IMG/VR virus record: IMGVR_UViG_3300042907_000531
Coordinates: 1 to 61,067 of that record
Reading direction: 5' to 3' (one strand)
Origin: a virus
Length of the DNA stretch: 61,067 nt
A model generated the notes under the pieces. It was not told the origin of the DNA. It saw nothing but the letters and a program-made list of their open reading frames with translations, and did no database searches. Shown piece after piece: positions 1 through 61,067 of this stretch (positions are counted from its first letter, which is position 1; every line of letters starts with the position of its first letter). The translations under genes and the position numbers were made by a program.

Positions 1-72
1 TTTGCTTCTGATCCACGATTCCGACAAGCGGTAGAAAACCGCATGTCAAAAACAAACTTTAATTCATTATAA
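1..72 (+). CDS. Scaffold protein, 3' fragment (partial)
   Basis: This is the C-terminal end of the scaffolding protein whose full copy lies at 60086-60961. The frame runs in from the window edge and stops at TAA 70-72. It ends with the same residues (FNSL) as the complete gene and is present only because of the circular overlap. Confidence 0.85.
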   Translation, partial: FASDPRFRQAVENRMSKTNFNSL

Positions 73-178
73 TAAGGATATAAAACATGCCAATTAACGG
101 TGGCGCAGACATTACTGCAGACAATTTCCCATACAGAACAGACACAGGAGCGGGTATCGCAGGCCCAATCGCTGGTGC
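1..178. repeat. Circular-map overlap, left copy
   Basis: These 178 bases recur at 60890-61067 with two substitutions: C at 128 is A in the right copy, and G at 148 is C. The segment holds the last codons of the scaffold gene and the first codons of the capsid gene. Because the same gene junction sits at both ends, the simplest reading is that the record is a circular map written with its ends overlapping, not a true terminal repeat of the virion DNA. Confidence 0.9.
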
Positions 179-1481
179 TAACAAGCTCTGGCTTTCGATC
201 TGGTCCGGTGAAACTATTCACGCATACGACGAGTACAATATGTTCGAGTCTATCGTTGATTCAAAGACCATCAGCAACGGCGTTGCTATGGAATTCCCAA
301 TCACAGGTACCGTCAGTCTCAACGCTGCATGGGTAGCTGGTAAGGAACTTATCGGTTCAACCGATGATAGCAAGTCAGCAACAATCGCTGTCAAACTTGA
401 CAAGCGTCCTATTGCTGCTCACTTCGAAATCGACAACGTTGACCTCATGCAAACTCAGTGGGAATTCCGCTCTGAGCTTGCACGTCAAGCTGGTCTCACC
501 CTTTCCAACGCACGTGATAAGCAGATTGCTGCTTACGTTGCAAGAGCAGCAGCTGAAGATATCAGCTTCGTTAGCACCGGATGGGTTGGTACTGATGTTA
601 CCCTTCTAAACACAGATGATCCACGCTCACTTCCATCTGGTCCAGTCTTCCTAAATGGTAAGTTCTTCGACCTCGGTCGTTCAGCTTCCGCCTCAGCAGA
701 TCGCGCAAACGCAGCTCTCCTAGCTCTCCAAGCTTGCGAAGACTTCGTTGTATACCTACAGACGATCAACGCACCAACCGATGGCGTTTACCTCGCTGTC
801 GAACCACGCGCATTCCAAGACATCCGTGCGCTTGGTGTTGCACGTGCATCAACCGAAACCTTCAACATGCAACCAATGTTCGGTGGCGTTGCTCAGGCTG
901 GCGGTCTTGGTGCCGCTCTTGCACAAGGTATGAACGGTCTCACGGACTCACTTGAGTACATGGGTGTTCGTATCATCAAGAGCAATCACCTCCCAACCTC
1001 AAACTTCTCCGGTATCGGTGAAGCGCGTTACAACCTCAACTTCGGTGATGCTGGTGTATGCGGTCTTCTCTTCCAGCGCAACGCAGTTGCATCTCTCAAG
1101 TTGCAAGGTCTCAAGGTTGATACCCTTGACGATATCCGCCGCAACACCACCTTCACTGTCGCAAGCATGATGGCTGGTACTGGCGTTCTTCGTCCAGAAT
1201 GCGCCGCAGTTCTTGTCAAGCCAACCGCAAGCAACTGGTTAGCAACTGAAGTTACTGAAGTAAACTTTGCCGGTGCATCAACAGCTTCACCAGCAAACGC
1301 AAACTTCTTCCTTGGTGGTACCGCCCCAGCTACTGGAAACACAGTAGCAAGCTACCTCCAAGCAGCTGGCTCTGGTGGCCTTGCTGCAACCAAGGCACGT
1401 CACGGCCTTCGTTGCAACTTCGGCTCAACCTTCAGCAGAGAAGTCGTAAACAGCGCAGCAGCAGCCTTCCCCTACGCATAA
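87..1481 (+). CDS. Major capsid protein (T7 gp10-like)
   Basis: A 464-residue shell protein. It follows the portal and scaffold genes and precedes the tail tube genes, the exact position of gene 10 in T7-like phages. Residues of about 80-160 carry the T7-capsid style pattern: an AW-x-x-GKEL-IGS stretch, then K-LDKRPIAAHFEIDNVD, then an R-x-ELARQAG helix and a D-K-Q residue run. The start has an AAGGAT ribosome site 10 bases upstream. Codon use is unlike the neighbours: CTC, TTC, AAC, GAC, CGT and CGC dominate where flanking genes use TTA, AAT and AGA, as expected of the most highly translated gene. A strong terminator follows. I see no slippery 10A/10B-type extension. Confidence 0.9.
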   Translation: MPINGGADITADNFPYRTDTGAGIAGPIAGANKLWLSIWSGETIHAYDEYNMFESIVDSKTISNGVAMEFPITGTVSLNAAWVAGKELIGSTDDSKSATIAVKLDKRPIAAHFEIDNVDLMQTQWEFRSELARQAGLTLSNARDKQIAAYVARAAAEDISFVSTGWVGTDVTLLNTDDPRSLPSGPVFLNGKFFDLGRSASASADRANAALLALQACEDFVVYLQTINAPTDGVYLAVEPRAFQDIRALGVARASTETFNMQPMFGGVAQAGGLGAALAQGMNGLTDSLEYMGVRIIKSNHLPTSNFSGIGEARYNLNFGDAGVCGLLFQRNAVASLKLQGLKVDTLDDIRRNTTFTVASMMAGTGVLRPECAAVLVKPTASNWLATEVTEVNFAGASTASPANANFFLGGTAPATGNTVASYLQAAGSGGLAATKARHGLRCNFGSTFSREVVNSAAAAFPYA

Positions 1482-1535
1482 TTAGTGTAGGACACTTCTA
1501 TTACTCTTGTAATGGATGGGTGATCATATATCTAG

Positions 1536-1571
1536 CCGGGAGTCCTCGAAAGGGGACTTCCGGTTTTTTTT
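1536..1571 (+). terminator. Rho-independent terminator after capsid gene
   Basis: A 10-bp stem (1536-1545 with 554-563 of the same kilobase, one G-U pair) closes a small loop and is followed directly by eight T residues. It lies between the capsid gene and tail tubular protein A, so it should cut read-through and leave capsid mRNA in excess over tail mRNA, as the gene 10 terminator does in T7. Confidence 0.9.
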
Positions 1572-1593
1572 TCTTTTTAGAAAGGTAAACAAC

Positions 1594-2253
1594 ATGGGAT
1601 ACTTAACAAAACTAGACGCAGTGAATCAGATGCTGCTTGCTTCTGGAGAATCGCTTGTTGCGGATCTTCAAGAAGCAAGTGGAATTGATACAGGTATTGC
1701 TGAATTCTTATTAGATCAAGCATCGCTTGAATATCAACTACGTGGTTTAGCTAATAACAAACTTATTAAAACAGTTCGACCAGACGATAATGGTCATATT
1801 CTTCTTGGATATCCAAACACCGATTTTGGTGGGGTATTAGATGTTAAATTATTATCACAACACACAACCGAAGATGGTTTAAATATTGTTGCGCGTGTTC
1901 AAGAGGGTAATCCACCAAGGCTTTGGAATATGGTTGGTAACACAGATGTGTGGGATGTTGCTGATTATACTATTGAACAAATTAATTTCTTAACATACAC
2001 ACAACTAGATACCAATACACAAAGAACTATCTTATCATCAGCTACCCGTAAGTATCAATTATACACACAAGCTGATCCAGCTGTTGATAACTACCTAGCT
2101 CAACGTGAAATGATTGATCGTATGCGTTCAAGAGCTAATGATATCTCTACAAAACAAAGAACAATCTGGTCTAATGATGTATCGTATGCAGCTGCAAAAC
2201 GTCCATCATATTTTGGAACAGACCCAGATTCTATTAGACGAGGATCACTATGA
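1594..2253 (+). CDS. Tail tubular protein A (gp11-like gatekeeper)
   Basis: 219 residues. The N-terminus (YLTKLDAVNQMLLASGES) matches the opening helix of T7 gp11-type adaptors, which form the dodecameric ring between portal and nozzle. The middle holds the usual LLDQASLEYQLRGL segment. I chose ATG 1594 because AGAAAGG sits just upstream; an earlier in-frame start would run through the terminator. It overlaps the next gene by 4 bases, in the same order as T7 genes 11 and 12. Confidence 0.85.
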   Translation: MGYLTKLDAVNQMLLASGESLVADLQEASGIDTGIAEFLLDQASLEYQLRGLANNKLIKTVRPDDNGHILLGYPNTDFGGVLDVKLLSQHTTEDGLNIVARVQEGNPPRLWNMVGNTDVWDVADYTIEQINFLTYTQLDTNTQRTILSSATRKYQLYTQADPAVDNYLAQREMIDRMRSRANDISTKQRTIWSNDVSYAAAKRPSYFGTDPDSIRRGSL

Positions 2254-4898
2254 AAATAACAATCCCCATTTACTCATTAAGTGGTGGTGTAAGTAGACAA
2301 CCAGATTCAAAACGAACACCGTTTGAAGCACAGGAAATTGATAATTGTTTTGTTACATTAGAAAAATCTATTGAGAAAAGATCTGGTTTTAGGGTATTAG
2401 ATAATTCAACTTCTAATTATGATTTATCATTTCTACCACTAACAGCAGACCCATCTTTTATTTGGTATACAATAGACTCTGACAATAGATATTTAATAAT
2501 TATTGATAGAGCAGCTCAAAGCGCAACGTCTAAACTTCTATACGTTATAAAACTAACTAATGATCGCTGGTCGAATCAAACACAAGACTATCAGTGGGAT
2601 GCCGACGATCCGGTACTAGTGTGGGATGGCTCTACTGCCATTGCTGAAAATGATTTAAGATATCCAATTTATGAGTTATCTCTATTAGAGGGTGGCTTAG
2701 ATACGCCACTTGTAAAATATAATACAATTAAATCTAAAGGAACAATCTCTAGATATTCTAGAGCCTATCTAACTTATTTTGATGGTAATGCATCTGAGAT
2801 TTTAAAGTCTCTTCAGGTTGGTACTTCTATCATCATGTTAAATACTAAAGTATATGCTGGATTTACATCAGGTAAAAACAGTAAACTTTTAAACTTAGAT
2901 GGTATAGAGAATTCAGAAGATGATATTCAAGGAAGAGCTGTAACTTATTTTTCATCTGTTAAAGTGAAGAAAACACAAACAGGTCGTTTATATCCAGAAA
3001 CAACTCTTCTAAATGATGGTGAATTTTGGGATACAAACTTTGGAGCCAAGCAAATTCCGGTAGAAGATTATATCTATGGTGATTTTGATAAACCATGGCT
3101 TGGACAATCTGTTGCAAACTTCTCAGAAATTAGATTTCCACCAGATAAAAATGATTGGATAGCTACAAATAAAAATCTAGCCACAATTCCAGTAAATGAT
3201 AAAGCTACGATAATGTTAGATTCTCTTTATGATCCTAACGCCCCGTTGGGTAATGATCAAAATGGTAGAGGAAAAATTTACTATAGTGCATCTCCATATC
3301 TTTCTGTAGATGCTGGATATTATAGAATTATATCCTTTCCAGAAACAGAAGTTAGTGGAGCAGTTGTTGGTGTGGGTAAACCATATACCCAAAAAGTTAG
3401 AACACCAGACTACTGCAGTATAGTTGATAAGAGAAGAATGCCACAACGTATTCTTTTTAATGATGGTAAATTTGTCGTTTCTCCAATTGACTGGACCCCA
3501 CGAACAATTGGCGATAGAGATACAAATCCAGGACCATCTCCATTTTTAGATTCTAATAGAGAAGCAAGACAAGTTCAATTAACAGCATTAGCTAATTTTA
3601 GAGATAGACTTTTTATTGCTGCTGGTGATGTTTTATTCTCCTCTCAATTAGGTGTACTAGAAGATTTATGGATTAAAGATCCATCAAACATAACCACAGC
3701 AGATCCAATTGATATTAGAGCGGCAAGTAATTCGTATGCTGAAATTACAGCTATGATTCCTTTTAATGCTTATTTATTTATCAACACAAAGTCTAATGTA
3801 CAGTTTGAATTAAAGGGAGACAGTAATTTAATTTCTCCGTTAACGGCAGAAGTTTCAGCAACTACCTTTTACTCAACAGCTGAATTAGTAGACCCAATTA
3901 GTCTGGGTAGTAATATTTATTTCTGGGATGCACATAGATTATACATTTATTTGAATCAAGATAGTAGAGAATTTAATACAGCATTTGAGTTATCACTAGG
4001 AATTGAAGGTTACTTACCATCAAACTTTCAATCAGTTACTGTTGCTACAGCTAACAATCAATTAATTGCTGTTGATAGAGATCATTTAAATCATTTATAT
4101 TTTTATGGTTCTAGATTCATGGGTAATGAAATAAGACAATCAGCGTTTTGGAGATATGTTTTATCTGATATAGAAAGCATACTAAGTATTAATACATATA
4201 AAACACTTGTGTATGCAATTACAAAAAGAAAAACAAATGAAGCATCTGCGTGGTATTTACTTGTTCACGACTTAGAGGATAAAGATAATCCACGATTAGA
4301 TAATTTCTCAGATATTACATTAACAGAAGCTAACTGTACATCTGATGGTATGACATCAACTCTTTTTGTTCCATATATTATGGATACTAGTAAAGATATT
4401 TATATTGTTTTAGAAGAAGACTGGAATAACTTAGCTGGTTCTGTCTTTAAATCTTCTACTAGTAAAGTAGTTGGTTTTGGAACAGAACTTACAATTTCTG
4501 GTATAAAGTTATCAAGTTATCTAGGTAAGACTTTGTTTGTTGGCTCTTCATATCAAATGAATGTAGAACTTTCTAAACAATATTACAGACAGAACGATGG
4601 AAATATTATTGAGGGTGTTTCAAATCTTAAAACATTACACCTTCGCCACAATAATACAGGTACTTATCGCGTAGAAGTCACAAGACGGGGTAGACAGCTA
4701 CCACTTATTAGTGAGTTTTCTGCAACTAATTTAGAAACAACAGAATACACAGAAGGCAATGGAACATTTGTTGCTAAAATATTTGGCTTTTCTGATGAAA
4801 CTTCTATTCGTTTAGTATCTGATGGTATTACTCCTTGTAATATAACTCAACTAGAGTTTAGAGGAACATTCAATAAGAAATCAAAATCCTTGAGATAA
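2250..4898 (+). CDS. Tail tubular protein B (gp12-like nozzle)
   Basis: 882 residues, close to the 794 of T7 gp12. The start (IPIYSLSGGVSRQPDSKR, then EIDNC and EKRSGF) is the family signature: a GG-V/I-S-x-QP motif, followed by a stretch in which each subunit aligns with a KR-x-G-F motif. It forms the hexameric nozzle at the tail tip. ATGA overlap with the preceding gene suggests coupled translation. Codon use is strongly AT-rich. Confidence 0.88.
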   Translation: MKITIPIYSLSGGVSRQPDSKRTPFEAQEIDNCFVTLEKSIEKRSGFRVLDNSTSNYDLSFLPLTADPSFIWYTIDSDNRYLIIIDRAAQSATSKLLYVIKLTNDRWSNQTQDYQWDADDPVLVWDGSTAIAENDLRYPIYELSLLEGGLDTPLVKYNTIKSKGTISRYSRAYLTYFDGNASEILKSLQVGTSIIMLNTKVYAGFTSGKNSKLLNLDGIENSEDDIQGRAVTYFSSVKVKKTQTGRLYPETTLLNDGEFWDTNFGAKQIPVEDYIYGDFDKPWLGQSVANFSEIRFPPDKNDWIATNKNLATIPVNDKATIMLDSLYDPNAPLGNDQNGRGKIYYSASPYLSVDAGYYRIISFPETEVSGAVVGVGKPYTQKVRTPDYCSIVDKRRMPQRILFNDGKFVVSPIDWTPRTIGDRDTNPGPSPFLDSNREARQVQLTALANFRDRLFIAAGDVLFSSQLGVLEDLWIKDPSNITTADPIDIRAASNSYAEITAMIPFNAYLFINTKSNVQFELKGDSNLISPLTAEVSATTFYSTAELVDPISLGSNIYFWDAHRLYIYLNQDSREFNTAFELSLGIEGYLPSNFQSVTVATANNQLIAVDRDHLNHLYFYGSRFMGNEIRQSAFWRYVLSDIESILSINTYKTLVYAITKRKTNEASAWYLLVHDLEDKDNPRLDNFSDITLTEANCTSDGMTSTLFVPYIMDTSKDIYIVLEEDWNNLAGSVFKSSTSKVVGFGTELTISGIKLSSYLGKTLFVGSSYQMNVELSKQYYRQNDGNIIEGVSNLKTLHLRHNNTGTYRVEVTRRGRQLPLISEFSATNLETTEYTEGNGTFVAKIFGFSDETSIRLVSDGITPCNITQLEFRGTFNKKSKSLR

Positions 4899-4900
4899 CT

Positions 4901-5806
4901 ATGCCAACCAATCAAACACAAGTTACGACAGCCGTACAAACAACATACTCTTTACCTATGTCTTTTTCAGCTTTAACGCTGGCATCCGGCATTGGAACAA
5001 AAGAGCAACTTTTAGTTTTTAGACCAACGATTGATTCTATTTATGGCAGTACTCTTACTGTTTCTGATTATCGTGGATTAGGTCAAGTTGCTTCTGCGTG
5101 GTTAGGGATTAATGAAAACACAAGACAAATTATATCAATTACTATTCCTCCAACAGCTACTTATATTCTAAGTAACGGAACGTCTATTCCATACCCCACT
5201 ATGGTATCGGCTGAACCACTAATTATTCAGCGTTCTGTAATTACATCAGAACCTTATGTTGATTGGGTAACTGGATCTCGCATTACAGCTGATCAGTTAA
5301 ATTTAAATACTGAACAACTCTTAGCTATTTCTCAGGAAATAAAGAATGACTTATCAAATAAGATTGGTCGATCTGATTTTGATTCAGTACTTAATCCACT
5401 CATAGAAGATTTAAACTGCGGTGTTAAAAAATTAACTAATGTAGCTACACCCGTAGCAAATTCCGATGCTGCAACAAAAGCTTACGTAGATACTCTTATT
5501 AATACGCTACTTACAGCCAAGCTAGGACAGCCAAATGGCATTGCAACATTAGATGCAGGCGGCATTTTAACAACATCACAACGCTCATCATCTACATCCA
5601 TACTACCATCTACATTCTTTTCAAAAGCAACTGCTCCAGTAAGAACAACGGGTGGAGATGGTTTATATTCCCACGGATCTTTGTGGTTTAATACAACGAC
5701 TGGTCGTTTGTTTGTATACGCACCAGACGATAGATACACAGGGCTTCCTAATACACATAATGGAGATATCGGCTATTGGGTTGATGTCTCTTCACCAGCA
5801 CAGTGA
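4901..5806 (+). CDS. Tail fibre, N-terminal attachment protein
   Basis: 301 residues. Residues 1-150 look like the T7 gp17-type fibre head that docks on the tail: an extended beta-rich part, then a D-W-V-T-G-SRITADQLN block followed by an N-T-EQLL-A-ISQEIK helix. Further on is the DAATKAYVDTLI motif common before fibre shafts. The C-terminal part (W-F-NTTTGRLFVYAPD) resembles a small fibre-tip module. It probably anchors the longer fibre proteins encoded downstream. Starts 2 bases after the gp12-like gene. Confidence 0.8.
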   Translation: MPTNQTQVTTAVQTTYSLPMSFSALTLASGIGTKEQLLVFRPTIDSIYGSTLTVSDYRGLGQVASAWLGINENTRQIISITIPPTATYILSNGTSIPYPTMVSAEPLIIQRSVITSEPYVDWVTGSRITADQLNLNTEQLLAISQEIKNDLSNKIGRSDFDSVLNPLIEDLNCGVKKLTNVATPVANSDAATKAYVDTLINTLLTAKLGQPNGIATLDAGGILTTSQRSSSTSILPSTFFSKATAPVRTTGGDGLYSHGSLWFNTTTGRLFVYAPDDRYTGLPNTHNGDIGYWVDVSSPAQ

Positions 5807-5813
5807 GGTAAAC

Positions 5814-7247
5814 TTGGCTATTAATTTTCCAAACTCTCCCAATAACGGAGACACATATACAGAGGGTACTGTTCAATGGCAGTACTCAAGTTTAAATAAC
5901 GCTTGGACTATGATTACAACGGGTGTTGTTGGTGTTGATAACGGAACAAACCACGATCAAGAAGTATTATTTTTAGATCGTAATGTAAGTAATCAAAATA
6001 TTCCAACAGCTGGTGTTGGTTTTACTTATAATCCAAGCACACGAACAGTTGTTATTAAGGGCGCAACATCACAAAGTAATAACTTAATTGAACTAACAGA
6101 TAATGCTAATGTAGTATTAAATTCATTTAATCAGAGAGGTATTTTATCTAAAGCTGGTAGAGTTTATTATCAATCCACTACACCAGACGTTAATTCTGCT
6201 GATATTGGACAACTTTGGTATAACACTAGTAATAATACACTAGTAATTTGGAGTGGTACCGCTTGGAATTCGGTTGGTAGTGGTGTAGATATTACAACTA
6301 GTCAAATAATTACAGGAGCTAAGACATTTAGTTCTAGTTCTGGATTAACACTTGCTACTTCGTGTTCATTAGTTGGAGAATCTAGTTTACTTTTTAAGCC
6401 CTCTAATACATTAAGTCTAACACTATCTAATACAGCAGCAAATTTTGCAGTACCCATTAACTTTTCTGCGGTTGGTGCGGACGTTAAAAACGCTGTTGTT
6501 ACTAAAGCAGATACCATGACAGTTGATGGTGTGAAAACCTTCTCTGGTACTATTAATGCTAGTTCTGGTATTCTATTAAACTCTAGTTCGGGGTTAAGTA
6601 GAATTTTTAGTTCTGCCACTACCAGTCCTGGAGCTAATACAGATAGTATTATTTTACAACCAACTCAAAGTTCATCTGGAAGATATATTCGTTTATATAG
6701 TAACCATGAAACCTTAGAAACAACCGGTATTACTATTAGACCAAAGAATGAAAATAACCAAGGTGCTTTAAATGTTATTGGAAATACTAAGATTACTGGT
6801 GATTTAGTAATTACTGGTAATCTTAGCTCTGGAGCAACAACTGCAACAATAGGAGCTACATCAATTGGTAGTTTTAAATCGCAGAGTGGTAGTGGCGTTG
6901 GAAATATAAACGTAGTTCCTAAAGCAATAGGACCACTTACATTTGCCCATACACTAGATACAGCAACTTGGCTTCCTACAGTAAACGTAACTAATAGTTC
7001 TCCGGTCGCCGTCTCATTCTATTATAAACGCGATCAAGTACAAATTATTAGTGGAGTTAGTACTTATACATATGGAATTACATTATTTGTGTTAAATGGA
7101 AACAGTACAATATCAATTCCTATTACAAATATTGCGGGCATGAGTGCTGGACCTTATACTAAAACATCATTGACATCTAGCCCAACAGTAATTAGTTTAG
7201 TTAATCTAGAAAATTCACCAGTAGTTACGAGTTTTATTATATGCTAA
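5814..7247 (+). CDS. Tail fibre/adsorption protein
   Basis: 477 residues from a TTG start with GAGGT five bases upstream; an in-frame ATG at 5652 would lie deep in the previous gene. It begins AINFPNSPNNGDTYTEG-x-x-W-x-Y, a module repeated in many phage fibre and structural proteins, and has a second copy near residue 130 (ADIGQLWYNTSNNTL). The remainder is Ser/Thr/Asn-rich beta repeat with ITTSQIITGAKTF-type segments, as in trimeric beta-helical shafts. No enzyme motif is visible. Confidence 0.7.
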   Translation: MAINFPNSPNNGDTYTEGTVQWQYSSLNNAWTMITTGVVGVDNGTNHDQEVLFLDRNVSNQNIPTAGVGFTYNPSTRTVVIKGATSQSNNLIELTDNANVVLNSFNQRGILSKAGRVYYQSTTPDVNSADIGQLWYNTSNNTLVIWSGTAWNSVGSGVDITTSQIITGAKTFSSSSGLTLATSCSLVGESSLLFKPSNTLSLTLSNTAANFAVPINFSAVGADVKNAVVTKADTMTVDGVKTFSGTINASSGILLNSSSGLSRIFSSATTSPGANTDSIILQPTQSSSGRYIRLYSNHETLETTGITIRPKNENNQGALNVIGNTKITGDLVITGNLSSGATTATIGATSIGSFKSQSGSGVGNINVVPKAIGPLTFAHTLDTATWLPTVNVTNSSPVAVSFYYKRDQVQIISGVSTYTYGITLFVLNGNSTISIPITNIAGMSAGPYTKTSLTSSPTVISLVNLENSPVVTSFIIC

Positions 7248-7516
7248 CTGTTGAACAACTCTTAACGGTTATTACAGCTGTTGTAATTCCAATCTCCTTA
7301 TCCACATATTGGATAGCAACAAGATTATCTGCTGTAGAAACAGTCTTAAAAATTCAAAAAGAAATTACAGAATTAGAACAAAGACAAGTATTATATCGGG
7401 TTGATAAACTTGAAAAACATGTACATGAGATTAGAAATGTATTACAAGCTTTAACATTTAAACTAATGAAAGGAGATACATTAGATGATGATTTTAAAAC
7501 TCCTACTATCCTGTAG
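7241..7516 (+). CDS. Membrane-anchored coiled-coil protein (possible i-spanin)
   Basis: 91 residues: one N-terminal membrane segment (about residues 7-27), then a charged helix with heptad spacing (KEITELEQRQVLYRVDKLEK). Type-II anchor plus periplasmic coiled coil is the architecture of Rz-like inner-membrane spanins. The next gene, in another frame and overlapping by 32 bases, starts with a lipoprotein signal, which strengthens an Rz/Rz1-like reading. A structural role in the tail is the alternative, because fibre genes surround it. Confidence 0.5.
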   Translation: MLTVEQLLTVITAVVIPISLSTYWIATRLSAVETVLKIQKEITELEQRQVLYRVDKLEKHVHEIRNVLQALTFKLMKGDTLDDDFKTPTIL

Positions 7517-8102
7517 TTTTTTAATAGGGTGTTCATCCGTAAAGAAAATTCAAGCTGGTTCAAATGCAATTAATACTTCATCAACCGTTACAACTAAAGT
7601 TTTAGAGGAAATAAAAGAAGCGGCAATTGTTAGTGAATCAAGTTTAGAGACAATTTCTGAAGCTGCTAAAGAAACACCAAAAGCCAAAGAGATTGAGCAC
7701 CACGCTATTATCGCTACAAAAGCCCAGCATACGATCATTGAAAGATCTAATCAGGGGCTTTTAGAACAGGCCAAAATTGCTACGACAGTTAAAGAAGTAA
7801 TTGAAGCTACATCCTCGGTAGAGGATTCAGAACCGTGGTGGTCTAATTTACTACAGTATTTAGCTGCAGCTATTATTAGTTTAGCTGTTGTTTTTATTCT
7901 TTGGCAAACTGGTATTGGATTATTATTTAGACGTTTAATCAATTTTATCCCGGCTACGAAACAAGAAGAAGCAAAGATATTAGATGAAGCAATGTCTAAG
8001 GAATCTGATACAACTATCCGGGAAGCTGTGGCAATGCTAAGGGCTAAAGATCCAGAGCTAAATGCTGCATTTAAACGGAGAAAGAAACGTGCCAAACTAT
8101 AA
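7485..8102 (+). CDS. Lipoprotein with internal membrane segment (possible spanin)
   Basis: 205 residues. It opens with a lipoprotein signal ending in the lipobox LIGC (Cys16). A helical Ala/Glu/Thr-rich stalk follows (about 20-115), then a clear membrane span at about 122-148, then a charged tail. A lipidated N-terminus plus a second membrane span is how u-spanins link outer and inner membranes, although there the span sits at the very C-terminus, whereas about 57 residues follow it here. It overlaps the coiled-coil protein upstream by 32 bases. Function is inferred from topology only. Confidence 0.5.
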   Translation: MMILKLLLSCSFLIGCSSVKKIQAGSNAINTSSTVTTKVLEEIKEAAIVSESSLETISEAAKETPKAKEIEHHAIIATKAQHTIIERSNQGLLEQAKIATTVKEVIEATSSVEDSEPWWSNLLQYLAAAIISLAVVFILWQTGIGLLFRRLINFIPATKQEEAKILDEAMSKESDTTIREAVAMLRAKDPELNAAFKRRKKRAKL

Positions 8103-8373
8103 ACGTACTAATATCAGCCTTCAGGCTGTAGATTTACGTGGACGTATATCTCGCGTATATACTAATAGTAATGGCGATCTTGTATTTGAATTTGCGACTG
8201 GTCAGATAACAGTAATTTCTGGTGGCGGTGGAACAATCGTATCGGATGTATTAGATGGCGGTAATTCAACAGCTGTAAATACAACTGATATAGATGGTGG
8301 AAACGCCACAGCAATAAATGTTAATGATTATAATGGAGGAGATTCAGGTGCAGTTATTATATTCCCACTATAA
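8089..8373 (+). CDS. Small virion-associated protein with DGG repeats
   Basis: 94 residues from GTG 8089, chosen because GGAGAAAG lies 4-11 bases upstream. The N-terminal part is a compact beta segment; the C-terminal half has three spaced DGGN/NGGD repeats (LDGGNSTA, IDGGNATA, YNGGDSGA), a pattern seen in small phage fibre-associated proteins. It overlaps the preceding lipoprotein gene by 14 bases and sits directly before the large fibre gene, so a structural role is likely. I do not recognise a specific family. Confidence 0.6.
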   Translation: MPNYKRTNISLQAVDLRGRISRVYTNSNGDLVFEFATGQITVISGGGGTIVSDVLDGGNSTAVNTTDIDGGNATAINVNDYNGGDSGAVIIFPL

Positions 8374-8382
8374 GGATATTAA

Positions 8383-11300
8383 ATGGCTAATGACTTAATT
8401 AGAATAAGACGCGATACATTTGCTAACTGGCAAACAGCTAATCCAACTTTATTCTTAGGTGAAATTTCCTACGATCAGACTAATAATGCAATTAGAGTTG
8501 GAAATGGAACCACACCGTGGCTTCAATTACCAGTAATTGGAACTGCTAATCTAGCTGATGGAAATAAGGGAGATATTGTTGTATCTTCTAATGGAACTGT
8601 TTGGAGTTTATCATCAGCTGTATTGGCTGATTTAAATTCAAAATTAGAAGCTAATGCTTTAAACTTGGGAACATCAACAAGCCCCTCTCCTACAGCATTA
8701 CAAATTAGAAGTGGACAAGCAAACAGTTGGAATTCTGTTGTACTAGCACTAGGTGAAATTGGGTTTGATAGGACACTCAATGAAATTAGAATTGGTGATG
8801 GTACAACACTCTGGGAAAATTTAAATCCAATCGGATTAAATAAATTACAGAGTTTTACACTAGAACAAATAGGTGACGTTGAGTATATTAACTCTCCAGC
8901 TATTGATCAGGTTTTAACGTATGATGGAACAAACTGGACTAATGGTCAAATAACCTTTCCAACGTTGGGTTTAGATGACTTAAATAATGTAACGGTAACC
9001 TCACCAAGTGCATCACAGGTTTTACAATATAATGGTGCAATTTGGTTAAATGCAGCATTGCCACCAACTGTTGCAGAAATACCAGCTGGAATTAAAAATG
9101 ATATTACAGTTATAAATCAAACTAACTGGGAAATTACTGATGACTCTGTTACTCAAGCTAAACTTGCATTAGAATTACCTATTAATCTGTGGGATGCTTC
9201 TACAAAAGAATACACAGATATTATAGCTGGGTTAACAATTACAACACTAGAAGATCAGTATGGTCAACCAAATGGACCAGCTATCTTAAATGCCTCTAGT
9301 AAGATTCCTACAATAAATCTAGGAACTGGTACAGCTGATGTTGATTCCTTTTTACGTGGGGATGGAACATGGCAAGCTTTAGATCTTAATGCTTTGGCCG
9401 CTGATATCCCCATTTTACCGGCTGGCTTACAGGCATCAGGTATTGGTGGTAGAGTTTTAATAAGTAGTCTATTGACTCAAGCTGGAGCGAATACACAGGA
9501 AACAGTATATGGTCTATTTATAGATACACCTACTATAGACGCGACTTTTGAAGATCGTTCTATAGGTACTCCGACAACAACAGCGAAGTGGAAATTTGAT
9601 GTTAAGGATTCTTCCATAACACTTGCAAAATTTGCACCAGAGATCACTGCGGCTGGTAAGGCTTTGTTAGATGATGTTGATGCTGCCGCTCAGAGATCAA
9701 CGCTTGGTCTTGGAACAGCAGCTACACAGGCTTCTACGAGCTTTGCTAATGCAACCCACACTCATGCCATCGCAGACGTTACTAACTTACAGAGCACTCT
9801 AGACGGTAAAGCTGCGACAATGCATAGCCATGCCATCGCAGACGTAACTGGTCTACAAACCGCATTAAATTTAAAACTTGATACAAGTCAAGCCGTCTCT
9901 TCGTTAAACGGCTTAACGGATGTAACACTTGGTACCCCCTCAAGCAATCAAGTTTTAGCTTTTGATTTTAATACTCAACAGTGGAAAAACAGTTCAGTTG
10001 CAACCTTAGATTCTACACTTTATAATACAATTCCTCCAGCTACACCCACAACTGTGGGTAGTTTATATTACAATGCTGATAAAAGTTCACTTGCAACACC
10101 ATTAAGTGCATCTGTTCTTTCACTATTTGGTCAAACATCACATATAAGAGTATGGAATCCAAATGCGGCAATAGCTAAGGGTGTTGTTGTAAGAGTAACC
10201 GGTAGTCATAGTAATTCCGAAATAAAAATTGGATTAGCTAATGCTACTACAGAATCTACAGCCGCTACTACAATAGGTATAACAGCTGAAATTATAGATC
10301 AAAATACCTCTGGTTACATAATAACATCCGGTCTTTTACGGGGTATTAATACACTGTCACTGGGTAGTGTTGGTGATCTACTGTGGTTAAATACTATAGA
10401 CGGTGGAATAACAAACACCAGACCATCAGCACCTAATCACGGTGTCTTCTTGGGCTGGCTAGTAAAAAGTGCTGGTGGTGCTGGTGAGATCTTCGTTAAA
10501 GTAGATAATGGTTCAGAACTAGAGGAACTCCACGATGTAACGATTACGAATCCAGTTTCTGGCCACGTATTAAAATATAGTGGAACAATTTGGGTTAATA
10601 GTGCGATTGCCATCACAGACGTTACTACCTTACAGAGCACTCTAGACGGTAAAGCTGCGACAACGCATAGCCATGCGGCTGGTGACATCACTAGTGGTAC
10701 CCTAGCTACAGTAAGACTGGGTTCTGGTACAGCTAATAATACAACATTCCTCAGGGGTGACAACACTTGGCAAACCGTAAGTAGTGGTGCAACAAACCTT
10801 GATGGTTTGTCAGACGTTATAGTAGCAACTCCAACAACAGGTCAAACTTTAAAATACAACGGTACTGACTGGACTAACACCACGTTAGCTACGTCTGATA
10901 TAACTAGTTTAGATACCACTTTAGCGGGTAAGGCTTCTACAAGCCATACTCACGCCGCTAGCGACATTACCTCAGGTACTATAGCTACAGTAAGACTTGG
11001 TTCTGGTACAGCATCAAGCGGAACATTTTTACGGGGTGATGGTTCTTGGTCAGATTCAACAACATCGTATTTAGCAAGTGACTTAGGTTATCGTGTTAGT
11101 TCATCAGCGGTAAATGCACTAACTGCTTCTTATACCTTAGTTTCATCAGACAATGGAAAGATTATAACTATTAACTCTTCATCACCTACAACAATTACTG
11201 TGCCATCCGGTTTAAGTATAGGCTTTAATTGTACGGTAATTAGGCTCGGAACAGGTACGGTTACGTTTAGTTCTTCCGGTGTAACAATTAATAGTATAGA

Positions 11301-11391
11301 TAATTTACTTTCGATTGATAGTCAGCATGGAGCTGTATCATTATTTTCGTATGCATCAAATATATTTAACTTAGCTGGAAATTTAGGATGA
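8383..11391 (+). CDS. Large tail fibre with tropism-determinant-like repeats
   Basis: 1002 residues. Two copies of a module near residues 3-45 and 105-145 read IRIRRDTFANWQTANP then LGEISYD then IRVGNGTTPW; this is the repeat found at the head of many phage fibres and major tropism determinants. Several H-x-H repeats follow (ATHTHAIADVTNLQSTLDGK, TTHSHAAGDITSGT, TSHTHAASDITSGT), typical of fibre shafts with metal-binding H-x-H sites. The C-terminal 100 residues form a Ser/Thr/Gly-rich beta domain. Probably the main receptor-binding fibre. ATG follows an AAGGAT site. Confidence 0.8.
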   Translation: MANDLIRIRRDTFANWQTANPTLFLGEISYDQTNNAIRVGNGTTPWLQLPVIGTANLADGNKGDIVVSSNGTVWSLSSAVLADLNSKLEANALNLGTSTSPSPTALQIRSGQANSWNSVVLALGEIGFDRTLNEIRIGDGTTLWENLNPIGLNKLQSFTLEQIGDVEYINSPAIDQVLTYDGTNWTNGQITFPTLGLDDLNNVTVTSPSASQVLQYNGAIWLNAALPPTVAEIPAGIKNDITVINQTNWEITDDSVTQAKLALELPINLWDASTKEYTDIIAGLTITTLEDQYGQPNGPAILNASSKIPTINLGTGTADVDSFLRGDGTWQALDLNALAADIPILPAGLQASGIGGRVLISSLLTQAGANTQETVYGLFIDTPTIDATFEDRSIGTPTTTAKWKFDVKDSSITLAKFAPEITAAGKALLDDVDAAAQRSTLGLGTAATQASTSFANATHTHAIADVTNLQSTLDGKAATMHSHAIADVTGLQTALNLKLDTSQAVSSLNGLTDVTLGTPSSNQVLAFDFNTQQWKNSSVATLDSTLYNTIPPATPTTVGSLYYNADKSSLATPLSASVLSLFGQTSHIRVWNPNAAIAKGVVVRVTGSHSNSEIKIGLANATTESTAATTIGITAEIIDQNTSGYIITSGLLRGINTLSLGSVGDLLWLNTIDGGITNTRPSAPNHGVFLGWLVKSAGGAGEIFVKVDNGSELEELHDVTITNPVSGHVLKYSGTIWVNSAIAITDVTTLQSTLDGKAATTHSHAAGDITSGTLATVRLGSGTANNTTFLRGDNTWQTVSSGATNLDGLSDVIVATPTTGQTLKYNGTDWTNTTLATSDITSLDTTLAGKASTSHTHAASDITSGTIATVRLGSGTASSGTFLRGDGSWSDSTTSYLASDLGYRVSSSAVNALTASYTLVSSDNGKIITINSSSPTTITVPSGLSIGFNCTVIRLGTGTVTFSSSGVTINSIDNLLSIDSQHGAVSLFSYASNIFNLAGNLG
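9765..9833 (+). repeat. 69-bp direct repeat in fibre gene, copy 1
   Basis: This stretch matches 10608-10676 with three mismatches over 69 bases. It encodes the AIADVTNLQSTLDGKAAT segment of the shaft. Nucleotide identity this high inside a protein repeat suggests a recent duplication or gene conversion rather than old protein-level repetition. Confidence 0.85.
10608..10676 (+). repeat. 69-bp direct repeat in fibre gene, copy 2
   Basis: Second copy of the repeat at 9765-9833, in the same reading frame. Recombination between the copies would remove 843 bases (281 codons) and leave the frame intact, giving a shorter fibre. Confidence 0.85.
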
Positions 11392-11573
11392 TGGTTTTAC
11401 CAACAATGAGGGGTTCTATATATTCCTCAAGACCAACTAACATTCCTCCACCAGAATTTAGAAGTTTAAATTTTGTATTTTATCCTTTTTGGGATAGAGA
11501 AACTATTATAAATAGATATGATTCTTCGGTAGTTACTACAACTACAACAGCGAGAGGATGGTTTTTTAGATGA
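11388..11573 (+). CDS. Small hypothetical protein between fibre genes
   Basis: 61 residues, with ATGA overlap at both ends: it starts inside the stop of the large fibre gene and ends on the start of the next gene. Rich in Pro, Phe, Trp and Arg. No recognisable motif. The tight coupling on both sides is the main reason to accept it as real; a small fibre-linker or chaperone role would fit the location, but that is a guess. Confidence 0.55.
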   Translation: MMVLPTMRGSIYSSRPTNIPPPEFRSLNFVFYPFWDRETIINRYDSSVVTTTTTARGWFFR

Positions 11574-14500
11574 GAAAGAATAGACATAACAACGGCTATA
11601 TTGGCTCTGATAAATATGAAGCAAATTCTAGTGGAAGTATAAACCCATCAAAATATTTTAATCAACAACAAGAAATAACTAAAGAGATATCTCCAACAGC
11701 CCCGTATATTAGACCAACCAATGGTGGGGGATCTGGCGCAACGGCAACTATTGCACTACAAAACGGAACTATTGTTGGAGCTTTTGTTACAAATGTTGGT
11801 GCTGGTTATACTTCTGATCCTACAGTAATATTTACTTCCATTGCCGGATCTGGTGCCGCAGCTGGTGTTACAAGAACATCTGGAACAATAACTGCAATAA
11901 ATTTATGGCATACAGTATCCAGCGTTAATATTCTAGATGGTGGTATAGGATATACTGCTGCACCATCTGTAACCTTTAGTGCGCCCGCAGCTGGAGGTAC
12001 TACTGCAACCGGAACTGCAACAATTGTAAATGGTAGGGTAACATTAGTTACTATTACAGATGTTGGTTCTCGTTATCTTACACCACCAACAATAACCTTT
12101 ACTGCGGCTCCCGCTGGTGGTGTTACGGCTCAAGCTGCAACTACTATAATTTGTGGTAGTGGTTATACAACTACACCAACTATATCTTTTAGTGGTGGCG
12201 GTGGTACTAATGCCGCCGCTCAATGTGAGATGGTTGCGGATCTCGGAACAATTACAATTACAAGTGGTGGTACTAATTATACTACTGCTCCTACTGTATT
12301 TTTAGAGGGTTTAGAAACTACATACGTAGGAACTGCAACAATTTCAGGTGGTTCAGTTACTGGAATAACCTTTTCATCGTATTCCCCTCAAAAATTTAAT
12401 GTACCACCGCCTATTATTATTGGTGGTTGGGTTGATTTACCGTCCGTTACTGTTGGCGAACAGAAATTAGTTGGCGCATATGCTATTTATAATAGAAACA
12501 ATCAGTATTGTACTATACAATGTAGTGGTGCATTTACCGTTAATTGGGGTGATGGAACAACATCAAATTACTCATCTAATCAAATAGCTACGAGAGAATT
12601 TACCACAACAGATTATGCAAATATTAGTGGACAAGATTCTTTTAGGGATTATAAAACAAGATTAATATCAATAATACCACAAGCAGGACAAAACCTAATA
12701 ACGGTAAGCTTTCAAAATCTCTATCCTAACACACCCCTATTAAATACCAGAATGACTGCGGGTTGGTTAGATATTAAAGTTGCCGGATCTAATATACAAA
12801 ATTTAACGTTACATAGTAGTACCGGTAATAATAGACTAACATTATTAGAACAGTTTGAATATGTTGGTAATTCTGCAATATTTAGTCCCAGTGACTCATT
12901 TGCGAACTTATACGGTTTAAGGAAAATTATAGGTAATTCTTTTACTAGTAATATGGTAGACTGTACAAGCCTTTTCAGGTTTAATTATCGCTTAAGTGAA
13001 ATACCAGAATTTAATTTTTCTTCCGCTACTAATCTAACCAATTGTTTTAATGGTTGCACTTCTCTTACTATTTTCCCGCCAATTACCGTATCTTCTTCTC
13101 TAACGAATACTAGTTCTATGTTTGAGGGTTGTAGTCGTCTTGCGGGATTTTATGGTTTTAAGCAACCAATAACATCACTTACGAATATTAGTACTATGTT
13201 TAGTAATTGTGTTTCTTTAAAAAAAATACAATACTTTAATACAGAAAATGTTACAAACAGTTCTAGCGTATTTAATAGTTGTTTTGCATTAAAAGAAATA
13301 CCAAAGTTTAATTTTAGTAAGGTACTAAATATGACTTCTGCCTTCGCATTTTGTAGGGCATTAGAAACTATTCCAGATTTAAACACACAGTCTTGTACTA
13401 ATTTTTCTCTAATGTTTAACAATTGTCCTGCGTTAAAGACTATCCCAACTTTAAATATGAGTAAGTGTTCTGATGCCAACAATATGTTTAGTGGTTGTTA
13501 TTCCTTAAGAGAAATTACAAATTTAAACACACATAACACAGTAAACACATCAAATATGTTTGCAAATTGTTTTTCGTTAGAAAGAATAGATAATCTAGAT
13601 CTAACAAATTGTACGAATGCTGCTTCTATGTTTAGTGGTTGTTCTTCCTTAAGATTTATACCATTTTTAAATACTGGAAAGGTTACTACCTGTTCATCTA
13701 TGTTTAGTAGTTGCACCTCATTAGAGTCAGCACCTATGATGAATCTTGGTAGGTGTACTACTGTAAATGGCATGTTTAATGCTTGTAGAAAACTACATAC
13801 AGTTCCTTTATATAATACAAGTAATGTTATAGATTTTACCAGTATGTTTGCTAGTTGTTCGTCTCTACACCATATCCCACAATTTAATGTAGCAAAGGGA
13901 ACTACATTTACCACCATGTTTAGTTTATCTAGAATTATAAATATTCCAGCATTAAACTTTATATCAGCAACTTCTGCATCTTCTTTTTCTAGTGCTTGGA
14001 GTTCTTTGAATTCAAGTACTGAGGCTTCTTCTCTAATGAGTTTTCTGGGTACAAATATAAACGCAACTGTAAGTTTTCAATATACAAATCTTTCTGCAGA
14101 AGCCTTAAATACAGTTTATAATAATTTATCAGCAAGCGGTACTGGTAAAACCATAACAATATCCAATACCCCCGGTGGATGTAAAGCAACAGTAACTGGA
14201 AGTATAAGTGGAAATACTTTAACTGTAACTGGTCTTACTTCTGGTTCTCTATGTCCTAATCAACCCATAACAGGAACTGGTATTACTGCTGGAACAACTA
14301 TAACACAGCAATTAACTGGAACAAGTACCCCAGCAGCCTCCCCCACTTCTACAGGAAGTTTAAGCGGACAAAATGTTTTAAGTGTTAGTAATGCAGCTAA
14401 TATCCTTGTTGGACAGATAGTAAGTGGAACAGGTATTCCACCAAATACATTTGTAAAAACGATTGAACAAACAAACATTATATTATCACGTAATTTAACA

Positions 14501-14653
14501 GCAAACTCATCAGGTACATATAACTTTAGAGTCAAAGCAAGCGTTGGAACATATGAAGTAAATACTTCTCAAACAGTTGCCTCAACAACTATTACAGCAA
14601 CTCCACCATATTCAAACATTGCCACAGCAAAATCGTGGACAGTAGCCGCATAA
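11570..14653 (+). CDS. Tail adhesin with 24-residue leucine-rich repeats (BspA/DUF285-like)
   Basis: 1027 residues in three parts. Residues of about 45-260 hold four G-x-GYT-x-x-PTV-x-F repeats, a Gly/Thr-rich module known from phage structural proteins. Residues of about 440-790 hold at least ten tandem 24-residue repeats of the form MF-x-x-C-x-SL-x-x-IP-x-LNT-x-x-x-T, the pattern of the BspA-like (DUF285) leucine-rich repeat family of bacterial surface proteins. The C-terminal 180 residues are two copies of a T-G-SISGNTLTVTG-type beta module. Leucine-rich repeats are protein-binding scaffolds, so this is probably a receptor-binding tail protein. It lies in the fibre cluster. Confidence 0.75.
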   Translation: MRKNRHNNGYIGSDKYEANSSGSINPSKYFNQQQEITKEISPTAPYIRPTNGGGSGATATIALQNGTIVGAFVTNVGAGYTSDPTVIFTSIAGSGAAAGVTRTSGTITAINLWHTVSSVNILDGGIGYTAAPSVTFSAPAAGGTTATGTATIVNGRVTLVTITDVGSRYLTPPTITFTAAPAGGVTAQAATTIICGSGYTTTPTISFSGGGGTNAAAQCEMVADLGTITITSGGTNYTTAPTVFLEGLETTYVGTATISGGSVTGITFSSYSPQKFNVPPPIIIGGWVDLPSVTVGEQKLVGAYAIYNRNNQYCTIQCSGAFTVNWGDGTTSNYSSNQIATREFTTTDYANISGQDSFRDYKTRLISIIPQAGQNLITVSFQNLYPNTPLLNTRMTAGWLDIKVAGSNIQNLTLHSSTGNNRLTLLEQFEYVGNSAIFSPSDSFANLYGLRKIIGNSFTSNMVDCTSLFRFNYRLSEIPEFNFSSATNLTNCFNGCTSLTIFPPITVSSSLTNTSSMFEGCSRLAGFYGFKQPITSLTNISTMFSNCVSLKKIQYFNTENVTNSSSVFNSCFALKEIPKFNFSKVLNMTSAFAFCRALETIPDLNTQSCTNFSLMFNNCPALKTIPTLNMSKCSDANNMFSGCYSLREITNLNTHNTVNTSNMFANCFSLERIDNLDLTNCTNAASMFSGCSSLRFIPFLNTGKVTTCSSMFSSCTSLESAPMMNLGRCTTVNGMFNACRKLHTVPLYNTSNVIDFTSMFASCSSLHHIPQFNVAKGTTFTTMFSLSRIINIPALNFISATSASSFSSAWSSLNSSTEASSLMSFLGTNINATVSFQYTNLSAEALNTVYNNLSASGTGKTITISNTPGGCKATVTGSISGNTLTVTGLTSGSLCPNQPITGTGITAGTTITQQLTGTSTPAASPTSTGSLSGQNVLSVSNAANILVGQIVSGTGIPPNTFVKTIEQTNIILSRNLTANSSGTYNFRVKASVGTYEVNTSQTVASTTITATPPYSNIATAKSWTVAA

Positions 14654-14663
14654 GGATTTTATT

Positions 14664-14882
14664 ATGAGTACTTCTGGTTTTTATAAAAAAGATATAGACA
14701 TAGTGTATGCCCCTAATTTGGTATATAATATAAATTATACTTTAAATGCGGATCTAAGGGATGATTATACGTACCCAATAGATGGATGGTATTGGTTTGA
14801 TAGTATAGAGAGTGCGTATTTATTTTTTGACGAACAACTACCACAGTGGTATACAGAATCATTAGAGGAATTAAATGGCTGA
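14664..14882 (+). CDS. Small hypothetical protein, adsorption cluster
   Basis: 72 residues, acidic and very rich in Tyr and Trp (for example YPIDGWYWFDSIESAYLFFD). Ribosome site AAGGAT lies 8 bases upstream of ATG 14664. It overlaps the next gene by 8 bases. No known family is recognised. Aromatic-rich surfaces of this kind are frequent in carbohydrate-binding and structural proteins, but nothing here proves that. Confidence 0.6.
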   Translation: MSTSGFYKKDIDIVYAPNLVYNINYTLNADLRDDYTYPIDGWYWFDSIESAYLFFDEQLPQWYTESLEELNG

Positions 14883-15195
14883 AGCATATAAAAGTCAAGC
14901 AACAAAATTAACTACTACCGGAACTACTACAATTTATAGTGGTATCGCTGGTACTGGTATAATTAACAGTATAAATATATCTAACGTAGACTTATACACG
15001 GCAGTAGTCTTAAGTGTATTTCTAGTAAAGGGTGGAACATCCTATAGTATTATTTCTAATACCACTGTTCCAACAGGAACAACCTTACAAATTTTAGACG
15101 CTCCATTAGTTTGTGAAAACGGTAATACTATTACAGCTATAGCTTCCGTTGCAAATGATTTGGAAATTATTGTCTCCGTCTTAGAGATAACATAA
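14875..15195 (+). CDS. Small virion structural protein, beta-rich
   Basis: 106 residues, almost entirely Thr/Ser/Ile/Val beta-strand-like sequence, beginning AEAYKSQATKLTTTGTTT. Short proteins of this style occur as head or tail decoration in large-tailed and cyanophage genomes. It is coupled to both neighbours (8-base overlap upstream, TAATG-type junction downstream). No catalytic residues are apparent. Confidence 0.6.
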   Translation: MAEAYKSQATKLTTTGTTTIYSGIAGTGIINSINISNVDLYTAVVLSVFLVKGGTSYSIISNTTVPTGTTLQILDAPLVCENGNTITAIASVANDLEIIVSVLEIT

Positions 15196-16721
15196 TGATA
15201 AATCCACTATTTAATGTAGATCGACGACCATGTGTACACTTAGCTGGTCTTATTGCATTTGGTACAGATCCAACGTGGTCAAGTTCAGCAGCCTTTTGTC
15301 AACCAGCGTTTAATACCGACACTGGAGATAGATATCCCACCTATACCAAAGATACTATTAAGGGTGTTCAGGAACAAATCGCAAGTATGACGTATCTATA
15401 TGATCGTGGAATGCGGCGATTTCTGATAAACTCACCTTGTGGTAATGTTTCTACCGGTGGTATTCCAGCTTATGGTGGAATCTGGGATGTAATGGAATCT
15501 AGATACGTAGTTAGACCAACGGATAATGCTAAAATACCAAACCCATATACAGAGTGTTGGAAGAATATAGCTGGTCAAACAAGCCCACCAACTATAGTAC
15601 CAATCATAGATGATCCTAATCTAGATACACTACCTTTTAAAGCTAATGGTCGTTCGGCTGAATGGAACGATACACTTAGGACTTGGCTAATAGGTGCTCA
15701 AGGTTGGGATAACCATAGTGATGCAGAAATCTATATCTATACTGGATATGGTATTCCAACTAAAATTGTTTCTTCAGCTATTACTCCTGATTACGCTGCA
15801 AACTATGTAAGAGAAATGGGACAGAATTTAACCTATCTTAATAAGTCTGATGGTATTGGGTTTCAGATGCCAGACCCAGATAAAAATCCATTACACGATA
15901 ACTATCTACGTTCACAGTGGATGAAGTGGTTAAAAGCGGGAATCTGTGGTGTAGGAGCAGATGTTGGTGTATATGGATTTAATCATAGGTTTGGTTCTTG
16001 GATTTATAATCAATGGGTAAGCCCAAATCTAGACGCTATTACACCCCCTAACTATAATGCACCTAACACCAACATGCGTAAGTGGTTTGAAAAACTCTGG
16101 AATAGCACCCCTAAGGGTGAGGGCAACGGGGAAAAGTTTAGTAATGCAAAGAACTTTAGTTATTTCTTAGAGGGTTTCCCGTGGGATACAGACCCAAATA
16201 AAATTATAAATAGAACAACGACTAATGTCTACCCAACAGCCGATACAGATGAATATTATTCCTTTTGGAATCCAAGTGGTGGACAGCGTGATATTAACTC
16301 TACAGAGCATACTGGTGGTTGGATGCATTACGCAAAATATATTATCACTCAAGACTCACTTACCACAAGAAAAAATAATGCGTGGCCAGGATCAGCTAAT
16401 TCCTATAATGGTGCTGACCCAAATAGAAAATGGAGATTTGATCCATCTTCAACAGAGATTCACATTCTAGCTCAATCATTAGCTAGACCGTTTACCGCAG
16501 ATACAGACACTGTATTGGGTGGGTTTGAAACCACCATTAACACCCCACAAACACAAGCGATTATCGCAGATTGTGTTGACTGGTGGCTATATTACTTTCA
16601 AGAGTGTGGTTACGTATACCAACCACTCGTTTATTATAACAGTTATAAAATTCAAAAACACATTCACAAGGGTATTATGCAGGGTCTAGGTTACTGGCCC
16701 CAAAGCGATCCCGCACCTTAA
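15195..16721 (+). CDS. Putative tail-associated glycoside hydrolase-like protein
   Basis: 508 residues, aromatic-rich and without fibre-type repeats, so it looks like a folded globular enzyme rather than a shaft. Spaced strand-like blocks with conserved-looking Gly, Asp and Trp (RRFLINSPCGN, AEIYIYTGYG, SDGIGFQMPDPD, ICGVGADVGVYGF) suggest a TIM-barrel-like order. It closes the fibre cluster, where tailspike depolymerases often sit. I do not recognise the family, and no catalytic pair can be assigned by eye. Alternative: a non-enzymatic spike domain. Confidence 0.4.
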   Translation: MINPLFNVDRRPCVHLAGLIAFGTDPTWSSSAAFCQPAFNTDTGDRYPTYTKDTIKGVQEQIASMTYLYDRGMRRFLINSPCGNVSTGGIPAYGGIWDVMESRYVVRPTDNAKIPNPYTECWKNIAGQTSPPTIVPIIDDPNLDTLPFKANGRSAEWNDTLRTWLIGAQGWDNHSDAEIYIYTGYGIPTKIVSSAITPDYAANYVREMGQNLTYLNKSDGIGFQMPDPDKNPLHDNYLRSQWMKWLKAGICGVGADVGVYGFNHRFGSWIYNQWVSPNLDAITPPNYNAPNTNMRKWFEKLWNSTPKGEGNGEKFSNAKNFSYFLEGFPWDTDPNKIINRTTTNVYPTADTDEYYSFWNPSGGQRDINSTEHTGGWMHYAKYIITQDSLTTRKNNAWPGSANSYNGADPNRKWRFDPSSTEIHILAQSLARPFTADTDTVLGGFETTINTPQTQAIIADCVDWWLYYFQECGYVYQPLVYYNSYKIQKHIHKGIMQGLGYWPQSDPAP

Positions 16722-16731
16722 AGGATAAAAC

Positions 16732-16866
16732 ATGATTTTAGCTTCTTTCGAATCGTTACTTGGTAGTATTTGGTTTGCTGGTCTTACATTAGTTGTTGGC
16801 TATATTGCCGCTCATGTAGTACCAATTACAACTCTCTCAGATTTATTTAAAAAGGATGGTAAGTAA
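16732..16866 (+). CDS. 44-residue single-span membrane protein (holin candidate)
   Basis: 44 residues with one hydrophobic span (about residues 8-30, IWFAGLTLVVGYIAAHVV) and a short Lys-rich tail (LFKKDGK). Ribosome site AAAGGAT sits 5 bases upstream. Small size, one span and a basic cytoplasmic tail fit a T7 gp17.5-like class II holin, and the location between tail fibres and terminase is where T7 carries its holin. The family cannot be proven from sequence this short. Confidence 0.5.
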   Translation: MILASFESLLGSIWFAGLTLVVGYIAAHVVPITTLSDLFKKDGK

Positions 16867-17024
16867 TGCCTAAGGTTGGTAAAAAAGAATTTCCATACAC
16901 TGCTAAGGGAATGGCTATGGCCAAAGCTGCAGCAAAGAAAACCGGTAAGGGAGTGGCTATGGCAAAAGTCGTAGCAAAGAAAACCGGTAAGCCCACAAAG
17001 AAGGTTGTTCAAAAGAAAAAGTAA
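16866..17024 (+). CDS. Lys/Ala-rich 52-residue basic protein
   Basis: 52 residues. It contains two 15-residue tandem repeats (KGMAMAKAAAKKTGK and KGVAMAKVVAKKTGK), then a Lys-rich tail. This resembles the AAKK repeats of histone H1-like and other DNA-coating proteins. TAATG junctions link it to both neighbours. Possibly a nucleoid- or packaging-related DNA binder; it is one of three consecutive strongly basic small genes before the terminase. Confidence 0.6.
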   Translation: MPKVGKKEFPYTAKGMAMAKAAAKKTGKGVAMAKVVAKKTGKPTKKVVQKKK

Positions 17025-17149
17025 TGAAAAAGAAACCACACTCAATGAAGGCAGAAGGTAAAAAGCACGGCAAGAAGCACGAGAATTCCGAATCAAAGGC
17101 TTTCGAGAAGAAGGAAAAGCAGGCTAAGAAGTACAAGAAGGGTATGTGA
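17024..17149 (+). CDS. Lys-rich 41-residue basic protein
   Basis: 41 residues, about 17 of them Lys, with clusters such as KKKPH, GKKHGKKH and KKEKQAKKYKK. Starts on a TAATG junction and ends on a TGATG junction with the next gene, so translation is probably coupled through the cluster. No fold can be inferred; likely disordered and nucleic-acid binding. Confidence 0.55.
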   Translation: MKKKPHSMKAEGKKHGKKHENSESKAFEKKEKQAKKYKKGM

Positions 17150-17481
17150 TGCCAAAGAAGCCACCAGTATCTATGACCAAAAAGGATAAGAACCCTAGTG
17201 GTGGCTTAACCCAAGCTGGTCGAAACAAGTATAACAAAGCAACTGGCTCTAATCTAAAGGCTCCTGTTGGTCGTGCTCCCAAGACACCAGAAGAGATGCG
17301 TAGACAAGGATCATTTCTAGTTCGCATGGGTTCTTCGGCTGGTCCACTAAAGGATGAGAAGGGTCGTAAGACACGCTTGAAACTTAGCCTAGAAGCTTGG
17401 AATCATACTGGAGATAAGGCTTCAGCTGTTTCTAAGGGTCGTCGTCTTTTAGAACGATATCAAAAAAACAAGAAAAAATAA
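17149..17481 (+). CDS. Basic phage protein (DUF6321-like)
   Basis: 110 residues, strongly basic. The order GGLTQAGRNKYNKATGSNL, then KAPVG, then RRQGSFLVRMG, then GP-x-KDEKG, then ALE-like LSLEAWN matches a small protein family widespread in marine phages, often encoded near the terminase or structural genes, whose function is not known. ATG 17149 overlaps the stop of the preceding gene. The many spaced Lys/Arg residues suggest DNA or RNA contact. Confidence 0.65.
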   Translation: MPKKPPVSMTKKDKNPSGGLTQAGRNKYNKATGSNLKAPVGRAPKTPEEMRRQGSFLVRMGSSAGPLKDEKGRKTRLKLSLEAWNHTGDKASAVSKGRRLLERYQKNKKK

Positions 17482-17482
17482 A

Positions 17483-17683
17483 ATGAATAAAGATATCAAA
17501 ACATTAAAAAATCTTCTTATTGATTGCCTCATCGAAGATCTCGGTGATGTTGATAAAAGAACTCCCGGACTATATCAAGTAGTTGCGCGGGTAGTTGCAG
17601 ACAATAGAGAAGATACCATTCCAGCTGTAAGTGCTGAAACCTTAGAGGGATTATCTCCCTTTAAACTTAGAAAACAAGCTTAG
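17483..17683 (+). CDS. Small terminase subunit (gp18-like)
   Basis: 66 residues. The segment DVDKRTPGLYQVVARVVADN parallels T7 gp18 around its S-D-D-E-RR-SPQLYNAI stretch: acidic lead-in, R-T/S-P-x-LY, then a helix. It lies directly upstream of the large terminase, separated by a 160-base leader with a terminator. Shorter than T7 gp18 (89 residues). It would recognise the packaging substrate and regulate the motor. Confidence 0.6.
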   Translation: MNKDIKTLKNLLIDCLIEDLGDVDKRTPGLYQVVARVVADNREDTIPAVSAETLEGLSPFKLRKQA

Positions 17684-17843
17684 TCTACATAGACAGCGCA
17701 AGCTGAGACTAAGCTTATATTGGCCGCACCCGCTCTGATAGGCTGGTGTCTTATGGCCGCTCTACCGGGCAAGAAATGCGCCGGGAATTTCGCTACGGGA
17801 GAAGAGATCGAAAGGTCTCTTCTTCTTTTGAAAGGAGGTGCTT
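17684..17843 (+). promoter_or_regulatory. Structured leader of the terminase gene
   Basis: 160 bases without a gene. Two GGCC blocks (around 17729 and 17762) can pair, stacked on CACC/GGTG. Further on, two CCGGG blocks are present, and then comes the terminator at 17800. The ribosome site AAAGGAGG (17831-17838) follows immediately. The layout (folded leader, terminator, gene) would allow attenuation or RNA processing before terminase translation. No known riboswitch class is recognised. Confidence 0.4.
17800..17829 (+). terminator. Hairpin terminator before large terminase
   Basis: A 10-bp stem (17800-17809 with 17814-17823, one T-G pair) is closed by a GAAA tetraloop and followed by TCTTTT. 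It should reduce transcription into the terminase gene, which is needed in small amounts. Confidence 0.75.
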
Positions 17844-19514
17844 ATGCAAGTACCACAAGAAGTTTTAGATGACTTTAGAAATCATTGTTTCTTTAGTATG
17901 AAGTATTTAGGATTAGGTGAACCAAGTCCTCTACAATATGCTATTGCAGAGTGTGTTCAGAATGGTCCTAAAGATATGCAGTTACAAGCTGGACGTGGTG
18001 CCGGTAAATCAACCATCGTTGCTATGTATGCTTCGTGGTTGTTATTAAAAAACCCAAACACAACCATTATTGTTTTGTCAGCAACACAAGATAAAGCTAT
18101 TAAGTTTATCTCACAAGTGCGTCAAATTTTAAACCTTGTTCCTTATATGAAGCATCTCTTACCTAAGGAACACGATAAAGACTCAGCATTTGGTTTTAAT
18201 GTGGGTATAAAGGATAGGGTTGGACAAGATCTTTCATGCTACGCTAAGGGTATCACAGGACAAATTACGGGTAGTCACGCTGATTATGTATTAGCTGATG
18301 ATATTGAAATTGAAAAGAATTCAGACAACCCGCAATCAAGACAGAAACTATTAGAGAAATTAACTGAATTAGAACAGATTAGAAATCCAGTTGAGTGGGG
18401 TCGTATTGTATTTCTAGGTACTTATCAAAGTACTGATTCTATTTATCTACGCTTACCCTATGAGATTGTTAAGTTTCCGGCAGTCATTCCAGACCCAGAT
18501 ATTGAATCTCAGTGGCTTTATTGTCATCCATACATCTCAGAATTAGACGGAGAACCGGGAGATACGGTAGATCCAGCACGATTTCCACAGCATATTCTTG
18601 AAGAACGACTTGCTAAAATCGGACCAAGACAATTTGCTTTACACTATTTATTAGATCCTTCCTTAAGTGACTCAAGTAAGCATCCTCTTAAGCTAGAAGA
18701 CTTAGTAGTAATGGATGTTTCTCCAGAGGTATTTCCAGAAAAGGTAGTTTGGTCTAGAGCTAAGGCATTAGATATACCAAGTTACGGATTGAATGGTGAT
18801 CTTTTGTATGGGCCTATGTGGTCTTCCACAACCATGACTAAATATCTAGATACAAGATTATGTATTGATCCATCTGGTCGTGGTGGAGACGAAACAGCTT
18901 ATTGTGTTGCGTCTTTTGTAAATGGCTATATAGTCATACATGAGTTAGATGGTCTTCCGGGTGGGTATGACGATGTAACACTTAGCCGTATAGCTAAGAT
19001 TGCTAATCAATACCAAGTATCTACTATTATGGTAGAAGCAAACTATGGTGATGGTATGTTTACGTCACTACTTAGACCTATCGTATACAGTATTTGTGGT
19101 AGATTAGCTATTGAAGAATTTAAGGTTTCTGGTTCTAAAGAAAAAAGAATCATAGATACGCTAGAACCAATCATGTCACAACACCGCCTTATTTTTGATA
19201 CTGAAGCTATTAGATCTAAGGAAACACAAATACAAATTTCAAGAATGCAAGATAGACGAGGAGCATTAAAACACGATGACCGTATAGATGTTCTCTCTAG
19301 TATTGTAAAACTGTGGGTTAATAATCTTGTTATTACCCCAGATGAAATAGTTGAACGTAACAAAGATAAAGAACACCGAGATACGGTTAAAGAGTGGTTA
19401 AGCAATAAAAGAATTATTGGCCTTCTTGGTGAGAAGTATCGTGGAATTGTAGAAGCACAAGAGCGCGGAAATAAACAACGTGTCTCTATAATAGATAATT
19501 TTTATAGGAGATAA
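17844..19514 (+). CDS. Terminase large subunit (gp19-like)
   Basis: 556 residues. The ATPase has Walker A GRGAGKST at residues 50-57 and Walker B LADDIE near 152-155. The nuclease domain has its first acidic residue in CIDPSGRGGDET (Asp342), VEANYGDGMF further on, and the HDDRIDVL metal site near the end, the series seen in T7-like TerL. It is the motor that packages DNA into the prohead and cuts it. ATG 17844 is preferred because AAAGGAGG lies 5 bases upstream. Confidence 0.92.
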   Translation: MQVPQEVLDDFRNHCFFSMKYLGLGEPSPLQYAIAECVQNGPKDMQLQAGRGAGKSTIVAMYASWLLLKNPNTTIIVLSATQDKAIKFISQVRQILNLVPYMKHLLPKEHDKDSAFGFNVGIKDRVGQDLSCYAKGITGQITGSHADYVLADDIEIEKNSDNPQSRQKLLEKLTELEQIRNPVEWGRIVFLGTYQSTDSIYLRLPYEIVKFPAVIPDPDIESQWLYCHPYISELDGEPGDTVDPARFPQHILEERLAKIGPRQFALHYLLDPSLSDSSKHPLKLEDLVVMDVSPEVFPEKVVWSRAKALDIPSYGLNGDLLYGPMWSSTTMTKYLDTRLCIDPSGRGGDETAYCVASFVNGYIVIHELDGLPGGYDDVTLSRIAKIANQYQVSTIMVEANYGDGMFTSLLRPIVYSICGRLAIEEFKVSGSKEKRIIDTLEPIMSQHRLIFDTEAIRSKETQIQISRMQDRRGALKHDDRIDVLSSIVKLWVNNLVITPDEIVERNKDKEHRDTVKEWLSNKRIIGLLGEKYRGIVEAQERGNKQRVSIIDNFYRR

Positions 19515-19515
19515 T

Positions 19516-20154
19516 ATGCCCCCCTTTACAGCAGCAATAGTTGGTGGTTTAGCAGCGGGATCTGGAATTCTGAGTGGAATGAGCGGAGCAGCGCAAGCAG
19601 ACGCTCAAGCACAAGCCCAACAGATGCAACAAGATCAACAAAACTTTCAGAATCGTTGGCAGAATGAAGCACAGAATAGAAATATTCTTCGTCAGTGGCA
19701 GGCGCAATATCACGCAAATAGACAGATAGAGCGATCATCTCTACAGCAAGAAGTAGCTGGTGCATTCTACGGAACGAAGGCCTATCAAAACGCTACTTCA
19801 GAATTAAGTAAACAAACAAGACAAGTAACAGATCAGTTACTATCCTCAGCATCATCTAGTGGAGTGTCTTTAAATTCAGCTTCTGTAAGAGCAACAATGA
19901 GACAGGCAACAACAGAAGCCCAAAAGATGTCGGGATCAATGCGAGTAAACTACATTAATCAAATGCAAGATCTTTCAACACAAAGAAATAATCTTCTCGG
20001 ACAGAGAAATATTATGGCCCCAGAACAGCAAGCCTTTATGAATACAACAGGTGGTATTGTAAACTCCTCTTCAAACATACTTGCTACCGGAATTGCTACA
20101 GGATTGATGTCTGGATTATCTTCAGGTATTGGTGCATATAAGGCTTCCAGCTAA
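19516..20154 (+). CDS. Internal virion protein (gp14-like)
   Basis: 212 residues. An N-terminal hydrophobic Gly/Ala segment (about 5-25) is followed by a very Gln-rich coiled region (QAQAQQMQQDQQNFQNRW), then a long helical body. This composition and position match T7 gp14, the small ejection protein that forms the outer-membrane channel during DNA injection. Starts one base after the terminase stop and overlaps the next gene by one base. Confidence 0.75.
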   Translation: MPPFTAAIVGGLAAGSGILSGMSGAAQADAQAQAQQMQQDQQNFQNRWQNEAQNRNILRQWQAQYHANRQIERSSLQQEVAGAFYGTKAYQNATSELSKQTRQVTDQLLSSASSSGVSLNSASVRATMRQATTEAQKMSGSMRVNYINQMQDLSTQRNNLLGQRNIMAPEQQAFMNTTGGIVNSSSNILATGIATGLMSGLSSGIGAYKASS

Positions 20155-21122
20155 TGTTAAACCAAAATAAATTACAAAAATTATTTGAAATAGCTACAGG
20201 ACGTATGCCAGAACAACAACGACTTACTGAAGCTAAACAAAAAGTAAGTGGACTTGATAGAACTAAAAAACGAAAACAAATCTTTAATAGTCTATTTAAA
20301 GATCCATTAACGGCTTTCGAGCGTTGGTATCAAGACTCCCTAAAGGATGTTAATTCAAACAACGTCGATGAGTTTTGGGGAGACGCTGAAACAAGTTTTC
20401 CGGGTAGCCCAGAGCAAGCAAAAGATTGGTTACGTTCTAATGTTAGTAGACCTCAGGATGCTTCTAATAAGGAGTTTACACTTAGAAATACAATGTCTAA
20501 GTCGCCACGTTGGTTACAACAAGAATTATCTCCAGAGTTAGCAGATACCGAACAGATAGTAGCTTCGCAAAACCTAAGTAAGTCTCAGCTAACCTATAGA
20601 AAAGTATTACAGGATAAGATAAATAAGTTTGATTTTTCTGCTTTAGACCAAGATGTCCCGGCTGAAATACATGTTGATGATATGTTAAAGCTTGAGATGA
20701 TGGGTATTCTAGATACAGCATCCGTTATAGATGGTCGTTTTGTTACTCTTAATAAAGATGGAACAATTCAACCAGCCTTTGCTTTAGGTAATTCTGACGA
20801 AGCTGGTGGACTTGGACTTGGACCAGAAACAGAAATTGTCACAAAGATGGCCAAACCCCTATTTGAAAAGGCTGTTGTTTCAGGTCTAGATACTAGTACT
20901 TCTATGCAAGCATTAAATAACAAAGCTGTTATGGGTGTTGGTTTAAAAATGTTACCAGATATGGATATCTCAGAGTGGTCTACTGTTTTAGGGACAATGC
21001 CAAAAGAAGAAATACGTGGAGCTATTCAAACAGGGTTTAATAAAAAAGCAGATATTGATCCCTTCGCATCAAATGAAGATGTACTAGCGGATACTCTTTC
21101 TATACAGGAATTCTTACAATGA
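20154..21122 (+). CDS. Virion-core associated protein, unknown
   Basis: 322 residues, soluble, mixed charge, no membrane span. It lies between the gp14-like and gp15-like genes, coupled by TAATG upstream and ATGA downstream, so co-expression with the ejection proteins is likely. T7 has no gene at this position. Probably an extra core or ejection component; no motif recognised. Confidence 0.6.
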   Translation: MLNQNKLQKLFEIATGRMPEQQRLTEAKQKVSGLDRTKKRKQIFNSLFKDPLTAFERWYQDSLKDVNSNNVDEFWGDAETSFPGSPEQAKDWLRSNVSRPQDASNKEFTLRNTMSKSPRWLQQELSPELADTEQIVASQNLSKSQLTYRKVLQDKINKFDFSALDQDVPAEIHVDDMLKLEMMGILDTASVIDGRFVTLNKDGTIQPAFALGNSDEAGGLGLGPETEIVTKMAKPLFEKAVVSGLDTSTSMQALNNKAVMGVGLKMLPDMDISEWSTVLGTMPKEEIRGAIQTGFNKKADIDPFASNEDVLADTLSIQEFLQ

Positions 21123-24100
21123 TTGAAATGCAAGGTCCGGGTGTATTTTTAAATCCACCCAATAAACCCATATATCAAGAGACACAAACAATACTACCAA
21201 ATGTTGTAGTTGGTGTTGGTCAGGGTGTTGATTGGGGAGCTATTGGTCAATCAGCTTCTCAACTAGGAACTACTCTAGTTGAATACAATATAGATGAAAA
21301 AAGAAAAAAGAAGATGCGGTTACTAGATGATTTAGAAGCTAAAACTAAAAATCAAATTGATTCTGCAGCTTCTATTAATGATTTTGATTCTGTAGATGTG
21401 CTAACTTCTGAGTATAAAAATCAAGTAAAAAATATTGTTGGTTATGATATTGAATCTGATGGCGGTGGACAGACAAGTTCAGTACTTTTAGAAAAGGCTA
21501 GAGAAGTATCTTATGGCTTTGATTTATATCGTCAAAAGGCCAGAAGAGAAACATCTGATGATGTACAACTAGCCGCTTATCGCGATGATAGTTTAACATT
21601 TCAAGAACAACTTCAAAATATTGATGATATTACTACCTTTGAATCTACCGTAAAAGATAGAGAAACACAACTACATCAAATGATTGAGGACAGCAAAAAC
21701 GCACCTCAAACACTAGGACAGATGGCTTATACTGCTTCCATTCGAAAGGATCTATTAGATCTAAATGATTCAGCGAAAAGGGTTAAAGAAGCTAATGTTA
21801 AAACAATAACAGAAGCTAGCGAGAGTAAGAGAAAAGCTGATCTTGGTATTATTCTAAATTTAACCAATTCAATTTCACAAGAATATGCTAATGTTGCTGA
21901 CTTACAAAAACAAATTGATAGTGCTAAAGATGGTGGATTAGAAGCCGATACTGAATTAGTAACTAGGCTTACTATTGAATTAAACTCAAAACTAGATACT
22001 ATTGATGGTTTTCGTACTACAGTAGACGAACAAAAAAACAACTATGCCAAGACTTACTATAATGCAGGGTGGTCAAAGGACCTTGCTGTAAGATACTTAG
22101 GTAAAGAAGATTACAATACTATATTAAATGAACAGGAAAAACACGATGAAGCGTTTAATCTTAGATCTGCTGCTCCATTTAGAGTTGCTAGAGAACGGCA
22201 AAAGACAGCCATAAAGAGTATTAATGATAGAGTAGATACCAGTATAGGTTCTGCTTCTGTTCGGATTGCTGCTATTGATCAACTAATAGATGAAGCACCA
22301 ACTGAGCAAGCAAAAGAAAAACTAAGAATAGCTAGAGATAGTATATTTATAGCGTTAGAAAACGAGTTACTATCTACAGTAGAGGGTGGTGTTCCAGCTT
22401 TTACTAAGGATTTAGTTGCGAGTTATTCTGGTTTAAAGGTACTTGGATCTCGCCCACTTCCATATCCAGTGTATTCACAACGATTGGATGGGACTATGGC
22501 AGATGCAATTGAATCCGAGGTTGCATCCTCTAGTAATATCTATAAAGTCTTTCGACCAACAGTTGATAAGTTTAATGCGTTTTTACAAACACGTTTAGAT
22601 GTTAAGGGAGGTAGCAATACGGGAAGATCAACACAACAAGAAAAACAATTAAAATATAAATTTATTTTAAATACGTTATCGCAAAGACTTCCTATTACTG
22701 CTTCCCGAGAAGATATTAATGGAGCTTATAACTCTTATTTGGTGGAGAGTGGTATTAATATCTATGAGCCGGATGGTATTACACTTAAGCCATATACAGA
22801 AATTGTACCACAACTACAAGAAAAGAATATTAAGCTACCACCAAACGGTTTTATGCATACTGATTTCTTTCAAGATATGCTTCAAAACTATTTACGATCA
22901 CAAACTCCTGTAGATTTAAATAAACTATCTAGTGACTTTGTTACACTTTTCTCAAGCCCTGAAAATGCTTGGTATGGTGGATTAACAGGAGCAAGTGATA
23001 TCAACTCAATGACACGCGGTATTGCTGATATGATTGCTGGTGGACTATCTAGACCAGAAACATCGGGTGTAGCAACAGCCATGTTTTTAATGTTTACACC
23101 AAGAAATCAAATAGATACAAATCTTACAGCACTAGCTGCAGCTATGCCACCTAATGATTTTCTATCAGATAAGGAAGTAAGAAACCTTGGTGTTTTAGCA
23201 CGAGCTTATAATGGAAATGGCGATCCAATTTTATTTGCCGCAGCTAGACAAAAAGATATTAGTATTCTTAAAGCTAAAGAACAAACAATAAAACAAGTAA
23301 ACGATACTGACTCAACAAGCGCATTAGTTGGTAGGTATAAGTCAACAGCTAAAGTAAAAGATGTTAACGAGGAATCCAGAACTGAACTTAATAGTATTGT
23401 TTTAAAGCTTAGAGAATCTGTATTTCCTATCTTAGATATTCCGCGAGACGATGAAACACTTAGTCCTACTGACTTTAATCAGAAATACTTACTTGGTAAT
23501 GCTGTTTCTCAAATAACTAAAGATATTATAACAATGTCTCTAGGTCATTACTATGATCTTTTAATAGACCAACCAAATCTAGACGAAAAATCTAGATTTG
23601 AAAAAGTTACTACCCGTATACAAGATGATCTTAATAACGGATATAGAGCTAGTATAGATGGTTTGAGAAAGGTTGTAACACCAAATGTTAAACAACAATC
23701 ACTAAGCTCTACCATGATTGCTGGATCTAATATTGATTTACCGGGTATTGAAAACAGAGGACAGTATGTACTTAATACCATGCTGGCTTCTGATTGGGAT
23801 CATAATGGATCTGATCACACTGTCTGGAATCAATTTGGTATGGTTACCCGTCCACCAGATACAGATAGACCAACAGCATTAGCTCTGTCTATTTCTGCTA
23901 GTAATGGAACAGACATCTCAAGTATTCCGGGAGATAGATCTTTTAATCTTATGGCCATTGCGGAAGCGGCTGTTGGTGATAAAAAAGATAACAGAACAAT
24001 GTTAATTGCTCAAGCTGCAATTAGAGATCTAAAAAACCCAACCACACTAGCTGATGCAATAAACCAAGTTAGAACAAGAATGGCCAGTTATAAAAGTGGA

Positions 24101-25228
24101 TTAGATTCTGGAGAATATAAGTTTTTTGTCACAACAACTACAAGTAATGCAAACAAGAAAGTCGTATCGCCTTTAGTTACGTTACAGAAAAAAGACGGCA
24201 CTCCAGCTTCTTCCATGCAATTAACGCCTCTACGAGAACCACTTAAAGGTACATCAGTACACAGAGAAACTTTCAAGAGTGTTTCTAAAGAACAATTCAA
24301 TACGTGGGCTGTGAAGCAAATCAACAATGGAACAATAAACCATACCAGTGTTATTGATTACTTAACAATTCATAATATCAATCAGCAGACCTTTAGTGAA
24401 ACAATGCAAGTTGTAATAACTGCTGATGATCTTCCATACCCTTTTATAGCTATACCAACAAGTATTCCAAATGAAGATTATACATATGAGTTCGAAGAAT
24501 ACTTAGGAAAAAAGCAATGGTATGTGACACAAGATGGTGGACAAAGAGTTGCACTTACATCTTCATTTGATACTTCTGACTTACAACCAGTAGGTAAGAA
24601 GATACCAAGTATGTTAGATAAGGTGGTAGGAATCTTTTCACCGACTCCAGACAGCACTGGTATTACATCTGATGGTATTATAGATCGTAAAAGAGTTGTA
24701 ACTACTGTTGCTGGAAAACCAATAGTATTGTCTTATTCAAAACCAACCCTAAGTGATAAGTGGAGTTTAGAGACCACATCTCCAAACGTCACCGAAAAAG
24801 AAATAACAACTGGGGTTGTGGACATGAAAGAAACATATGTTAGTGGTGGTGATGAAGTTGTACGTCTAAAGTATGTAAAACCATCCTCCTCTAAAACTTG
24901 GATTTTAATCGAAGGACCATCTTCAGAAAACGTTACTGATTCTTTTACGGGACGTTTACCAAAAGAAAACAGTATTGTTAAACAAGCACTAGGAATAGAA
25001 GATCCAATTGAACGGTATACTATGATAGCTGGCGAATTACGTCGTCAAGCTATTGCATCTAGCGATAAGACACCAGAAAGCCGTAAAAGAATTTTAGCGG
25101 CTGATAGGTATTTCGATAGAGCTATATCCTTTATGAAGGAACAAAAGAGATTACGTAATGATAGAAAAGATTTATTAACAACTTTCCAAGAGTATGTCTC
25201 TGAGGAAGTAAACCAATTAATTGATTAA
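21119..25228 (+). CDS. Internal virion protein (gp15-like, enlarged)
   Basis: 1369 residues, versus about 750 in T7 gp15. The N-terminal 150 residues (a Pro-rich start, VGVGQGVDWGAIGQSASQLG, then a DEKRKKK helix) resemble the opening of podovirus gp15-type ejection proteins, and long helices fill the middle. The C-terminal third changes to beta-rich, Thr/Ser-containing sequence. It would form the periplasmic tunnel with the giant protein downstream. ATGA overlap with the gene upstream. Confidence 0.7.
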   Translation: MIEMQGPGVFLNPPNKPIYQETQTILPNVVVGVGQGVDWGAIGQSASQLGTTLVEYNIDEKRKKKMRLLDDLEAKTKNQIDSAASINDFDSVDVLTSEYKNQVKNIVGYDIESDGGGQTSSVLLEKAREVSYGFDLYRQKARRETSDDVQLAAYRDDSLTFQEQLQNIDDITTFESTVKDRETQLHQMIEDSKNAPQTLGQMAYTASIRKDLLDLNDSAKRVKEANVKTITEASESKRKADLGIILNLTNSISQEYANVADLQKQIDSAKDGGLEADTELVTRLTIELNSKLDTIDGFRTTVDEQKNNYAKTYYNAGWSKDLAVRYLGKEDYNTILNEQEKHDEAFNLRSAAPFRVARERQKTAIKSINDRVDTSIGSASVRIAAIDQLIDEAPTEQAKEKLRIARDSIFIALENELLSTVEGGVPAFTKDLVASYSGLKVLGSRPLPYPVYSQRLDGTMADAIESEVASSSNIYKVFRPTVDKFNAFLQTRLDVKGGSNTGRSTQQEKQLKYKFILNTLSQRLPITASREDINGAYNSYLVESGINIYEPDGITLKPYTEIVPQLQEKNIKLPPNGFMHTDFFQDMLQNYLRSQTPVDLNKLSSDFVTLFSSPENAWYGGLTGASDINSMTRGIADMIAGGLSRPETSGVATAMFLMFTPRNQIDTNLTALAAAMPPNDFLSDKEVRNLGVLARAYNGNGDPILFAAARQKDISILKAKEQTIKQVNDTDSTSALVGRYKSTAKVKDVNEESRTELNSIVLKLRESVFPILDIPRDDETLSPTDFNQKYLLGNAVSQITKDIITMSLGHYYDLLIDQPNLDEKSRFEKVTTRIQDDLNNGYRASIDGLRKVVTPNVKQQSLSSTMIAGSNIDLPGIENRGQYVLNTMLASDWDHNGSDHTVWNQFGMVTRPPDTDRPTALALSISASNGTDISSIPGDRSFNLMAIAEAAVGDKKDNRTMLIAQAAIRDLKNPTTLADAINQVRTRMASYKSGLDSGEYKFFVTTTTSNANKKVVSPLVTLQKKDGTPASSMQLTPLREPLKGTSVHRETFKSVSKEQFNTWAVKQINNGTINHTSVIDYLTIHNINQQTFSETMQVVITADDLPYPFIAIPTSIPNEDYTYEFEEYLGKKQWYVTQDGGQRVALTSSFDTSDLQPVGKKIPSMLDKVVGIFSPTPDSTGITSDGIIDRKRVVTTVAGKPIVLSYSKPTLSDKWSLETTSPNVTEKEITTGVVDMKETYVSGGDEVVRLKYVKPSSSKTWILIEGPSSENVTDSFTGRLPKENSIVKQALGIEDPIERYTMIAGELRRQAIASSDKTPESRKRILAADRYFDRAISFMKEQKRLRNDRKDLLTTFQEYVSEEVNQLID

Positions 25229-25234
25229 CAAGGA

Positions 25235-25256
25235 GGGGGGGTCGAAAGATCCCCCC
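25235..25256 (+). terminator. G/C hairpin with GAAA tetraloop
   Basis: Nine base pairs (25235-25243 with 25248-25256, one G-T pair) flank a GAAA loop. Only a short T-poor tail follows, so this may be a weak terminator, a transcript-stabilising hairpin or a processing site between the two largest virion genes. Confidence 0.65.
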
Positions 25257-25275
25257 TTAACTTATAAGGATTTAT

Positions 25276-28200
25276 ATGATATCTGATCTGAATAAAGTTC
25301 TCGACGAAGCATCACAACCGCTTCGTCCTTCGAACGTGTATTTTTCGTCAGCCACAACTCCAACTACTCAATATAGTGGAGAGAAACCAGATTTAAATGA
25401 ACAACGTATTTACAATGAAAGGGTTCAACTCGGTCTTTTAAGCCCTACCTTTCTTAATGGTAAATGGAATATAGCTGAAACTAACCTTACACGCGAGGAA
25501 ATTGGTGATCAAGCTTTAGCTTATACAATCGGTAACGGTAGTAGGGGTTGGGGTGAAGCTAGTATTCAAAACGCGAAGAAAATAGCTGATCAATATTATA
25601 ATAAGGGTGACGCAATGTTTACCCACGGTGGGAGAGAGACATCTCACTGGGAACAGTTTGTTGAGGGTTTCAATTTTTTTAATGTGTTCGGAGAAAACCA
25701 ATCTCTTCAAACTGCTGAGGAAATTAAAAAGAAAATACAAACTGTAGATCCTCTATGGACAACCGATAAAAAGATAGATGAGTTAACAGAGTGGAAAAAA
25801 ATTAATCCAGACGTTGATAAATTTCTTTCCTCTGCTGGGATTGACGTACAGGATTATGCCCTCAATACTAGAAACCAAGAAGCTTTCCTCTTTAACATGA
25901 ATGAAGCTGTTCAAAACGCTAGAATGAATATTGGTATGGGGTTATTTGAAAGAGATAATAATACTCTTGAGAAACTTGGTAATAGTTTAGCTGAGGGAAT
26001 TAAAGACCCACTAATGCTTCGCGATGTTGTCCTAACTACCGCCGCAACAGCTGGTCTTGGTCTTATTGCGGGTGTTGCTGGTTTATCAGCAAGAGCATTA
26101 TCTGGTGGTATTGTAGCCGGGGTGAATGCATCTAGATCTATAAGGGGTTTAGAACTTGCTCGAAAAGCTGCAAACGCTGCTGCCCTCGCTACTGGACCAA
26201 TGACTGGATTAGTTGAAGGTCCAGCCTATGCCGCTATTCGTTCTATTATACCAGCTACTGGTCGATCTGTTACTTCTACACTAGCAGCTAGGGGTTTGGC
26301 TCTTGGTTTAGAGGGTGGAGTTGCTGGAGCTGTCTCATCACTAGCTGATCAAAGATCAGAACATGAGTGGAGATCTTTAGTTTTTCAGGGTGTTGATCCT
26401 GTTCTAAAGTATAATCTGGGTGAAACAGCCCTAGCTGCATTAACTGGATCGCTAGGTTCAGTTGGGCTAGCTACAGCCTTCCGTTTTGGTTTGGGTTCAA
26501 TTGGCGATTATAAGTATTACAAGACCGGAGATTGGGATAGCTTACGTAGACAAGTTACTAATTCTATGGATACGTGGGCAACCACCCGAGATGGTGACAT
26601 TGTTTGGGGCAATACCCTAAGCGATGGTCGTGGTATGTTCTTTGGTAATGTTATTGATAACTTTATGAAGAATTACGATGGTAGGGATTTTACCAACGTA
26701 ATGTTAAATGGGTCTAGACTCTTTGGTAAGTTTAATCCACGTATTGCTGGAAAAATGAAACTAGATGTAACTAAGGTCTTACCAGTTATTGAAGAGTTTG
26801 AAAAAGCAACAGGAATTGCAGGAGAAGCAGCAATGCTTCGGGTAGATGGAGTTGCTCCTGAAACCAGAAGAGTGTTTGATCTTATCCTCAATGAAAAAAA
26901 CTTAGACGACGCTAACCTTTCTCTTGCTGATGTCAGAAACGTTTTAACAGACTACAACCTTACTCGTTCTAAGGAACTAGTGGGACCAAGACCAACCACA
27001 GCAGTGGAAGGTGTACTTGCTACCATTTCAACCGCGACTAAACAGGTTGATATTGCAAATCAAATTCATCGTCTTATTGGAGCAAAGAGTTTAGATCGCA
27101 AGTTAGAAACAATTGGTATACAATCATCAGATGTAATTAACAACGCGGAAGCAACACTAGGTCGTTCTATAAACTTATCGGATGATGTTGACTTTGGTAA
27201 CTTTGTTGTAGCGGCTAAATATGCTGCTGCCTCAGTTGACGAAGCTCAGGTTGTCGGAACACTAAAGAGAATTCTTAGTGGAGATTTTGGCGGTGGTCGT
27301 ACCATTCCACGAGAAGTAGTTCAATCTATTTTTGCTAATGCGTTTGGTACTAAGCCCTTAATCATTACAGCTTCTGGTTCTAATAAGAACTTTGCTGTAT
27401 CGGTAGATCCAACTATTGGAGAAGTCTTTAGTACTAAACGTACTTTAAAGGTTGGACCTAATGGTAAGTTAGAGATTGAATTAAGAGCTGATGATCCAAC
27501 CTTAAAGTTCTTTACTACAGATAGTATAAGACTAGACACAGAAACATTTAAAACTAAACTAGCTGATTTAAACGATAAGTTAAATACAGTTTGGAATACC
27601 AGCGTAAAGAAAAAGATTAAAGATACAATTGATACCGTTAAGGATATTAAATCAAAAGAAACACTTACTGATTCATTTGCAAGTGGTAAGAGTGTAACAG
27701 TTGATAACATTAAAAAGATCTTTAAACTAACAACGACTGAGGCTACAACCGCAAAAATTATTATGGATTCCTTGGGGTATAGTGGCGATTCGAGCATACT
27801 TCGTATTGCTAAGTTAGCAGCAGATGATCGAAATGCTGAGATTGTATTCGAAGGAACAACAGCTCTGATAAGAGCTACAACATCATCTGATTTAGGTACT
27901 GTAACACATGAGATGTCTCACTACTTACAGGTTATGGTTCTTGATAATTTAGATTCCGAAGCTAGACAAGCCATAGGTATTACAGATGATATGTGGGTTA
28001 AATTTAAAGATTGGGTTGGGTTCACTGGCGATGAGTGGTCTGAGAAGGCCGCAGAAAAGTTTGCAAATGGTATGTCTCAATATGTTAGACGTATTATGGC
28101 TGGTGATGGTCGCGCCCCAGCAACCCAAATTCAAAGGTTGTTTCATCGTATTGGTGATCACCTTGGTGATCTAGGAGAACGATTTAAATCACAAGATGGT

Positions 28201-31200
28201 CTTGAAGCTGGTCTTATTATTTCGGCAGAAGCTGAAAGTGTGTTTGAAGCTTTATTAAATAGATCTAATGATAAGATTGGCGAGTTGTTTGATAGTGCCT
28301 ATCAGGGTCTCTTTCAACGATTATCTAAAGAGAAAAGACAGGCTATTGGTAAAGATATTTTAGGTCAAGCCGCTTTTAGTGATTATCTTGCAAAGAGAGA
28401 ACTCAAACATGAAGCATCTACAAAGGTTATTGATCCGCTTGCTAAAGCGTCGTCTATTAAGTCAGAATCAACCACAGCCATAATTAATAGTATTTATGAT
28501 AACCTTAAGAAATCTGTTACACGAAAAGCAGTTAAAGAAGCTATTACACTTGCTGGTTATACAAAAGAAGAATACATTAAAGATGTAACAACTCTTTTAA
28601 ATAACACTATTGGACAAAAGAATATAACGGCAACTAAACCAGCTCGTCTTGATTCAGCATCAAAACTAGGTGATGATGAATTAGTTGATCTATATTTTGA
28701 TTTATTTTTAGCTGGTTCAACTGACGAATCCTTAAACTATATCAGCGTTATTATTGACACAGAACCTACGCTTATAGTAAAAAGTCGTGGTACTAAAACT
28801 GAAGAAGATTTATTAAAAGAAACAGGATCAACTCCTACAGAACTAGGTGGTAAGATTCCTTCAGATCCAGCATGGATTCTAACCTCGCGTAATGAAAAGA
28901 AAAAAACTTATAGCAAAGACGCATTACTAACGGAAATAAATAAAAGAAAAGATACTGGTATAACTAAACTAGACAAAAGTTTAACAGTCTCTAGTGAACT
29001 TACAGCAGCTCTTGATGAGCTATTTAAGGAAACGGGATTCGTTGACTCGGTTGGTATTCCAGTTAGTCTTACACCAACAGAAAAAATTGTAGTTGAACGA
29101 ACAGCCGCAGCTGTGGAAGCATCGCGACACGCTAGCGATCATATGGCAGCTGTTACTACCGCACTTAGCGAAGATAGGCTATTAGATGCAGCTTTGGCTG
29201 AACGTGCCGAAGTAATTCTTCCAACCGTAATTAATGTGGAAGCAATCCCAACAGATTTAACAGCTAGTCTAACTGCTCTCGGAACGGTGGGAGACACAGC
29301 TAAAGAAGAAGCAACTAGATTAAAGTCATCAATTTCTGTAGCTGAGGTTAAAGAAGTTAAGAATATCGTAGCAGCTGTTGTAGCTAAAACAACAAAATCA
29401 AAACAGTTATTAGACACATACTTAGAAGTTACCGAGAATCAGATTGCTAAGGATTATCTTAAAGCAGAGCTTCGATCACAGATTACAACACTTACAATTG
29501 AAGGCATTGCTGGTTTAGATTCTAATCAATTTAAACGGTTTATCGAACTAGAGGCAATTATTTCTGCTCTTCCATCAGACACAAGAGAAACACTTGCTAT
29601 AGAACAAGCACTTGATCGTGTGCAACAAGACTCCTCTAATGATGCCATGAACCAAGCTATTAGTGTAACTAAGTGGACTAAGCAAGATATTAGTTTATAT
29701 GTTACAGGTAGGTTTCATAGAACAAACGGTTCATTAGTATCAGAATTTATAGATGCTAAGAAATATGTAGAGACTAATATTGTAGCGTATAAGAAACTAA
29801 TAAAAGAAATTATTGATTTAGAATCAACCTATAACGCAGCAGTAACGAAACTTAAGGAAGCTGGTGATATTCTTTCGGTGATCGAAAAGAATAAACTTAC
29901 GGAAATTACTAAATCATTTATTAGTAAGAAGGCACAAATAGGTAAGTTTGAAGCTGCAACGAAAAGACTTAAGCTAGGCGTACTTCGTTCATCTATTACT
30001 GATGTAACAGAAGCCGATCTTATGTTAAAGTCCTCTATTGTTACGTTAAAGACAGAGTGGCTACAGGTGGATAAGGTTGGATCTAAACTAGCAAACCTTA
30101 TTATGGGTAAGTTAGATAATGCTGATTTCCAAGATATTCTAATAACACTAGATAAGAATATAAATAAATTAGTTGATAAGGTTGTGTTTGATGGAGAACC
30201 AACCACAAAACTTTCTCTAGCTGAGTTTAATATAATGACTCCACTAGATAAAGCGGAAGCATGGTCTCGTGGTAATATTAAATCAAACGCTGCTTCTGCC
30301 TTTGTTAAAACAGTAATCAATAATTTAGAACTCAATGCTAAGAGACGTTTAGAGGGAACTAAAAAGGGTGTTCTTACTGGCGATGTAGAGCTTGGTGAAA
30401 AACGAGCGGTTAGTTTAATTGAATCATCTAAGGCTGTTACTAAGACAGAAACAAAAGCAGATAGAGAAGATTTTTACTATAAGCTTGAAGAAGAAGTAAC
30501 ATCATTACGATATGTAGCTTCTCTGTTTTATCAACATCTTGTAGAGACGGATCAAGAAGAATTATCGAAAGTCTTTATGGCGCGTAAACAAGCCATGACA
30601 TCTAGGGGTGAGGTTCTAGCTTCAACTGCTCGTGTTCTAGAAAACTTCGGTATTACTATGACAACGAGTACAGTAAAGAATCGTATATCTAAACTGTCAG
30701 ATGCATTCGAAGATTTCGTTTCTACTCTTCCAGAAGTAGAAGCTACTTCTCTTAAGGCGAAGTTTAGATTCGAAAAAAAGAAAAAGACACTTGCTCAACG
30801 TCTAACAAAAGAAATGACTGATGATGAACTAGATGAATTGGATTCTCTATTTGCTTCAATTCAACCCGGAGAATCATTAGTAGCTCCTGAGTTCTTACGT
30901 ACACTTATAGAAGAATCAACCTCTAGTCTATATCGTAATATTGCAGATGGTTCAGTCTCAAGTGCCGGGGAAGCCCTACAACAGTTGGCTGAAAGTACTA
31001 CATCTAAGTATGCTACACTTGCACAACAATTATTAGAATCACGCGGTGATGTATTAAATAACATTGGTTTACATCTAGCTCTATATGCTAAGGATGATTT
31101 AACTGATGGTGAATTTGTTGGTAACAACATATTTTTAAACGCACGATTTGGTAAGATTAATGTTGTTGTGTTGTTACATGAAATTATTCATGCTATCACA

Positions 31201-34200
31201 AGTAGAGATCTTGATCGCTATGGGTTTGATGATGCAGCTGGTTCTGTTGCGTACTTAGCTACTTTAAATAAATCAATTGAAAGTGGTGTTGGTCCAAACG
31301 GAACTAAGTTAAGTAAGGGTGCTCGTTCTATTATTCAGTCTTATCTTCAAACTATAGACTGGATTGAAACGACACCCAGAGCAATGGATTTACTTGGTAT
31401 TGATTTCAAGGAAAAACTAATTGGTCAAACTGTATCTCAACCTGAAACATCAGCTCATTATGCTATATCAAATATACATGAGTTTGTTGCTGTTGCTCTT
31501 ACTGATGTATCTGTATTAGGATTCTTTGGTGCTGTTCCTGGTTTAACAGGCAGACAATCAAAACCAATTACTGGTATGATTAGGGGAATTGCTGAAAGTA
31601 TCTGGCCTACGCTTCCAGAAAATAAACTTATTCAGCGGATTGATTATTTACGAAAGCAAGTAACAGCTGGTTTAGTAACTGGAGCATTAACAACTAAGAT
31701 AGATATACCAGATCCTGTTGATATTCTTCTTCCGCCGCTTATGCCGGGTACAACCCCGTTTAGGGTTTTTGGTGAAGAAGTATTTAAAACTCAAGGTCTA
31801 GATGTAGCAGATCTACTTAGATCAAATCTAAAGTCAGCCAAGGGTAGAGTATATGCTCAACTTCGAGCTGTAAATCTTCAGGAACAGTTATCCGAATCAG
31901 CTAGAGCTTCAGGTGCAGATGCAACTAAGTTTGAAACTAAGCTTTCTGAATTAATTGATTCAGCTGAAGTACGGAGACGTAATCTCTTAGCAGCTGGACT
32001 CCATGAAGAAATGGAGCCAGAGGATCTTGAAATTATTCAAAGTATGATAAATGGAACAAAAGCGTTTACTCAACGTAGTGCTGATCACCTTACTCGTAGA
32101 GTTGGTGGAAGACCACCATCCGTCAACATAACTTCCAAGTTTGTTGGTAAGTCTTATAGAGATCTTACAGACGATGAACGTAGATCTTTTGTATCTGATG
32201 TTCTTCTTCCTACAGTAGAAAATAAGATGGGTAAGCGTAATCGTAGTGCTGGTATATATTCTATGATAACAGACTCTACAGTCGGTAAGTCTGTAAACTC
32301 TCTTATTGGTGGCGGTGCTGCCTATGGCGATACAGCAGATGCTGACTCTTTATTACTACAATTCTTTTCCAAGATTTATGATCCTCTAATGGACTTACGT
32401 GATGGTGAGTTATCCGGTGTGTTTGAATTATTCTCTGTTGACCTTGTTAATGCTGAAACCAATAACATGTATAGTAGGGCTGGTCTATTAAACATACAGC
32501 GTAAGATTACAACACAGGTCTCAAATACAGCAGAGTTAGAACAACTCTACGAAAAGGCTTGGATGTATCTTAGTAAGCTTTCTGAATTACCGAATGGATT
32601 ACCACATAGAGAACTTATTGTAGAACTAATTAAGGGTGTTCATAAGTATAATGAAGTTATTGGAGAAACCCTAAATAAATATGGTTTCTTAGCTGATCCT
32701 ATGAATCCAACGGAATATGGTACAATACATAAAGTTAATATGCTTGCGTTTGAGGAGCAGAAGCAATTTGTTGATGCTCTTGTAAAACATGCTTTAATTA
32801 AAGAACGAGATAGTAAAGAACTATCTATTGTAACTATGGATGCATTAGGTTGGATTAAACTTGTTAGAGATCCTGATAGTGATACCATTGTCTCTGTAAC
32901 GGTTACTGATGAATCTCCTTTAGTTGATTTTGTTGGTACTTATGATTACTCAAAATTTAAACAACTAGCACTTAAGAAAAACCTAAAGCCAGAGTTATTA
33001 TCGGTTTATGAAAACGGTTTAATCTCTTCACGTGATTACAAGAACTGGGATATCTATAAGTCACGCGGAGATAGTTATACAGCTATCCAGCACACAATGA
33101 CTGTAGCTAAGAATAACTATCTTAATATCGAAGCAGCTGAATCACGTGGTGGTAAGCCACGTACTGAAAGTATTGGTGCTGGTCGTGAAATGGATATCTC
33201 TAGAATTCTATCTCATTCTGAGATTACCAACAATCCAGAATTAGCAAAATACTTTGATAAGGATATCTTCGGACTTATTAACCAACAGTTACGAACAAAT
33301 GTAACAGAAGCTGTAATGACAAAATATATTACAGAAACGTTTGGTCTTAAAATGTCTTGGTTAGATCTTATTGAGGTTTCCAAAAAGCATGGAGAAGCTA
33401 GTCGCGGTCAACTTACAAAGAGTGAGCAAGACTCACTTAATCGTGGGTATGATCGAATTAAAACAATCTGGGAAGCTAATACGGGTAAGATGCTAAGTAG
33501 TAGAGATGGTCTGGATCGTCATTATAGATCCTTATTAGAGAATGGTTCAAGACCTTTAGTATTAGCAGCAAGCGGTTTACGTGCTGCCTTAACATCTACA
33601 GGTGAAACCGTAAGAGCTATTCTACAAAGTAACCATAACCGTGGAATGCTCCGACAAGTATTACCTAACTTTATTCAAACACTAAAGTTATTTAGTCGCG
33701 ATAAGAGACAGACAATCCAACAGGTAGCTTCAGCCACTCACTGGATTAGAGGGCTATCATCTGACCACCTATTACTACGTGCAGAAATGAATCCAAACAA
33801 TCCCTTTGGTGGGACTATTATGGGTGCTAGACGTGGTGGCTGGTTCAAGGACTTGGCTGCAGCTTGGGCTGGTGTTAAGGAACGAAACAAGTTAGAGGAC
33901 TCTATTGTTGGTAAAGCAGCTAATTATTTATCTGTACCAGCAAGTAAGTTAGGTTCTCCACTAGCTTTCGTAAACGATATTACTACAACGCTTCATGTTC
34001 AGAACTTACAATACAACCTAACTCAAAATTCTAAGAAGTTTTTAGCTTTAGCTAATCTCTTAAAGGATGGTGGTACAGATTCATTATCTGGTTTTAGTGA
34101 GTTAGCTACTAAGGTTGGATTATCTCCTAAGGAAGCTATTGACTTATCTTCTATGGGTCTTCTAGATCCCAAGAGAATTGAAGTAATGATTGAAGCTGCT

Positions 34201-34791
34201 AAGGACCAACGTAACTATCGTGAAGGTATGTTAGATGTCCAAAGTCTATTTATCTGGGCAGGCGAAGACCCCACTAAGATTGACACAATCAATCGTATGG
34301 GATCACTTATTAATGCCACAGTTAGACATACCAATACCGACCCCACACTACTTGATTTAAGAATTAATCAATCTGCATACGCCCGATCTATGGGTGTATT
34401 CATGCAATTCTTATTAAGTCACTCCACTCAAGAAATAGGTAGACGTAGACGTTATACAACTACCGCCTACTCTAAACACCTTGCTGGTCTTGTTATGATG
34501 GAAGCTATTGCCTACAGTCTAGCAAGAACTAAAGACGAGGATGAAGATACCTGGGTCTGGCAAGACCTTAATGAGAAACCATTTGAAACCGTAGTTAACT
34601 TTGGTACCTCTCTTCCACTACTAGGAAGTTATCAGTTCTTATCCTCTTTGTTAAGAGCTGGTATCCTTCAGACCCACTCTACCATTACAGGGGACAAGTC
34701 TGATAATACATATAGAGTACCAGATCTATTCTCCGGTCCATCTGAGAATATTCCACGTAAGGCTGTAGATATGATTAAAGATCTACTGTAA
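25276..34791 (+). CDS. Giant internal virion protein with two zincin-like motifs
   Basis: 3171 residues, in the position of T7 gp16 (1318 residues), last in the late operon. A Gly/Ala-rich hydrophobic stretch at about 247-360 could insert in a membrane. Two separate HExxH sites are present: HEMSH at 878-882, with Glu927 in an EKFANG helix downstream, and HEIIH at 1968-1972, with Glu2069 in a HEFVA helix. Each HExxH-then-Glu pair has gluzincin form, so both may be zinc peptidases. Long Lys/Glu helices lie between them. Residues from about 2700 onwards are helical, with an RRRR cluster, and resemble C-termini of other large ejected phage proteins. I see no lysozyme/transglycosylase domain such as gp16 carries. 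It is probably injected with the DNA. Comparable multi-domain 'polyvalent' phage proteins are known; this assignment is inference. Confidence 0.7.
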   Translation: MISDLNKVLDEASQPLRPSNVYFSSATTPTTQYSGEKPDLNEQRIYNERVQLGLLSPTFLNGKWNIAETNLTREEIGDQALAYTIGNGSRGWGEASIQNAKKIADQYYNKGDAMFTHGGRETSHWEQFVEGFNFFNVFGENQSLQTAEEIKKKIQTVDPLWTTDKKIDELTEWKKINPDVDKFLSSAGIDVQDYALNTRNQEAFLFNMNEAVQNARMNIGMGLFERDNNTLEKLGNSLAEGIKDPLMLRDVVLTTAATAGLGLIAGVAGLSARALSGGIVAGVNASRSIRGLELARKAANAAALATGPMTGLVEGPAYAAIRSIIPATGRSVTSTLAARGLALGLEGGVAGAVSSLADQRSEHEWRSLVFQGVDPVLKYNLGETALAALTGSLGSVGLATAFRFGLGSIGDYKYYKTGDWDSLRRQVTNSMDTWATTRDGDIVWGNTLSDGRGMFFGNVIDNFMKNYDGRDFTNVMLNGSRLFGKFNPRIAGKMKLDVTKVLPVIEEFEKATGIAGEAAMLRVDGVAPETRRVFDLILNEKNLDDANLSLADVRNVLTDYNLTRSKELVGPRPTTAVEGVLATISTATKQVDIANQIHRLIGAKSLDRKLETIGIQSSDVINNAEATLGRSINLSDDVDFGNFVVAAKYAAASVDEAQVVGTLKRILSGDFGGGRTIPREVVQSIFANAFGTKPLIITASGSNKNFAVSVDPTIGEVFSTKRTLKVGPNGKLEIELRADDPTLKFFTTDSIRLDTETFKTKLADLNDKLNTVWNTSVKKKIKDTIDTVKDIKSKETLTDSFASGKSVTVDNIKKIFKLTTTEATTAKIIMDSLGYSGDSSILRIAKLAADDRNAEIVFEGTTALIRATTSSDLGTVTHEMSHYLQVMVLDNLDSEARQAIGITDDMWVKFKDWVGFTGDEWSEKAAEKFANGMSQYVRRIMAGDGRAPATQIQRLFHRIGDHLGDLGERFKSQDGLEAGLIISAEAESVFEALLNRSNDKIGELFDSAYQGLFQRLSKEKRQAIGKDILGQAAFSDYLAKRELKHEASTKVIDPLAKASSIKSESTTAIINSIYDNLKKSVTRKAVKEAITLAGYTKEEYIKDVTTLLNNTIGQKNITATKPARLDSASKLGDDELVDLYFDLFLAGSTDESLNYISVIIDTEPTLIVKSRGTKTEEDLLKETGSTPTELGGKIPSDPAWILTSRNEKKKTYSKDALLTEINKRKDTGITKLDKSLTVSSELTAALDELFKETGFVDSVGIPVSLTPTEKIVVERTAAAVEASRHASDHMAAVTTALSEDRLLDAALAERAEVILPTVINVEAIPTDLTASLTALGTVGDTAKEEATRLKSSISVAEVKEVKNIVAAVVAKTTKSKQLLDTYLEVTENQIAKDYLKAELRSQITTLTIEGIAGLDSNQFKRFIELEAIISALPSDTRETLAIEQALDRVQQDSSNDAMNQAISVTKWTKQDISLYVTGRFHRTNGSLVSEFIDAKKYVETNIVAYKKLIKEIIDLESTYNAAVTKLKEAGDILSVIEKNKLTEITKSFISKKAQIGKFEAATKRLKLGVLRSSITDVTEADLMLKSSIVTLKTEWLQVDKVGSKLANLIMGKLDNADFQDILITLDKNINKLVDKVVFDGEPTTKLSLAEFNIMTPLDKAEAWSRGNIKSNAASAFVKTVINNLELNAKRRLEGTKKGVLTGDVELGEKRAVSLIESSKAVTKTETKADREDFYYKLEEEVTSLRYVASLFYQHLVETDQEELSKVFMARKQAMTSRGEVLASTARVLENFGITMTTSTVKNRISKLSDAFEDFVSTLPEVEATSLKAKFRFEKKKKTLAQRLTKEMTDDELDELDSLFASIQPGESLVAPEFLRTLIEESTSSLYRNIADGSVSSAGEALQQLAESTTSKYATLAQQLLESRGDVLNNIGLHLALYAKDDLTDGEFVGNNIFLNARFGKINVVVLLHEIIHAITSRDLDRYGFDDAAGSVAYLATLNKSIESGVGPNGTKLSKGARSIIQSYLQTIDWIETTPRAMDLLGIDFKEKLIGQTVSQPETSAHYAISNIHEFVAVALTDVSVLGFFGAVPGLTGRQSKPITGMIRGIAESIWPTLPENKLIQRIDYLRKQVTAGLVTGALTTKIDIPDPVDILLPPLMPGTTPFRVFGEEVFKTQGLDVADLLRSNLKSAKGRVYAQLRAVNLQEQLSESARASGADATKFETKLSELIDSAEVRRRNLLAAGLHEEMEPEDLEIIQSMINGTKAFTQRSADHLTRRVGGRPPSVNITSKFVGKSYRDLTDDERRSFVSDVLLPTVENKMGKRNRSAGIYSMITDSTVGKSVNSLIGGGAAYGDTADADSLLLQFFSKIYDPLMDLRDGELSGVFELFSVDLVNAETNNMYSRAGLLNIQRKITTQVSNTAELEQLYEKAWMYLSKLSELPNGLPHRELIVELIKGVHKYNEVIGETLNKYGFLADPMNPTEYGTIHKVNMLAFEEQKQFVDALVKHALIKERDSKELSIVTMDALGWIKLVRDPDSDTIVSVTVTDESPLVDFVGTYDYSKFKQLALKKNLKPELLSVYENGLISSRDYKNWDIYKSRGDSYTAIQHTMTVAKNNYLNIEAAESRGGKPRTESIGAGREMDISRILSHSEITNNPELAKYFDKDIFGLINQQLRTNVTEAVMTKYITETFGLKMSWLDLIEVSKKHGEASRGQLTKSEQDSLNRGYDRIKTIWEANTGKMLSSRDGLDRHYRSLLENGSRPLVLAASGLRAALTSTGETVRAILQSNHNRGMLRQVLPNFIQTLKLFSRDKRQTIQQVASATHWIRGLSSDHLLLRAEMNPNNPFGGTIMGARRGGWFKDLAAAWAGVKERNKLEDSIVGKAANYLSVPASKLGSPLAFVNDITTTLHVQNLQYNLTQNSKKFLALANLLKDGGTDSLSGFSELATKVGLSPKEAIDLSSMGLLDPKRIEVMIEAAKDQRNYREGMLDVQSLFIWAGEDPTKIDTINRMGSLINATVRHTNTDPTLLDLRINQSAYARSMGVFMQFLLSHSTQEIGRRRRYTTTAYSKHLAGLVMMEAIAYSLARTKDEDEDTWVWQDLNEKPFETVVNFGTSLPLLGSYQFLSSLLRAGILQTHSTITGDKSDNTYRVPDLFSGPSENIPRKAVDMIKDLL

Positions 34792-34806
34792 TCAGTCTAG
34801 GTTGCC

Positions 34807-34869
34807 ATTAGGGACGTTCTAAGGATTCATACCACCCTGTATGGGGGTAAACCTTAGAACGTCTCTAAT
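34807..34869 (+). terminator. Strong 18-bp hairpin after the giant gene
   Basis: Arms 34807-34824 and 34852-34869 pair over 18 bases with one G-T pair, and a further GCC/GGC can pair below a bulge. A smaller ATAC/GTAT hairpin lies in the loop. It starts 16 bases after the late operon stop. It is probably the late terminator, although no T run follows; RNase III-type processing is an alternative. Confidence 0.65.
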
Positions 34870-34906
34870 AGGCTTATAGGGGGTTTAATGATGTGGTGTA
34901 TTAACC

Positions 34907-34937
34907 ATACGAGCAGTCCCTGAGTTGGTGCTAGGAA
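34907..34937 (+). promoter_or_regulatory. 31-nt module-boundary element, copy 1 (putative phage promoter)
   Basis: Contains ATACGAGCAGTCCCTGA, a six-base variable gap and GCTAGGAA. The same arrangement with the same gap occurs at 39424 and 54090 and I found it nowhere else. It lies in the gene-free tract just before the early region. The ATACGA start recalls T7-type promoters, and the genome encodes a matching single-subunit RNA polymerase. A TATAAAT box follows 25 bases after it. Confidence 0.65.
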
Positions 34938-34977
34938 CAGCCTAGTACTGAGTGGAATCAGTATAAATAAAAGAGCG

Positions 34978-34999
34978 GTCTCTCTTCATAGGGAGAGAC
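34978..34999 (+). other. Perfect 7-bp hairpin
   Basis: GTCTCTC (34978-34984) pairs with GAGAGAC (34993-34999). It lies about 40 bases after the first boundary element and could fold in the 5' leader of a transcript starting there. Confidence 0.5.
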
Positions 35000-35100
35000 T
35001 AGGAAAGGTAGTAAGGGGATACTCTAGGGATAACGTAAGGATAGAACAATACATAAACAATACTATAGGGGTCTATGTACTCCACACTATACATTTCACT

Positions 35101-35145
35101 GTAAGGAATAACACGGCTAGGGACTAGCTCCTAACAATTCCTTAC
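35101..35145 (+). other. Nested inverted repeat
   Basis: Outer arms GTAAGGAAT (35101-35109) and ATTCCTTAC (35137-35145) enclose an inner GCTAG-GGA-CTAGC hairpin. Perfect 9-bp outer and 5-bp inner stems give a branched fold in RNA or a cruciform in DNA. No T run follows. Confidence 0.55.
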
Positions 35146-35191
35146 ACCGCCTCAGGTACATTCCCCCGTCTGTGCCTTGAGTCTATCTATC

Positions 35192-35223
35192 CCTCCTTTC
35201 CCTAACGGGGAAGGCGGGGTTTC
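35192..35223 (+). terminator. Terminator-like hairpin in gene-free tract
   Basis: A CCTTTCCC/GGGGAAGG stem with a short TAAC-type loop is followed after GCGGGG by TTT. It may stop transcription entering from the first boundary element, or insulate the early genes from late read-through. Confidence 0.5.
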
Positions 35224-35267
35224 ATAAGTTTAACCTGTAAAAACCTTTTAGGTATCGAAAATTTCAA

Positions 35268-35362
35268 AGCGGGTACCCCCTAACCCCCGCGTTATTTCTT
35301 ACCCCCCCTACCCCCCCTCGCAAGAAAACGAAAGAGACCCACCCGGACCACTCTCCCCCCAC
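35268..35362. other. C-tract region (G-quadruplex potential on - strand)
   Basis: Between 35268 and 35330 there are four C runs of five or more bases (two of five, two of seven) with short spacers; further C runs follow near 35355. The complementary strand therefore has closely spaced G runs able to form a G-quadruplex. Such tracts are not seen elsewhere in the window. A role at an origin or packaging end is possible but unproven. Confidence 0.5.
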
Positions 35363-35488
35363 CCGGCACGCTGCGGTTTCAACCGATGGCTACCTGTCTG
35401 CCCCTATTCCGGACAGTCAAATGTCTGAAACGACCCGGAACAACGACCCACGGAACCGTGGTGAGTACGGCAAGTAACCGACCTACCT

Positions 35489-35567
35489 AGATTCTTTGAA
35501 ACAAATGCATGGAAATAAGTAAGGGCGAAAGTCACAATGCTCTAAAGGTACTTGTTTCAAAGAATCT
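35489..35567 (+). ncRNA. 16-bp inverted repeat with 47-base loop (possible structured RNA)
   Basis: Perfect 16-base arms at 35489-35504 and 35552-35567 enclose a loop containing a TAAGGGCGAAAGTCAC segment. It lies about 90 bases before the first early gene. A perfect stem of this length is unlikely by chance in this tract. It could be a small RNA, a leader structure, or a DNA cruciform/telomere-like end site. No known RNA family is recognised. Confidence 0.45.
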
Positions 35568-35659
35568 TTCCTTGAGTCTATCCTAACGGTTAGACGTAAG
35601 ATTCTCATCTATGCTTGAACGGTTCAAGCATCATCCGCACTTTCTGAGGAACTTCCCCC

Positions 35660-36043
35660 ATGTCTACTATTCTCCCGAACGTTGAATCTTTCCGCTCCTT
35701 GTTTCTTCCGGCTATTCTCGCTGAATTGGATGAGAAGTATCGTATTGCGAAACGTGACTTAAAGGGGTTTCATGCGGCATGGTTGAATGCGTCCGGCGAT
35801 TGTACGGTGCATGTTGCTGGACGTGCACTAACGACTCGCGATATTATCGCCGGAAAGAATGGCTACGCTTCGGCTAGTCATATTGACTGGCGGGCAACCA
35901 GTGTACCGGGAGTCGCGCAAGATACGTTAGCCTATATTTATAATATGGTCAAGGCTGAACGTCCGGAGTGGTTCGTCAAGACTTCTAAGGTATACGCAAA
36001 GTCTGCGCCGTCTGTTGACATGCTTGCTGAACTTGGACTCTAA
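35660..36043 (+). CDS. Early protein, unknown
   Basis: 127 residues, the first gene after the gene-free tract, with richer GC than later early genes (many CGC, GGC, GCG codons). Compact mixed alpha/beta sequence; a central GRALTTRDIIAGKNGYASA segment is the most ordered-looking part. No motif or family recognised. A hairpin terminator follows directly, so it may be transcribed as a separate short message. Position suggests host takeover or defence evasion. Confidence 0.65.
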   Translation: MSTILPNVESFRSLFLPAILAELDEKYRIAKRDLKGFHAAWLNASGDCTVHVAGRALTTRDIIAGKNGYASASHIDWRATSVPGVAQDTLAYIYNMVKAERPEWFVKTSKVYAKSAPSVDMLAELGL

Positions 36044-36050
36044 TAACTTC

Positions 36051-36082
36051 GGATTCTACGGGTGAAATATTCCGTAGAATCC
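36051..36082 (+). terminator. Perfect 11-bp hairpin after first early gene
   Basis: GGATTCTACGG (36051-36061) pairs without mismatch with 36072-36082 across a 10-base loop, and TTTCC follows. It should act as a partial terminator or as an mRNA 3' stabiliser for the 35660 gene. Confidence 0.65.
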
Positions 36083-36117
36083 TTTCCAAAGTGTTTCTTA
36101 CCTAATAGGAGCCTACT

Positions 36118-36312
36118 ATGCAAAGTTTCGTGAAAGAATTATTGGCTGCAAAGATTCAATGTGCTTGCGAATTGCGTACTGTAAACTCACTAGAAGAGTG
36201 TGTAGAATTGGTTATCAAGCACACAAAGATTCCACGTAGACTAGTTGTAGAGCGTTTGTCTGCAAAGTATCCCGTGTTTAGGGTTCTACCCACTAGAAAG
36301 GGTTGTATCTAA
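36118..36312 (+). CDS. Early small protein, unknown
   Basis: 64 residues with a TAGGAG ribosome site. Mostly helical with four Cys, ending in a basic C-terminus (RRLVVERLSAKYPVFRV, RKGC). No family recognised. Shares with its neighbours the small size and tight spacing typical of phage early genes. Confidence 0.6.
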   Translation: MQSFVKELLAAKIQCACELRTVNSLEECVELVIKHTKIPRRLVVERLSAKYPVFRVLPTRKGCI

Positions 36313-36345
36313 TCGTGTGTATTCTCGCAACTTTGGAGTCAAACA

Positions 36346-36450
36346 ATGTACGTGACTGAATTGTTCATCTTGTGTGCCGTTGCTATGGTTGTGGCCGGAT
36401 GTATCTACGTGGCTGGCAACATTATCTCTAACCCGGGGGAGCGAAACTAA
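36346..36450 (+). CDS. 34-residue membrane peptide
   Basis: 34 residues with a single hydrophobic span (LFILCAVAMVVAGCIYVAG). Ribosome site TTGGAG is well placed, and its TAA overlaps the ATG of the next gene. Too short for family assignment. It could be an early holin-like or superinfection-exclusion peptide; the lysozyme-like gene is two genes downstream. Confidence 0.55.
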   Translation: MYVTELFILCAVAMVVAGCIYVAGNIISNPGERN

Positions 36451-36797
36451 TGCGTGTAATTGAGCATCATATGGTTCAGGCGTTCAAGAAATGTGTACAT
36501 GGTAATTTGTCGCGATATCGTACCGGTAATACTAGTGTATGGTGTGAAGGTACTAAAGTGTGTATATCTCTCCATGGTAACACCATCATAACACATGATA
36601 TTACATGTCCGAATGAATACTTCTTCGATACGTGCGGGTGGCACACTAGAACTACCTTTAGCCGTATGAATACCTTTGCTCATATTATGGGTATAGATGT
36701 TAGGTTCTATACCAACAAACATATCTCGTGTGTAAGGGATCGTGGACAAGACCATAAACTATTTGGTAGTTACTTATACAAAGGAAAGACACAATGA
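36450..36797 (+). CDS. Early protein with TCGWHTRTTFSRMN motif, unknown
   Basis: 115 residues. The central FFDTCGWHTRTTFSRMN segment resembles a motif (GW-x-T-x-TT-x-R-x-N) in small early-region proteins of many podoviruses, function unknown. Several Cys and His residues are spread through the chain (six Cys, nine His), so metal binding is possible. Linked by TAATG to the membrane peptide upstream and by ATGA to a 14-codon reading frame downstream. Confidence 0.6.
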   Translation: MRVIEHHMVQAFKKCVHGNLSRYRTGNTSVWCEGTKVCISLHGNTIITHDITCPNEYFFDTCGWHTRTTFSRMNTFAHIMGIDVRFYTNKHISCVRDRGQDHKLFGSYLYKGKTQ

Positions 36798-36838
36798 ATA
36801 CTGCTGTCTACACCATCATGGAGTCATCTATCCGATGA
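36794..36838 (+). CDS. 14-codon coupling peptide before lysin
   Basis: A 14-residue frame bridging two ATGA junctions: its start overlaps the stop of the 36450 gene and its stop overlaps the start of the lysozyme-like gene. It may serve only to carry ribosomes to the lysin start. No conserved sequence can be judged at this length. Confidence 0.35.
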   Translation: MNTAVYTIMESSIR

Positions 36839-37221
36839 TTACGTACATTGTTTCTTTGGCACTATGTGTGCCACCACCTAGTGGTACAGATGTGACCGGC
36901 TATCTGTCTGCTATTCGTCAAGTCGAAAGTAGTGGCAAGGATAATGCCGTGGGAGATAATGGCAAGGCTATTGGTCCATATCAAATTCATCGTGAGTATT
37001 GGGTAGACGCTACAACCTATGATCCATCTATTGGTGGGGTATATAAGGATTGTTTCAAGGAACCGTATGCACGCAAGATTGTGATCGCATATATGTCAAG
37101 GTATGCTCCAAACTGGAACCTATCAACTATCGCCGGTATTCATAACGGTGGTCCTAAGGGTCATGTTCGAAAGTCAACGCAAGTATATCGAAACAAAGTA
37201 ACAAAGGAATATAATGACTAA
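36835..37221 (+). CDS. i-type (invertebrate-type) lysozyme-like lysin with signal/anchor
   Basis: 128 residues. A hydrophobic N-terminus (MITYIVSLALC) could be a signal peptide or signal-anchor, followed by a lysozyme domain. Landmarks of the i-type (destabilase) family appear in order: a catalytic-type Glu in RQVESSG (Glu31), an Asp ten residues on (Asp41), GPYQIHREYWVDA (compare G-Y-F-QIKKPYWIDC in clam lysozyme), YMSRYAP, and IHNGGPKG. The many Cys of animal members are nearly all absent. It would cleave peptidoglycan glycan strands. Located in the early region, which is unusual for the main endolysin; a muralytic role at entry or in exclusion is possible. Confidence 0.7.
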   Translation: MITYIVSLALCVPPPSGTDVTGYLSAIRQVESSGKDNAVGDNGKAIGPYQIHREYWVDATTYDPSIGGVYKDCFKEPYARKIVIAYMSRYAPNWNLSTIAGIHNGGPKGHVRKSTQVYRNKVTKEYND

Positions 37222-37480
37222 GTATGTTGTGTCAATTGTTGTTTTCGTTGATGGGGACGTAAATATTCATGTGTTGCGTATCTGTGATACTCTTGAAGAC
37301 TGTCATAAGTGTATGGCGGATGTAGCAGATACCCTTAGACATCGTCACTTTGTTTGTCCTCTTGTCTGGGTTCCAAATGAGGATTTAAACTATAGTCTTT
37401 ATTATACGTCTAACAACGCATGTGTAGCCGAAACGTTGACTGATGCATGTGGTAGTGCTTCTATTCGCGAGGTAGAATAA
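37214..37480 (+). CDS. Early protein, paralogue A
   Basis: 88 residues starting TKYVVSIVVFVDG, with IHVLRI, a central C-P-LVWVP and a GSASIRE end. It aligns end to end, without obvious gaps and at equal length, with the 37772 gene, so the two arose by duplication. Unknown function. Overlaps the lysin by 8 bases. Confidence 0.6.
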   Translation: MTKYVVSIVVFVDGDVNIHVLRICDTLEDCHKCMADVADTLRHRHFVCPLVWVPNEDLNYSLYYTSNNACVAETLTDACGSASIREVE

Positions 37481-37782
37481 TGACTAAGTATACGATCTAT
37501 ATCCCAAAGTATATTTCTAATGATGTCGGAGAACCGTGTGTTCGTGCTGATGCTATTGTTGATAGCATTGTTGAGGAGATTGTAAATGAATGTGGTGGGG
37601 CAACTACTTATGACGGTAGTGGTTGGTGGAAGTGCGGGAATAAGGTTATCAATGATCCCGTAAAGGTATGTGTTGTTGTGTGTGCCGGTCCGTTTAACTA
37701 TGATCGTGTTCGCGCTTCAATTCAATTGCAACTAAATCAACGAAGTGTCTTTATCACGAAGGAGTCTTGTGATGTCATCTAA
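37480..37782 (+). CDS. Early protein, unknown
   Basis: 100 residues between two paralogues. It also begins TKY and is beta-rich at the ends (TKYTIYIPKYIS; VCVVVCAGPF), suggesting a ferredoxin-like alternation, and may be a more distant relative of them. Linked by TAATG upstream; overlaps the next start by 11 bases. Confidence 0.6.
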   Translation: MTKYTIYIPKYISNDVGEPCVRADAIVDSIVEEIVNECGGATTYDGSGWWKCGNKVINDPVKVCVVVCAGPFNYDRVRASIQLQLNQRSVFITKESCDVI

Positions 37783-38038
37783 GTTTGTTCTATCTGTTAT
37801 TGTAACTGTAAATGGTACAAAGCATATTCACGATCTTGCTATCCTTAAGTCTAGGGCAAATTGTATGGTATACTTGGAAGAGATTATTAAGGATATGGGC
37901 AAGAAGTATATTGGATGTAACCTTATCTGGGTTAATACGGTAACTAATAACTTCGAACTTCAAGAGCATGGTGGGTTCTATACCACTAAACTGTTGGAAA
38001 CATATGGATACGCTTATATTCTGGAGACTAATCTCTAA
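37772..38038 (+). CDS. Early protein, paralogue B
   Basis: 88 residues from ATG 37772, chosen for the GAAGGAGT site just upstream. Matches paralogue A at SSKFVLSVIVTVNG, IHDLAI, C-N-LIWV and GYAYILE. Linked by TAATG to the next gene. Function unknown. Confidence 0.6.
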   Translation: MSSKFVLSVIVTVNGTKHIHDLAILKSRANCMVYLEEIIKDMGKKYIGCNLIWVNTVTNNFELQEHGGFYTTKLLETYGYAYILETNL

Positions 38039-38217
38039 TGACTACTACATACGTGTCTGATACTCTTCGACTACTTGCGATGAGTGGTATTAAAACACGT
38101 GATGAATATGACTGGCTTCGTGATATCTCACAAACACTGTGGATAACTGAACTGGAATGTAGTATTATCGGTGAACTAATTCACGAGTATGTACAGGCAC
38201 TTCAACCCAATGGATAA
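38038..38217 (+). CDS. Early small protein, unknown
   Basis: 59 residues, mostly helical and acidic (SGIKTRDEYDWLRDISQTLW). Begins on a TAATG junction and overlaps the next gene by 8 bases. No family recognised; coupling at both ends is the main support. Confidence 0.55.
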   Translation: MTTTYVSDTLRLLAMSGIKTRDEYDWLRDISQTLWITELECSIIGELIHEYVQALQPNG

Positions 38218-38524
38218 CTACATGCAAACTGTAAAGATTCGGGATGTTTCTACAATACAGTCAAATAATATGAGTTTGGACTGTTCATTGGATATTAATG
38301 GAGAGTATTATGGGATGATGTTTCTTACTCTGCGCCGCTCGTTTCATTCTGCAGTTACTGTACGCACTGTAGTGTTTACAGTATATTCTTTAGGCTCCAA
38401 TGTTACAAAGTCTGAGGTGTCTGTAGATGCTGAAACATTTGACGATCTCTATCTCGCTGTAGTTAATCGTAATGTCACTGGTATTCTTTCTTACTTCAAG
38501 GATAAACACAATGTCAACCTTTAA
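38210..38524 (+). CDS. Early protein, unknown
   Basis: 104 residues from ATG 38210 (an inner ATG at 38222 is possible). Beta-rich with a C-terminal helix; segments NGEYYGMMFLTLRRSFH and AVTVRTVVFTVYSLG look like paired strands. No motif recognised. Overlaps both neighbours by 8-14 bases. Confidence 0.55.
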   Translation: MDNYMQTVKIRDVSTIQSNNMSLDCSLDINGEYYGMMFLTLRRSFHSAVTVRTVVFTVYSLGSNVTKSEVSVDAETFDDLYLAVVNRNVTGILSYFKDKHNVNL

Positions 38525-38732
38525 TATTGATCTTCTGATGCGTCGTCTTGATACAGACTATCCGACACAATACAATAATCAAGTGTTGCGTGATGCTGCT
38601 TCGTATATTCGCGAACTAATTGATGAGCGTGATTATGCTCGTAATGTTGTATGCTCACTCGAAATTAAGTCTGGTATCTCAAGTGATAAGAAACATGTTT
38701 ATAGTAATCATGGTTGGATGACTAATGTTTGA
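38511..38732 (+). CDS. Early small protein with LI-x-ER helix
   Basis: 73 residues from ATG 38511, with AAGGAT upstream. The helix LRDAASYIRELIDERDYA recurs in related form in the 39067 and 45878 genes, and the C-termini also share a spaced G-W motif. A small phage-specific family with a probable coiled-coil helix; function unknown. Confidence 0.55.
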   Translation: MSTFNIDLLMRRLDTDYPTQYNNQVLRDAASYIRELIDERDYARNVVCSLEIKSGISSDKKHVYSNHGWMTNV

Positions 38733-38943
38733 GTTTATTTATATTGAAACGATTCGAAACATTAAGAGTTGTGATAAGTGGCGTATTCCAGTAACCGGTA
38801 TGTCTCAGAAAGATGTTGATGATATTATTCAACAACTTAAAGATAATCCTGAAGAGTTGTGGGAGTTTGATCCAACATGGTTGGAAGAAATTCACACAGA
38901 AACTGATGCGATTGAAATTTCATCTATAGGAAAGCGTAAGTAA
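38725..38943 (+). CDS. Early acidic small protein, unknown
   Basis: 72 residues, acidic, helical middle (SQKDVDDIIQQLKDNPEELW) with FDPTW following. Overlaps the preceding gene by 8 bases. No family recognised. Confidence 0.55.
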   Translation: MFEFIYIETIRNIKSCDKWRIPVTGMSQKDVDDIIQQLKDNPEELWEFDPTWLEEIHTETDAIEISSIGKRK

Positions 38944-38945
38944 CT

Positions 38946-39074
38946 ATGCATACTATTATCTACGAAAATAATTGGTGGAATGTTTACTGCGGAACAGAAG
39001 TTGTAGATGGGTTTAATACTCTAGAAGATGCGGAGTTGTATATTCGGTATCTTAAAAAGGATAAAAATGGATAA
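38946..39074 (+). CDS. 42-residue early peptide
   Basis: 42 residues beginning HTIIYENNWWNVYCGTE, a short beta hairpin-like stretch, then a helix (LEDAELYIRYLKK). This Y-x-x-N-W-x-V form followed by F-x-T-L-EDAE is common in small phage host-interaction proteins. Overlaps the next gene by 8 bases. Confidence 0.5.
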   Translation: MHTIIYENNWWNVYCGTEVVDGFNTLEDAELYIRYLKKDKNG

Positions 39075-39237
39075 TGAATCTATTATCAGGTTGCTTATTC
39101 AAGAACGAGATGATGCACGTCGAATGGCTTGTTACTATCTTTCAGAACTTGTAGGTGAAGATAAGGTGTTGTCTTCTCCTGAAGATATTGCCGAAGAGTA
39201 TGGTTGGGATTGTTTTGATGGAGAAACAAATGCTTGA
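39067..39237 (+). CDS. Early small protein with LI-x-ER helix, second member
   Basis: 56 residues starting DNESIIRLLIQERDDARRMA, related to the helix of the 38511 gene, then ending AEEYGWDCF like the latter's NHGW end. It overlaps both neighbours by 8 bases. Probably a duplicated and shortened copy; function unknown. Confidence 0.55.
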   Translation: MDNESIIRLLIQERDDARRMACYYLSELVGEDKVLSSPEDIAEEYGWDCFDGETNA

Positions 39238-39418
39238 TGAAGATCGTAATGATTGGGATTGTGGTGATTGGGATTCTTTTATTGATGAGTATCACTGCAC
39301 AGACTATTGGATTGACACCGATTCGCTCATGGATTCAGGATGCTTTGAAGAAACTTTGCCTCAAGACGGTGATGAGAGTGATGATAACTCTGATGACGAT
39401 GAGGTGGAGTGTGGATAA
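39230..39418 (+). CDS. Very acidic 62-residue early protein (DNA-mimic candidate)
   Basis: 62 residues with 18 Asp and 7 Glu against one Arg and no Lys; the last 17 residues are nearly all acidic. It is the last gene before the RNA polymerase. T7 Ocr, also an early, highly acidic small protein, mimics DNA to block restriction enzymes; a similar role is plausible by charge and location alone. ATG 39230 overlaps the previous stop by 8 bases, as the other early genes do. Confidence 0.55.
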   Translation: MLDEDRNDWDCGDWDSFIDEYHCTDYWIDTDSLMDSGCFEETLPQDGDESDDNSDDDEVECG

Positions 39419-39423
39419 CTTGT

Positions 39424-39454
39424 ATACGAGCAGTCCCTGATTCCGGGCTAGGAA
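39424..39454 (+). promoter_or_regulatory. 31-nt module-boundary element, copy 2 (putative phage promoter)
   Basis: Same core as the copy at 34907 (17 of 17 bases identical in the first block, then six variable bases, then GCTAGGAA). It begins 5 bases after the acidic gene and ends about 50 bases before the RNA polymerase start. A TATAATT box follows about 16 bases downstream. It would place the polymerase gene under its own control if this is its promoter. Confidence 0.7.
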
Positions 39455-39502
39455 TCCAGCGTTTGGAATCCATATAATTAAACCAAACAGAAAGAATATA
39501 AA

Positions 39503-41899
39503 ATGAATAATCTCTGTTATGGTAAACAATGGATAGCAGAAAAGAATAAGAATAATAAACTTAATCTTAATGCGATTATTGAAGAGTCAATGGCTGATAA
39601 ATCTATTATGGATTATTGTGAGGAACGTAATCGTTCTCTTGGAATACCTGAAACAGATCTATGTCATGCTCTTGTTGGCTTGACAGAAGAAGCCATTGAA
39701 CAATACCTATCCGAACTTAAGAAGAGAAATCTTTCATGGATTACTCCAATCTATAAATTAGGATCACGAACTGTTGCTGCTCTTATTGTTTCTACCTATT
39801 TAGATTTCGTATTTGTTGATGGATCTTTACCAAAGATTCAATCAGTTATTAAACACATGCGAGTTAATCTAGAACTAGCAAGTACATTTCATCATACTAA
39901 GCAAAGTAATTCTGGTGCTTGGGTTATTGCATCACGTTCTCTTGGAAAGAGTTGGTCACGTAGACAGATGCAAGAGTTTATAAAGACTCACTCCTCTAAT
40001 ACTGACTGTCGAATACCTAAAAAAGATGGTGAAACTTTATGTATTCATCTTATTGATGTCTTAATTCGTATTGGGTTGTGTGAAGAACGCTATAGTTATG
40101 ATGATAAGGGTAATAGAACAACCTGGTTAATGCCAACTGATACGATCACAAAGAATTTAAATGCTGTACACGATGAACTCATGGCTATGGCAAAGATTAT
40201 CTATGCACCCATGATTGTTCCTCCGGTACGTCATACAACAACTGAGTGTGGTGGTACTCATTCACCACATCTTCGTAAGGGTATTGTATCATCCTCTTAT
40301 CTTTACTTTCAAGACGAAACATTTAAAACTAAGTATAGTGGATCTGAACCATCTGAAGAGTGTGTTACTGCTCTTAATAAACTAATGTCTACGGAGTGGT
40401 GTGTAAATCAACGTGTATTTTCTGTGATGAAAGATTTATTCGAAAATAATACACGTGTTGGTAATCTACCACCGTTTGAACCCGATCCAAAACTATTCTC
40501 AGATGATAATTCAGACAATTCTATACGAATTTCTTTATGGAAAGATTGGTTTCGTCGTCTTAACGATACAGTTAGAATGCATCTTAGGTTAAAGATTGCT
40601 AACGATATGATTGGTCACGGTTACTTCTATCATGGGTGGACGTTTGACTTTAGAGGTAGGGCTTATGCTCTATCCGATTTATTGTCACCACAGTCTGGTG
40701 ATCACGATAAATCACTACTAATGTTTGCGAATCCAATGAAGCAAACCACAAGTGGTAGGTATTGGTTAAAGATTCATGTTGCAAATCTATTTGATCAAGA
40801 TAAGTTATCTTTTGATCAGCGTATTGCTTGGGTTGATGCTAATATGGGAATGCTGACTGCTATTAATAAGTGTCCATATACATCCATAAAGTTCTGGTCA
40901 GATAATAAGCCAAAGAAAAACCAATCATTCCAACGATTGGCCGCTGTATTTGAGTTGTGTCGTACTGATGGAATGACTCAACTACCCATTGGTATGGATG
41001 GATCTTGTAATGGTATCCAACATTGGGCAGCAATTGCAAGAGATCCAGTCATTGGTGCTATGGTCAATCTTATTCCTTCTAATAAACCCGGTGATGCCTA
41101 TTCTGTTGTGGCTGAAGAGGTTACAATTAGTATGAATAAGTGTGTTGGTATTGATGATTGGGCTACAATTATGATGGCCTACTGGAATGGAAAAGTTAAT
41201 CGTAGCGTTGTTAAGAGAGCTGTTATGACAGATCCGTATGGTGTTACTAAGCGTGGTATTGTTGATGGATTAGTTAATGATGGCAACTTAGTGTTCATTG
41301 ATATTAAACAACGATATAAAGCAGCAAACTATCTAGCCGACCATATCATTAAAGCTATGGGTAATCTTCTAAAGATTCCAAATGCAGGTAAGATATGGCT
41401 TAAGAAGGTTACAGAGATTGCAGCAGACCTTGGTAAGCATCTTGCATGGACTACACAAACAGGTTTTCTTGTTCGGCATCGGTACTATCCATTAGTTACA
41501 CGATCAGTTGATATCTATACGTTAGTAAAACGTAGGCAAGTTTTGTTTGCTGAGTTTGATAAGTATTCTGTTCAACCACGCCGAGCAAAGAATGGTATCT
41601 CTCCAAATGTAATCCATTCTTTTGATGCTGCTCATATGATTAAGACAATTACCAACATGGCTAATTGTGGTATTGAAGATTTCTCCTTTATACATGATTC
41701 ATATGGCTGTCATGCTCCAATGGTAAGTGTAATGAGAACAATCACGCAAGAAGAGTTTGTAAAACTTCATAGTAGTAACTTACTAGAAGATCTAAAAAAT
41801 CAATTTGAAGAATACCTTGGAGTAAAACTTCCTGATGTACCCAAGACTGGTACATTAGATATTAATCAAGTCTTTGAAAGCGAGTACTTCTTTCATTGA
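39503..41899 (+). CDS. Single-subunit DNA-dependent RNA polymerase (T7-like)
   Basis: 798 residues (T7: 883). Catalytic landmarks are in order: DGSCNGIQHW with metal-binding Asp499; KRAVMTDPYG with Lys571 and Tyr579 (equivalents of T7 Lys631 and Tyr639, nucleotide binding and ribose selection); SPNVIHSFDAAHM; and HDSYG with Asp732 (equivalent of T7 Asp812). It transcribes the later phage genes from its own promoters. The start follows a boundary element. The insertion of Pro-Tyr-Gly in place of T7 Ala-Tyr-Gly is seen in several relatives. Confidence 0.95.
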   Translation: MNNLCYGKQWIAEKNKNNKLNLNAIIEESMADKSIMDYCEERNRSLGIPETDLCHALVGLTEEAIEQYLSELKKRNLSWITPIYKLGSRTVAALIVSTYLDFVFVDGSLPKIQSVIKHMRVNLELASTFHHTKQSNSGAWVIASRSLGKSWSRRQMQEFIKTHSSNTDCRIPKKDGETLCIHLIDVLIRIGLCEERYSYDDKGNRTTWLMPTDTITKNLNAVHDELMAMAKIIYAPMIVPPVRHTTTECGGTHSPHLRKGIVSSSYLYFQDETFKTKYSGSEPSEECVTALNKLMSTEWCVNQRVFSVMKDLFENNTRVGNLPPFEPDPKLFSDDNSDNSIRISLWKDWFRRLNDTVRMHLRLKIANDMIGHGYFYHGWTFDFRGRAYALSDLLSPQSGDHDKSLLMFANPMKQTTSGRYWLKIHVANLFDQDKLSFDQRIAWVDANMGMLTAINKCPYTSIKFWSDNKPKKNQSFQRLAAVFELCRTDGMTQLPIGMDGSCNGIQHWAAIARDPVIGAMVNLIPSNKPGDAYSVVAEEVTISMNKCVGIDDWATIMMAYWNGKVNRSVVKRAVMTDPYGVTKRGIVDGLVNDGNLVFIDIKQRYKAANYLADHIIKAMGNLLKIPNAGKIWLKKVTEIAADLGKHLAWTTQTGFLVRHRYYPLVTRSVDIYTLVKRRQVLFAEFDKYSVQPRRAKNGISPNVIHSFDAAHMIKTITNMANCGIEDFSFIHDSYGCHAPMVSVMRTITQEEFVKLHSSNLLEDLKNQFEEYLGVKLPDVPKTGTLDINQVFESEYFFH

Positions 41900-42123
41900 G
41901 TGTCCGTATTATTGATAGTGAAGGAACAATTGAAGAGGCTGTTAAAGAAGTATATAAGGCCATGGTAAATAAAGAGAGAGCTGAGATAACTCTTCAGTAT
42001 CTTTGCACAACTGACTTTATTCATACACAGTTTCTTAAATACTTAGCAAAATATATTGGCATAAAGAAGCCAAAGAAGGTAACACATGTCAAAATCGACA
42101 TCTTCATCGAAGAAAAAAGTTGA
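41896..42123 (+). CDS. Small helical protein, unknown
   Basis: 75 residues from a TTG start that overlaps the polymerase stop (TTGA). A helical, basic C-terminus (KYIGIKKPKKVTHVK). Overlaps the next gene by 38 bases. No family recognised; position directly behind the polymerase would suit a regulator such as T7 gp3.5-type modulators, but there is no motif support. Confidence 0.5.
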   Translation: MSVRIIDSEGTIEEAVKEVYKAMVNKERAEITLQYLCTTDFIHTQFLKYLAKYIGIKKPKKVTHVKIDIFIEEKS

Positions 42124-42304
42124 ACTTAACGGTAAGCATTATCGTTGGGGAGACTTGTATGACTCATGGAATGTACATCAACAGGCTCACTTTGATGGTA
42201 CTGGTATTGATGTAAACGCACCAATCCAACAACAAAATGGACAACCATTGCCATCTCTTTCGGAACAATGGAGAGAAGAATATAAAAATAGGAATCGTAA
42301 ATGA
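42086..42304 (+). CDS. Small hydrophilic protein, unknown
   Basis: 72 residues: a Ser/Lys-rich start, a central HYRWGDLYDSWNVHQQAHFD segment and a basic end. ATGA overlap with the phosphoesterase gene downstream. No family recognised. Confidence 0.55.
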   Translation: MSKSTSSSKKKVELNGKHYRWGDLYDSWNVHQQAHFDGTGIDVNAPIQQQNGQPLPSLSEQWREEYKNRNRK

Positions 42305-42960
42305 GTAGAGTATTAGTTATCGGAGATCTTCATTGCCCTGCTGTGCATCCACAGTATCTTGATTTTGTTCGCGATGTTAAGCGAAAGTATAGGACAGATA
42401 CTACGGTATTTATTGGAGATGTTGTAGATCATGCATCTATCTCATTTCATAAGAAGAATCCAGAACATCCTGCAGCTATGGATGAATTTAAGCAGGCAAC
42501 TGAATCACTACAGAAGTGGATCACTGCATTTCCTAAGGCTATTATTACTGTAGGTAATCACGATGAACGTGTTGCACGACTTGCCGCTGATGCTGGTATT
42601 CCTGGTCATTACTTGCAAGAATACTCTACTATATATCGAACAAAGAATTGGTCTTGGGTTCAGTCGTGTGAGCTAGATAGTGTCTACTATTATCACGGTG
42701 TCGGTGCCGGTAGTATGTATCCTGCAATTCATGCCGCAAAAATGCGACTGCAATCTGTTGTGATGGGACACTATCACAGTGTTGCTGGTATTAATTGGGT
42801 TGTTGGACCAACATCTAGAGTCTTTGGTATGAATGTTGGATCTGGTGTAGATCGTTTCCATCCCGCAATGCAGTATGGTTCAGCATATCTCAAGAAACCA
42901 ATTGTATCTTGTGCTGTTGTTATTAACGGTCATCCTTACTTGGAGTTGATGGATTTATGA
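42301..42960 (+). CDS. Calcineurin-like metallophosphoesterase
   Basis: 219 residues. All the metal-site motifs are present in order: GDLHCP near the N-terminus, GDVVDH, GNHDER and GHYHS. This fold hydrolyses phosphomono- or diesters with two metal ions. In phages it occurs as nuclease, nucleotide phosphatase or RNA-end-processing enzyme; which one applies cannot be read here. Coupled by ATGA to both neighbours in the DNA-metabolism operon. Confidence 0.85.
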   Translation: MSRVLVIGDLHCPAVHPQYLDFVRDVKRKYRTDTTVFIGDVVDHASISFHKKNPEHPAAMDEFKQATESLQKWITAFPKAIITVGNHDERVARLAADAGIPGHYLQEYSTIYRTKNWSWVQSCELDSVYYYHGVGAGSMYPAIHAAKMRLQSVVMGHYHSVAGINWVVGPTSRVFGMNVGSGVDRFHPAMQYGSAYLKKPIVSCAVVINGHPYLELMDL

Positions 42961-43403
42961 ATCTAACTCAGCTCAGGAAGAGAGCCAAATACTGGCAAGA
43001 TAAGCTTGGGCTGAAGCATTGGGCTATTAAAGTTGTATGGGCAAAATCTAGTGAATTAGATGATTCAGAAAATACAAAAGTCTATGGACTTAATACTTTC
43101 GATCCGAATCACATGACCTGTCTTATTCAAGTCCTTCACCCTAAAAATGCAGAGGCAACTTATAATGTAGAAGAAACACTTATACACGAGCTTTTGCATC
43201 TCTTTATGTTTCCGCTAGAATCGGCAGCGGGTTTTTCAATCAAGTCTCCTACCGATCAATGGGAGACAGCTATGGAACAGGCGATCAATCGTCTATCGGA
43301 GTTATTAAACAATGGAAGAACAGACTCAGAATCAAGTAATCGCAGCATCAGATCTTCGAGTATACATGATGGCAATGCAAACGGACATCAATCGAATCCG
43401 TGA
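42957..43403 (+). CDS. Small zinc-peptidase-like protein (HExxH)
   Basis: 148 residues. LIHELLHLFMFPLE carries the HExxH zinc motif in the second half, and the N-terminal YWQDKLGLKHWAIKV segment is typical of small phage SprT/ImmA-like metalloproteins. The C-terminal 35 residues are Ser/Asn-rich and overlap the next gene in another frame, so that tail is probably disordered. Substrate unknown. Confidence 0.65.
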   Translation: MNLTQLRKRAKYWQDKLGLKHWAIKVVWAKSSELDDSENTKVYGLNTFDPNHMTCLIQVLHPKNAEATYNVEETLIHELLHLFMFPLESAAGFSIKSPTDQWETAMEQAINRLSELLNNGRTDSESSNRSIRSSSIHDGNANGHQSNP

Positions 43404-43488
43404 CTTTGCCAATCAACTTAGTGAACAAGTGGGTAAGGTAATTGAGAACATTGATAGCTTGTCTAAGGAGACTGTAACTAATGGCTGA
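43312..43488 (+). CDS. 58-residue coiled-coil protein
   Basis: 58 residues, one long helix with heptad-like spacing (AMQTDINRIRDFANQLSEQV). It starts within the peptidase-like gene and ends 8 bases into the SSB-like gene, filling the space between them exactly. Possibly an accessory subunit of the SSB-like protein; no family recognised. Confidence 0.5.
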   Translation: MEEQTQNQVIAASDLRVYMMAMQTDINRIRDFANQLSEQVGKVIENIDSLSKETVTNG

Positions 43489-44026
43489 TCGCATCAAGAA
43501 TATTATTACATCAAATCTTCAAGTTAAGTGGAGTAATTTGCTCAAGCCGGATACTATGTTCGGAGATGCCTCCGCTAATCATAATATTACTGTAGTTCTT
43601 ACGCCGGATTTTGAACAACTTCTTATGAGTATTGCTAAGGATAACGGCGTTAAGAAGATTAACGGTCTATACGAAAAGGATGGAGTTACTACAGTAAAGT
43701 TTAAGAGTAAGTCTCATGTTGATAAGGGTGCATATCCATGTCAAGATGCTACTGGAAACTTCACTGATGTGGTTCCGTTTGGTGATGATGTTGTACGCCT
43801 TAAGTTGGCACCAGTAGTAGTCACTAAGGGTGCAAGTAAAACTATGTCTTTCTATCTTAATGGTGTACAAATTGTGCATAAGAATTCTACATCAGAGAAG
43901 AAGACAAACGGTTTTGCTCCGGTGGATGGAGGATTTGTTGGAACACGTGTTGAAGCACCAGTTATTAACAAGCCTATTGAGCAAGTAATTTCCAGCGGTA
44001 TTACAGACGATGAGATTCCATTCTAA
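43481..44026 (+). CDS. Single-stranded DNA-binding protein with SSB-type tip
   Basis: 181 residues. An N-terminal beta-rich body (HNITVVLTPDFEQLL, then VKFKSKS, then FLNGVQIVHK) of the OB-fold phage SSB type is followed by a flexible linker and the C-terminal tip ITDDEIPF, nearly the DDDIPF peptide with which bacterial SSB recruits partner proteins. T7 gp2.5 instead ends in an acidic-Phe tail. It occupies the gp2.5 position, just before the resolvase. Confidence 0.75.
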   Translation: MADRIKNIITSNLQVKWSNLLKPDTMFGDASANHNITVVLTPDFEQLLMSIAKDNGVKKINGLYEKDGVTTVKFKSKSHVDKGAYPCQDATGNFTDVVPFGDDVVRLKLAPVVVTKGASKTMSFYLNGVQIVHKNSTSEKKTNGFAPVDGGFVGTRVEAPVINKPIEQVISSGITDDEIPF

Positions 44027-44391
44027 TGAAGTGGAAGTTCCCAATCTCACCCGTTGCTGCATCTAGGCCACGGGTTAGTAAGTGGGGTAGTTATTACACA
44101 GGTACATATAAAGAGTTTAGAGAACAGGCTAGACCGATTATTACCGCTGTACTAGACGGTCTAAGTCCTACTGACAAAGACTTAAAGGTATATGTAAAAC
44201 TCTGTGTAGAAAAACCTAAGTCAACTAAACTTGACTACCCTAGACCTGATATTGATAACTATTTAAAGTCAATTTTTGATTTAATGAATGGACATTTGTG
44301 GGTGGATGATAGACAAATTGTCTATGTTCAAGCTACAAAGGAATGGTCTAAGAGTTCTGGATACTTTATAGTGGAGATTGAATATGATTGA
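44026..44391 (+). CDS. RusA-like Holliday junction resolvase
   Basis: 121 residues, the RusA family length. RPRVSKWG at the N-terminus and PRPDIDNYLKSIFDLMN followed by WVDDRQI hold the conserved Asp residues (PDIDN, DD) of the metal site. It resolves four-way junctions during replication and packaging, taking the place of T7 endonuclease I (gene 3), which also follows the SSB gene. Confidence 0.88.
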   Translation: MKWKFPISPVAASRPRVSKWGSYYTGTYKEFREQARPIITAVLDGLSPTDKDLKVYVKLCVEKPKSTKLDYPRPDIDNYLKSIFDLMNGHLWVDDRQIVYVQATKEWSKSSGYFIVEIEYD

Positions 44392-44611
44392 AAAAGATAA
44401 TGACGGTGGTTGGAATATTATGGCTATTGCTCGTTCTTCAAGTGGAAATCCAGCAAGTGGTGTCACACTAACAACCGATAGTGAAATCTCTGGTTTGGTT
44501 TCTGTTATGGTTGTAGCGGAGGATGACTCAGTTGCTGAAGTTAAGGTTTATCTCAGTGATCTTGAACAGGTGGTAAGTACGCTGACTAATAATCCGCGTT
44601 GTTGCCTCTAA
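44384..44611 (+). CDS. Small protein, unknown
   Basis: 75 residues from ATG 44384 with GGAG 8 bases upstream. Beta-rich (SGLVSVMVVAEDDSVAEVKV) with a short helix. Its stop codon lies inside the first of two hairpins that precede the tRNA genes. No family recognised. Confidence 0.55.
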   Translation: MIEKDNDGGWNIMAIARSSSGNPASGVTLTTDSEISGLVSVMVVAEDDSVAEVKVYLSDLEQVVSTLTNNPRCCL

Positions 44612-44642
44612 AACTATAGAGGGGTGCGTCTCTTTAACGCAC
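44605..44642 (+). terminator. Two tandem hairpins before tRNA cluster
   Basis: CCTCTA (44605-44610) pairs with TAGAGG (44617-44622); GTGCGT (44624-44629) pairs with ACGCAC (44637-44642). Both stems are perfect. They lie directly in front of the first tRNA and could end the upstream message or mark it for cleavage from the tRNA precursor. Confidence 0.6.
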
Positions 44643-44648
44643 ACTTAT

Positions 44649-44725
44649 GGTAGGGTGCCTGATAGCTTGGTAAAAGGTCGTGACTTATAATCGCGCTCAT
44701 GTGGGTTCGACTCCCACCCCTACTA
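44649..44725 (+). tRNA. tRNA-Ile (anticodon UAU)
   Basis: 77 nt. A 7-bp acceptor (44649-44655 with 44718-44724, first pair G-T), a short D stem, an anticodon stem CGTGA/TCGCG with loop CTTATAA (anticodon TAT), and a T stem GTGGG/CCCAC. CCA is not encoded. Reads AUA, a codon common in this phage. Confidence 0.85.
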
Positions 44726-44730
44726 CTTAC

Positions 44731-44803
44731 GCCATAGTAGACCAACGGCAGAGTCAATAGACTTAAAATCTGTGTAGTGTGGGTTCGAATCCCATCTATG
44801 GCA
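44731..44803 (+). tRNA. tRNA with anticodon UAA (Leu) and short variable loop
   Basis: 73 nt. The acceptor GCCATAG/CTATGGC is perfect; the anticodon stem ATAGA/TCTGT holds loop CTTAAAA (anticodon TAA, leucine UUA); the T stem is GTGGG/CCCAT. The variable loop is only about 5 nt, whereas bacterial tRNA-Leu has a long variable arm. Discriminator base A fits leucine. Confidence 0.8.
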
Positions 44804-44807
44804 TTAT

Positions 44808-44880
44808 GATTTCGTAACTCAATTGGTAGAGTAGCGGACTTTTAATCCGTTAGTTATGGGTTCAAGTCCCGTCGAAATCA
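44808..44880 (+). tRNA. tRNA-Lys (anticodon UUU)
   Basis: 73 nt. Acceptor GATTTCG/CGAAATC perfect, D stem ACTC/GAGT, anticodon stem GCGGA/TCCGT with loop CTTTTAA (anticodon TTT), T stem ATGGG/CCCGT. Reads AAA. Confidence 0.88.
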
Positions 44881-44884
44881 CTAT

Positions 44885-44958
44885 ATCCTTGTAGCTCAGT
44901 TGGATAGAGCAATAGCCTTCTAAGCTATTTGTCAGTGGTTCGAGTCCACTCAGGGATG
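44885..44958 (+). tRNA. tRNA-Arg (anticodon UCU)
   Basis: 74 nt. Acceptor ATCCTTG/CAGGGAT (one T-G pair), D stem GCTC/GAGC, anticodon stem ATAGC/GCTAT with loop CTTCTAA (anticodon TCT), T stem AGTGG/CCACT. Reads AGA, the main arginine codon in many genes here. Confidence 0.88.
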
Positions 44959-44974
44959 TTGAAAGGAGTATCAT

Positions 44975-45316
44975 ATGGATACTATTACTATTGTGTGTGG
45001 AGTTTGTGGTCTCAGTGTTGCGGGTTATGTAGCTTGGATTCTTAAGAGCGAGTTTAATACACTATATTATGAAATTGAAAACGCTAAAAGAATAAATGAG
45101 GATACTGTAAGATGTATAGCAAAAAGTTATTATCAAGATGCTGTGTATTATGTGGACTGTAAAACTGATGTATTAATGAAGCCTTTATCGGGTGTTATTA
45201 AGAAGGAAGAGATCAGAAAACAAATTGAGTTGACTCAGAATAACATTGCATACCATAACAAACGTAAGCTAGAGTGTACTAAACTACTTAAGGAACTTAA
45301 AAACAATGCATCCTAA
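44975..45316 (+). CDS. Single-span membrane protein, unknown
   Basis: 113 residues: an N-terminal membrane segment (about 3-24), then a long charged helical domain (KKEEIRKQIELTQNNIAYHN). GAAAGGAG ribosome site. First gene after the tRNAs; still AT-rich. Overlaps the next gene by 11 bases. No family recognised. Confidence 0.6.
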   Translation: MDTITIVCGVCGLSVAGYVAWILKSEFNTLYYEIENAKRINEDTVRCIAKSYYQDAVYYVDCKTDVLMKPLSGVIKKEEIRKQIELTQNNIAYHNKRKLECTKLLKELKNNAS

Positions 45317-45773
45317 TGAACATACTAATAATACTCTTAAGGCCCGGGAGTTATCCACACCCGATGATACATATACTACAGAAGAAACGATCAATCAACT
45401 GAAAGCACTCACGGAAAAACTTTGTCTTGTGAAAGATCGCATAACGATTGACCACGCTATCATCGAGATTAGATCTGCCGCGAACGAGATTGATATTCTT
45501 CGAGTCTGGTGTAAAGGTGTTGAAGCTGATAATACCACATATCGAAACTTGTATAATGCAACGCTTCAACAACGCGATGAGGCGAAGCGGCTTCTGAAGG
45601 CTGTCGTAGACATCACGCTTGAAGGCATGGCTCCCAATGCTACGCACCCGAAGCACCCGTGCGATTTCGTGCACCGTCCCCACATTGCTATATGCAAAAT
45701 GTGCGAGGATTGGGCAAAAGCCCTTGCAGCGATCTACCCCGATGATTTTAAAGACGAGGAGGACGGCAAGTGA
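45306..45773 (+). CDS. Hypothetical protein with Cys/His cluster, GC-rich
   Basis: 155 residues. Two helical segments (ALTEKLCLVKDRI; NATLQQRDEAKRLLKAVV), then a Cys/His-rich end (HPCDFVHRPHIAICKMCEDW) that could bind zinc. Codon use turns GC-rich from about 45350, the start of a composition island. Ends on a GTGA overlap with a 25-codon frame. Confidence 0.55.
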   Translation: MHPNEHTNNTLKARELSTPDDTYTTEETINQLKALTEKLCLVKDRITIDHAIIEIRSAANEIDILRVWCKGVEADNTTYRNLYNATLQQRDEAKRLLKAVVDITLEGMAPNATHPKHPCDFVHRPHIAICKMCEDWAKALAAIYPDDFKDEEDGK

Positions 45774-45847
45774 AAGACACAGACATCATTGCGGCGATTG
45801 CGCCCGATGCCTATCTTGCTTGGATGCGTGAAAAAAATAAACCTTGA
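45770..45847 (+). CDS. 25-residue peptide, GC-rich island
   Basis: Starts with GTG overlapping the previous stop (GTGA) and has GAGGAGGAC just upstream, an unusually strong ribosome site. Sequence KDTDIIAAIAPDAYLAWM suggests a short helix. Its stop codon lies within the -35 box of the promoter that follows. It may be a truncated remnant of a longer gene. Confidence 0.4.
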   Translation: MKDTDIIAAIAPDAYLAWMREKNKP

Positions 45848-45871
45848 CAATTGAACTCATACTGGTATAAT
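45844..45871 (+). promoter_or_regulatory. Consensus sigma-70 promoter
   Basis: TTGACA (45844-45849) and TATAAT (45866-45871), both perfect, with a 16-base spacer. Expected transcription start is at or next to the ATG at 45878, so the message would be leaderless or nearly so. It is the only perfect pair I found in the window. Confidence 0.75.
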
Positions 45872-45877
45872 ACGACC

Positions 45878-46294
45878 ATGAGCAACGAACACACACAATT
45901 TCTTCGTGATTTTGCGAATTACAACATTGACTCGTTTGAGGAGGAGCAACTGCGTATGCTCCGCAATGCAGCAAGAGAGATCGAAAATCTGATCGAAGAA
46001 CGCAACTCCGCAGAGCGTGACGATGCGAAGGACAAGCCCCTTACTCTCACTCCGAAGCCGATCTGCACCGCCCCAAGGGACGGAACCCCGATCCTCGTGT
46101 GGGACGGCGAGTGGAACGCATGGGTGGCAGCGAGGTGGCTAATCGTCTGTGGGATCTACAAGGGATTGGACAGCGGGGGTTGGTACGGCGACCATGATTG
46201 TTCTTGGCGAGCCAACTGCCTAGATGTAAGAACCCCCCAATGGTGGCTTCCGATGCCACCTGATCCGACCAAGAACTCAACTGCCCGACCATGA
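45878..46294 (+). CDS. DUF551-like protein fused to LI-x-ER helix, GC-rich
   Basis: 138 residues from ATG 45878. The N-terminal helix (LRNAAREIENLIEERNSAE) matches the helix in two early small proteins. The C-terminal half (CTAPRDGTPILVW, then W-V-AARW, then WWLPMPPDP) is like the DUF551-type module common in phages, function unknown. GC-rich codons throughout. Preceded by a consensus bacterial promoter. Confidence 0.6.
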   Translation: MSNEHTQFLRDFANYNIDSFEEEQLRMLRNAAREIENLIEERNSAERDDAKDKPLTLTPKPICTAPRDGTPILVWDGEWNAWVAARWLIVCGIYKGLDSGGWYGDHDCSWRANCLDVRTPQWWLPMPPDPTKNSTARP

Positions 46295-46359
46295 CCGAAC
46301 TTCAACATAAATACGCCAAAGACAAAGGCTGGGACTGCTTCAAGGAGGACAAGCGATGA
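46291..46359 (+). CDS. 22-residue peptide
   Basis: A short frame (TELQHKYAKDKGWDCFKEDK) overlapping the previous stop (ATGA-like junction) and the next start. The GWDCF segment echoes the end of the 39067 early protein (GWDCF), so it may be a fragment of that family. Confidence 0.35.
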   Translation: MTELQHKYAKDKGWDCFKEDKR

Positions 46360-46436
46360 GCGATGATATCGTGGTGATGTTTACAAGTGGAATTTTTCCA
46401 CAAATAATTAGGAAATCTTTTAAGGAGACAGCATGA
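46356..46436 (+). CDS. 26-residue peptide before PEP-CTERM gene
   Basis: Starts with ATGAG overlapping the previous stop and ends with ATGA on the next gene. Its middle contains a perfect GTGGAA-TTT-TTCCAC hairpin (46388-46402). GGAGGAC lies upstream of its start. It may function only as a coupling leader for the secreted protein gene. Confidence 0.35.
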   Translation: MSDDIVVMFTSGIFPQIIRKSFKETA

Positions 46437-47089
46437 TTAAGAGTTGCATGATCGGTTTGCTTTTTGCTACAAGCGCAAGTGCAGAGTTTGTTGTTGTTAA
46501 TAACGCAGTTGTTGATACAACTGGCTTCTATTCAGATGCTTTTAGCTCCAATGGTGCATATACCTATGCCCAAAGTGGTGCTCAAGGTTTTAATTTAGAG
46601 GACTCGTATACGACATCATCACTTAAGTGGTGGGGTTCGATGAATGGTTTTAACGATCAGGGTATTTCAAATGTAAACGCATTCCAGATTGTTGTGTGGT
46701 CTGCTGACTTTAGTAATCAGGTAGTAAGCACTACAATTTCGCTTAATGATCTTGACATCTTCAAGACTGGTGACTATAGCTTCTTTGGTCAACCTGTCTA
46801 TGAGTTTTCTCTTCCCTTTAGCTACCAACTTTCAGCTGGTAGTTACTATATGAACATCGGCGCGTCTATTAAAGACCCAGTTGGCGATCAGTTTGTCTGG
46901 TCACAAGGTCAAGCAGTTAATGACTTTTGGTTTACCGACGATAACAGTCAGCACAATTGGGGTGATTGGAGAAAGCTTCCAACCTTTATTGGAAATACAG
47001 CTGGTGGTTCGTTTGTAATGACTGCTCCTACTCCGGGTACCATTGCACTCTTGGGTATTGCTGGTATTGTTTCGAAGCGTCGTCGATAA
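46433..47089 (+). CDS. Secreted protein with PEP-CTERM-like sorting signal
   Basis: 218 residues. A signal peptide (SCMIGLLFATSASA, cleavage near residue 17) leads into a beta-rich domain with aromatic and acidic residues. The C-terminus is PTPG, a hydrophobic span (TIALLGIAGIVS) and KRRR, the three-part order of PEP-CTERM signals that exosortases process; PTPG replaces the usual PEP. Such proteins are normally bacterial and reach the cell surface or extracellular matrix. Ribosome site AAGGAG. A hairpin follows, so it may be expressed as its own unit. Confidence 0.75.
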   Translation: MIKSCMIGLLFATSASAEFVVVNNAVVDTTGFYSDAFSSNGAYTYAQSGAQGFNLEDSYTTSSLKWWGSMNGFNDQGISNVNAFQIVVWSADFSNQVVSTTISLNDLDIFKTGDYSFFGQPVYEFSLPFSYQLSAGSYYMNIGASIKDPVGDQFVWSQGQAVNDFWFTDDNSQHNWGDWRKLPTFIGNTAGGSFVMTAPTPGTIALLGIAGIVSKRRR

Positions 47090-47102
47090 ACAAAACATAG
47101 AC

Positions 47103-47124
47103 CCCCCTTCAATCGTGAAGGGGG
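47103..47124 (+). terminator. Perfect 9-bp hairpin after PEP-CTERM gene
   Basis: CCCCCTTCA (47103-47111) pairs with TGAAGGGGG (47116-47124) around an ATCG loop. No T run follows and the thyX-like start is 14 bases away, so attenuation or mRNA protection is as likely as termination. Confidence 0.65.
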
Positions 47125-47137
47125 CTTGAGGAAACCA

Positions 47138-47794
47138 ATGATTCAATATGTAGATCACATGGGTTGTGATGAAGCCGTCTGTGATGCGGCTAGAGTCAGT
47201 ATGAACAAGTCAGCTGATCTGTTTACTGTAAGCCAAAACGAGAGACTGATTGGCTACCTTGCAAAGCACAATCACTGGAGTCCATTCTCACATTGTGTAC
47301 TAAAGGTTAGAGTTTCGGCTCCAATCTTTATTGCACGACAGCTTGCAAAACATCAAGTTGGTTTCTCATGGAACGAAGTTTCTCGTCGGTATGTATCCGA
47401 TGCTCCCACCTTCTTTGTTCCAGATAACTTTAGAGACAAGGCTGACAATGTTAAGCAAGGGTCAGCATCGACAACCAATCTTCATTCTCAGCTTTATAAG
47501 ACAAAGCTTGAGAACTTGTGTAATCATGCAGCAACTATCTATCAAGAGATGTTGGATGATAACGTTTGTCCTGAACAAGCGAGAGCAATTCTGCCTCAAG
47601 CAATGATGACAGATTGGATCTGGACAGGATCTCTATATGCGTGGTCTCGTATGTATAATCTTCGTGCTGATCCACACTCTCAATTAGAGGTTCAAGAATA
47701 CGCTGCTAAAATTGGAAACCTATGCTTCAAGTATTTTCCTATATCATGGAGAGCACTAACTAACTATGGCTTTGAACCTGAGTCATCTCGTTAA
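47138..47794 (+). CDS. thyX: Flavin-dependent thymidylate synthase
   Basis: 218 residues, the ThyX length. The signature region ARQLAKHQVGFSWNEVSRRY (67-85) corresponds to the RHR-x7-S motif, but has Lys-His-Gln in place of RHR, as in a subset of phage and bacterial ThyX. It makes dTMP from dUMP using folate and FAD. Starts at ATG 47138 with GAGGAAA upstream and overlaps the deaminase-like gene by 29 bases. Confidence 0.88.
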   Translation: MIQYVDHMGCDEAVCDAARVSMNKSADLFTVSQNERLIGYLAKHNHWSPFSHCVLKVRVSAPIFIARQLAKHQVGFSWNEVSRRYVSDAPTFFVPDNFRDKADNVKQGSASTTNLHSQLYKTKLENLCNHAATIYQEMLDDNVCPEQARAILPQAMMTDWIWTGSLYAWSRMYNLRADPHSQLEVQEYAAKIGNLCFKYFPISWRALTNYGFEPESSR

Positions 47795-48128
47795 ACTAGC
47801 CAAGTTATTTCCACCAGATACACGTACACATTATTCGGTTATATTACACCGTAATAAGATTGTAGCTATTGGGGAGGAGAACAGGAAGAAGACACACCCA
47901 CAAGCGAAGAAACTTGGTTATAAGTATCCAACAATACACTCAGAGCTTGCTGCTTTCATGGAGCTGGATAAAGTCTTAGTTAAAGACGCTGTGTTAGTTA
48001 ATCTTCGTATCTCCCCCACTGGTCAAGCGGGTATGGCAAAACCTTGTAGGTATTGTCTTGGGTGGGTAACAGAAATATTTAAAGAAGTTTGGTATACAAA
48101 TCAAGAGGGAATCTTAGTGAAGCTATGA
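47766..48128 (+). CDS. Cytidine/deoxycytidylate deaminase-like protein
   Basis: 120 residues. IHSELAAFM carries the H-x-E zinc/catalytic pair, and KPCRYCLGWV the P-C-x-x-C zinc ligands of the deaminase fold. A dCMP-deaminase role would supply dUMP to the ThyX encoded just upstream. Small size resembles cytidine deaminases; the substrate is not settled by sequence. Confidence 0.72.
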   Translation: MALNLSHLVKLAKLFPPDTRTHYSVILHRNKIVAIGEENRKKTHPQAKKLGYKYPTIHSELAAFMELDKVLVKDAVLVNLRISPTGQAGMAKPCRYCLGWVTEIFKEVWYTNQEGILVKL

Positions 48129-48310
48129 AACGCGCCAACTTAGATGTAAGATTGTTAAAAGAACAGATTCAATTGTTAGAAGAGTCCTATCCCTATGGAT
48201 TGTTAGCGGATGAGAAAGCTAAAATAGACGGTCTGTTAGATTTCCTACATGAGATTGCTACAGGCGAGGTTGTCTGCTATCAGAAAGAACTTAATGGAAA
48301 CCTTGAATGA
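48125..48310 (+). CDS. Small helical protein, unknown
   Basis: 61 residues from ATG 48125, predicted mostly helical (ANLDVRLLKEQIQLLEESYP). Overlaps the deaminase-like gene by 4 bases and the primase-helicase by 17. No family recognised. Confidence 0.55.
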   Translation: MKRANLDVRLLKEQIQLLEESYPYGLLADEKAKIDGLLDFLHEIATGEVVCYQKELNGNLE

Positions 48311-50024
48311 GTCAACCGTAGTTTCAAGAGATCGTTGTCCACGCTGCGCTGCTACTGGTGGCGATAATAGTGGAGATAATCTCGCCGTCTACAGTGACGG
48401 TCATGTACATTGTTATTGTTGTGGTTACCACAAAGGAAATAAAGTGACAGCAGAACCATTCGCTAATTTTAATAAAATTACAGGACAGTTTACGGATCTA
48501 TCTCATAGACGTATTGAAGAGAAGACATGTAGGCAATATGGTTATCAAATTGCACACGTAAATAATAATGACATTGAAATTGCTAATTATTTTTCTGGTG
48601 ATGGATCTCTAGTTGCACAGCATATTCGTGGACCAAATAAGCAATTCGCTTGGAAGGGTTCACCAAAGAATGTACAGTTGTTTGGTCAGCATCTTTGGAA
48701 GACTGCTGGCAAACGGCTTGTAATTACTGAGGGTGAGATTGATTGTATGACTGTGTGTCAACTTCTTGGTGGCACTTGGCCGGTAGTGTCTGTACCAAAC
48801 GGAGCACAGTCAGCTTTAAAGTCTATCAAAGATAACCTAGAATTCGTATCTTCATATCAAGAAGTCGTTTTGTGTTTTGATATGGATGATGCGGGACAAG
48901 ATGCAGCTAAGGCAATTAGTGAGATTCTATCACCCGGTAAGTGTAAGATTGCAAAGCTTCCACTTAAAGATGCCAATGAGTGTATCATTGCTAACCAAGG
49001 TAAGGCTGTTGTATCAGCTATCTGGGAAGCACAAATCTACAGCCCCGACGAAATTCTACACATCTCAAAGGTTATTGAGTCTACTGATACATTGAAGTGT
49101 CGGGTATATCCGTTTCCGTTTGATAAGCTATCTGAGTTTCTTATTGGGCAGCGATCAGGTGAGATTACTTTGTGGGCTTCTGGTACTGGATCTGGTAAGT
49201 CTACTATTCTTCGCGAGTTAATCTATCATCATCTTGAAGAAGGTCGATCAGTTGGAGCAATCATGTTAGAGGAATCTCCACAAGAGACGATGGATGATAT
49301 GATTTCTCTGATGATGAATAAACCAGTACGGGCTATCAATGCTGCTAAGATGATGAATGATTTACGTATTAGAATGGGTAAACAACCCATTGATATGGAG
49401 TTGCTTAGTAATGATTTTTCTTCTGATGAGTATCTAGAAGCTAAGAAAAAACTATCAGCAACTAATCTGTATATCTATGATCATCTCGGTAACAACGCAA
49501 TGTCAAATCTACTTGCTCGTATGGAGTATATGGCTGTCTCGCTCAAGGTAGATGTAATTGTGCTAGATCATATTACTGCAGCTGCTGCTGGTTTAATGGG
49601 TGCAGCAGATAAGGACATTGAGGGTGGTGGTTCTGAGCGTATTATTATTGATACACTTATGAAAGAGCTACGATCATTAGCTGTTCGAACTGGTGTTCAC
49701 GTTGACATTGTTTCTCAACTTAAGAAAACGGATAAAGCTTATGAAGAAGGCGATAGAATTACGTTGCAGGATCTTCGTGGTTCTGGTGCTCTTGCGTCTG
49801 TACCTAATACAGTCATCGCTCTTGAGCGTGATCGACAGAATCAAGATCAAACTCTAGCAAATACCACAATCATTCGTGTTCTTAAGAACCGTTTAACTGG
49901 TAGGTCTGGAATCTCTAGTGCTCTGTTTTATGACAGAACTAGCGGTCGTCTTAAGGAGATTGATTGGGCTACTAATGAAGATGGAGAGGTTGTATTTCAA
50001 CCTATTACCAATGGATCAGTTTGA
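48294..50024 (+). CDS. DNA primase-helicase (gp4-like)
   Basis: 576 residues (T7 gp4A: 566). The N-terminal zinc site is CPRC...CYCC (Cys15, 18, 40, 43). The Toprim domain has VITEGEIDCM and CFDMDDAGQD. The RecA-like helicase has Walker A GTGSGKST (297-304), Walker B IVLDHITAAA, VSQLKK and the DLRGSGAL arginine-finger region. It unwinds DNA and lays primers at the fork. ATG 48294 has AGAAAG upstream; an earlier frame start would lack one. Confidence 0.95.
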   Translation: METLNESTVVSRDRCPRCAATGGDNSGDNLAVYSDGHVHCYCCGYHKGNKVTAEPFANFNKITGQFTDLSHRRIEEKTCRQYGYQIAHVNNNDIEIANYFSGDGSLVAQHIRGPNKQFAWKGSPKNVQLFGQHLWKTAGKRLVITEGEIDCMTVCQLLGGTWPVVSVPNGAQSALKSIKDNLEFVSSYQEVVLCFDMDDAGQDAAKAISEILSPGKCKIAKLPLKDANECIIANQGKAVVSAIWEAQIYSPDEILHISKVIESTDTLKCRVYPFPFDKLSEFLIGQRSGEITLWASGTGSGKSTILRELIYHHLEEGRSVGAIMLEESPQETMDDMISLMMNKPVRAINAAKMMNDLRIRMGKQPIDMELLSNDFSSDEYLEAKKKLSATNLYIYDHLGNNAMSNLLARMEYMAVSLKVDVIVLDHITAAAAGLMGAADKDIEGGGSERIIIDTLMKELRSLAVRTGVHVDIVSQLKKTDKAYEEGDRITLQDLRGSGALASVPNTVIALERDRQNQDQTLANTTIIRVLKNRLTGRSGISSALFYDRTSGRLKEIDWATNEDGEVVFQPITNGSV

Positions 50025-50235
50025 TATCTGCCGCATAATGGCGTGGGATATGTATGCCTCCTCTATTCTTGGTATGTCTCTACATCCCGGCACTACGAGA
50101 GACGAAGCAAAGCCTAAAACAATGAAAGAGATTTGTAACCTAGCTGACGAAATGTTAGCGGAAAGAGATGGTAGATTCAATGCGTCTGGTGATCGACATC
50201 GAATCCAATGCACTTATGGAGTTGACTCTAGATAG
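50011..50235 (+). CDS. Small protein between helicase and polymerase, unknown
   Basis: 74 residues. DICRIMAWDMYASSILGMSLHP and a helical TMKEICNLADEMLAER look like a real folded segment; the last 18 residues overlap the DNA polymerase gene in another frame and are probably disordered. Overlaps the helicase by 14 bases. No family recognised. Confidence 0.55.
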   Translation: MDQFDICRIMAWDMYASSILGMSLHPGTTRDEAKPKTMKEICNLADEMLAERDGRFNASGDRHRIQCTYGVDSR

Positions 50236-51883
50236 TAAAGGCAACCCAGTCCGTGAGTGTACTAAGGTACACGTAGTTGTTACTAAGGATATTGATACAA
50301 ATGAAGTTAAGGTTTGGACTGAGTTTAAGGAACTCAACAATTATCTTAACAAGTCAACTATGCTCATTGGTCATAATCTATATGGGTTTGATCTCGAATG
50401 TCTTAAGCGTATGCTTGGATTCGGGGGATCTGCAAAGATCTATGACTCACTTATTGTTAGTAAGTTAATTCACCCAGACTTAACCAATCATCCACTTGGT
50501 GGTAATTCTCTTGAGAATTGGGGTAAATTTCTGGGTAATCAAAAGATTAACTATCAAGGTACATGGGAAGAGTTGACTGAAGACATGATTACATATTGTA
50601 TTCAGGACGTTCATGTAGCGCATGATATCTATAAGTACCAGCAGAAGTGGATTGCAGATCACAAGTACGAAAAGATTGTACAATTGGAATTCTTAGCCAA
50701 TGCTGTAATTGCACAACAGCAGTCAAACGGTTTTGGTTTCAATCTAAAGGCAGCAGAAAAGTTACAGCATGACTTGCTTATGTTCAAGGCTACTGTTGAA
50801 GATGAGATGCGTACTATTTTTCCAGATAAGATTACTCATCGTGTTTCTGAGAAGACTGGTAAAAGATTAAAGGATTTAATCGAACCATTTAATCCTGGAT
50901 CTAGAAAGCAGATTGCAGAAAGATTGTTTGATAAGTATAATTGGATTGCTCCTAAGACTGACAACGGTAATCCAAACGTTGATGCCACCATTCTTGGGCA
51001 ACTTGACTATCCAGAAGCAAAGAAACTAGTAGAGTATTTTGATGTGCAAAAATTAATGGGTCAGGTAGATGACTGGGTAACACGATCATCCTATAGTAGA
51101 GATAATCGCATTCATGGTTTTGTAAATGTACAGGGTGCAGCTACTGGTAGGTGTACACATTCACAACCAAATGTTGCTCAAGTATCTGGAGACCACCGTG
51201 CTAGGGAATTATGGATACCACACGATGGTGAGGTATTACTTGGATCTGATCTGAGTGGGTTAGAGTTACGTATGTTGGCCCACTATATGGCACCGTATGA
51301 TCGTGGTGCATATGCTGATGTAATCCTTAATGGTGATATTCATACACACAACCAACAAAAAGCTGGCTTACCTACTCGTAATAATGCAAAGACTTTTATC
51401 TATGGTTTCTTATATGGAGCTGGAGATGCTAAGGTTGGTAAAATTGTTGGTGGTTCTTCTAAGCAAGGTGCCTCACTAAAGGCTAAATTTCTTACAGAAT
51501 TACCAGCACTTGCTAAAGTTAAGCAGTCTGTAGACTTTCAAGTTGCTAAACGTAATGCCGTACAGTTAGTAGATGGTAGGTTTGCTCCAGTACGTAGCGC
51601 ACATGCTGCACTTAATACAATGCTTCAAGGTAGTGGTGCTGTTGTTTCTAAGTATTGGATGATCATCGCAAACAATAGATTACGAGATCGGTTTGGTACT
51701 AATATAGTAAAGCAACTTGCTTATGTGCATGACGAGTTACAGTTTTCCTGCCCTGCTAAACTCGCTGAAGAAGCCGGAAAGATTATCACAGACGCGGCAA
51801 TAGAAGCAGGAAAGCGTCTATCTATTCAAATGCCTATCAATGCGGAGTATAAAATTGGAACAAACTGGTCACAAACTCACTAA
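50180..51883 (+). CDS. Family A DNA polymerase with 3'-5' exonuclease (gp5-like)
   Basis: 567 residues (T7: 704). The exonuclease motif I is IDIESNAL (Asp6, Glu8). Polymerase motif A is SDLSGLELR (Asp357), motif B RNNAKTFIYGFLYGAGD, and motif C VHDEL (Asp518). About 120 residues are missing between the first exonuclease residue and motif A relative to T7, enough to remove the thioredoxin-binding loop. The start is ATG 50180 or ATG 50168. Confidence 0.95.
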   Translation: MRLVIDIESNALMELTLDSKGNPVRECTKVHVVVTKDIDTNEVKVWTEFKELNNYLNKSTMLIGHNLYGFDLECLKRMLGFGGSAKIYDSLIVSKLIHPDLTNHPLGGNSLENWGKFLGNQKINYQGTWEELTEDMITYCIQDVHVAHDIYKYQQKWIADHKYEKIVQLEFLANAVIAQQQSNGFGFNLKAAEKLQHDLLMFKATVEDEMRTIFPDKITHRVSEKTGKRLKDLIEPFNPGSRKQIAERLFDKYNWIAPKTDNGNPNVDATILGQLDYPEAKKLVEYFDVQKLMGQVDDWVTRSSYSRDNRIHGFVNVQGAATGRCTHSQPNVAQVSGDHRARELWIPHDGEVLLGSDLSGLELRMLAHYMAPYDRGAYADVILNGDIHTHNQQKAGLPTRNNAKTFIYGFLYGAGDAKVGKIVGGSSKQGASLKAKFLTELPALAKVKQSVDFQVAKRNAVQLVDGRFAPVRSAHAALNTMLQGSGAVVSKYWMIIANNRLRDRFGTNIVKQLAYVHDELQFSCPAKLAEEAGKIITDAAIEAGKRLSIQMPINAEYKIGTNWSQTH

Positions 51884-52388
51884 AGTCTACATTGGTTTTT
51901 ATGATTTTCAGCGGTTACAGGGTAAGTATTTAGGATATATTGCTAAACTTATAGGTTATCGTGGTGTAACACATACTGGATTAATTTTAGAAACAGATAA
52001 AAGAGAATTCCATTTAGTACTTTGTAGCGGACAGAAAGAAAAAGATGGTAGCATATGTAGTACCTGTAAAACTTATGATCTTCAGGGTATTCAAAAAATT
52101 GGTGGAATACTATTAGATCGAGTAGAGATGCCGCTATCTAAGGATATGACACTCTATGATACAATTATGGATGCGTCATTTTATACTGACACAAATGCGT
52201 GGGATTTAATTTTCCACATTTTTATTGGTAGGTTTATTGGTCTTACTCGACCACGCAACTGTACCACACACGTCTGTCGGTTTTTTAAACTACCAGATTG
52301 TTTTTTACCAGCTCACCTTTACAGGAAATACTATGATAACCATCTTACTGTCAGGTCAAGCGCGAGTTGGAAAAACAACCGCTGCTGA
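51855..52388 (+). CDS. Putative permuted NlpC/P60-type (papain-like) protein
   Basis: 177 residues from TTG 51855 with GGAG 7 bases upstream, overlapping the DNA polymerase end by 29 bases. VTHTGLIL near the N-terminus could supply the His, and NCTTHVCRFF near residue 140 the Cys, of a circularly permuted papain-like site. A CSGQ-x5-ICSTC cluster may bind metal. If active it could be a lipid- or peptide-cleaving enzyme. Assignment is tentative. Confidence 0.45.
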   Translation: MEQTGHKLTKVYIGFYDFQRLQGKYLGYIAKLIGYRGVTHTGLILETDKREFHLVLCSGQKEKDGSICSTCKTYDLQGIQKIGGILLDRVEMPLSKDMTLYDTIMDASFYTDTNAWDLIFHIFIGRFIGLTRPRNCTTHVCRFFKLPDCFLPAHLYRKYYDNHLTVRSSASWKNNRC

Positions 52389-53034
52389 ATTCATTGCTTC
52401 ATACGCTAAGAAAAAAGATTTCAAGCCAATTATTTTACCATTTGCCAAGGCAATTAAAGATGAGGCAACTGCTCTTGGTTTATCAAAGGATACTGATCCA
52501 CATAAGTATCGTCAATTTTGCCAAGCTATTGGAGAGAAGAATAGAAAAGATGATCCAGATTATTGGTTAAACATTTTTAAGAAAACTTGGAAGGAAGCTA
52601 TTCTTAAGGATGATAAAGATTCTCAAGATGAGTCTAAGCTGTGGCGAGAAACAGTAATTATTGTTGATGATTGTAGATACCTAAATGAATTAAACTTTGG
52701 TAGAACAAGTGGAGCTATCTGTGTGTTTCTTAGTCGTGGACAGCGGGATCTTTTTGAGCAAACTGGTGAGTGGAGAAACCATGAATCAGAAGAGTTGGCG
52801 AATAAAACAGATAGTGGTGAAAAAGATTATGTTCAGATGTTTGATTGGATGATAAAGAATGATGGATCTATAAAGGATCTTCATGCTAAGTTACTAACAC
52901 GACTTCCATTGTGGCTTGGGTTAGATCCAACAGCTTATCTAGAATGTGATTGTAAAGGTTGTGAAAAGACCAAGCGTGATGAACCACTAAGTATAGATGA
53001 ATTCTTTGAAGATCTTTTTGGGGATGACGATTAA
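52333..53034 (+). CDS. Deoxynucleoside monophosphate kinase-like
   Basis: 233 residues. The N-terminal P-loop is SGQARVGKTTAAEF, followed by segments found in phage dNMP kinases: DDCRYLNELN with an acidic pair, and a C-terminal lid-like acidic part. It would phosphorylate dNMPs to dNDPs for replication. ATG 52333 has CAGGAAA upstream and overlaps the previous gene by 56 bases. Confidence 0.7.
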   Translation: MITILLSGQARVGKTTAAEFIASYAKKKDFKPIILPFAKAIKDEATALGLSKDTDPHKYRQFCQAIGEKNRKDDPDYWLNIFKKTWKEAILKDDKDSQDESKLWRETVIIVDDCRYLNELNFGRTSGAICVFLSRGQRDLFEQTGEWRNHESEELANKTDSGEKDYVQMFDWMIKNDGSIKDLHAKLLTRLPLWLGLDPTAYLECDCKGCEKTKRDEPLSIDEFFEDLFGDDD

Positions 53035-53390
53035 TGCAATTAGATACAATTGCTATGATTGCGTGGCAAGATGGTGAATTTAAGGAAGCACCACAAGAGT
53101 GGTTTAGTGGTACGGAATTACTTATTCGTGGTTCATCTAGTGATTTAAATTGGTTGCGTGGTAAGTTCTATGACAATATAATTTCTAGTATTTCTAATTA
53201 TACTTTATATACTAATCTTAATAATAAAGCTGTTAATGAAATATCTCAAAAATTAAATGAGTATATGTCACGACACATCGTAAGTATTGAAGATAGGCCA
53301 TTCACTATTTCTATAGGCGAATTAAAGCAACTTAATAAATGGTTCAAAATTGCATCCGAGAAGGGTTGTTTTCTAAATGCTTGGTATTAA
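53034..53390 (+). CDS. Hypothetical protein, unknown
   Basis: 118 residues, mixed alpha/beta, with W and N-rich middle (NWLRGKFYDNIISSISNYTL) and a long C-terminal helix. Starts on a TAATG junction and overlaps the exonuclease gene by 14 bases. No family recognised. Confidence 0.6.
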   Translation: MQLDTIAMIAWQDGEFKEAPQEWFSGTELLIRGSSSDLNWLRGKFYDNIISSISNYTLYTNLNNKAVNEISQKLNEYMSRHIVSIEDRPFTISIGELKQLNKWFKIASEKGCFLNAWY

Positions 53391-54099
53391 CACAGCTATA
53401 CTAGATGGTGATATCATAGCCTATCGTGCTTCCTTCTGGGCTGACCAAGAGGGACATGAGTGGTTAGAGAATAGACTACAAGATGATATTAAACGGTGGA
53501 CCCCACCGGGAATTGAATCTGTTATTGTTGCCTTATCTTGTTCTCGTAAGGATAATATAAGAAAAGACTACTTACCTACTTATAAAGAGCATCGTGAAGG
53601 TAGGCCACGTCCAGATTGTTTGAGCGATGCTATACAGTTTTTACGGGATAACTATACCGTAGTAGCTGAAGATAGACTTGAAGCTGATGATCTTATGGGT
53701 ATCTATAAGTCTGATTTTAAGGCTATATGCGTAACAATAGATAAGGATCTTAAACAAGTTCCCGGATATTCTTGGCAACCACAGCTTGATAAAACGACTG
53801 AAGATCTAGGAATTGAATATACATCCGTAGCCGATGCTGACTTATGGTTTCACCGTCAGTGGATTACAGGAGATAGTACCGATAATATTCCCGGTATTTG
53901 GAAACTTGGACAGAAGAAAGCCGAAAAGCTACTAAACGAAACAAGTACAAAGAACCACACTGCTCTAGTTCTGAGCCTCTACGAACGTCGTAGAGACCGA
54001 AACGGAGATCCATATACCCTTGATGATGCCATAGCCATGGGACGCTGTGTTCGCATTCTAAGGGCTGGGGATAAGACCCCATGGAACCCATACGAGTAG
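53377..54099 (+). CDS. 5'-3' exonuclease, FEN family (gp6-like)
   Basis: 240 residues. An AILDGDIIAYR start, RKDYLPTYKEHR, LEADDLMG with the acidic metal pair, and the GDSTDNIPGIWKLG helix-hairpin-helix are all present. It degrades host DNA and removes RNA primers. Its TAG stop lies inside the third boundary element. Confidence 0.9.
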   Translation: MLGINTAILDGDIIAYRASFWADQEGHEWLENRLQDDIKRWTPPGIESVIVALSCSRKDNIRKDYLPTYKEHREGRPRPDCLSDAIQFLRDNYTVVAEDRLEADDLMGIYKSDFKAICVTIDKDLKQVPGYSWQPQLDKTTEDLGIEYTSVADADLWFHRQWITGDSTDNIPGIWKLGQKKAEKLLNETSTKNHTALVLSLYERRRDRNGDPYTLDDAIAMGRCVRILRAGDKTPWNPYE

Positions 54100-54120
54100 T
54101 CCCTGATTTAGAGCTAGGAA
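54090..54120 (+). promoter_or_regulatory. 31-nt module-boundary element, copy 3 (putative phage promoter)
   Basis: Same core and six-base gap as the copies at 34907 and 39424, with one change (C to T at the eighth base). It overlaps the end of the exonuclease gene and ends 6 bases before the dUTPase ATG, so a start of transcription within it would give a very short leader. It heads the dUTPase-reductase-virion block. Confidence 0.68.
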
Positions 54121-54126
54121 CAAGAT

Positions 54127-54639
54127 ATGGCAGACTATAACGCACAAACAACTACATTTGACAATCTAAATATCTTTACTTCAAGTAGTGCTACATATAC
54201 TAAGAACACAGATATTTTCTTAAAATCTGGGAAACACGGATACCCGAAGAGGGGTACACCAGAATCAGCTGGCTTTGATTTAAAAGCTGACCTAACGAAA
54301 ACTGTAACGATTCAACCAAATGAAACAGTTATGATTTCGACTGGACTTTATCTAGAACTTCCAGAAAACATCTGTGCTCTTATTTTACCACGCTCAGGGC
54401 TTTCATATAAGCATGGTATTACTGTAGCAAATGCACCGGGTCTCGTTGATCCAGATTATCGTGGGGAAATTAAAGTACTTCTTCGTAATGAAGGAAATAT
54501 CCAATACGTCGTTGAGGATGGAGACCGTATTGCACAACTTTTATTTACACCCTTTTTTGCACCATCCTTTGTAACTGTTGAGGAACTCAGTAACACCACC
54601 AGAAATGTTGGTGGCTTTGGCTCAACTAACCTAAAGTAA
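54127..54639 (+). CDS. dut: dUTP diphosphatase (dUTPase)
   Basis: 170 residues with the five trimeric dUTPase motifs in order: AGFDLKAD, PRSGLSYKHG, GLVDPDYRGEIKV, GDRIAQLLF, and the C-terminal RNVGGFGST. It hydrolyses dUTP to dUMP, keeping uracil out of DNA and feeding ThyX. A 38-residue N-terminal extension before the usual start looks unstructured. Directly follows the third boundary element. Confidence 0.93.
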   Translation: MADYNAQTTTFDNLNIFTSSSATYTKNTDIFLKSGKHGYPKRGTPESAGFDLKADLTKTVTIQPNETVMISTGLYLELPENICALILPRSGLSYKHGITVANAPGLVDPDYRGEIKVLLRNEGNIQYVVEDGDRIAQLLFTPFFAPSFVTVEELSNTTRNVGGFGSTNLK

Positions 54640-54641
54640 AC

Positions 54642-56522
54642 ATGAACACATTTGAGAATTTTATTGCCCTTAGTAGATACGCTAGATGGATTGAATCTGA
54701 ACAACGACGAGAAACATGGGAAGAAACTGTTGATCGTTGGTGGACTTACTTCACAACGAAAGAACCACAACTAGCAACAAGACCGGATATTAAACAAGCA
54801 GTATTAGATCGGGAAATCTTTCCATCTATGCGAGCTTTAATGACAGCTGGTCCAGCACTGGATAGAGACCATACAGCACTTTATAATTGTGCATATTTAG
54901 AGATAGATTCTTATGAATCGTTTTCTGAACTACAGTATATTCTTATGTGCGGAACAGGTGTTGGCTATAGTGTCGAACGACGATGTGTTGGAAAACTTCC
55001 TATTGTTCCAACAAGCATTGAACGTAAGGTTGATTCTGTAATTCAAGTCGAAGACTCAAGAGAAGGTTGGTGTAACGCACTAAAGGATCTTCTTGTCTAT
55101 CTTTATTCTGGTGTACATCCAACATGGAATACAGAATTAGTTCGTCCGGCTGGTGCGAGACTTAAGACATTTGGTGGTAGGGCTTCAGGGCCGGGACCAC
55201 TAGAAGCAGTATTTAAGTTTATCGTAAATACATTTTATAAGGCTAAGGGTAGACGTTTATCTAGCTTAGAATGCCACGATATTTGCTGTGTAATTGCACA
55301 GTCTGTTATTGTTGGTGGTGTTCGTCGCTCTGCTATGATCTCACTAAGCGATCTAGAGGATCGTGAGATGGCTGATTGTAAGAGTGGAAACTGGTGGCAG
55401 AATCATTCATACCGTGCTCTTGCTAATAACTCAGCAGTGTATGATCAAAAGCCAAGTCTTGGAAAATTCCTACAAGAGTGGTCATCACTTTATAATTCAT
55501 TCAGTGGTGAACGTGGTATTCTAAATCGCGAAGCACTTCAAAAGGTGTGCTCTAGAGTTGGTCGTGCTGTACCTGAGGGTATCTATCTAGGTACTAACCC
55601 ATGTTCAGAAATTATTCTACGACCGAACGAGTTTTGTAACCTATCAACAATTGTTATTAGGCCTAATGATACTAAGAACACCATTAAACTTAAGATTGAA
55701 CAGGCTACTATTATAGGTACAGTACAATCTAAGTTCACATATTTTCCATATCTCAGAAAAGAGTGGCAGAAAAACTGTGAAGAAGAACGGTTACTTGGTG
55801 TTAGTATGACTGGTGTTTTTGATAATCTTTTTACAGCTGGACAGACAAGTCCAATGGAACTAATTGGGTTTCTACAAGACATTAGAGAATCAAGCCAAAC
55901 AATTAATATTGAGTGGGCTAACAAATTAGATACAGAACCAAGTAAAGCTATTACGTGTGTTAAACCAGAGGGAACAACATCATGTCTTGCTGGTTGTTCT
56001 TCTGGTATTCATCCACCCTATGCTCCATATTATATTCGTCGTGTACGTCTTGATAAGAAAGACCCAATGTATTATCTTATGAAAGATCAGGGTGTTCCTG
56101 TTGAAGATTGTGTAAACAATCCAGACTCAACAGCTGTGTTTTCGTTTGCCATGAAGTCTTCACACGGCAGCAAAACAACACAAGATCTTGATGCACAAAC
56201 ACATCTTATTCTTTGGCGTATCTACGCAGATTACTACTGCGAACATAAGCCATCAGTAACTATTAACTATACTGATAACGAGTTTTTACAACTCGGATCT
56301 TCAGTATACGATCAATTTGATTATATCTCTGGTGTGTCATTTCTTCCTAAGGCAGAACACACTTATGAGCAAGCCCCATTCGAAGCAATTACTGAAGAAG
56401 AATATGATATTTTTCCTAAGGTTATTGTTGACTTCTCTCTTCTCAAGCAGTATGAGAAGGAAGATGGAACAAAGGCTTCACACGAACCAGCTTGTACTGC
56501 AGGGGGTTGCACACTTCTATGA
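54642..56522 (+). CDS. nrdJ: Class II (B12-dependent) ribonucleotide reductase, monomeric type
   Basis: 626 residues. The active-site set is present: Cys83 (YNCAY), the NPCSE loop with Asn319, Cys321 and Glu323, Cys332 (FCNLS), and a C-terminal redox pair Cys618/Cys623 in CTAGGC. No subunit or iron site is needed for this class; it uses adenosylcobalamin. The single chain resembles the Lactobacillus-type triphosphate reductase (739 residues) but is shorter. Converts NTPs or NDPs to deoxy forms. ATGA overlap follows. Confidence 0.85.
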   Translation: MNTFENFIALSRYARWIESEQRRETWEETVDRWWTYFTTKEPQLATRPDIKQAVLDREIFPSMRALMTAGPALDRDHTALYNCAYLEIDSYESFSELQYILMCGTGVGYSVERRCVGKLPIVPTSIERKVDSVIQVEDSREGWCNALKDLLVYLYSGVHPTWNTELVRPAGARLKTFGGRASGPGPLEAVFKFIVNTFYKAKGRRLSSLECHDICCVIAQSVIVGGVRRSAMISLSDLEDREMADCKSGNWWQNHSYRALANNSAVYDQKPSLGKFLQEWSSLYNSFSGERGILNREALQKVCSRVGRAVPEGIYLGTNPCSEIILRPNEFCNLSTIVIRPNDTKNTIKLKIEQATIIGTVQSKFTYFPYLRKEWQKNCEEERLLGVSMTGVFDNLFTAGQTSPMELIGFLQDIRESSQTINIEWANKLDTEPSKAITCVKPEGTTSCLAGCSSGIHPPYAPYYIRRVRLDKKDPMYYLMKDQGVPVEDCVNNPDSTAVFSFAMKSSHGSKTTQDLDAQTHLILWRIYADYYCEHKPSVTINYTDNEFLQLGSSVYDQFDYISGVSFLPKAEHTYEQAPFEAITEEEYDIFPKVIVDFSLLKQYEKEDGTKASHEPACTAGGCTLL

Positions 56523-56734
56523 TTGAAGAGACACTAAAAACAAAATTAGAACGTAATCTTCCAATGTCTAGTGCTGAGTTTTCTAGATTAGCAAGACAAC
56601 TATATGATATGATTATCGTTCTAGAAAAGGACTTAAATGAAATCAAAGTATCCGTATCTAGACCCAGCGTGGATTCCACTATTGAGGGAATTGATCTCTT
56701 CGATAAACCATTACGATCCAAACCAAACAAGTGA
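56519..56734 (+). CDS. Small protein, unknown
   Basis: 71 residues, starting on ATGA overlap with the reductase stop. A helical SRLARQLYDMIIVLEKDLNE stretch is followed by a less ordered end. Its last 98 bases are shared with the next gene in another frame. No family recognised. Confidence 0.5.
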   Translation: MIEETLKTKLERNLPMSSAEFSRLARQLYDMIIVLEKDLNEIKVSVSRPSVDSTIEGIDLFDKPLRSKPNK

Positions 56735-56837
56735 ATACTTAGCTAGAACCTTAGCCTATCAAGCAGGAAAACTAGATATGTTATCAAAGTTAGAAGCTAT
56801 TGTACGAAAGCAACAGGAGGACAGTAAAAATGTATGA
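56637..56837 (+). CDS. Small protein overlapping its neighbour, unknown
   Basis: 66 residues. YPYLDPAWIPLLRELI and RTLAYQAGKLDMLSKL look like well-formed helices, so the frame seems real despite a 98-base overlap with the preceding gene. Overlaps the next by 8 bases. Located upstream of the virion genes; function unknown. Confidence 0.5.
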   Translation: MKSKYPYLDPAWIPLLRELISSINHYDPNQTSEYLARTLAYQAGKLDMLSKLEAIVRKQQEDSKNV

Positions 56838-57555
56838 TCCTTTTGCGGTGTATAATCAAGCTATGGGAACATTCTTACAGGGTGGCAAGACCGACCTTGC
56901 TACCTTGTATTCAGAAACAGATAAGCTAAGAAAATCATCTTTTGTTGCTCCAGATACCACCCCTCTTATGAGCTTTTATAGAGATGTTATGGATCGGTAT
57001 CAAGAAAAGATGAATAAAGCTAAAGAAGTTGAGGAATCTCTTCGTGAAGATATTAACAAAAAATACACGAAGGAAGAAAAGCAGTATCTAAATACACTGA
57101 AGCGTCAATTTGCTGAAGATCAACTCACAGGTGGTAAACTTATTGATACTAGATCGCGACTTGAACAACAAAGAAAACTAGCAGAAGTATCGAATATACA
57201 AACGATTGAAGAATTTAGAAAACTTTATCCAACATACGCTGTAAGGGGTATAGGAAAACTTGGTTCTGAATATAGTTTACTATCTAATCTAGGTATAAGA
57301 AAAACGGCAGATGAAATATATAAAGACACTAACCGTAAAACGTGGGGCGAATACGCAGCCTCTTTAACAGATCTATCGGTGTTTGGATCTCAAGTAGAAT
57401 CAGCCAGTGCCTCACTTAAAGCTGAGAAATTAAAACTATCTAAAGAAAACGAACGCAAACAACGTGAGTTTATTGAAACAAAACAAAAACTTTTAGAAAG
57501 TGCCGAAGCAATTGGACGTGCCAAACGACCAGCTTATACTGAACGGCCACTATAA
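56830..57555 (+). CDS. Charged coiled-coil protein, virion block
   Basis: 241 residues from ATG 56830 with CAGGAGGA upstream. The chain is almost all charged helix (EEKQYLNTLKRQFAEDQL; KLKLSKENERKQREFIET). It precedes the portal gene, where T7-like phages have small head-assembly proteins (gene 6.5-7.3 region). Possibly a virion assembly or ejection component; no family recognised. Confidence 0.6.
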   Translation: MYDPFAVYNQAMGTFLQGGKTDLATLYSETDKLRKSSFVAPDTTPLMSFYRDVMDRYQEKMNKAKEVEESLREDINKKYTKEEKQYLNTLKRQFAEDQLTGGKLIDTRSRLEQQRKLAEVSNIQTIEEFRKLYPTYAVRGIGKLGSEYSLLSNLGIRKTADEIYKDTNRKTWGEYAASLTDLSVFGSQVESASASLKAEKLKLSKENERKQREFIETKQKLLESAEAIGRAKRPAYTERPL

Positions 57556-57563
57556 GGAGTACC

Positions 57564-57896
57564 ATGGGCGGATCACCTAAAATTTCTGGTGGTATGACGA
57601 AATCAGAACAACAAGAGCTGTTAGAAGAAGAAAGACAATATCAAAAAGAACAAGAAGAACGCCGTCGTCTCATGGCAGAAGAAGATGAAAATAGACGGGT
57701 GGCTAGAGAAGAGGCAGAGAGACAAAGAGTTGCAGCTGCTGAGGCAGAAAAAATCGCATCGGCTAATAGAGCAGAACAAAACCTTATCGAAGAAGCTGAA
57801 AGTCTTGAAGATCAGGAAGATAAAGAACAAGGTGTTATGGCTCTTACGTTTTTTGAGGCACTTAATAAGGGTATAACTACCCAGAGGCCGATATGA
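57564..57896 (+). CDS. Highly charged helical protein, head assembly region
   Basis: 110 residues, Glu/Arg/Gln-rich heptads (QKEQEERRRLMAEEDENRR), probably one long coiled coil. Resembles by position and composition the small T7 gp6.7/7.3-type virion proteins. ATGA overlap with the portal gene. Confidence 0.6.
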   Translation: MGGSPKISGGMTKSEQQELLEEERQYQKEQEERRRLMAEEDENRRVAREEAERQRVAAAEAEKIASANRAEQNLIEEAESLEDQEDKEQGVMALTFFEALNKGITTQRPI

Positions 57897-59434
57897 ATTC
57901 CTTAGCTGAACGATTCCAACGAATGCATGGAAATCGTCAGACTAAACTAAATAGAGCAAGATACTGTTCTGCGGTAACAGTTCCAACACTCCTTCCACCC
58001 GATGGATGGAGTGAAGGATTAGCTCTCCCACAGCCATTCTCTTCTGTAGGTAGTCGTGGTGTTACCGGTCTTGCTAGTCGTATCTTAAGTGCGCTTATGC
58101 CCCTTAATGATACACCCTTCTTTAAGTTTCAATTAAAGGATGGAAGTCAAGCACCACAACAACTTCAACAATTTTTAGATACGCTATCATTTCAAGTTTA
58201 TAATAAACTATCCTCTACTAATCTTAGAGAAACTGTTTATCAAATGCTTCAACACCTCATCGTTACTGGTGATGTTTTGATTGAAATGGATTCAAATTAT
58301 TTCTTTACTATTTATCGCTTAGATCAGTATACCGTTCAGCGTGATATTATGGGTGAAGTTATTGAGGTAATTCATCTTGAATATCAAATTGAAGATCCAG
58401 AGTTTATTGATTATTCTTCATACTCAAGTATTGAACATAGAATGGGTTATAAAACCTACTACTGTCAGTATCAGAAAAACGAAGACGGTTCTTGGGCTTA
58501 TTCTAAAGAAGATACCAACGGTGTTGTATCAGAATCTGGCGTGTATACCGTAGTACCTATGGCTGTATTACGTTGGTATGCAATTGCTGGTGAGAATTAT
58601 GGACGTTCTCACTGTGAGGATATACTCGGCGATTTAAATACGTTAGAAGCTTATACAAAAGCACAGATAGAAGGCATGGCAGCAGCTAGTGCTTTCTGGA
58701 TTGCTGTAGATCCTCAGGGAATTACAGAGGTTGATGATATTGCTGGTGTACGTAATGGTTCTTTTGTTGCTGCTAAAGCATCAGATATTTCTGTTATTTC
58801 TCCAGCTAGTACTATTCAACCACAAGTAGCTGCAGCTGCACAGGCTGTTGATAATATGCGTAGAGAAGTTGGTCAAGCATTTTTAATGACTGGTCAAGCA
58901 ATTCCATCTGGAGATCGTGTAACAGCAACAGCTGTACGAATGATTGGACAGGAACTTGAAACAGTCTTAGGTGGTGCCTTTTCTTCTATTGCTAGAACAT
59001 TAATGGAACCAATCGTAAAACGTTGTATTGTTCAGATGTTAGAAGATAAGCTTATTGATGAGCGATTAACAGAACAATTCTTTGATGAAGATGGCACACT
59101 AACTGTTAATATTATTACTGGACTACAGGCTCTAAGTAGAGATTCAGATCTACAAAAACTAATGCAGATGGGTGAGATGGTACGAAACCTTCCACAAGAT
59201 GCTTTAGCTACGTTTAGATGGAATGCATATGCCGGTGCTCTTATTACTGCTCTTGGTTTTGATTCAAGAAATTGGATTAAATCTCAGGATGAGATTGAGC
59301 AAGAGCAAAATGCGGCGCAGGCTAATCAAGTTCAAGCAAATACAGCAAACGCTGTTGGAACCGGTATTGCTGCATCAGCACAAGATCTGGCTTCAGCTGC
59401 TGTTCCAGCTTTTATGGAGCAACAATTACAATGA
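57893..59434 (+). CDS. Portal (head-tail connector, gp8-like)
   Basis: 513 residues (T7 gp8: 536). Starts MNSLAERFQRMHGNR and continues with the family's GSRGVTGLASRILSALMP, then DTPFFKFQL. A Gln/Ala-rich C-terminal end follows. Twelve copies form the portal ring for DNA entry and exit. Precedes the scaffold gene as in T7. Confidence 0.92.
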   Translation: MNSLAERFQRMHGNRQTKLNRARYCSAVTVPTLLPPDGWSEGLALPQPFSSVGSRGVTGLASRILSALMPLNDTPFFKFQLKDGSQAPQQLQQFLDTLSFQVYNKLSSTNLRETVYQMLQHLIVTGDVLIEMDSNYFFTIYRLDQYTVQRDIMGEVIEVIHLEYQIEDPEFIDYSSYSSIEHRMGYKTYYCQYQKNEDGSWAYSKEDTNGVVSESGVYTVVPMAVLRWYAIAGENYGRSHCEDILGDLNTLEAYTKAQIEGMAAASAFWIAVDPQGITEVDDIAGVRNGSFVAAKASDISVISPASTIQPQVAAAAQAVDNMRREVGQAFLMTGQAIPSGDRVTATAVRMIGQELETVLGGAFSSIARTLMEPIVKRCIVQMLEDKLIDERLTEQFFDEDGTLTVNIITGLQALSRDSDLQKLMQMGEMVRNLPQDALATFRWNAYAGALITALGFDSRNWIKSQDEIEQEQNAAQANQVQANTANAVGTGIAASAQDLASAAVPAFMEQQLQ

Positions 59435-60078
59435 ATTCAATGAGAATTATTGGTGGATCTAATCCAGCAATAACATCAGTTAATCGTATTACCTATGTCG
59501 TAGATACTGATGAGGTTGTTGCATATGTTAATAAATCTACCTTATTGGGTCGTTATCCTGATTTATACTACGCTTACGAAGCGGTTCGTGGAGCTATGAT
59601 GAGATGTGGGTGTAGAGATCCTTATATGATTTCTAAGATACCCGTAAACTTGGTATCTAAGTCCAATCTATTAGCTACTGTAACTACACAGTTTCCAACG
59701 CCTATAGAAAATAGTGTTGATTTACCAACTACATACGGTACTTGGCTTTTACGGGTATCAAACCCAGCTATTACTACCGTATATACACCAATTGTTATAT
59801 TACCGCCAAGTATATATTTAATGTATAAGAGTTTTCTAGGTCCAATAACCGCACCAACATCTGTTGGGGCAGCTGTAGCGGCTGGATTTATTCCAGTTAA
59901 TTCTGGTGATCCAATTATATTTCCCGCTTCCGCAACCGACTTTAGAGTACGGTTTGCACTATATATTAACTATGGGTTAACAGCAGCTCCTCCTAGTTCT
60001 GTTTTTACGTTACAAAATGTAGCGTCTGAAACGCAGAACATTAATACTACAACACTAAATTATAATTTAATTGGATAA
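59431..60078 (+). CDS. Virion-block protein, unknown
   Basis: 215 residues, beta-rich, between portal and scaffold; T7 has no gene here. A compact N-terminal part with RCGCRDPYMISKIP precedes strand-rich sequence (IVILPPSIYLMY; DFRVRFALYINYG). It may be a capsid decoration or connector protein. Overlaps the portal by 4 bases. Confidence 0.55.
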   Translation: MNSMRIIGGSNPAITSVNRITYVVDTDEVVAYVNKSTLLGRYPDLYYAYEAVRGAMMRCGCRDPYMISKIPVNLVSKSNLLATVTTQFPTPIENSVDLPTTYGTWLLRVSNPAITTVYTPIVILPPSIYLMYKSFLGPITAPTSVGAAVAAGFIPVNSGDPIIFPASATDFRVRFALYINYGLTAAPPSSVFTLQNVASETQNINTTTLNYNLIG

Positions 60079-60085
60079 ACACTAT

Positions 60086-60961
60086 ATGGAAAATTTAGAA
60101 CCAATGACTCCACCCGTGGTGGAACAATCAACGGCTTCAATCACTGTCGACCGTGAGAGTCAAGCATTTGAAACTCATGTTATTCAAAACCAAATTGCCG
60201 TACCGGATAATTTTAAATCCGTTGGTGATTGGTTTAATGCTCTTAAATCAGCACAAAAAGAATATACAAAGGCTCGACAGGAAATTTCAGACCTAAAAAA
60301 GCAGGTTCCAGTATCTACTCCCGTAGCTCAAGAGCAACCAAAGGAATCCCCAGTTCCTTTAATTCCTGAGGAACTACGTATCCCGGATAGACCACCGGAG
60401 CAACCCGCTATACAGGCGCAGACAGATAGTCTCACTAAAGATGAATGGAATAAGTATTCAACTGAATTTGCTGTCAACGGTACTCTCTCTCAAGAGTCAC
60501 GCGAAGCACTAAAGACGAAGACAAAGTTACCAGACTATGTTATTGATGATTATTTAGCGGGACAGAAGGCCCGTCTGCAACAGGCATATGGCAGTGCAGC
60601 TGAGATCGTCGGTGGAAAGGATCAACTAGCTAGAGTATTTGACTGGTCTAGTAAGAATCTTTCCGCAGAAGATCAGAAGTCTGTAAATGCTGCGTTGTCT
60701 GCACCTTCTTGGGAAGTAGCTTTGCTGGGTCTTAATGCCAAATATCAGGCATCCTTGTCAAAGAAACCAACCGCACAGGAACCAGTTAAGACTTCATCCA
60801 CCCAAAAGGTGGGGGCTACGACTGCAACTCCAACCCTCAGCTCTTATTCTTCTAAGGCTGAGTTTTATAAGGACAGACGCGATCCTAGATTTGCTTCTGA
60901 TCCACGATTCCGACAAGCGGTAGAAAACCGCATGTCAAAAACAAACTTTAATTCATTATAA
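60086..60961 (+). CDS. Capsid assembly scaffold protein (gp9-like)
   Basis: 291 residues from ATG 60086 (a TTG at 60071 is an alternative). Acidic, Pro/Gln-rich and largely disordered first half, then a helical C-terminal part, the usual make-up of T7-like scaffolds, with a basic tail (SKAEFYKDRRDPRF) that would contact the capsid. It sits immediately upstream of the capsid gene. Confidence 0.8.
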   Translation: MENLEPMTPPVVEQSTASITVDRESQAFETHVIQNQIAVPDNFKSVGDWFNALKSAQKEYTKARQEISDLKKQVPVSTPVAQEQPKESPVPLIPEELRIPDRPPEQPAIQAQTDSLTKDEWNKYSTEFAVNGTLSQESREALKTKTKLPDYVIDDYLAGQKARLQQAYGSAAEIVGGKDQLARVFDWSSKNLSAEDQKSVNAALSAPSWEVALLGLNAKYQASLSKKPTAQEPVKTSSTQKVGATTATPTLSSYSSKAEFYKDRRDPRFASDPRFRQAVENRMSKTNFNSL

Positions 60962-61067
60962 TAAGGATATAAAACATGCCAATTAACGGTGGCGCAGACA
61001 TTACTGCAGACAATTTACCATACAGAACAGACACAGCAGCGGGTATCGCAGGCCCAATCGCTGGTGC
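60890..61067. repeat. Circular-map overlap, right copy
   Basis: Repeats bases 1-178 with two mismatches, both in the capsid gene start. They change Phe to Leu and Gly to Ala in the capsid N-terminus. Joining the copies gives a circular map of 60,889 bases. Confidence 0.9.
60976..61067 (+). CDS. Major capsid protein, 5' fragment (partial)
   Basis: The first 30 codons of the capsid gene, repeated at the window edge. It differs from the full gene at residues 14 (Leu for Phe) and 21 (Ala for Gly). It is the same gene seen twice because of the map overlap, not a second capsid gene. Confidence 0.85.
   Translation, partial: MPINGGADITADNLPYRTDTAAGIAGPIAG

What the first reader, a model, noticed from the sequence alone, without database searches (positions are those of the whole stretch)
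46433..47089. Phage gene for a secreted protein with a PEP-CTERM-type exosortase signal
The product has a signal peptide, a beta-rich domain and a C-terminal PTPG, hydrophobic span and KRRR end. PEP-CTERM proteins depend on host exosortase and are known from surface or matrix of certain Gram-negative bacteria. A copy in a lytic phage implies that the phage uses the host's sorting system during infection, perhaps to change the cell surface, mask receptors or alter the matrix. It also narrows the host to exosortase carriers.
Basis: partly seen in the sequence, partly recalled or inferred. Interest (0 to 1): 0.85.

Follow-up and report, generated by a model that had tools for sequence, protein, structure and literature searches.

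The report
Phage protein with host exosortase tail
A virus of (most likely) freshwater planctomycete bacteria carries a secreted protein ending in the same short address tag that these bacteria put on their own surface proteins, so the virus probably displays the protein on the host cell during infection, through the host's own sorting enzyme.

Summary
ORF 46433-47089 encodes 218 aa: signal peptide, beta-sandwich, and the tail APTPGTIALLGIAGIVSKRRR at the stop. The curated PEP-CTERM model TIGR02595 scores only 9.0 bits (cut-off 16), but it also misses most host proteins with this tail. Stronger evidence: 54 viral contigs encode homologues, nearly all with the tail; across 84,980 prokaryote species the tail pattern occurs 21 times, always at a C-terminus, in genomes named as Planctomycetota (mostly Phycisphaerae) or unnamed. 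19 of 20 such genomes, and 291 of 298 sampled genomes of the class, encode an exosortase. Phycisphaerae also encode distant full-length homologues. The gene sits in at least three unrelated phage backgrounds, moves between them (p-AU 0.014), and is under purifying selection (dN/dS 0.07-0.36). In one background 14 of 23 copies have a perfect sigma-70 promoter directly upstream (background 3/236). A second, different tail-bearing phage protein occurs in sister phages. No exosortase or integrase was found in the phage records. Best reading: lytic phages display surface proteins through the host exosortase. What they do there (exclusion of rival phages is my favourite) is untested.

The parts
46433..47089 (+). 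CDS, 218 aa secreted protein with exosortase-type C-terminal tail
   Evidence: Open frame with AAGGAG at 46422-46427; 54 viral homologous loci; dN/dS 0.07-0.36
46433..46483 (+). Signal peptide MIKSCMIGLLFATSASA, cleavage expected before E18
   Evidence: Sequence features; A-x-A before E/D kept in the homologues; no SignalP run
46484..47026 (+). Mature beta-sandwich domain (WWGS, GDQFVWSQG and NTAGG motifs)
   Evidence: AlphaFold2 pLDDT 86.8, pTM 0.85; distant homologues with the same tail in Phycisphaerae; no significant PDB match
47027..47086 (+). C-terminal tail PTPGTIALLGIAGIVSKRRR: PxPG motif, short hydrophobic stretch, basic end
   Evidence: Pattern found at C-termini in Planctomycetota MAGs and in this viral family; 9.0 bits to TIGR02595, cut-off 16
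46380..46408 (+). Promoter-like site TTTACA-17-AATAAT, 10 of 12, directly upstream
   Evidence: weaker than the perfect promoters at this place in group C phages
45844..45871 (+). Perfect sigma-70 consensus promoter with extended -10, the only perfect one in the window
   Evidence: 0.12 expected by chance
47103..47124 (.). 9-bp hairpin between the gene and thyX; U-run only on the - strand; function unclear
   Evidence: sequence
47126..47794 (+). thyX, next gene downstream; this adjacency is kept in related contigs
   Evidence: PHROG 85, E 1e-62; order kept in L003, L029-L034

Best explanation
The gene encodes a phage-made surface protein. The signal peptide takes it across the inner membrane, and the Phycisphaerae-type PxPG/hydrophobic/Arg tail hands it to the host's exosortase, which should cut the tail and pass the beta-sandwich domain to the cell envelope or matrix. 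The phage brings the cargo and relies on the host for the sorting machine. Shown here: gene, tail, its taxonomic specificity, exosortase in the candidate host class, spread over unrelated phages, purifying selection, dedicated host-type promoters in one group. Inferred: host identity, cleavage, surface display. Function is a guess, about 0.4: early display changes the infected cell's surface so that competing phages cannot adsorb (superinfection exclusion) or alters cell contacts and matrix during infection.
For: Homologues in 52 IMG/VR loci plus L113 and L115, keeping signal peptide and tail. Tail pattern over 84,980 species: 21 matches, all 21-24 codons before a stop; titles name Planctomycetota for all that carry a name. 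Exosortase PF09721 in 19/20 of those genomes and 291/298 of the class; three examples pass TIGR02602 and TIGR04178. Full-length distant homologues with the same tail in that class (E 1e-16; domain alone E 9e-15 to 3.5e-9, none among 12,080 shuffled ORFs). Mature domain has the composition described for PEP-CTERM proteins: basic 3.4% vs 12.0%, Cys 0, Ser 12.4% vs 8.0% (PMC1569441). No exosortase in 21 phage records, no tyrosine integrase in 18. Perfect sigma-70 promoter within 120 nt upstream in 14/23 group C copies against 3/236 other ORFs. A second phage protein with such a tail, one member of which passes TIGR02595, has a replaced or fast-diverging body between near-identical flanks.
Against: The window protein misses the TIGR02595 cut-off (9.0 vs 16). 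The hydrophobic stretch is only about 13 residues. The host is not identified: no prophage, CRISPR spacer or co-binned copy of this phage was found. In group B the gene lies by terL without a host-type promoter, so early expression is not general. This family is under purifying, not diversifying, selection, which does not favour an arms race for this particular protein. No experiment.
Confidence: 0.78

Rival explanations
1. Surface-displayed carbohydrate-binding or matrix protein that changes the host's aggregation, attachment or polysaccharide coat during infection, rather than blocking other phages.
For: Beta-sandwich whose weak structural neighbours include carbohydrate-binding modules (CBM35, CBM32, CBM of FjoAcXE); distant host homologues exist; the PEP-CTERM system is associated with exopolysaccharide (PMC1569441).
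Against: No Foldseek PDB match reaches E 1e-3; CBM-like folds are generic; no binding-site argument made.
Confidence: 0.3
2. Envelope protein for lysis or release: secreted, membrane-tethered by the C-terminal segment, helping to break the outer layers; exosortase processing incidental.
For: In group B the gene lies just before the terL homologue, a place where T7-like phages often keep lysis genes (from general knowledge).
Against: In groups A and C it lies among replication and nucleotide genes, in C often with its own perfect sigma-70 promoter; no resemblance to spanins, holins or endolysins; tail conserved down to host-specific residues.
Confidence: 0.1
3. Decoy substrate: an abundant tail-bearing protein that saturates exosortase and starves the host of its own surface proteins.
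For: Tail very like the host consensus; strong promoters in group C.
Against: The 180-residue domain is as strongly conserved as the tail, which a pure decoy does not need.
Confidence: 0.06
4. Virion protein (decoration or adsorption) whose tail only resembles a sorting tail.
For: Weak fold matches to minor tail and capsid-associated phage proteins.
Against: Signal peptide; place away from structural genes in A and C; tail pattern otherwise found only at C-termini of planctomycete proteins.
Confidence: 0.04

Closest known systems
PEP-CTERM / exosortase (EpsH, Xrt) system of Gram-negative bacteria (Haft et al. 2006, PMC1569441; TIGR02595, TIGR02602)
   Same: Signal peptide, C-terminal proline motif, hydrophobic segment, Arg cluster at the stop, low basic and Cys content, host class with exosortase and many tailed proteins
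   Different: Carried by phages without exosortase; P-[TAS]-P-G instead of P-E-P; below the TIGR02595 cut-off
Phycisphaerae tail-bearing proteins L083-L085 (unnamed family with a WWG motif)
   Same: Distantly homologous beta domain and same kind of C-terminal tail
   Different: 25-27% identity; lack the conserved WGxW...NTAGG block between domain and tail seen in phage copies
SasX, LPXTG surface protein on prophage phiSPbeta of staphylococci (PMC8655729)
   Same: Phage-borne protein that carries the host's sorting signal and is anchored by the host enzyme (sortase A)
   Different: Gram-positive sortase, temperate phage, unrelated protein; here exosortase type, phages without integrase found
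Superinfection exclusion proteins of phages (from general knowledge)
   Same: Small phage-made envelope proteins, often expressed early
   Different: None known to me uses exosortase; exclusion is not shown here

Membership tests
PEP-CTERM (TIGR02595) | Score above the curated cut-off (16 bits) | tested here: not met
   9.0 bits. Of 8 host proteins with this kind of tail only L084 reaches it (17.2); sister phage protein L148 reaches it (19.6). Therefore not filed as a TIGR02595 member.
PEP-CTERM (TIGR02595) | Near-invariant Pro-Glu-Pro motif | tested here: not met
   P-T-P in the window, P-[TAS]-P in homologues; host proteins with this tail have P-A-P, P-T-P or P-S-P
Exosortase-type sorting tail, general anatomy | Proline motif, hydrophobic segment, basic cluster, close to the stop | tested here: met
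   hydrophobic stretch short (about 13 residues)
Exosortase-type sorting tail, general anatomy | N-terminal signal peptide | tested here: met
   By inspection of 32 aligned sequences; no predictor available
Exosortase-type sorting tail, general anatomy | Low basic and Cys, high Ser/Thr/Asn content of the mature part | tested here: met
   KRH 3.4 vs 12.0%, C 0 vs 1.0%, S 12.4 vs 8.0%, N 8.4 vs 5.7%; T 6.7 vs 8.1% is not raised
Phycisphaerae-type PxPG tail (defined here) | Tail pattern matches C-termini of secreted proteins in the taxon and is otherwise absent | tested here: met
   21 matches in 84,980 species, all C-terminal; named records all Planctomycetota; tail-only model hits in many of the 66 of 298 class genomes with a match
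PEP-CTERM/exosortase system | Exosortase in the cell where the protein is made | tested here: inconclusive
   Candidate class 291/298, tail-bearing genomes 19/20; the host of this phage is not identified
PEP-CTERM/exosortase system | Cleavage and surface display by exosortase | not testable with these tools
   Needs an experiment
Superinfection exclusion protein | Blocks adsorption or DNA entry of a second phage | not testable with these tools
   Needs an experiment
Arginine methyltransferase PRMT_C (PF22528) | Score above gathering cut-off 27 | tested here: not met
   17.9 bits, E 0.003, over 82 residues; read as chance

The most novel reading that the evidence does not exclude
Lytic phages of Planctomycetota routinely carry exchangeable cassettes for exosortase-displayed surface proteins: at least two different protein families in several unrelated phage lineages, often under a dedicated strong host promoter. 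They would form a phage weapon class in which cargo is swapped and the display tag stays, used to remodel the infected cell's surface against rival phages.
Probability: 0.4. Interest if true: 0.85.

Novelty: new variant of a known kind. Interest (0 to 1): 0.7.

Why it matters
Phages that make envelope proteins are known, and temperate Gram-positive phages carry sortase-anchored LPXTG proteins. I found no paper in the held library that describes a lytic phage feeding cargo into a Gram-negative exosortase (the nearest, PMC11003980, lists TIGR03118 proteins with a putative exosortase interaction domain among cellular genes transferred in a hot-spring virus community). If right, it gives a host-assignment handle for phages of uncultured planctomycetes (the tail reads like a host label), and makes testable what exosortase-sorted proteins do, by watching what a phage finds worth displaying.

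Tried and rejected
Close cellular homologues by pattern scan of genome contigs: none. Annotated phages: no homologue. PHROGs and PDB by sequence: none. Pfam PRMT_C: below cut-off, rejected. Foldseek: 0 PDB matches at E 1e-3 or better for both models; viral library gives generic tail/decoration folds; CBM identity therefore not claimed. Phage-borne exosortase: none. Integrase: none. Co-binned T7-like contigs in Phycisphaerales genomes as a host link: TerL hits of 30-40% identity only and none carries the gene or a convincing tail, so no support either way. Association of tail with exosortase inside the class could not be tested because nearly every genome has exosortase.

Full report
1. The observation. 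The ORF 46433-47089 is real: ATG with an AAGGAG Shine-Dalgarno, 218 aa, signal peptide ending ASA|E, a beta-rich domain, and a tail APTPGTIALLGIAGIVSKRRR that ends at the stop. A degenerate DNA pattern of the tail matches the window once and never in 100 shuffles.

2. Against curated models the tail is sub-threshold: TIGR02595 (PEP-CTERM) 9.0 bits against 16, VPxxxP-CTERM and GVDTG-CTERM about 13 against 29-30. Members of the family give similar weak hits to several C-terminal sorting models. I therefore do not file the protein under TIGR02595. The model is a poor yardstick for this clade: of eight host proteins carrying this kind of tail, seven also fall short and one (L084) passes with 17.2.

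3. Relatives. Two scans of IMG/VR gave 52 contigs that encode homologues, 52-100% identical; two more (L113, L115) came from a tail-pattern scan. Signal peptide, domain and tail are kept (a few contigs are truncated or frameshifted, such as L039 and L040). dN/dS for 15 pairs is 0.07-0.36, most below 0.2. The family is absent from 50,697 annotated phage records.

4. Phage backgrounds. Group A (window, L002, L003, L029-L034): T7-like phages with their own RNA polymerase (under 30% identity to the nearest listed records) and T7-type primase-helicase; gene next to thyX. Group B (17 loci): distant podoviruses, gene just before the terL homologue. Group C (23 loci): DnaB/DnaG/RuvC phages, gene directly after the ribonucleotide reductase gene (for L042). 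Four further loci (L016, L037, L052, L053). Between groups the protein is 59-69% identical while linked genes are 27-57%. Within group A the copy of L029 is only 66% identical to the window's although most neighbouring genes are 72-91%. In the tree, three group A copies sit with two group C copies (99/99), and holding group A together is rejected (p-AU 0.014). The gene has moved between unrelated phages. No tyrosine integrase was found in 18 of these records, in line with a lytic life, though many records are fragments and other integrases were not sought.

5. Which cells use this tail. The same pattern scanned over 84,980 species (257 Gb) hit 21 stretches. All 21 lie 21-24 codons before a stop; nearly all the ORFs begin with a signal-peptide-like stretch where the start is present. 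Record titles name Planctomycetota, mostly Phycisphaerae and mostly from lakes; four titles say only 'uncultured bacterium'. Exosortase PF09721 is present in 19 of 20 of these genomes and in 291 of 298 genomes drawn from the class; the control genomes ring only for one archaeon. Three host exosortases pass TIGR02602 and TIGR04178, and the one at L075 lies next to a gene with weak matches to polysaccharide export proteins. The phages themselves encode no exosortase.

6. Cellular homologues. A model of the phage family finds full-length relatives in that class: L083 (E 1e-16), L084 and L085 (about 1e-10), and tail-only matches at C-termini in many more proteins; 66 of 298 genomes have a match, up to ten scored per genome. 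With the tail removed the domain still matches L083-L085 (E 9e-15, 5e-11, 3.5e-9) and none of 12,080 shuffled ORFs. So the phage protein is a distant relative of host tail-bearing surface proteins. The domain is a beta-sandwich (pLDDT 86.8, pTM 0.85) without a significant structural match.

7. Expression. In group C, 14 of 23 copies have a perfect TTGACA-16/17-TATAAT promoter 67-116 nt upstream of the start, against 3 of 236 other ORFs in the same loci; spacers differ between several of the loci. The loci are related, so the 14 are not fully independent. In the window the only perfect consensus promoter lies at 45844-45871, 560 nt upstream of the gene, one ORF away, and a 10/12 site lies directly upstream. 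Group B and most of group A lack such sites within 200 nt. This suggests an autonomous, host-transcribed unit in group C and perhaps in the window.

8. A second phage protein with this kind of tail. A relaxed tail pattern gave six more viral contigs. Five (L145, L147-L150) carry a 150-aa protein unlike the first family, between uvsX and dnaB, in phages whose RNR, DnaB and UvsX are 57-70% identical to group C. Its tail in L148 passes TIGR02595 (19.6 bits). L148 and L149 are 82-100% identical in flanking 100-nt windows but only about 35% over the body of this gene, while its ends, the start and tail, are kept (the proteins are 35% identical overall). That looks like replacement or fast change of displayed cargo with the tag retained. 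GC content (0.44-0.46) and the RRRRK ends resemble those of Phycisphaerae MAGs such as L055 and L069; I take these phages to be marine but did not check the samples.

9. Mechanism. Secretion by the signal peptide, recognition of the tail by host exosortase, release of the tail and display are inferred from the named system (PMC1569441) and the evidence above. The function is open. Early display to exclude competing phages fits the promoters, the exchange between unrelated phages that probably share hosts, and the variable cargo of the second protein; a carbohydrate-binding or matrix role fits the fold class; a lysis role would fit group B only. Purifying selection in the main family argues against a fast arms race for that protein.

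10. Verdict. A real phage gene family, most likely using the exosortase route of Phycisphaerae hosts. New variant of a known kind: phage-borne surface proteins sorted by the host are known with sortase A (SasX, PMC8655729), but I found no report for exosortase in lytic phages in the papers held (most subscription journals are not in that library).

Noticed in passing
L148:3194-3646 and L149:11108-11563 (also L145, L147, L150): Second phage protein with an exosortase-type tail, between uvsX and dnaB; body only about 35% identical at DNA level between phages whose flanks are 82-100% identical.
   Followed up: partly
L040:2-205 (+): C-terminal end of yet another tail-bearing ORF (VPVPSALALLAIAGISTNRRRK) at the edge of a group C phage contig that also carries the main family.
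   Followed up: no
L146:4904-5914 (-): Tail-bearing secreted protein on a 55-kb IMG/VR contig of 59% GC; two neighbouring proteins have no PHROG match, so the contig may be host DNA or a provirus.
   Followed up: no
window 45844-45880: Perfect sigma-70 promoter whose -10 ends 7 nt before the ATG of the next ORF (45878), so a transcript from it would be leaderless for that ORF or serve the genes behind it.
   Followed up: no
window 1-61067: T7-like phage with an unusually large genome (61 kb or more) and very large proteins (3171, 1369, 1027 and 1002 aa), far from the phages in the annotated collection (RNA polymerase and connector below 35% identity).
   Followed up: partly
window 44649-44959: Four tRNA genes in a row (Ile-TAT, Leu-TAA, Lys-TTT, Arg-TCT), suited to A+T-rich codons of a 38% GC phage in a more G+C-rich host.
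   Followed up: no
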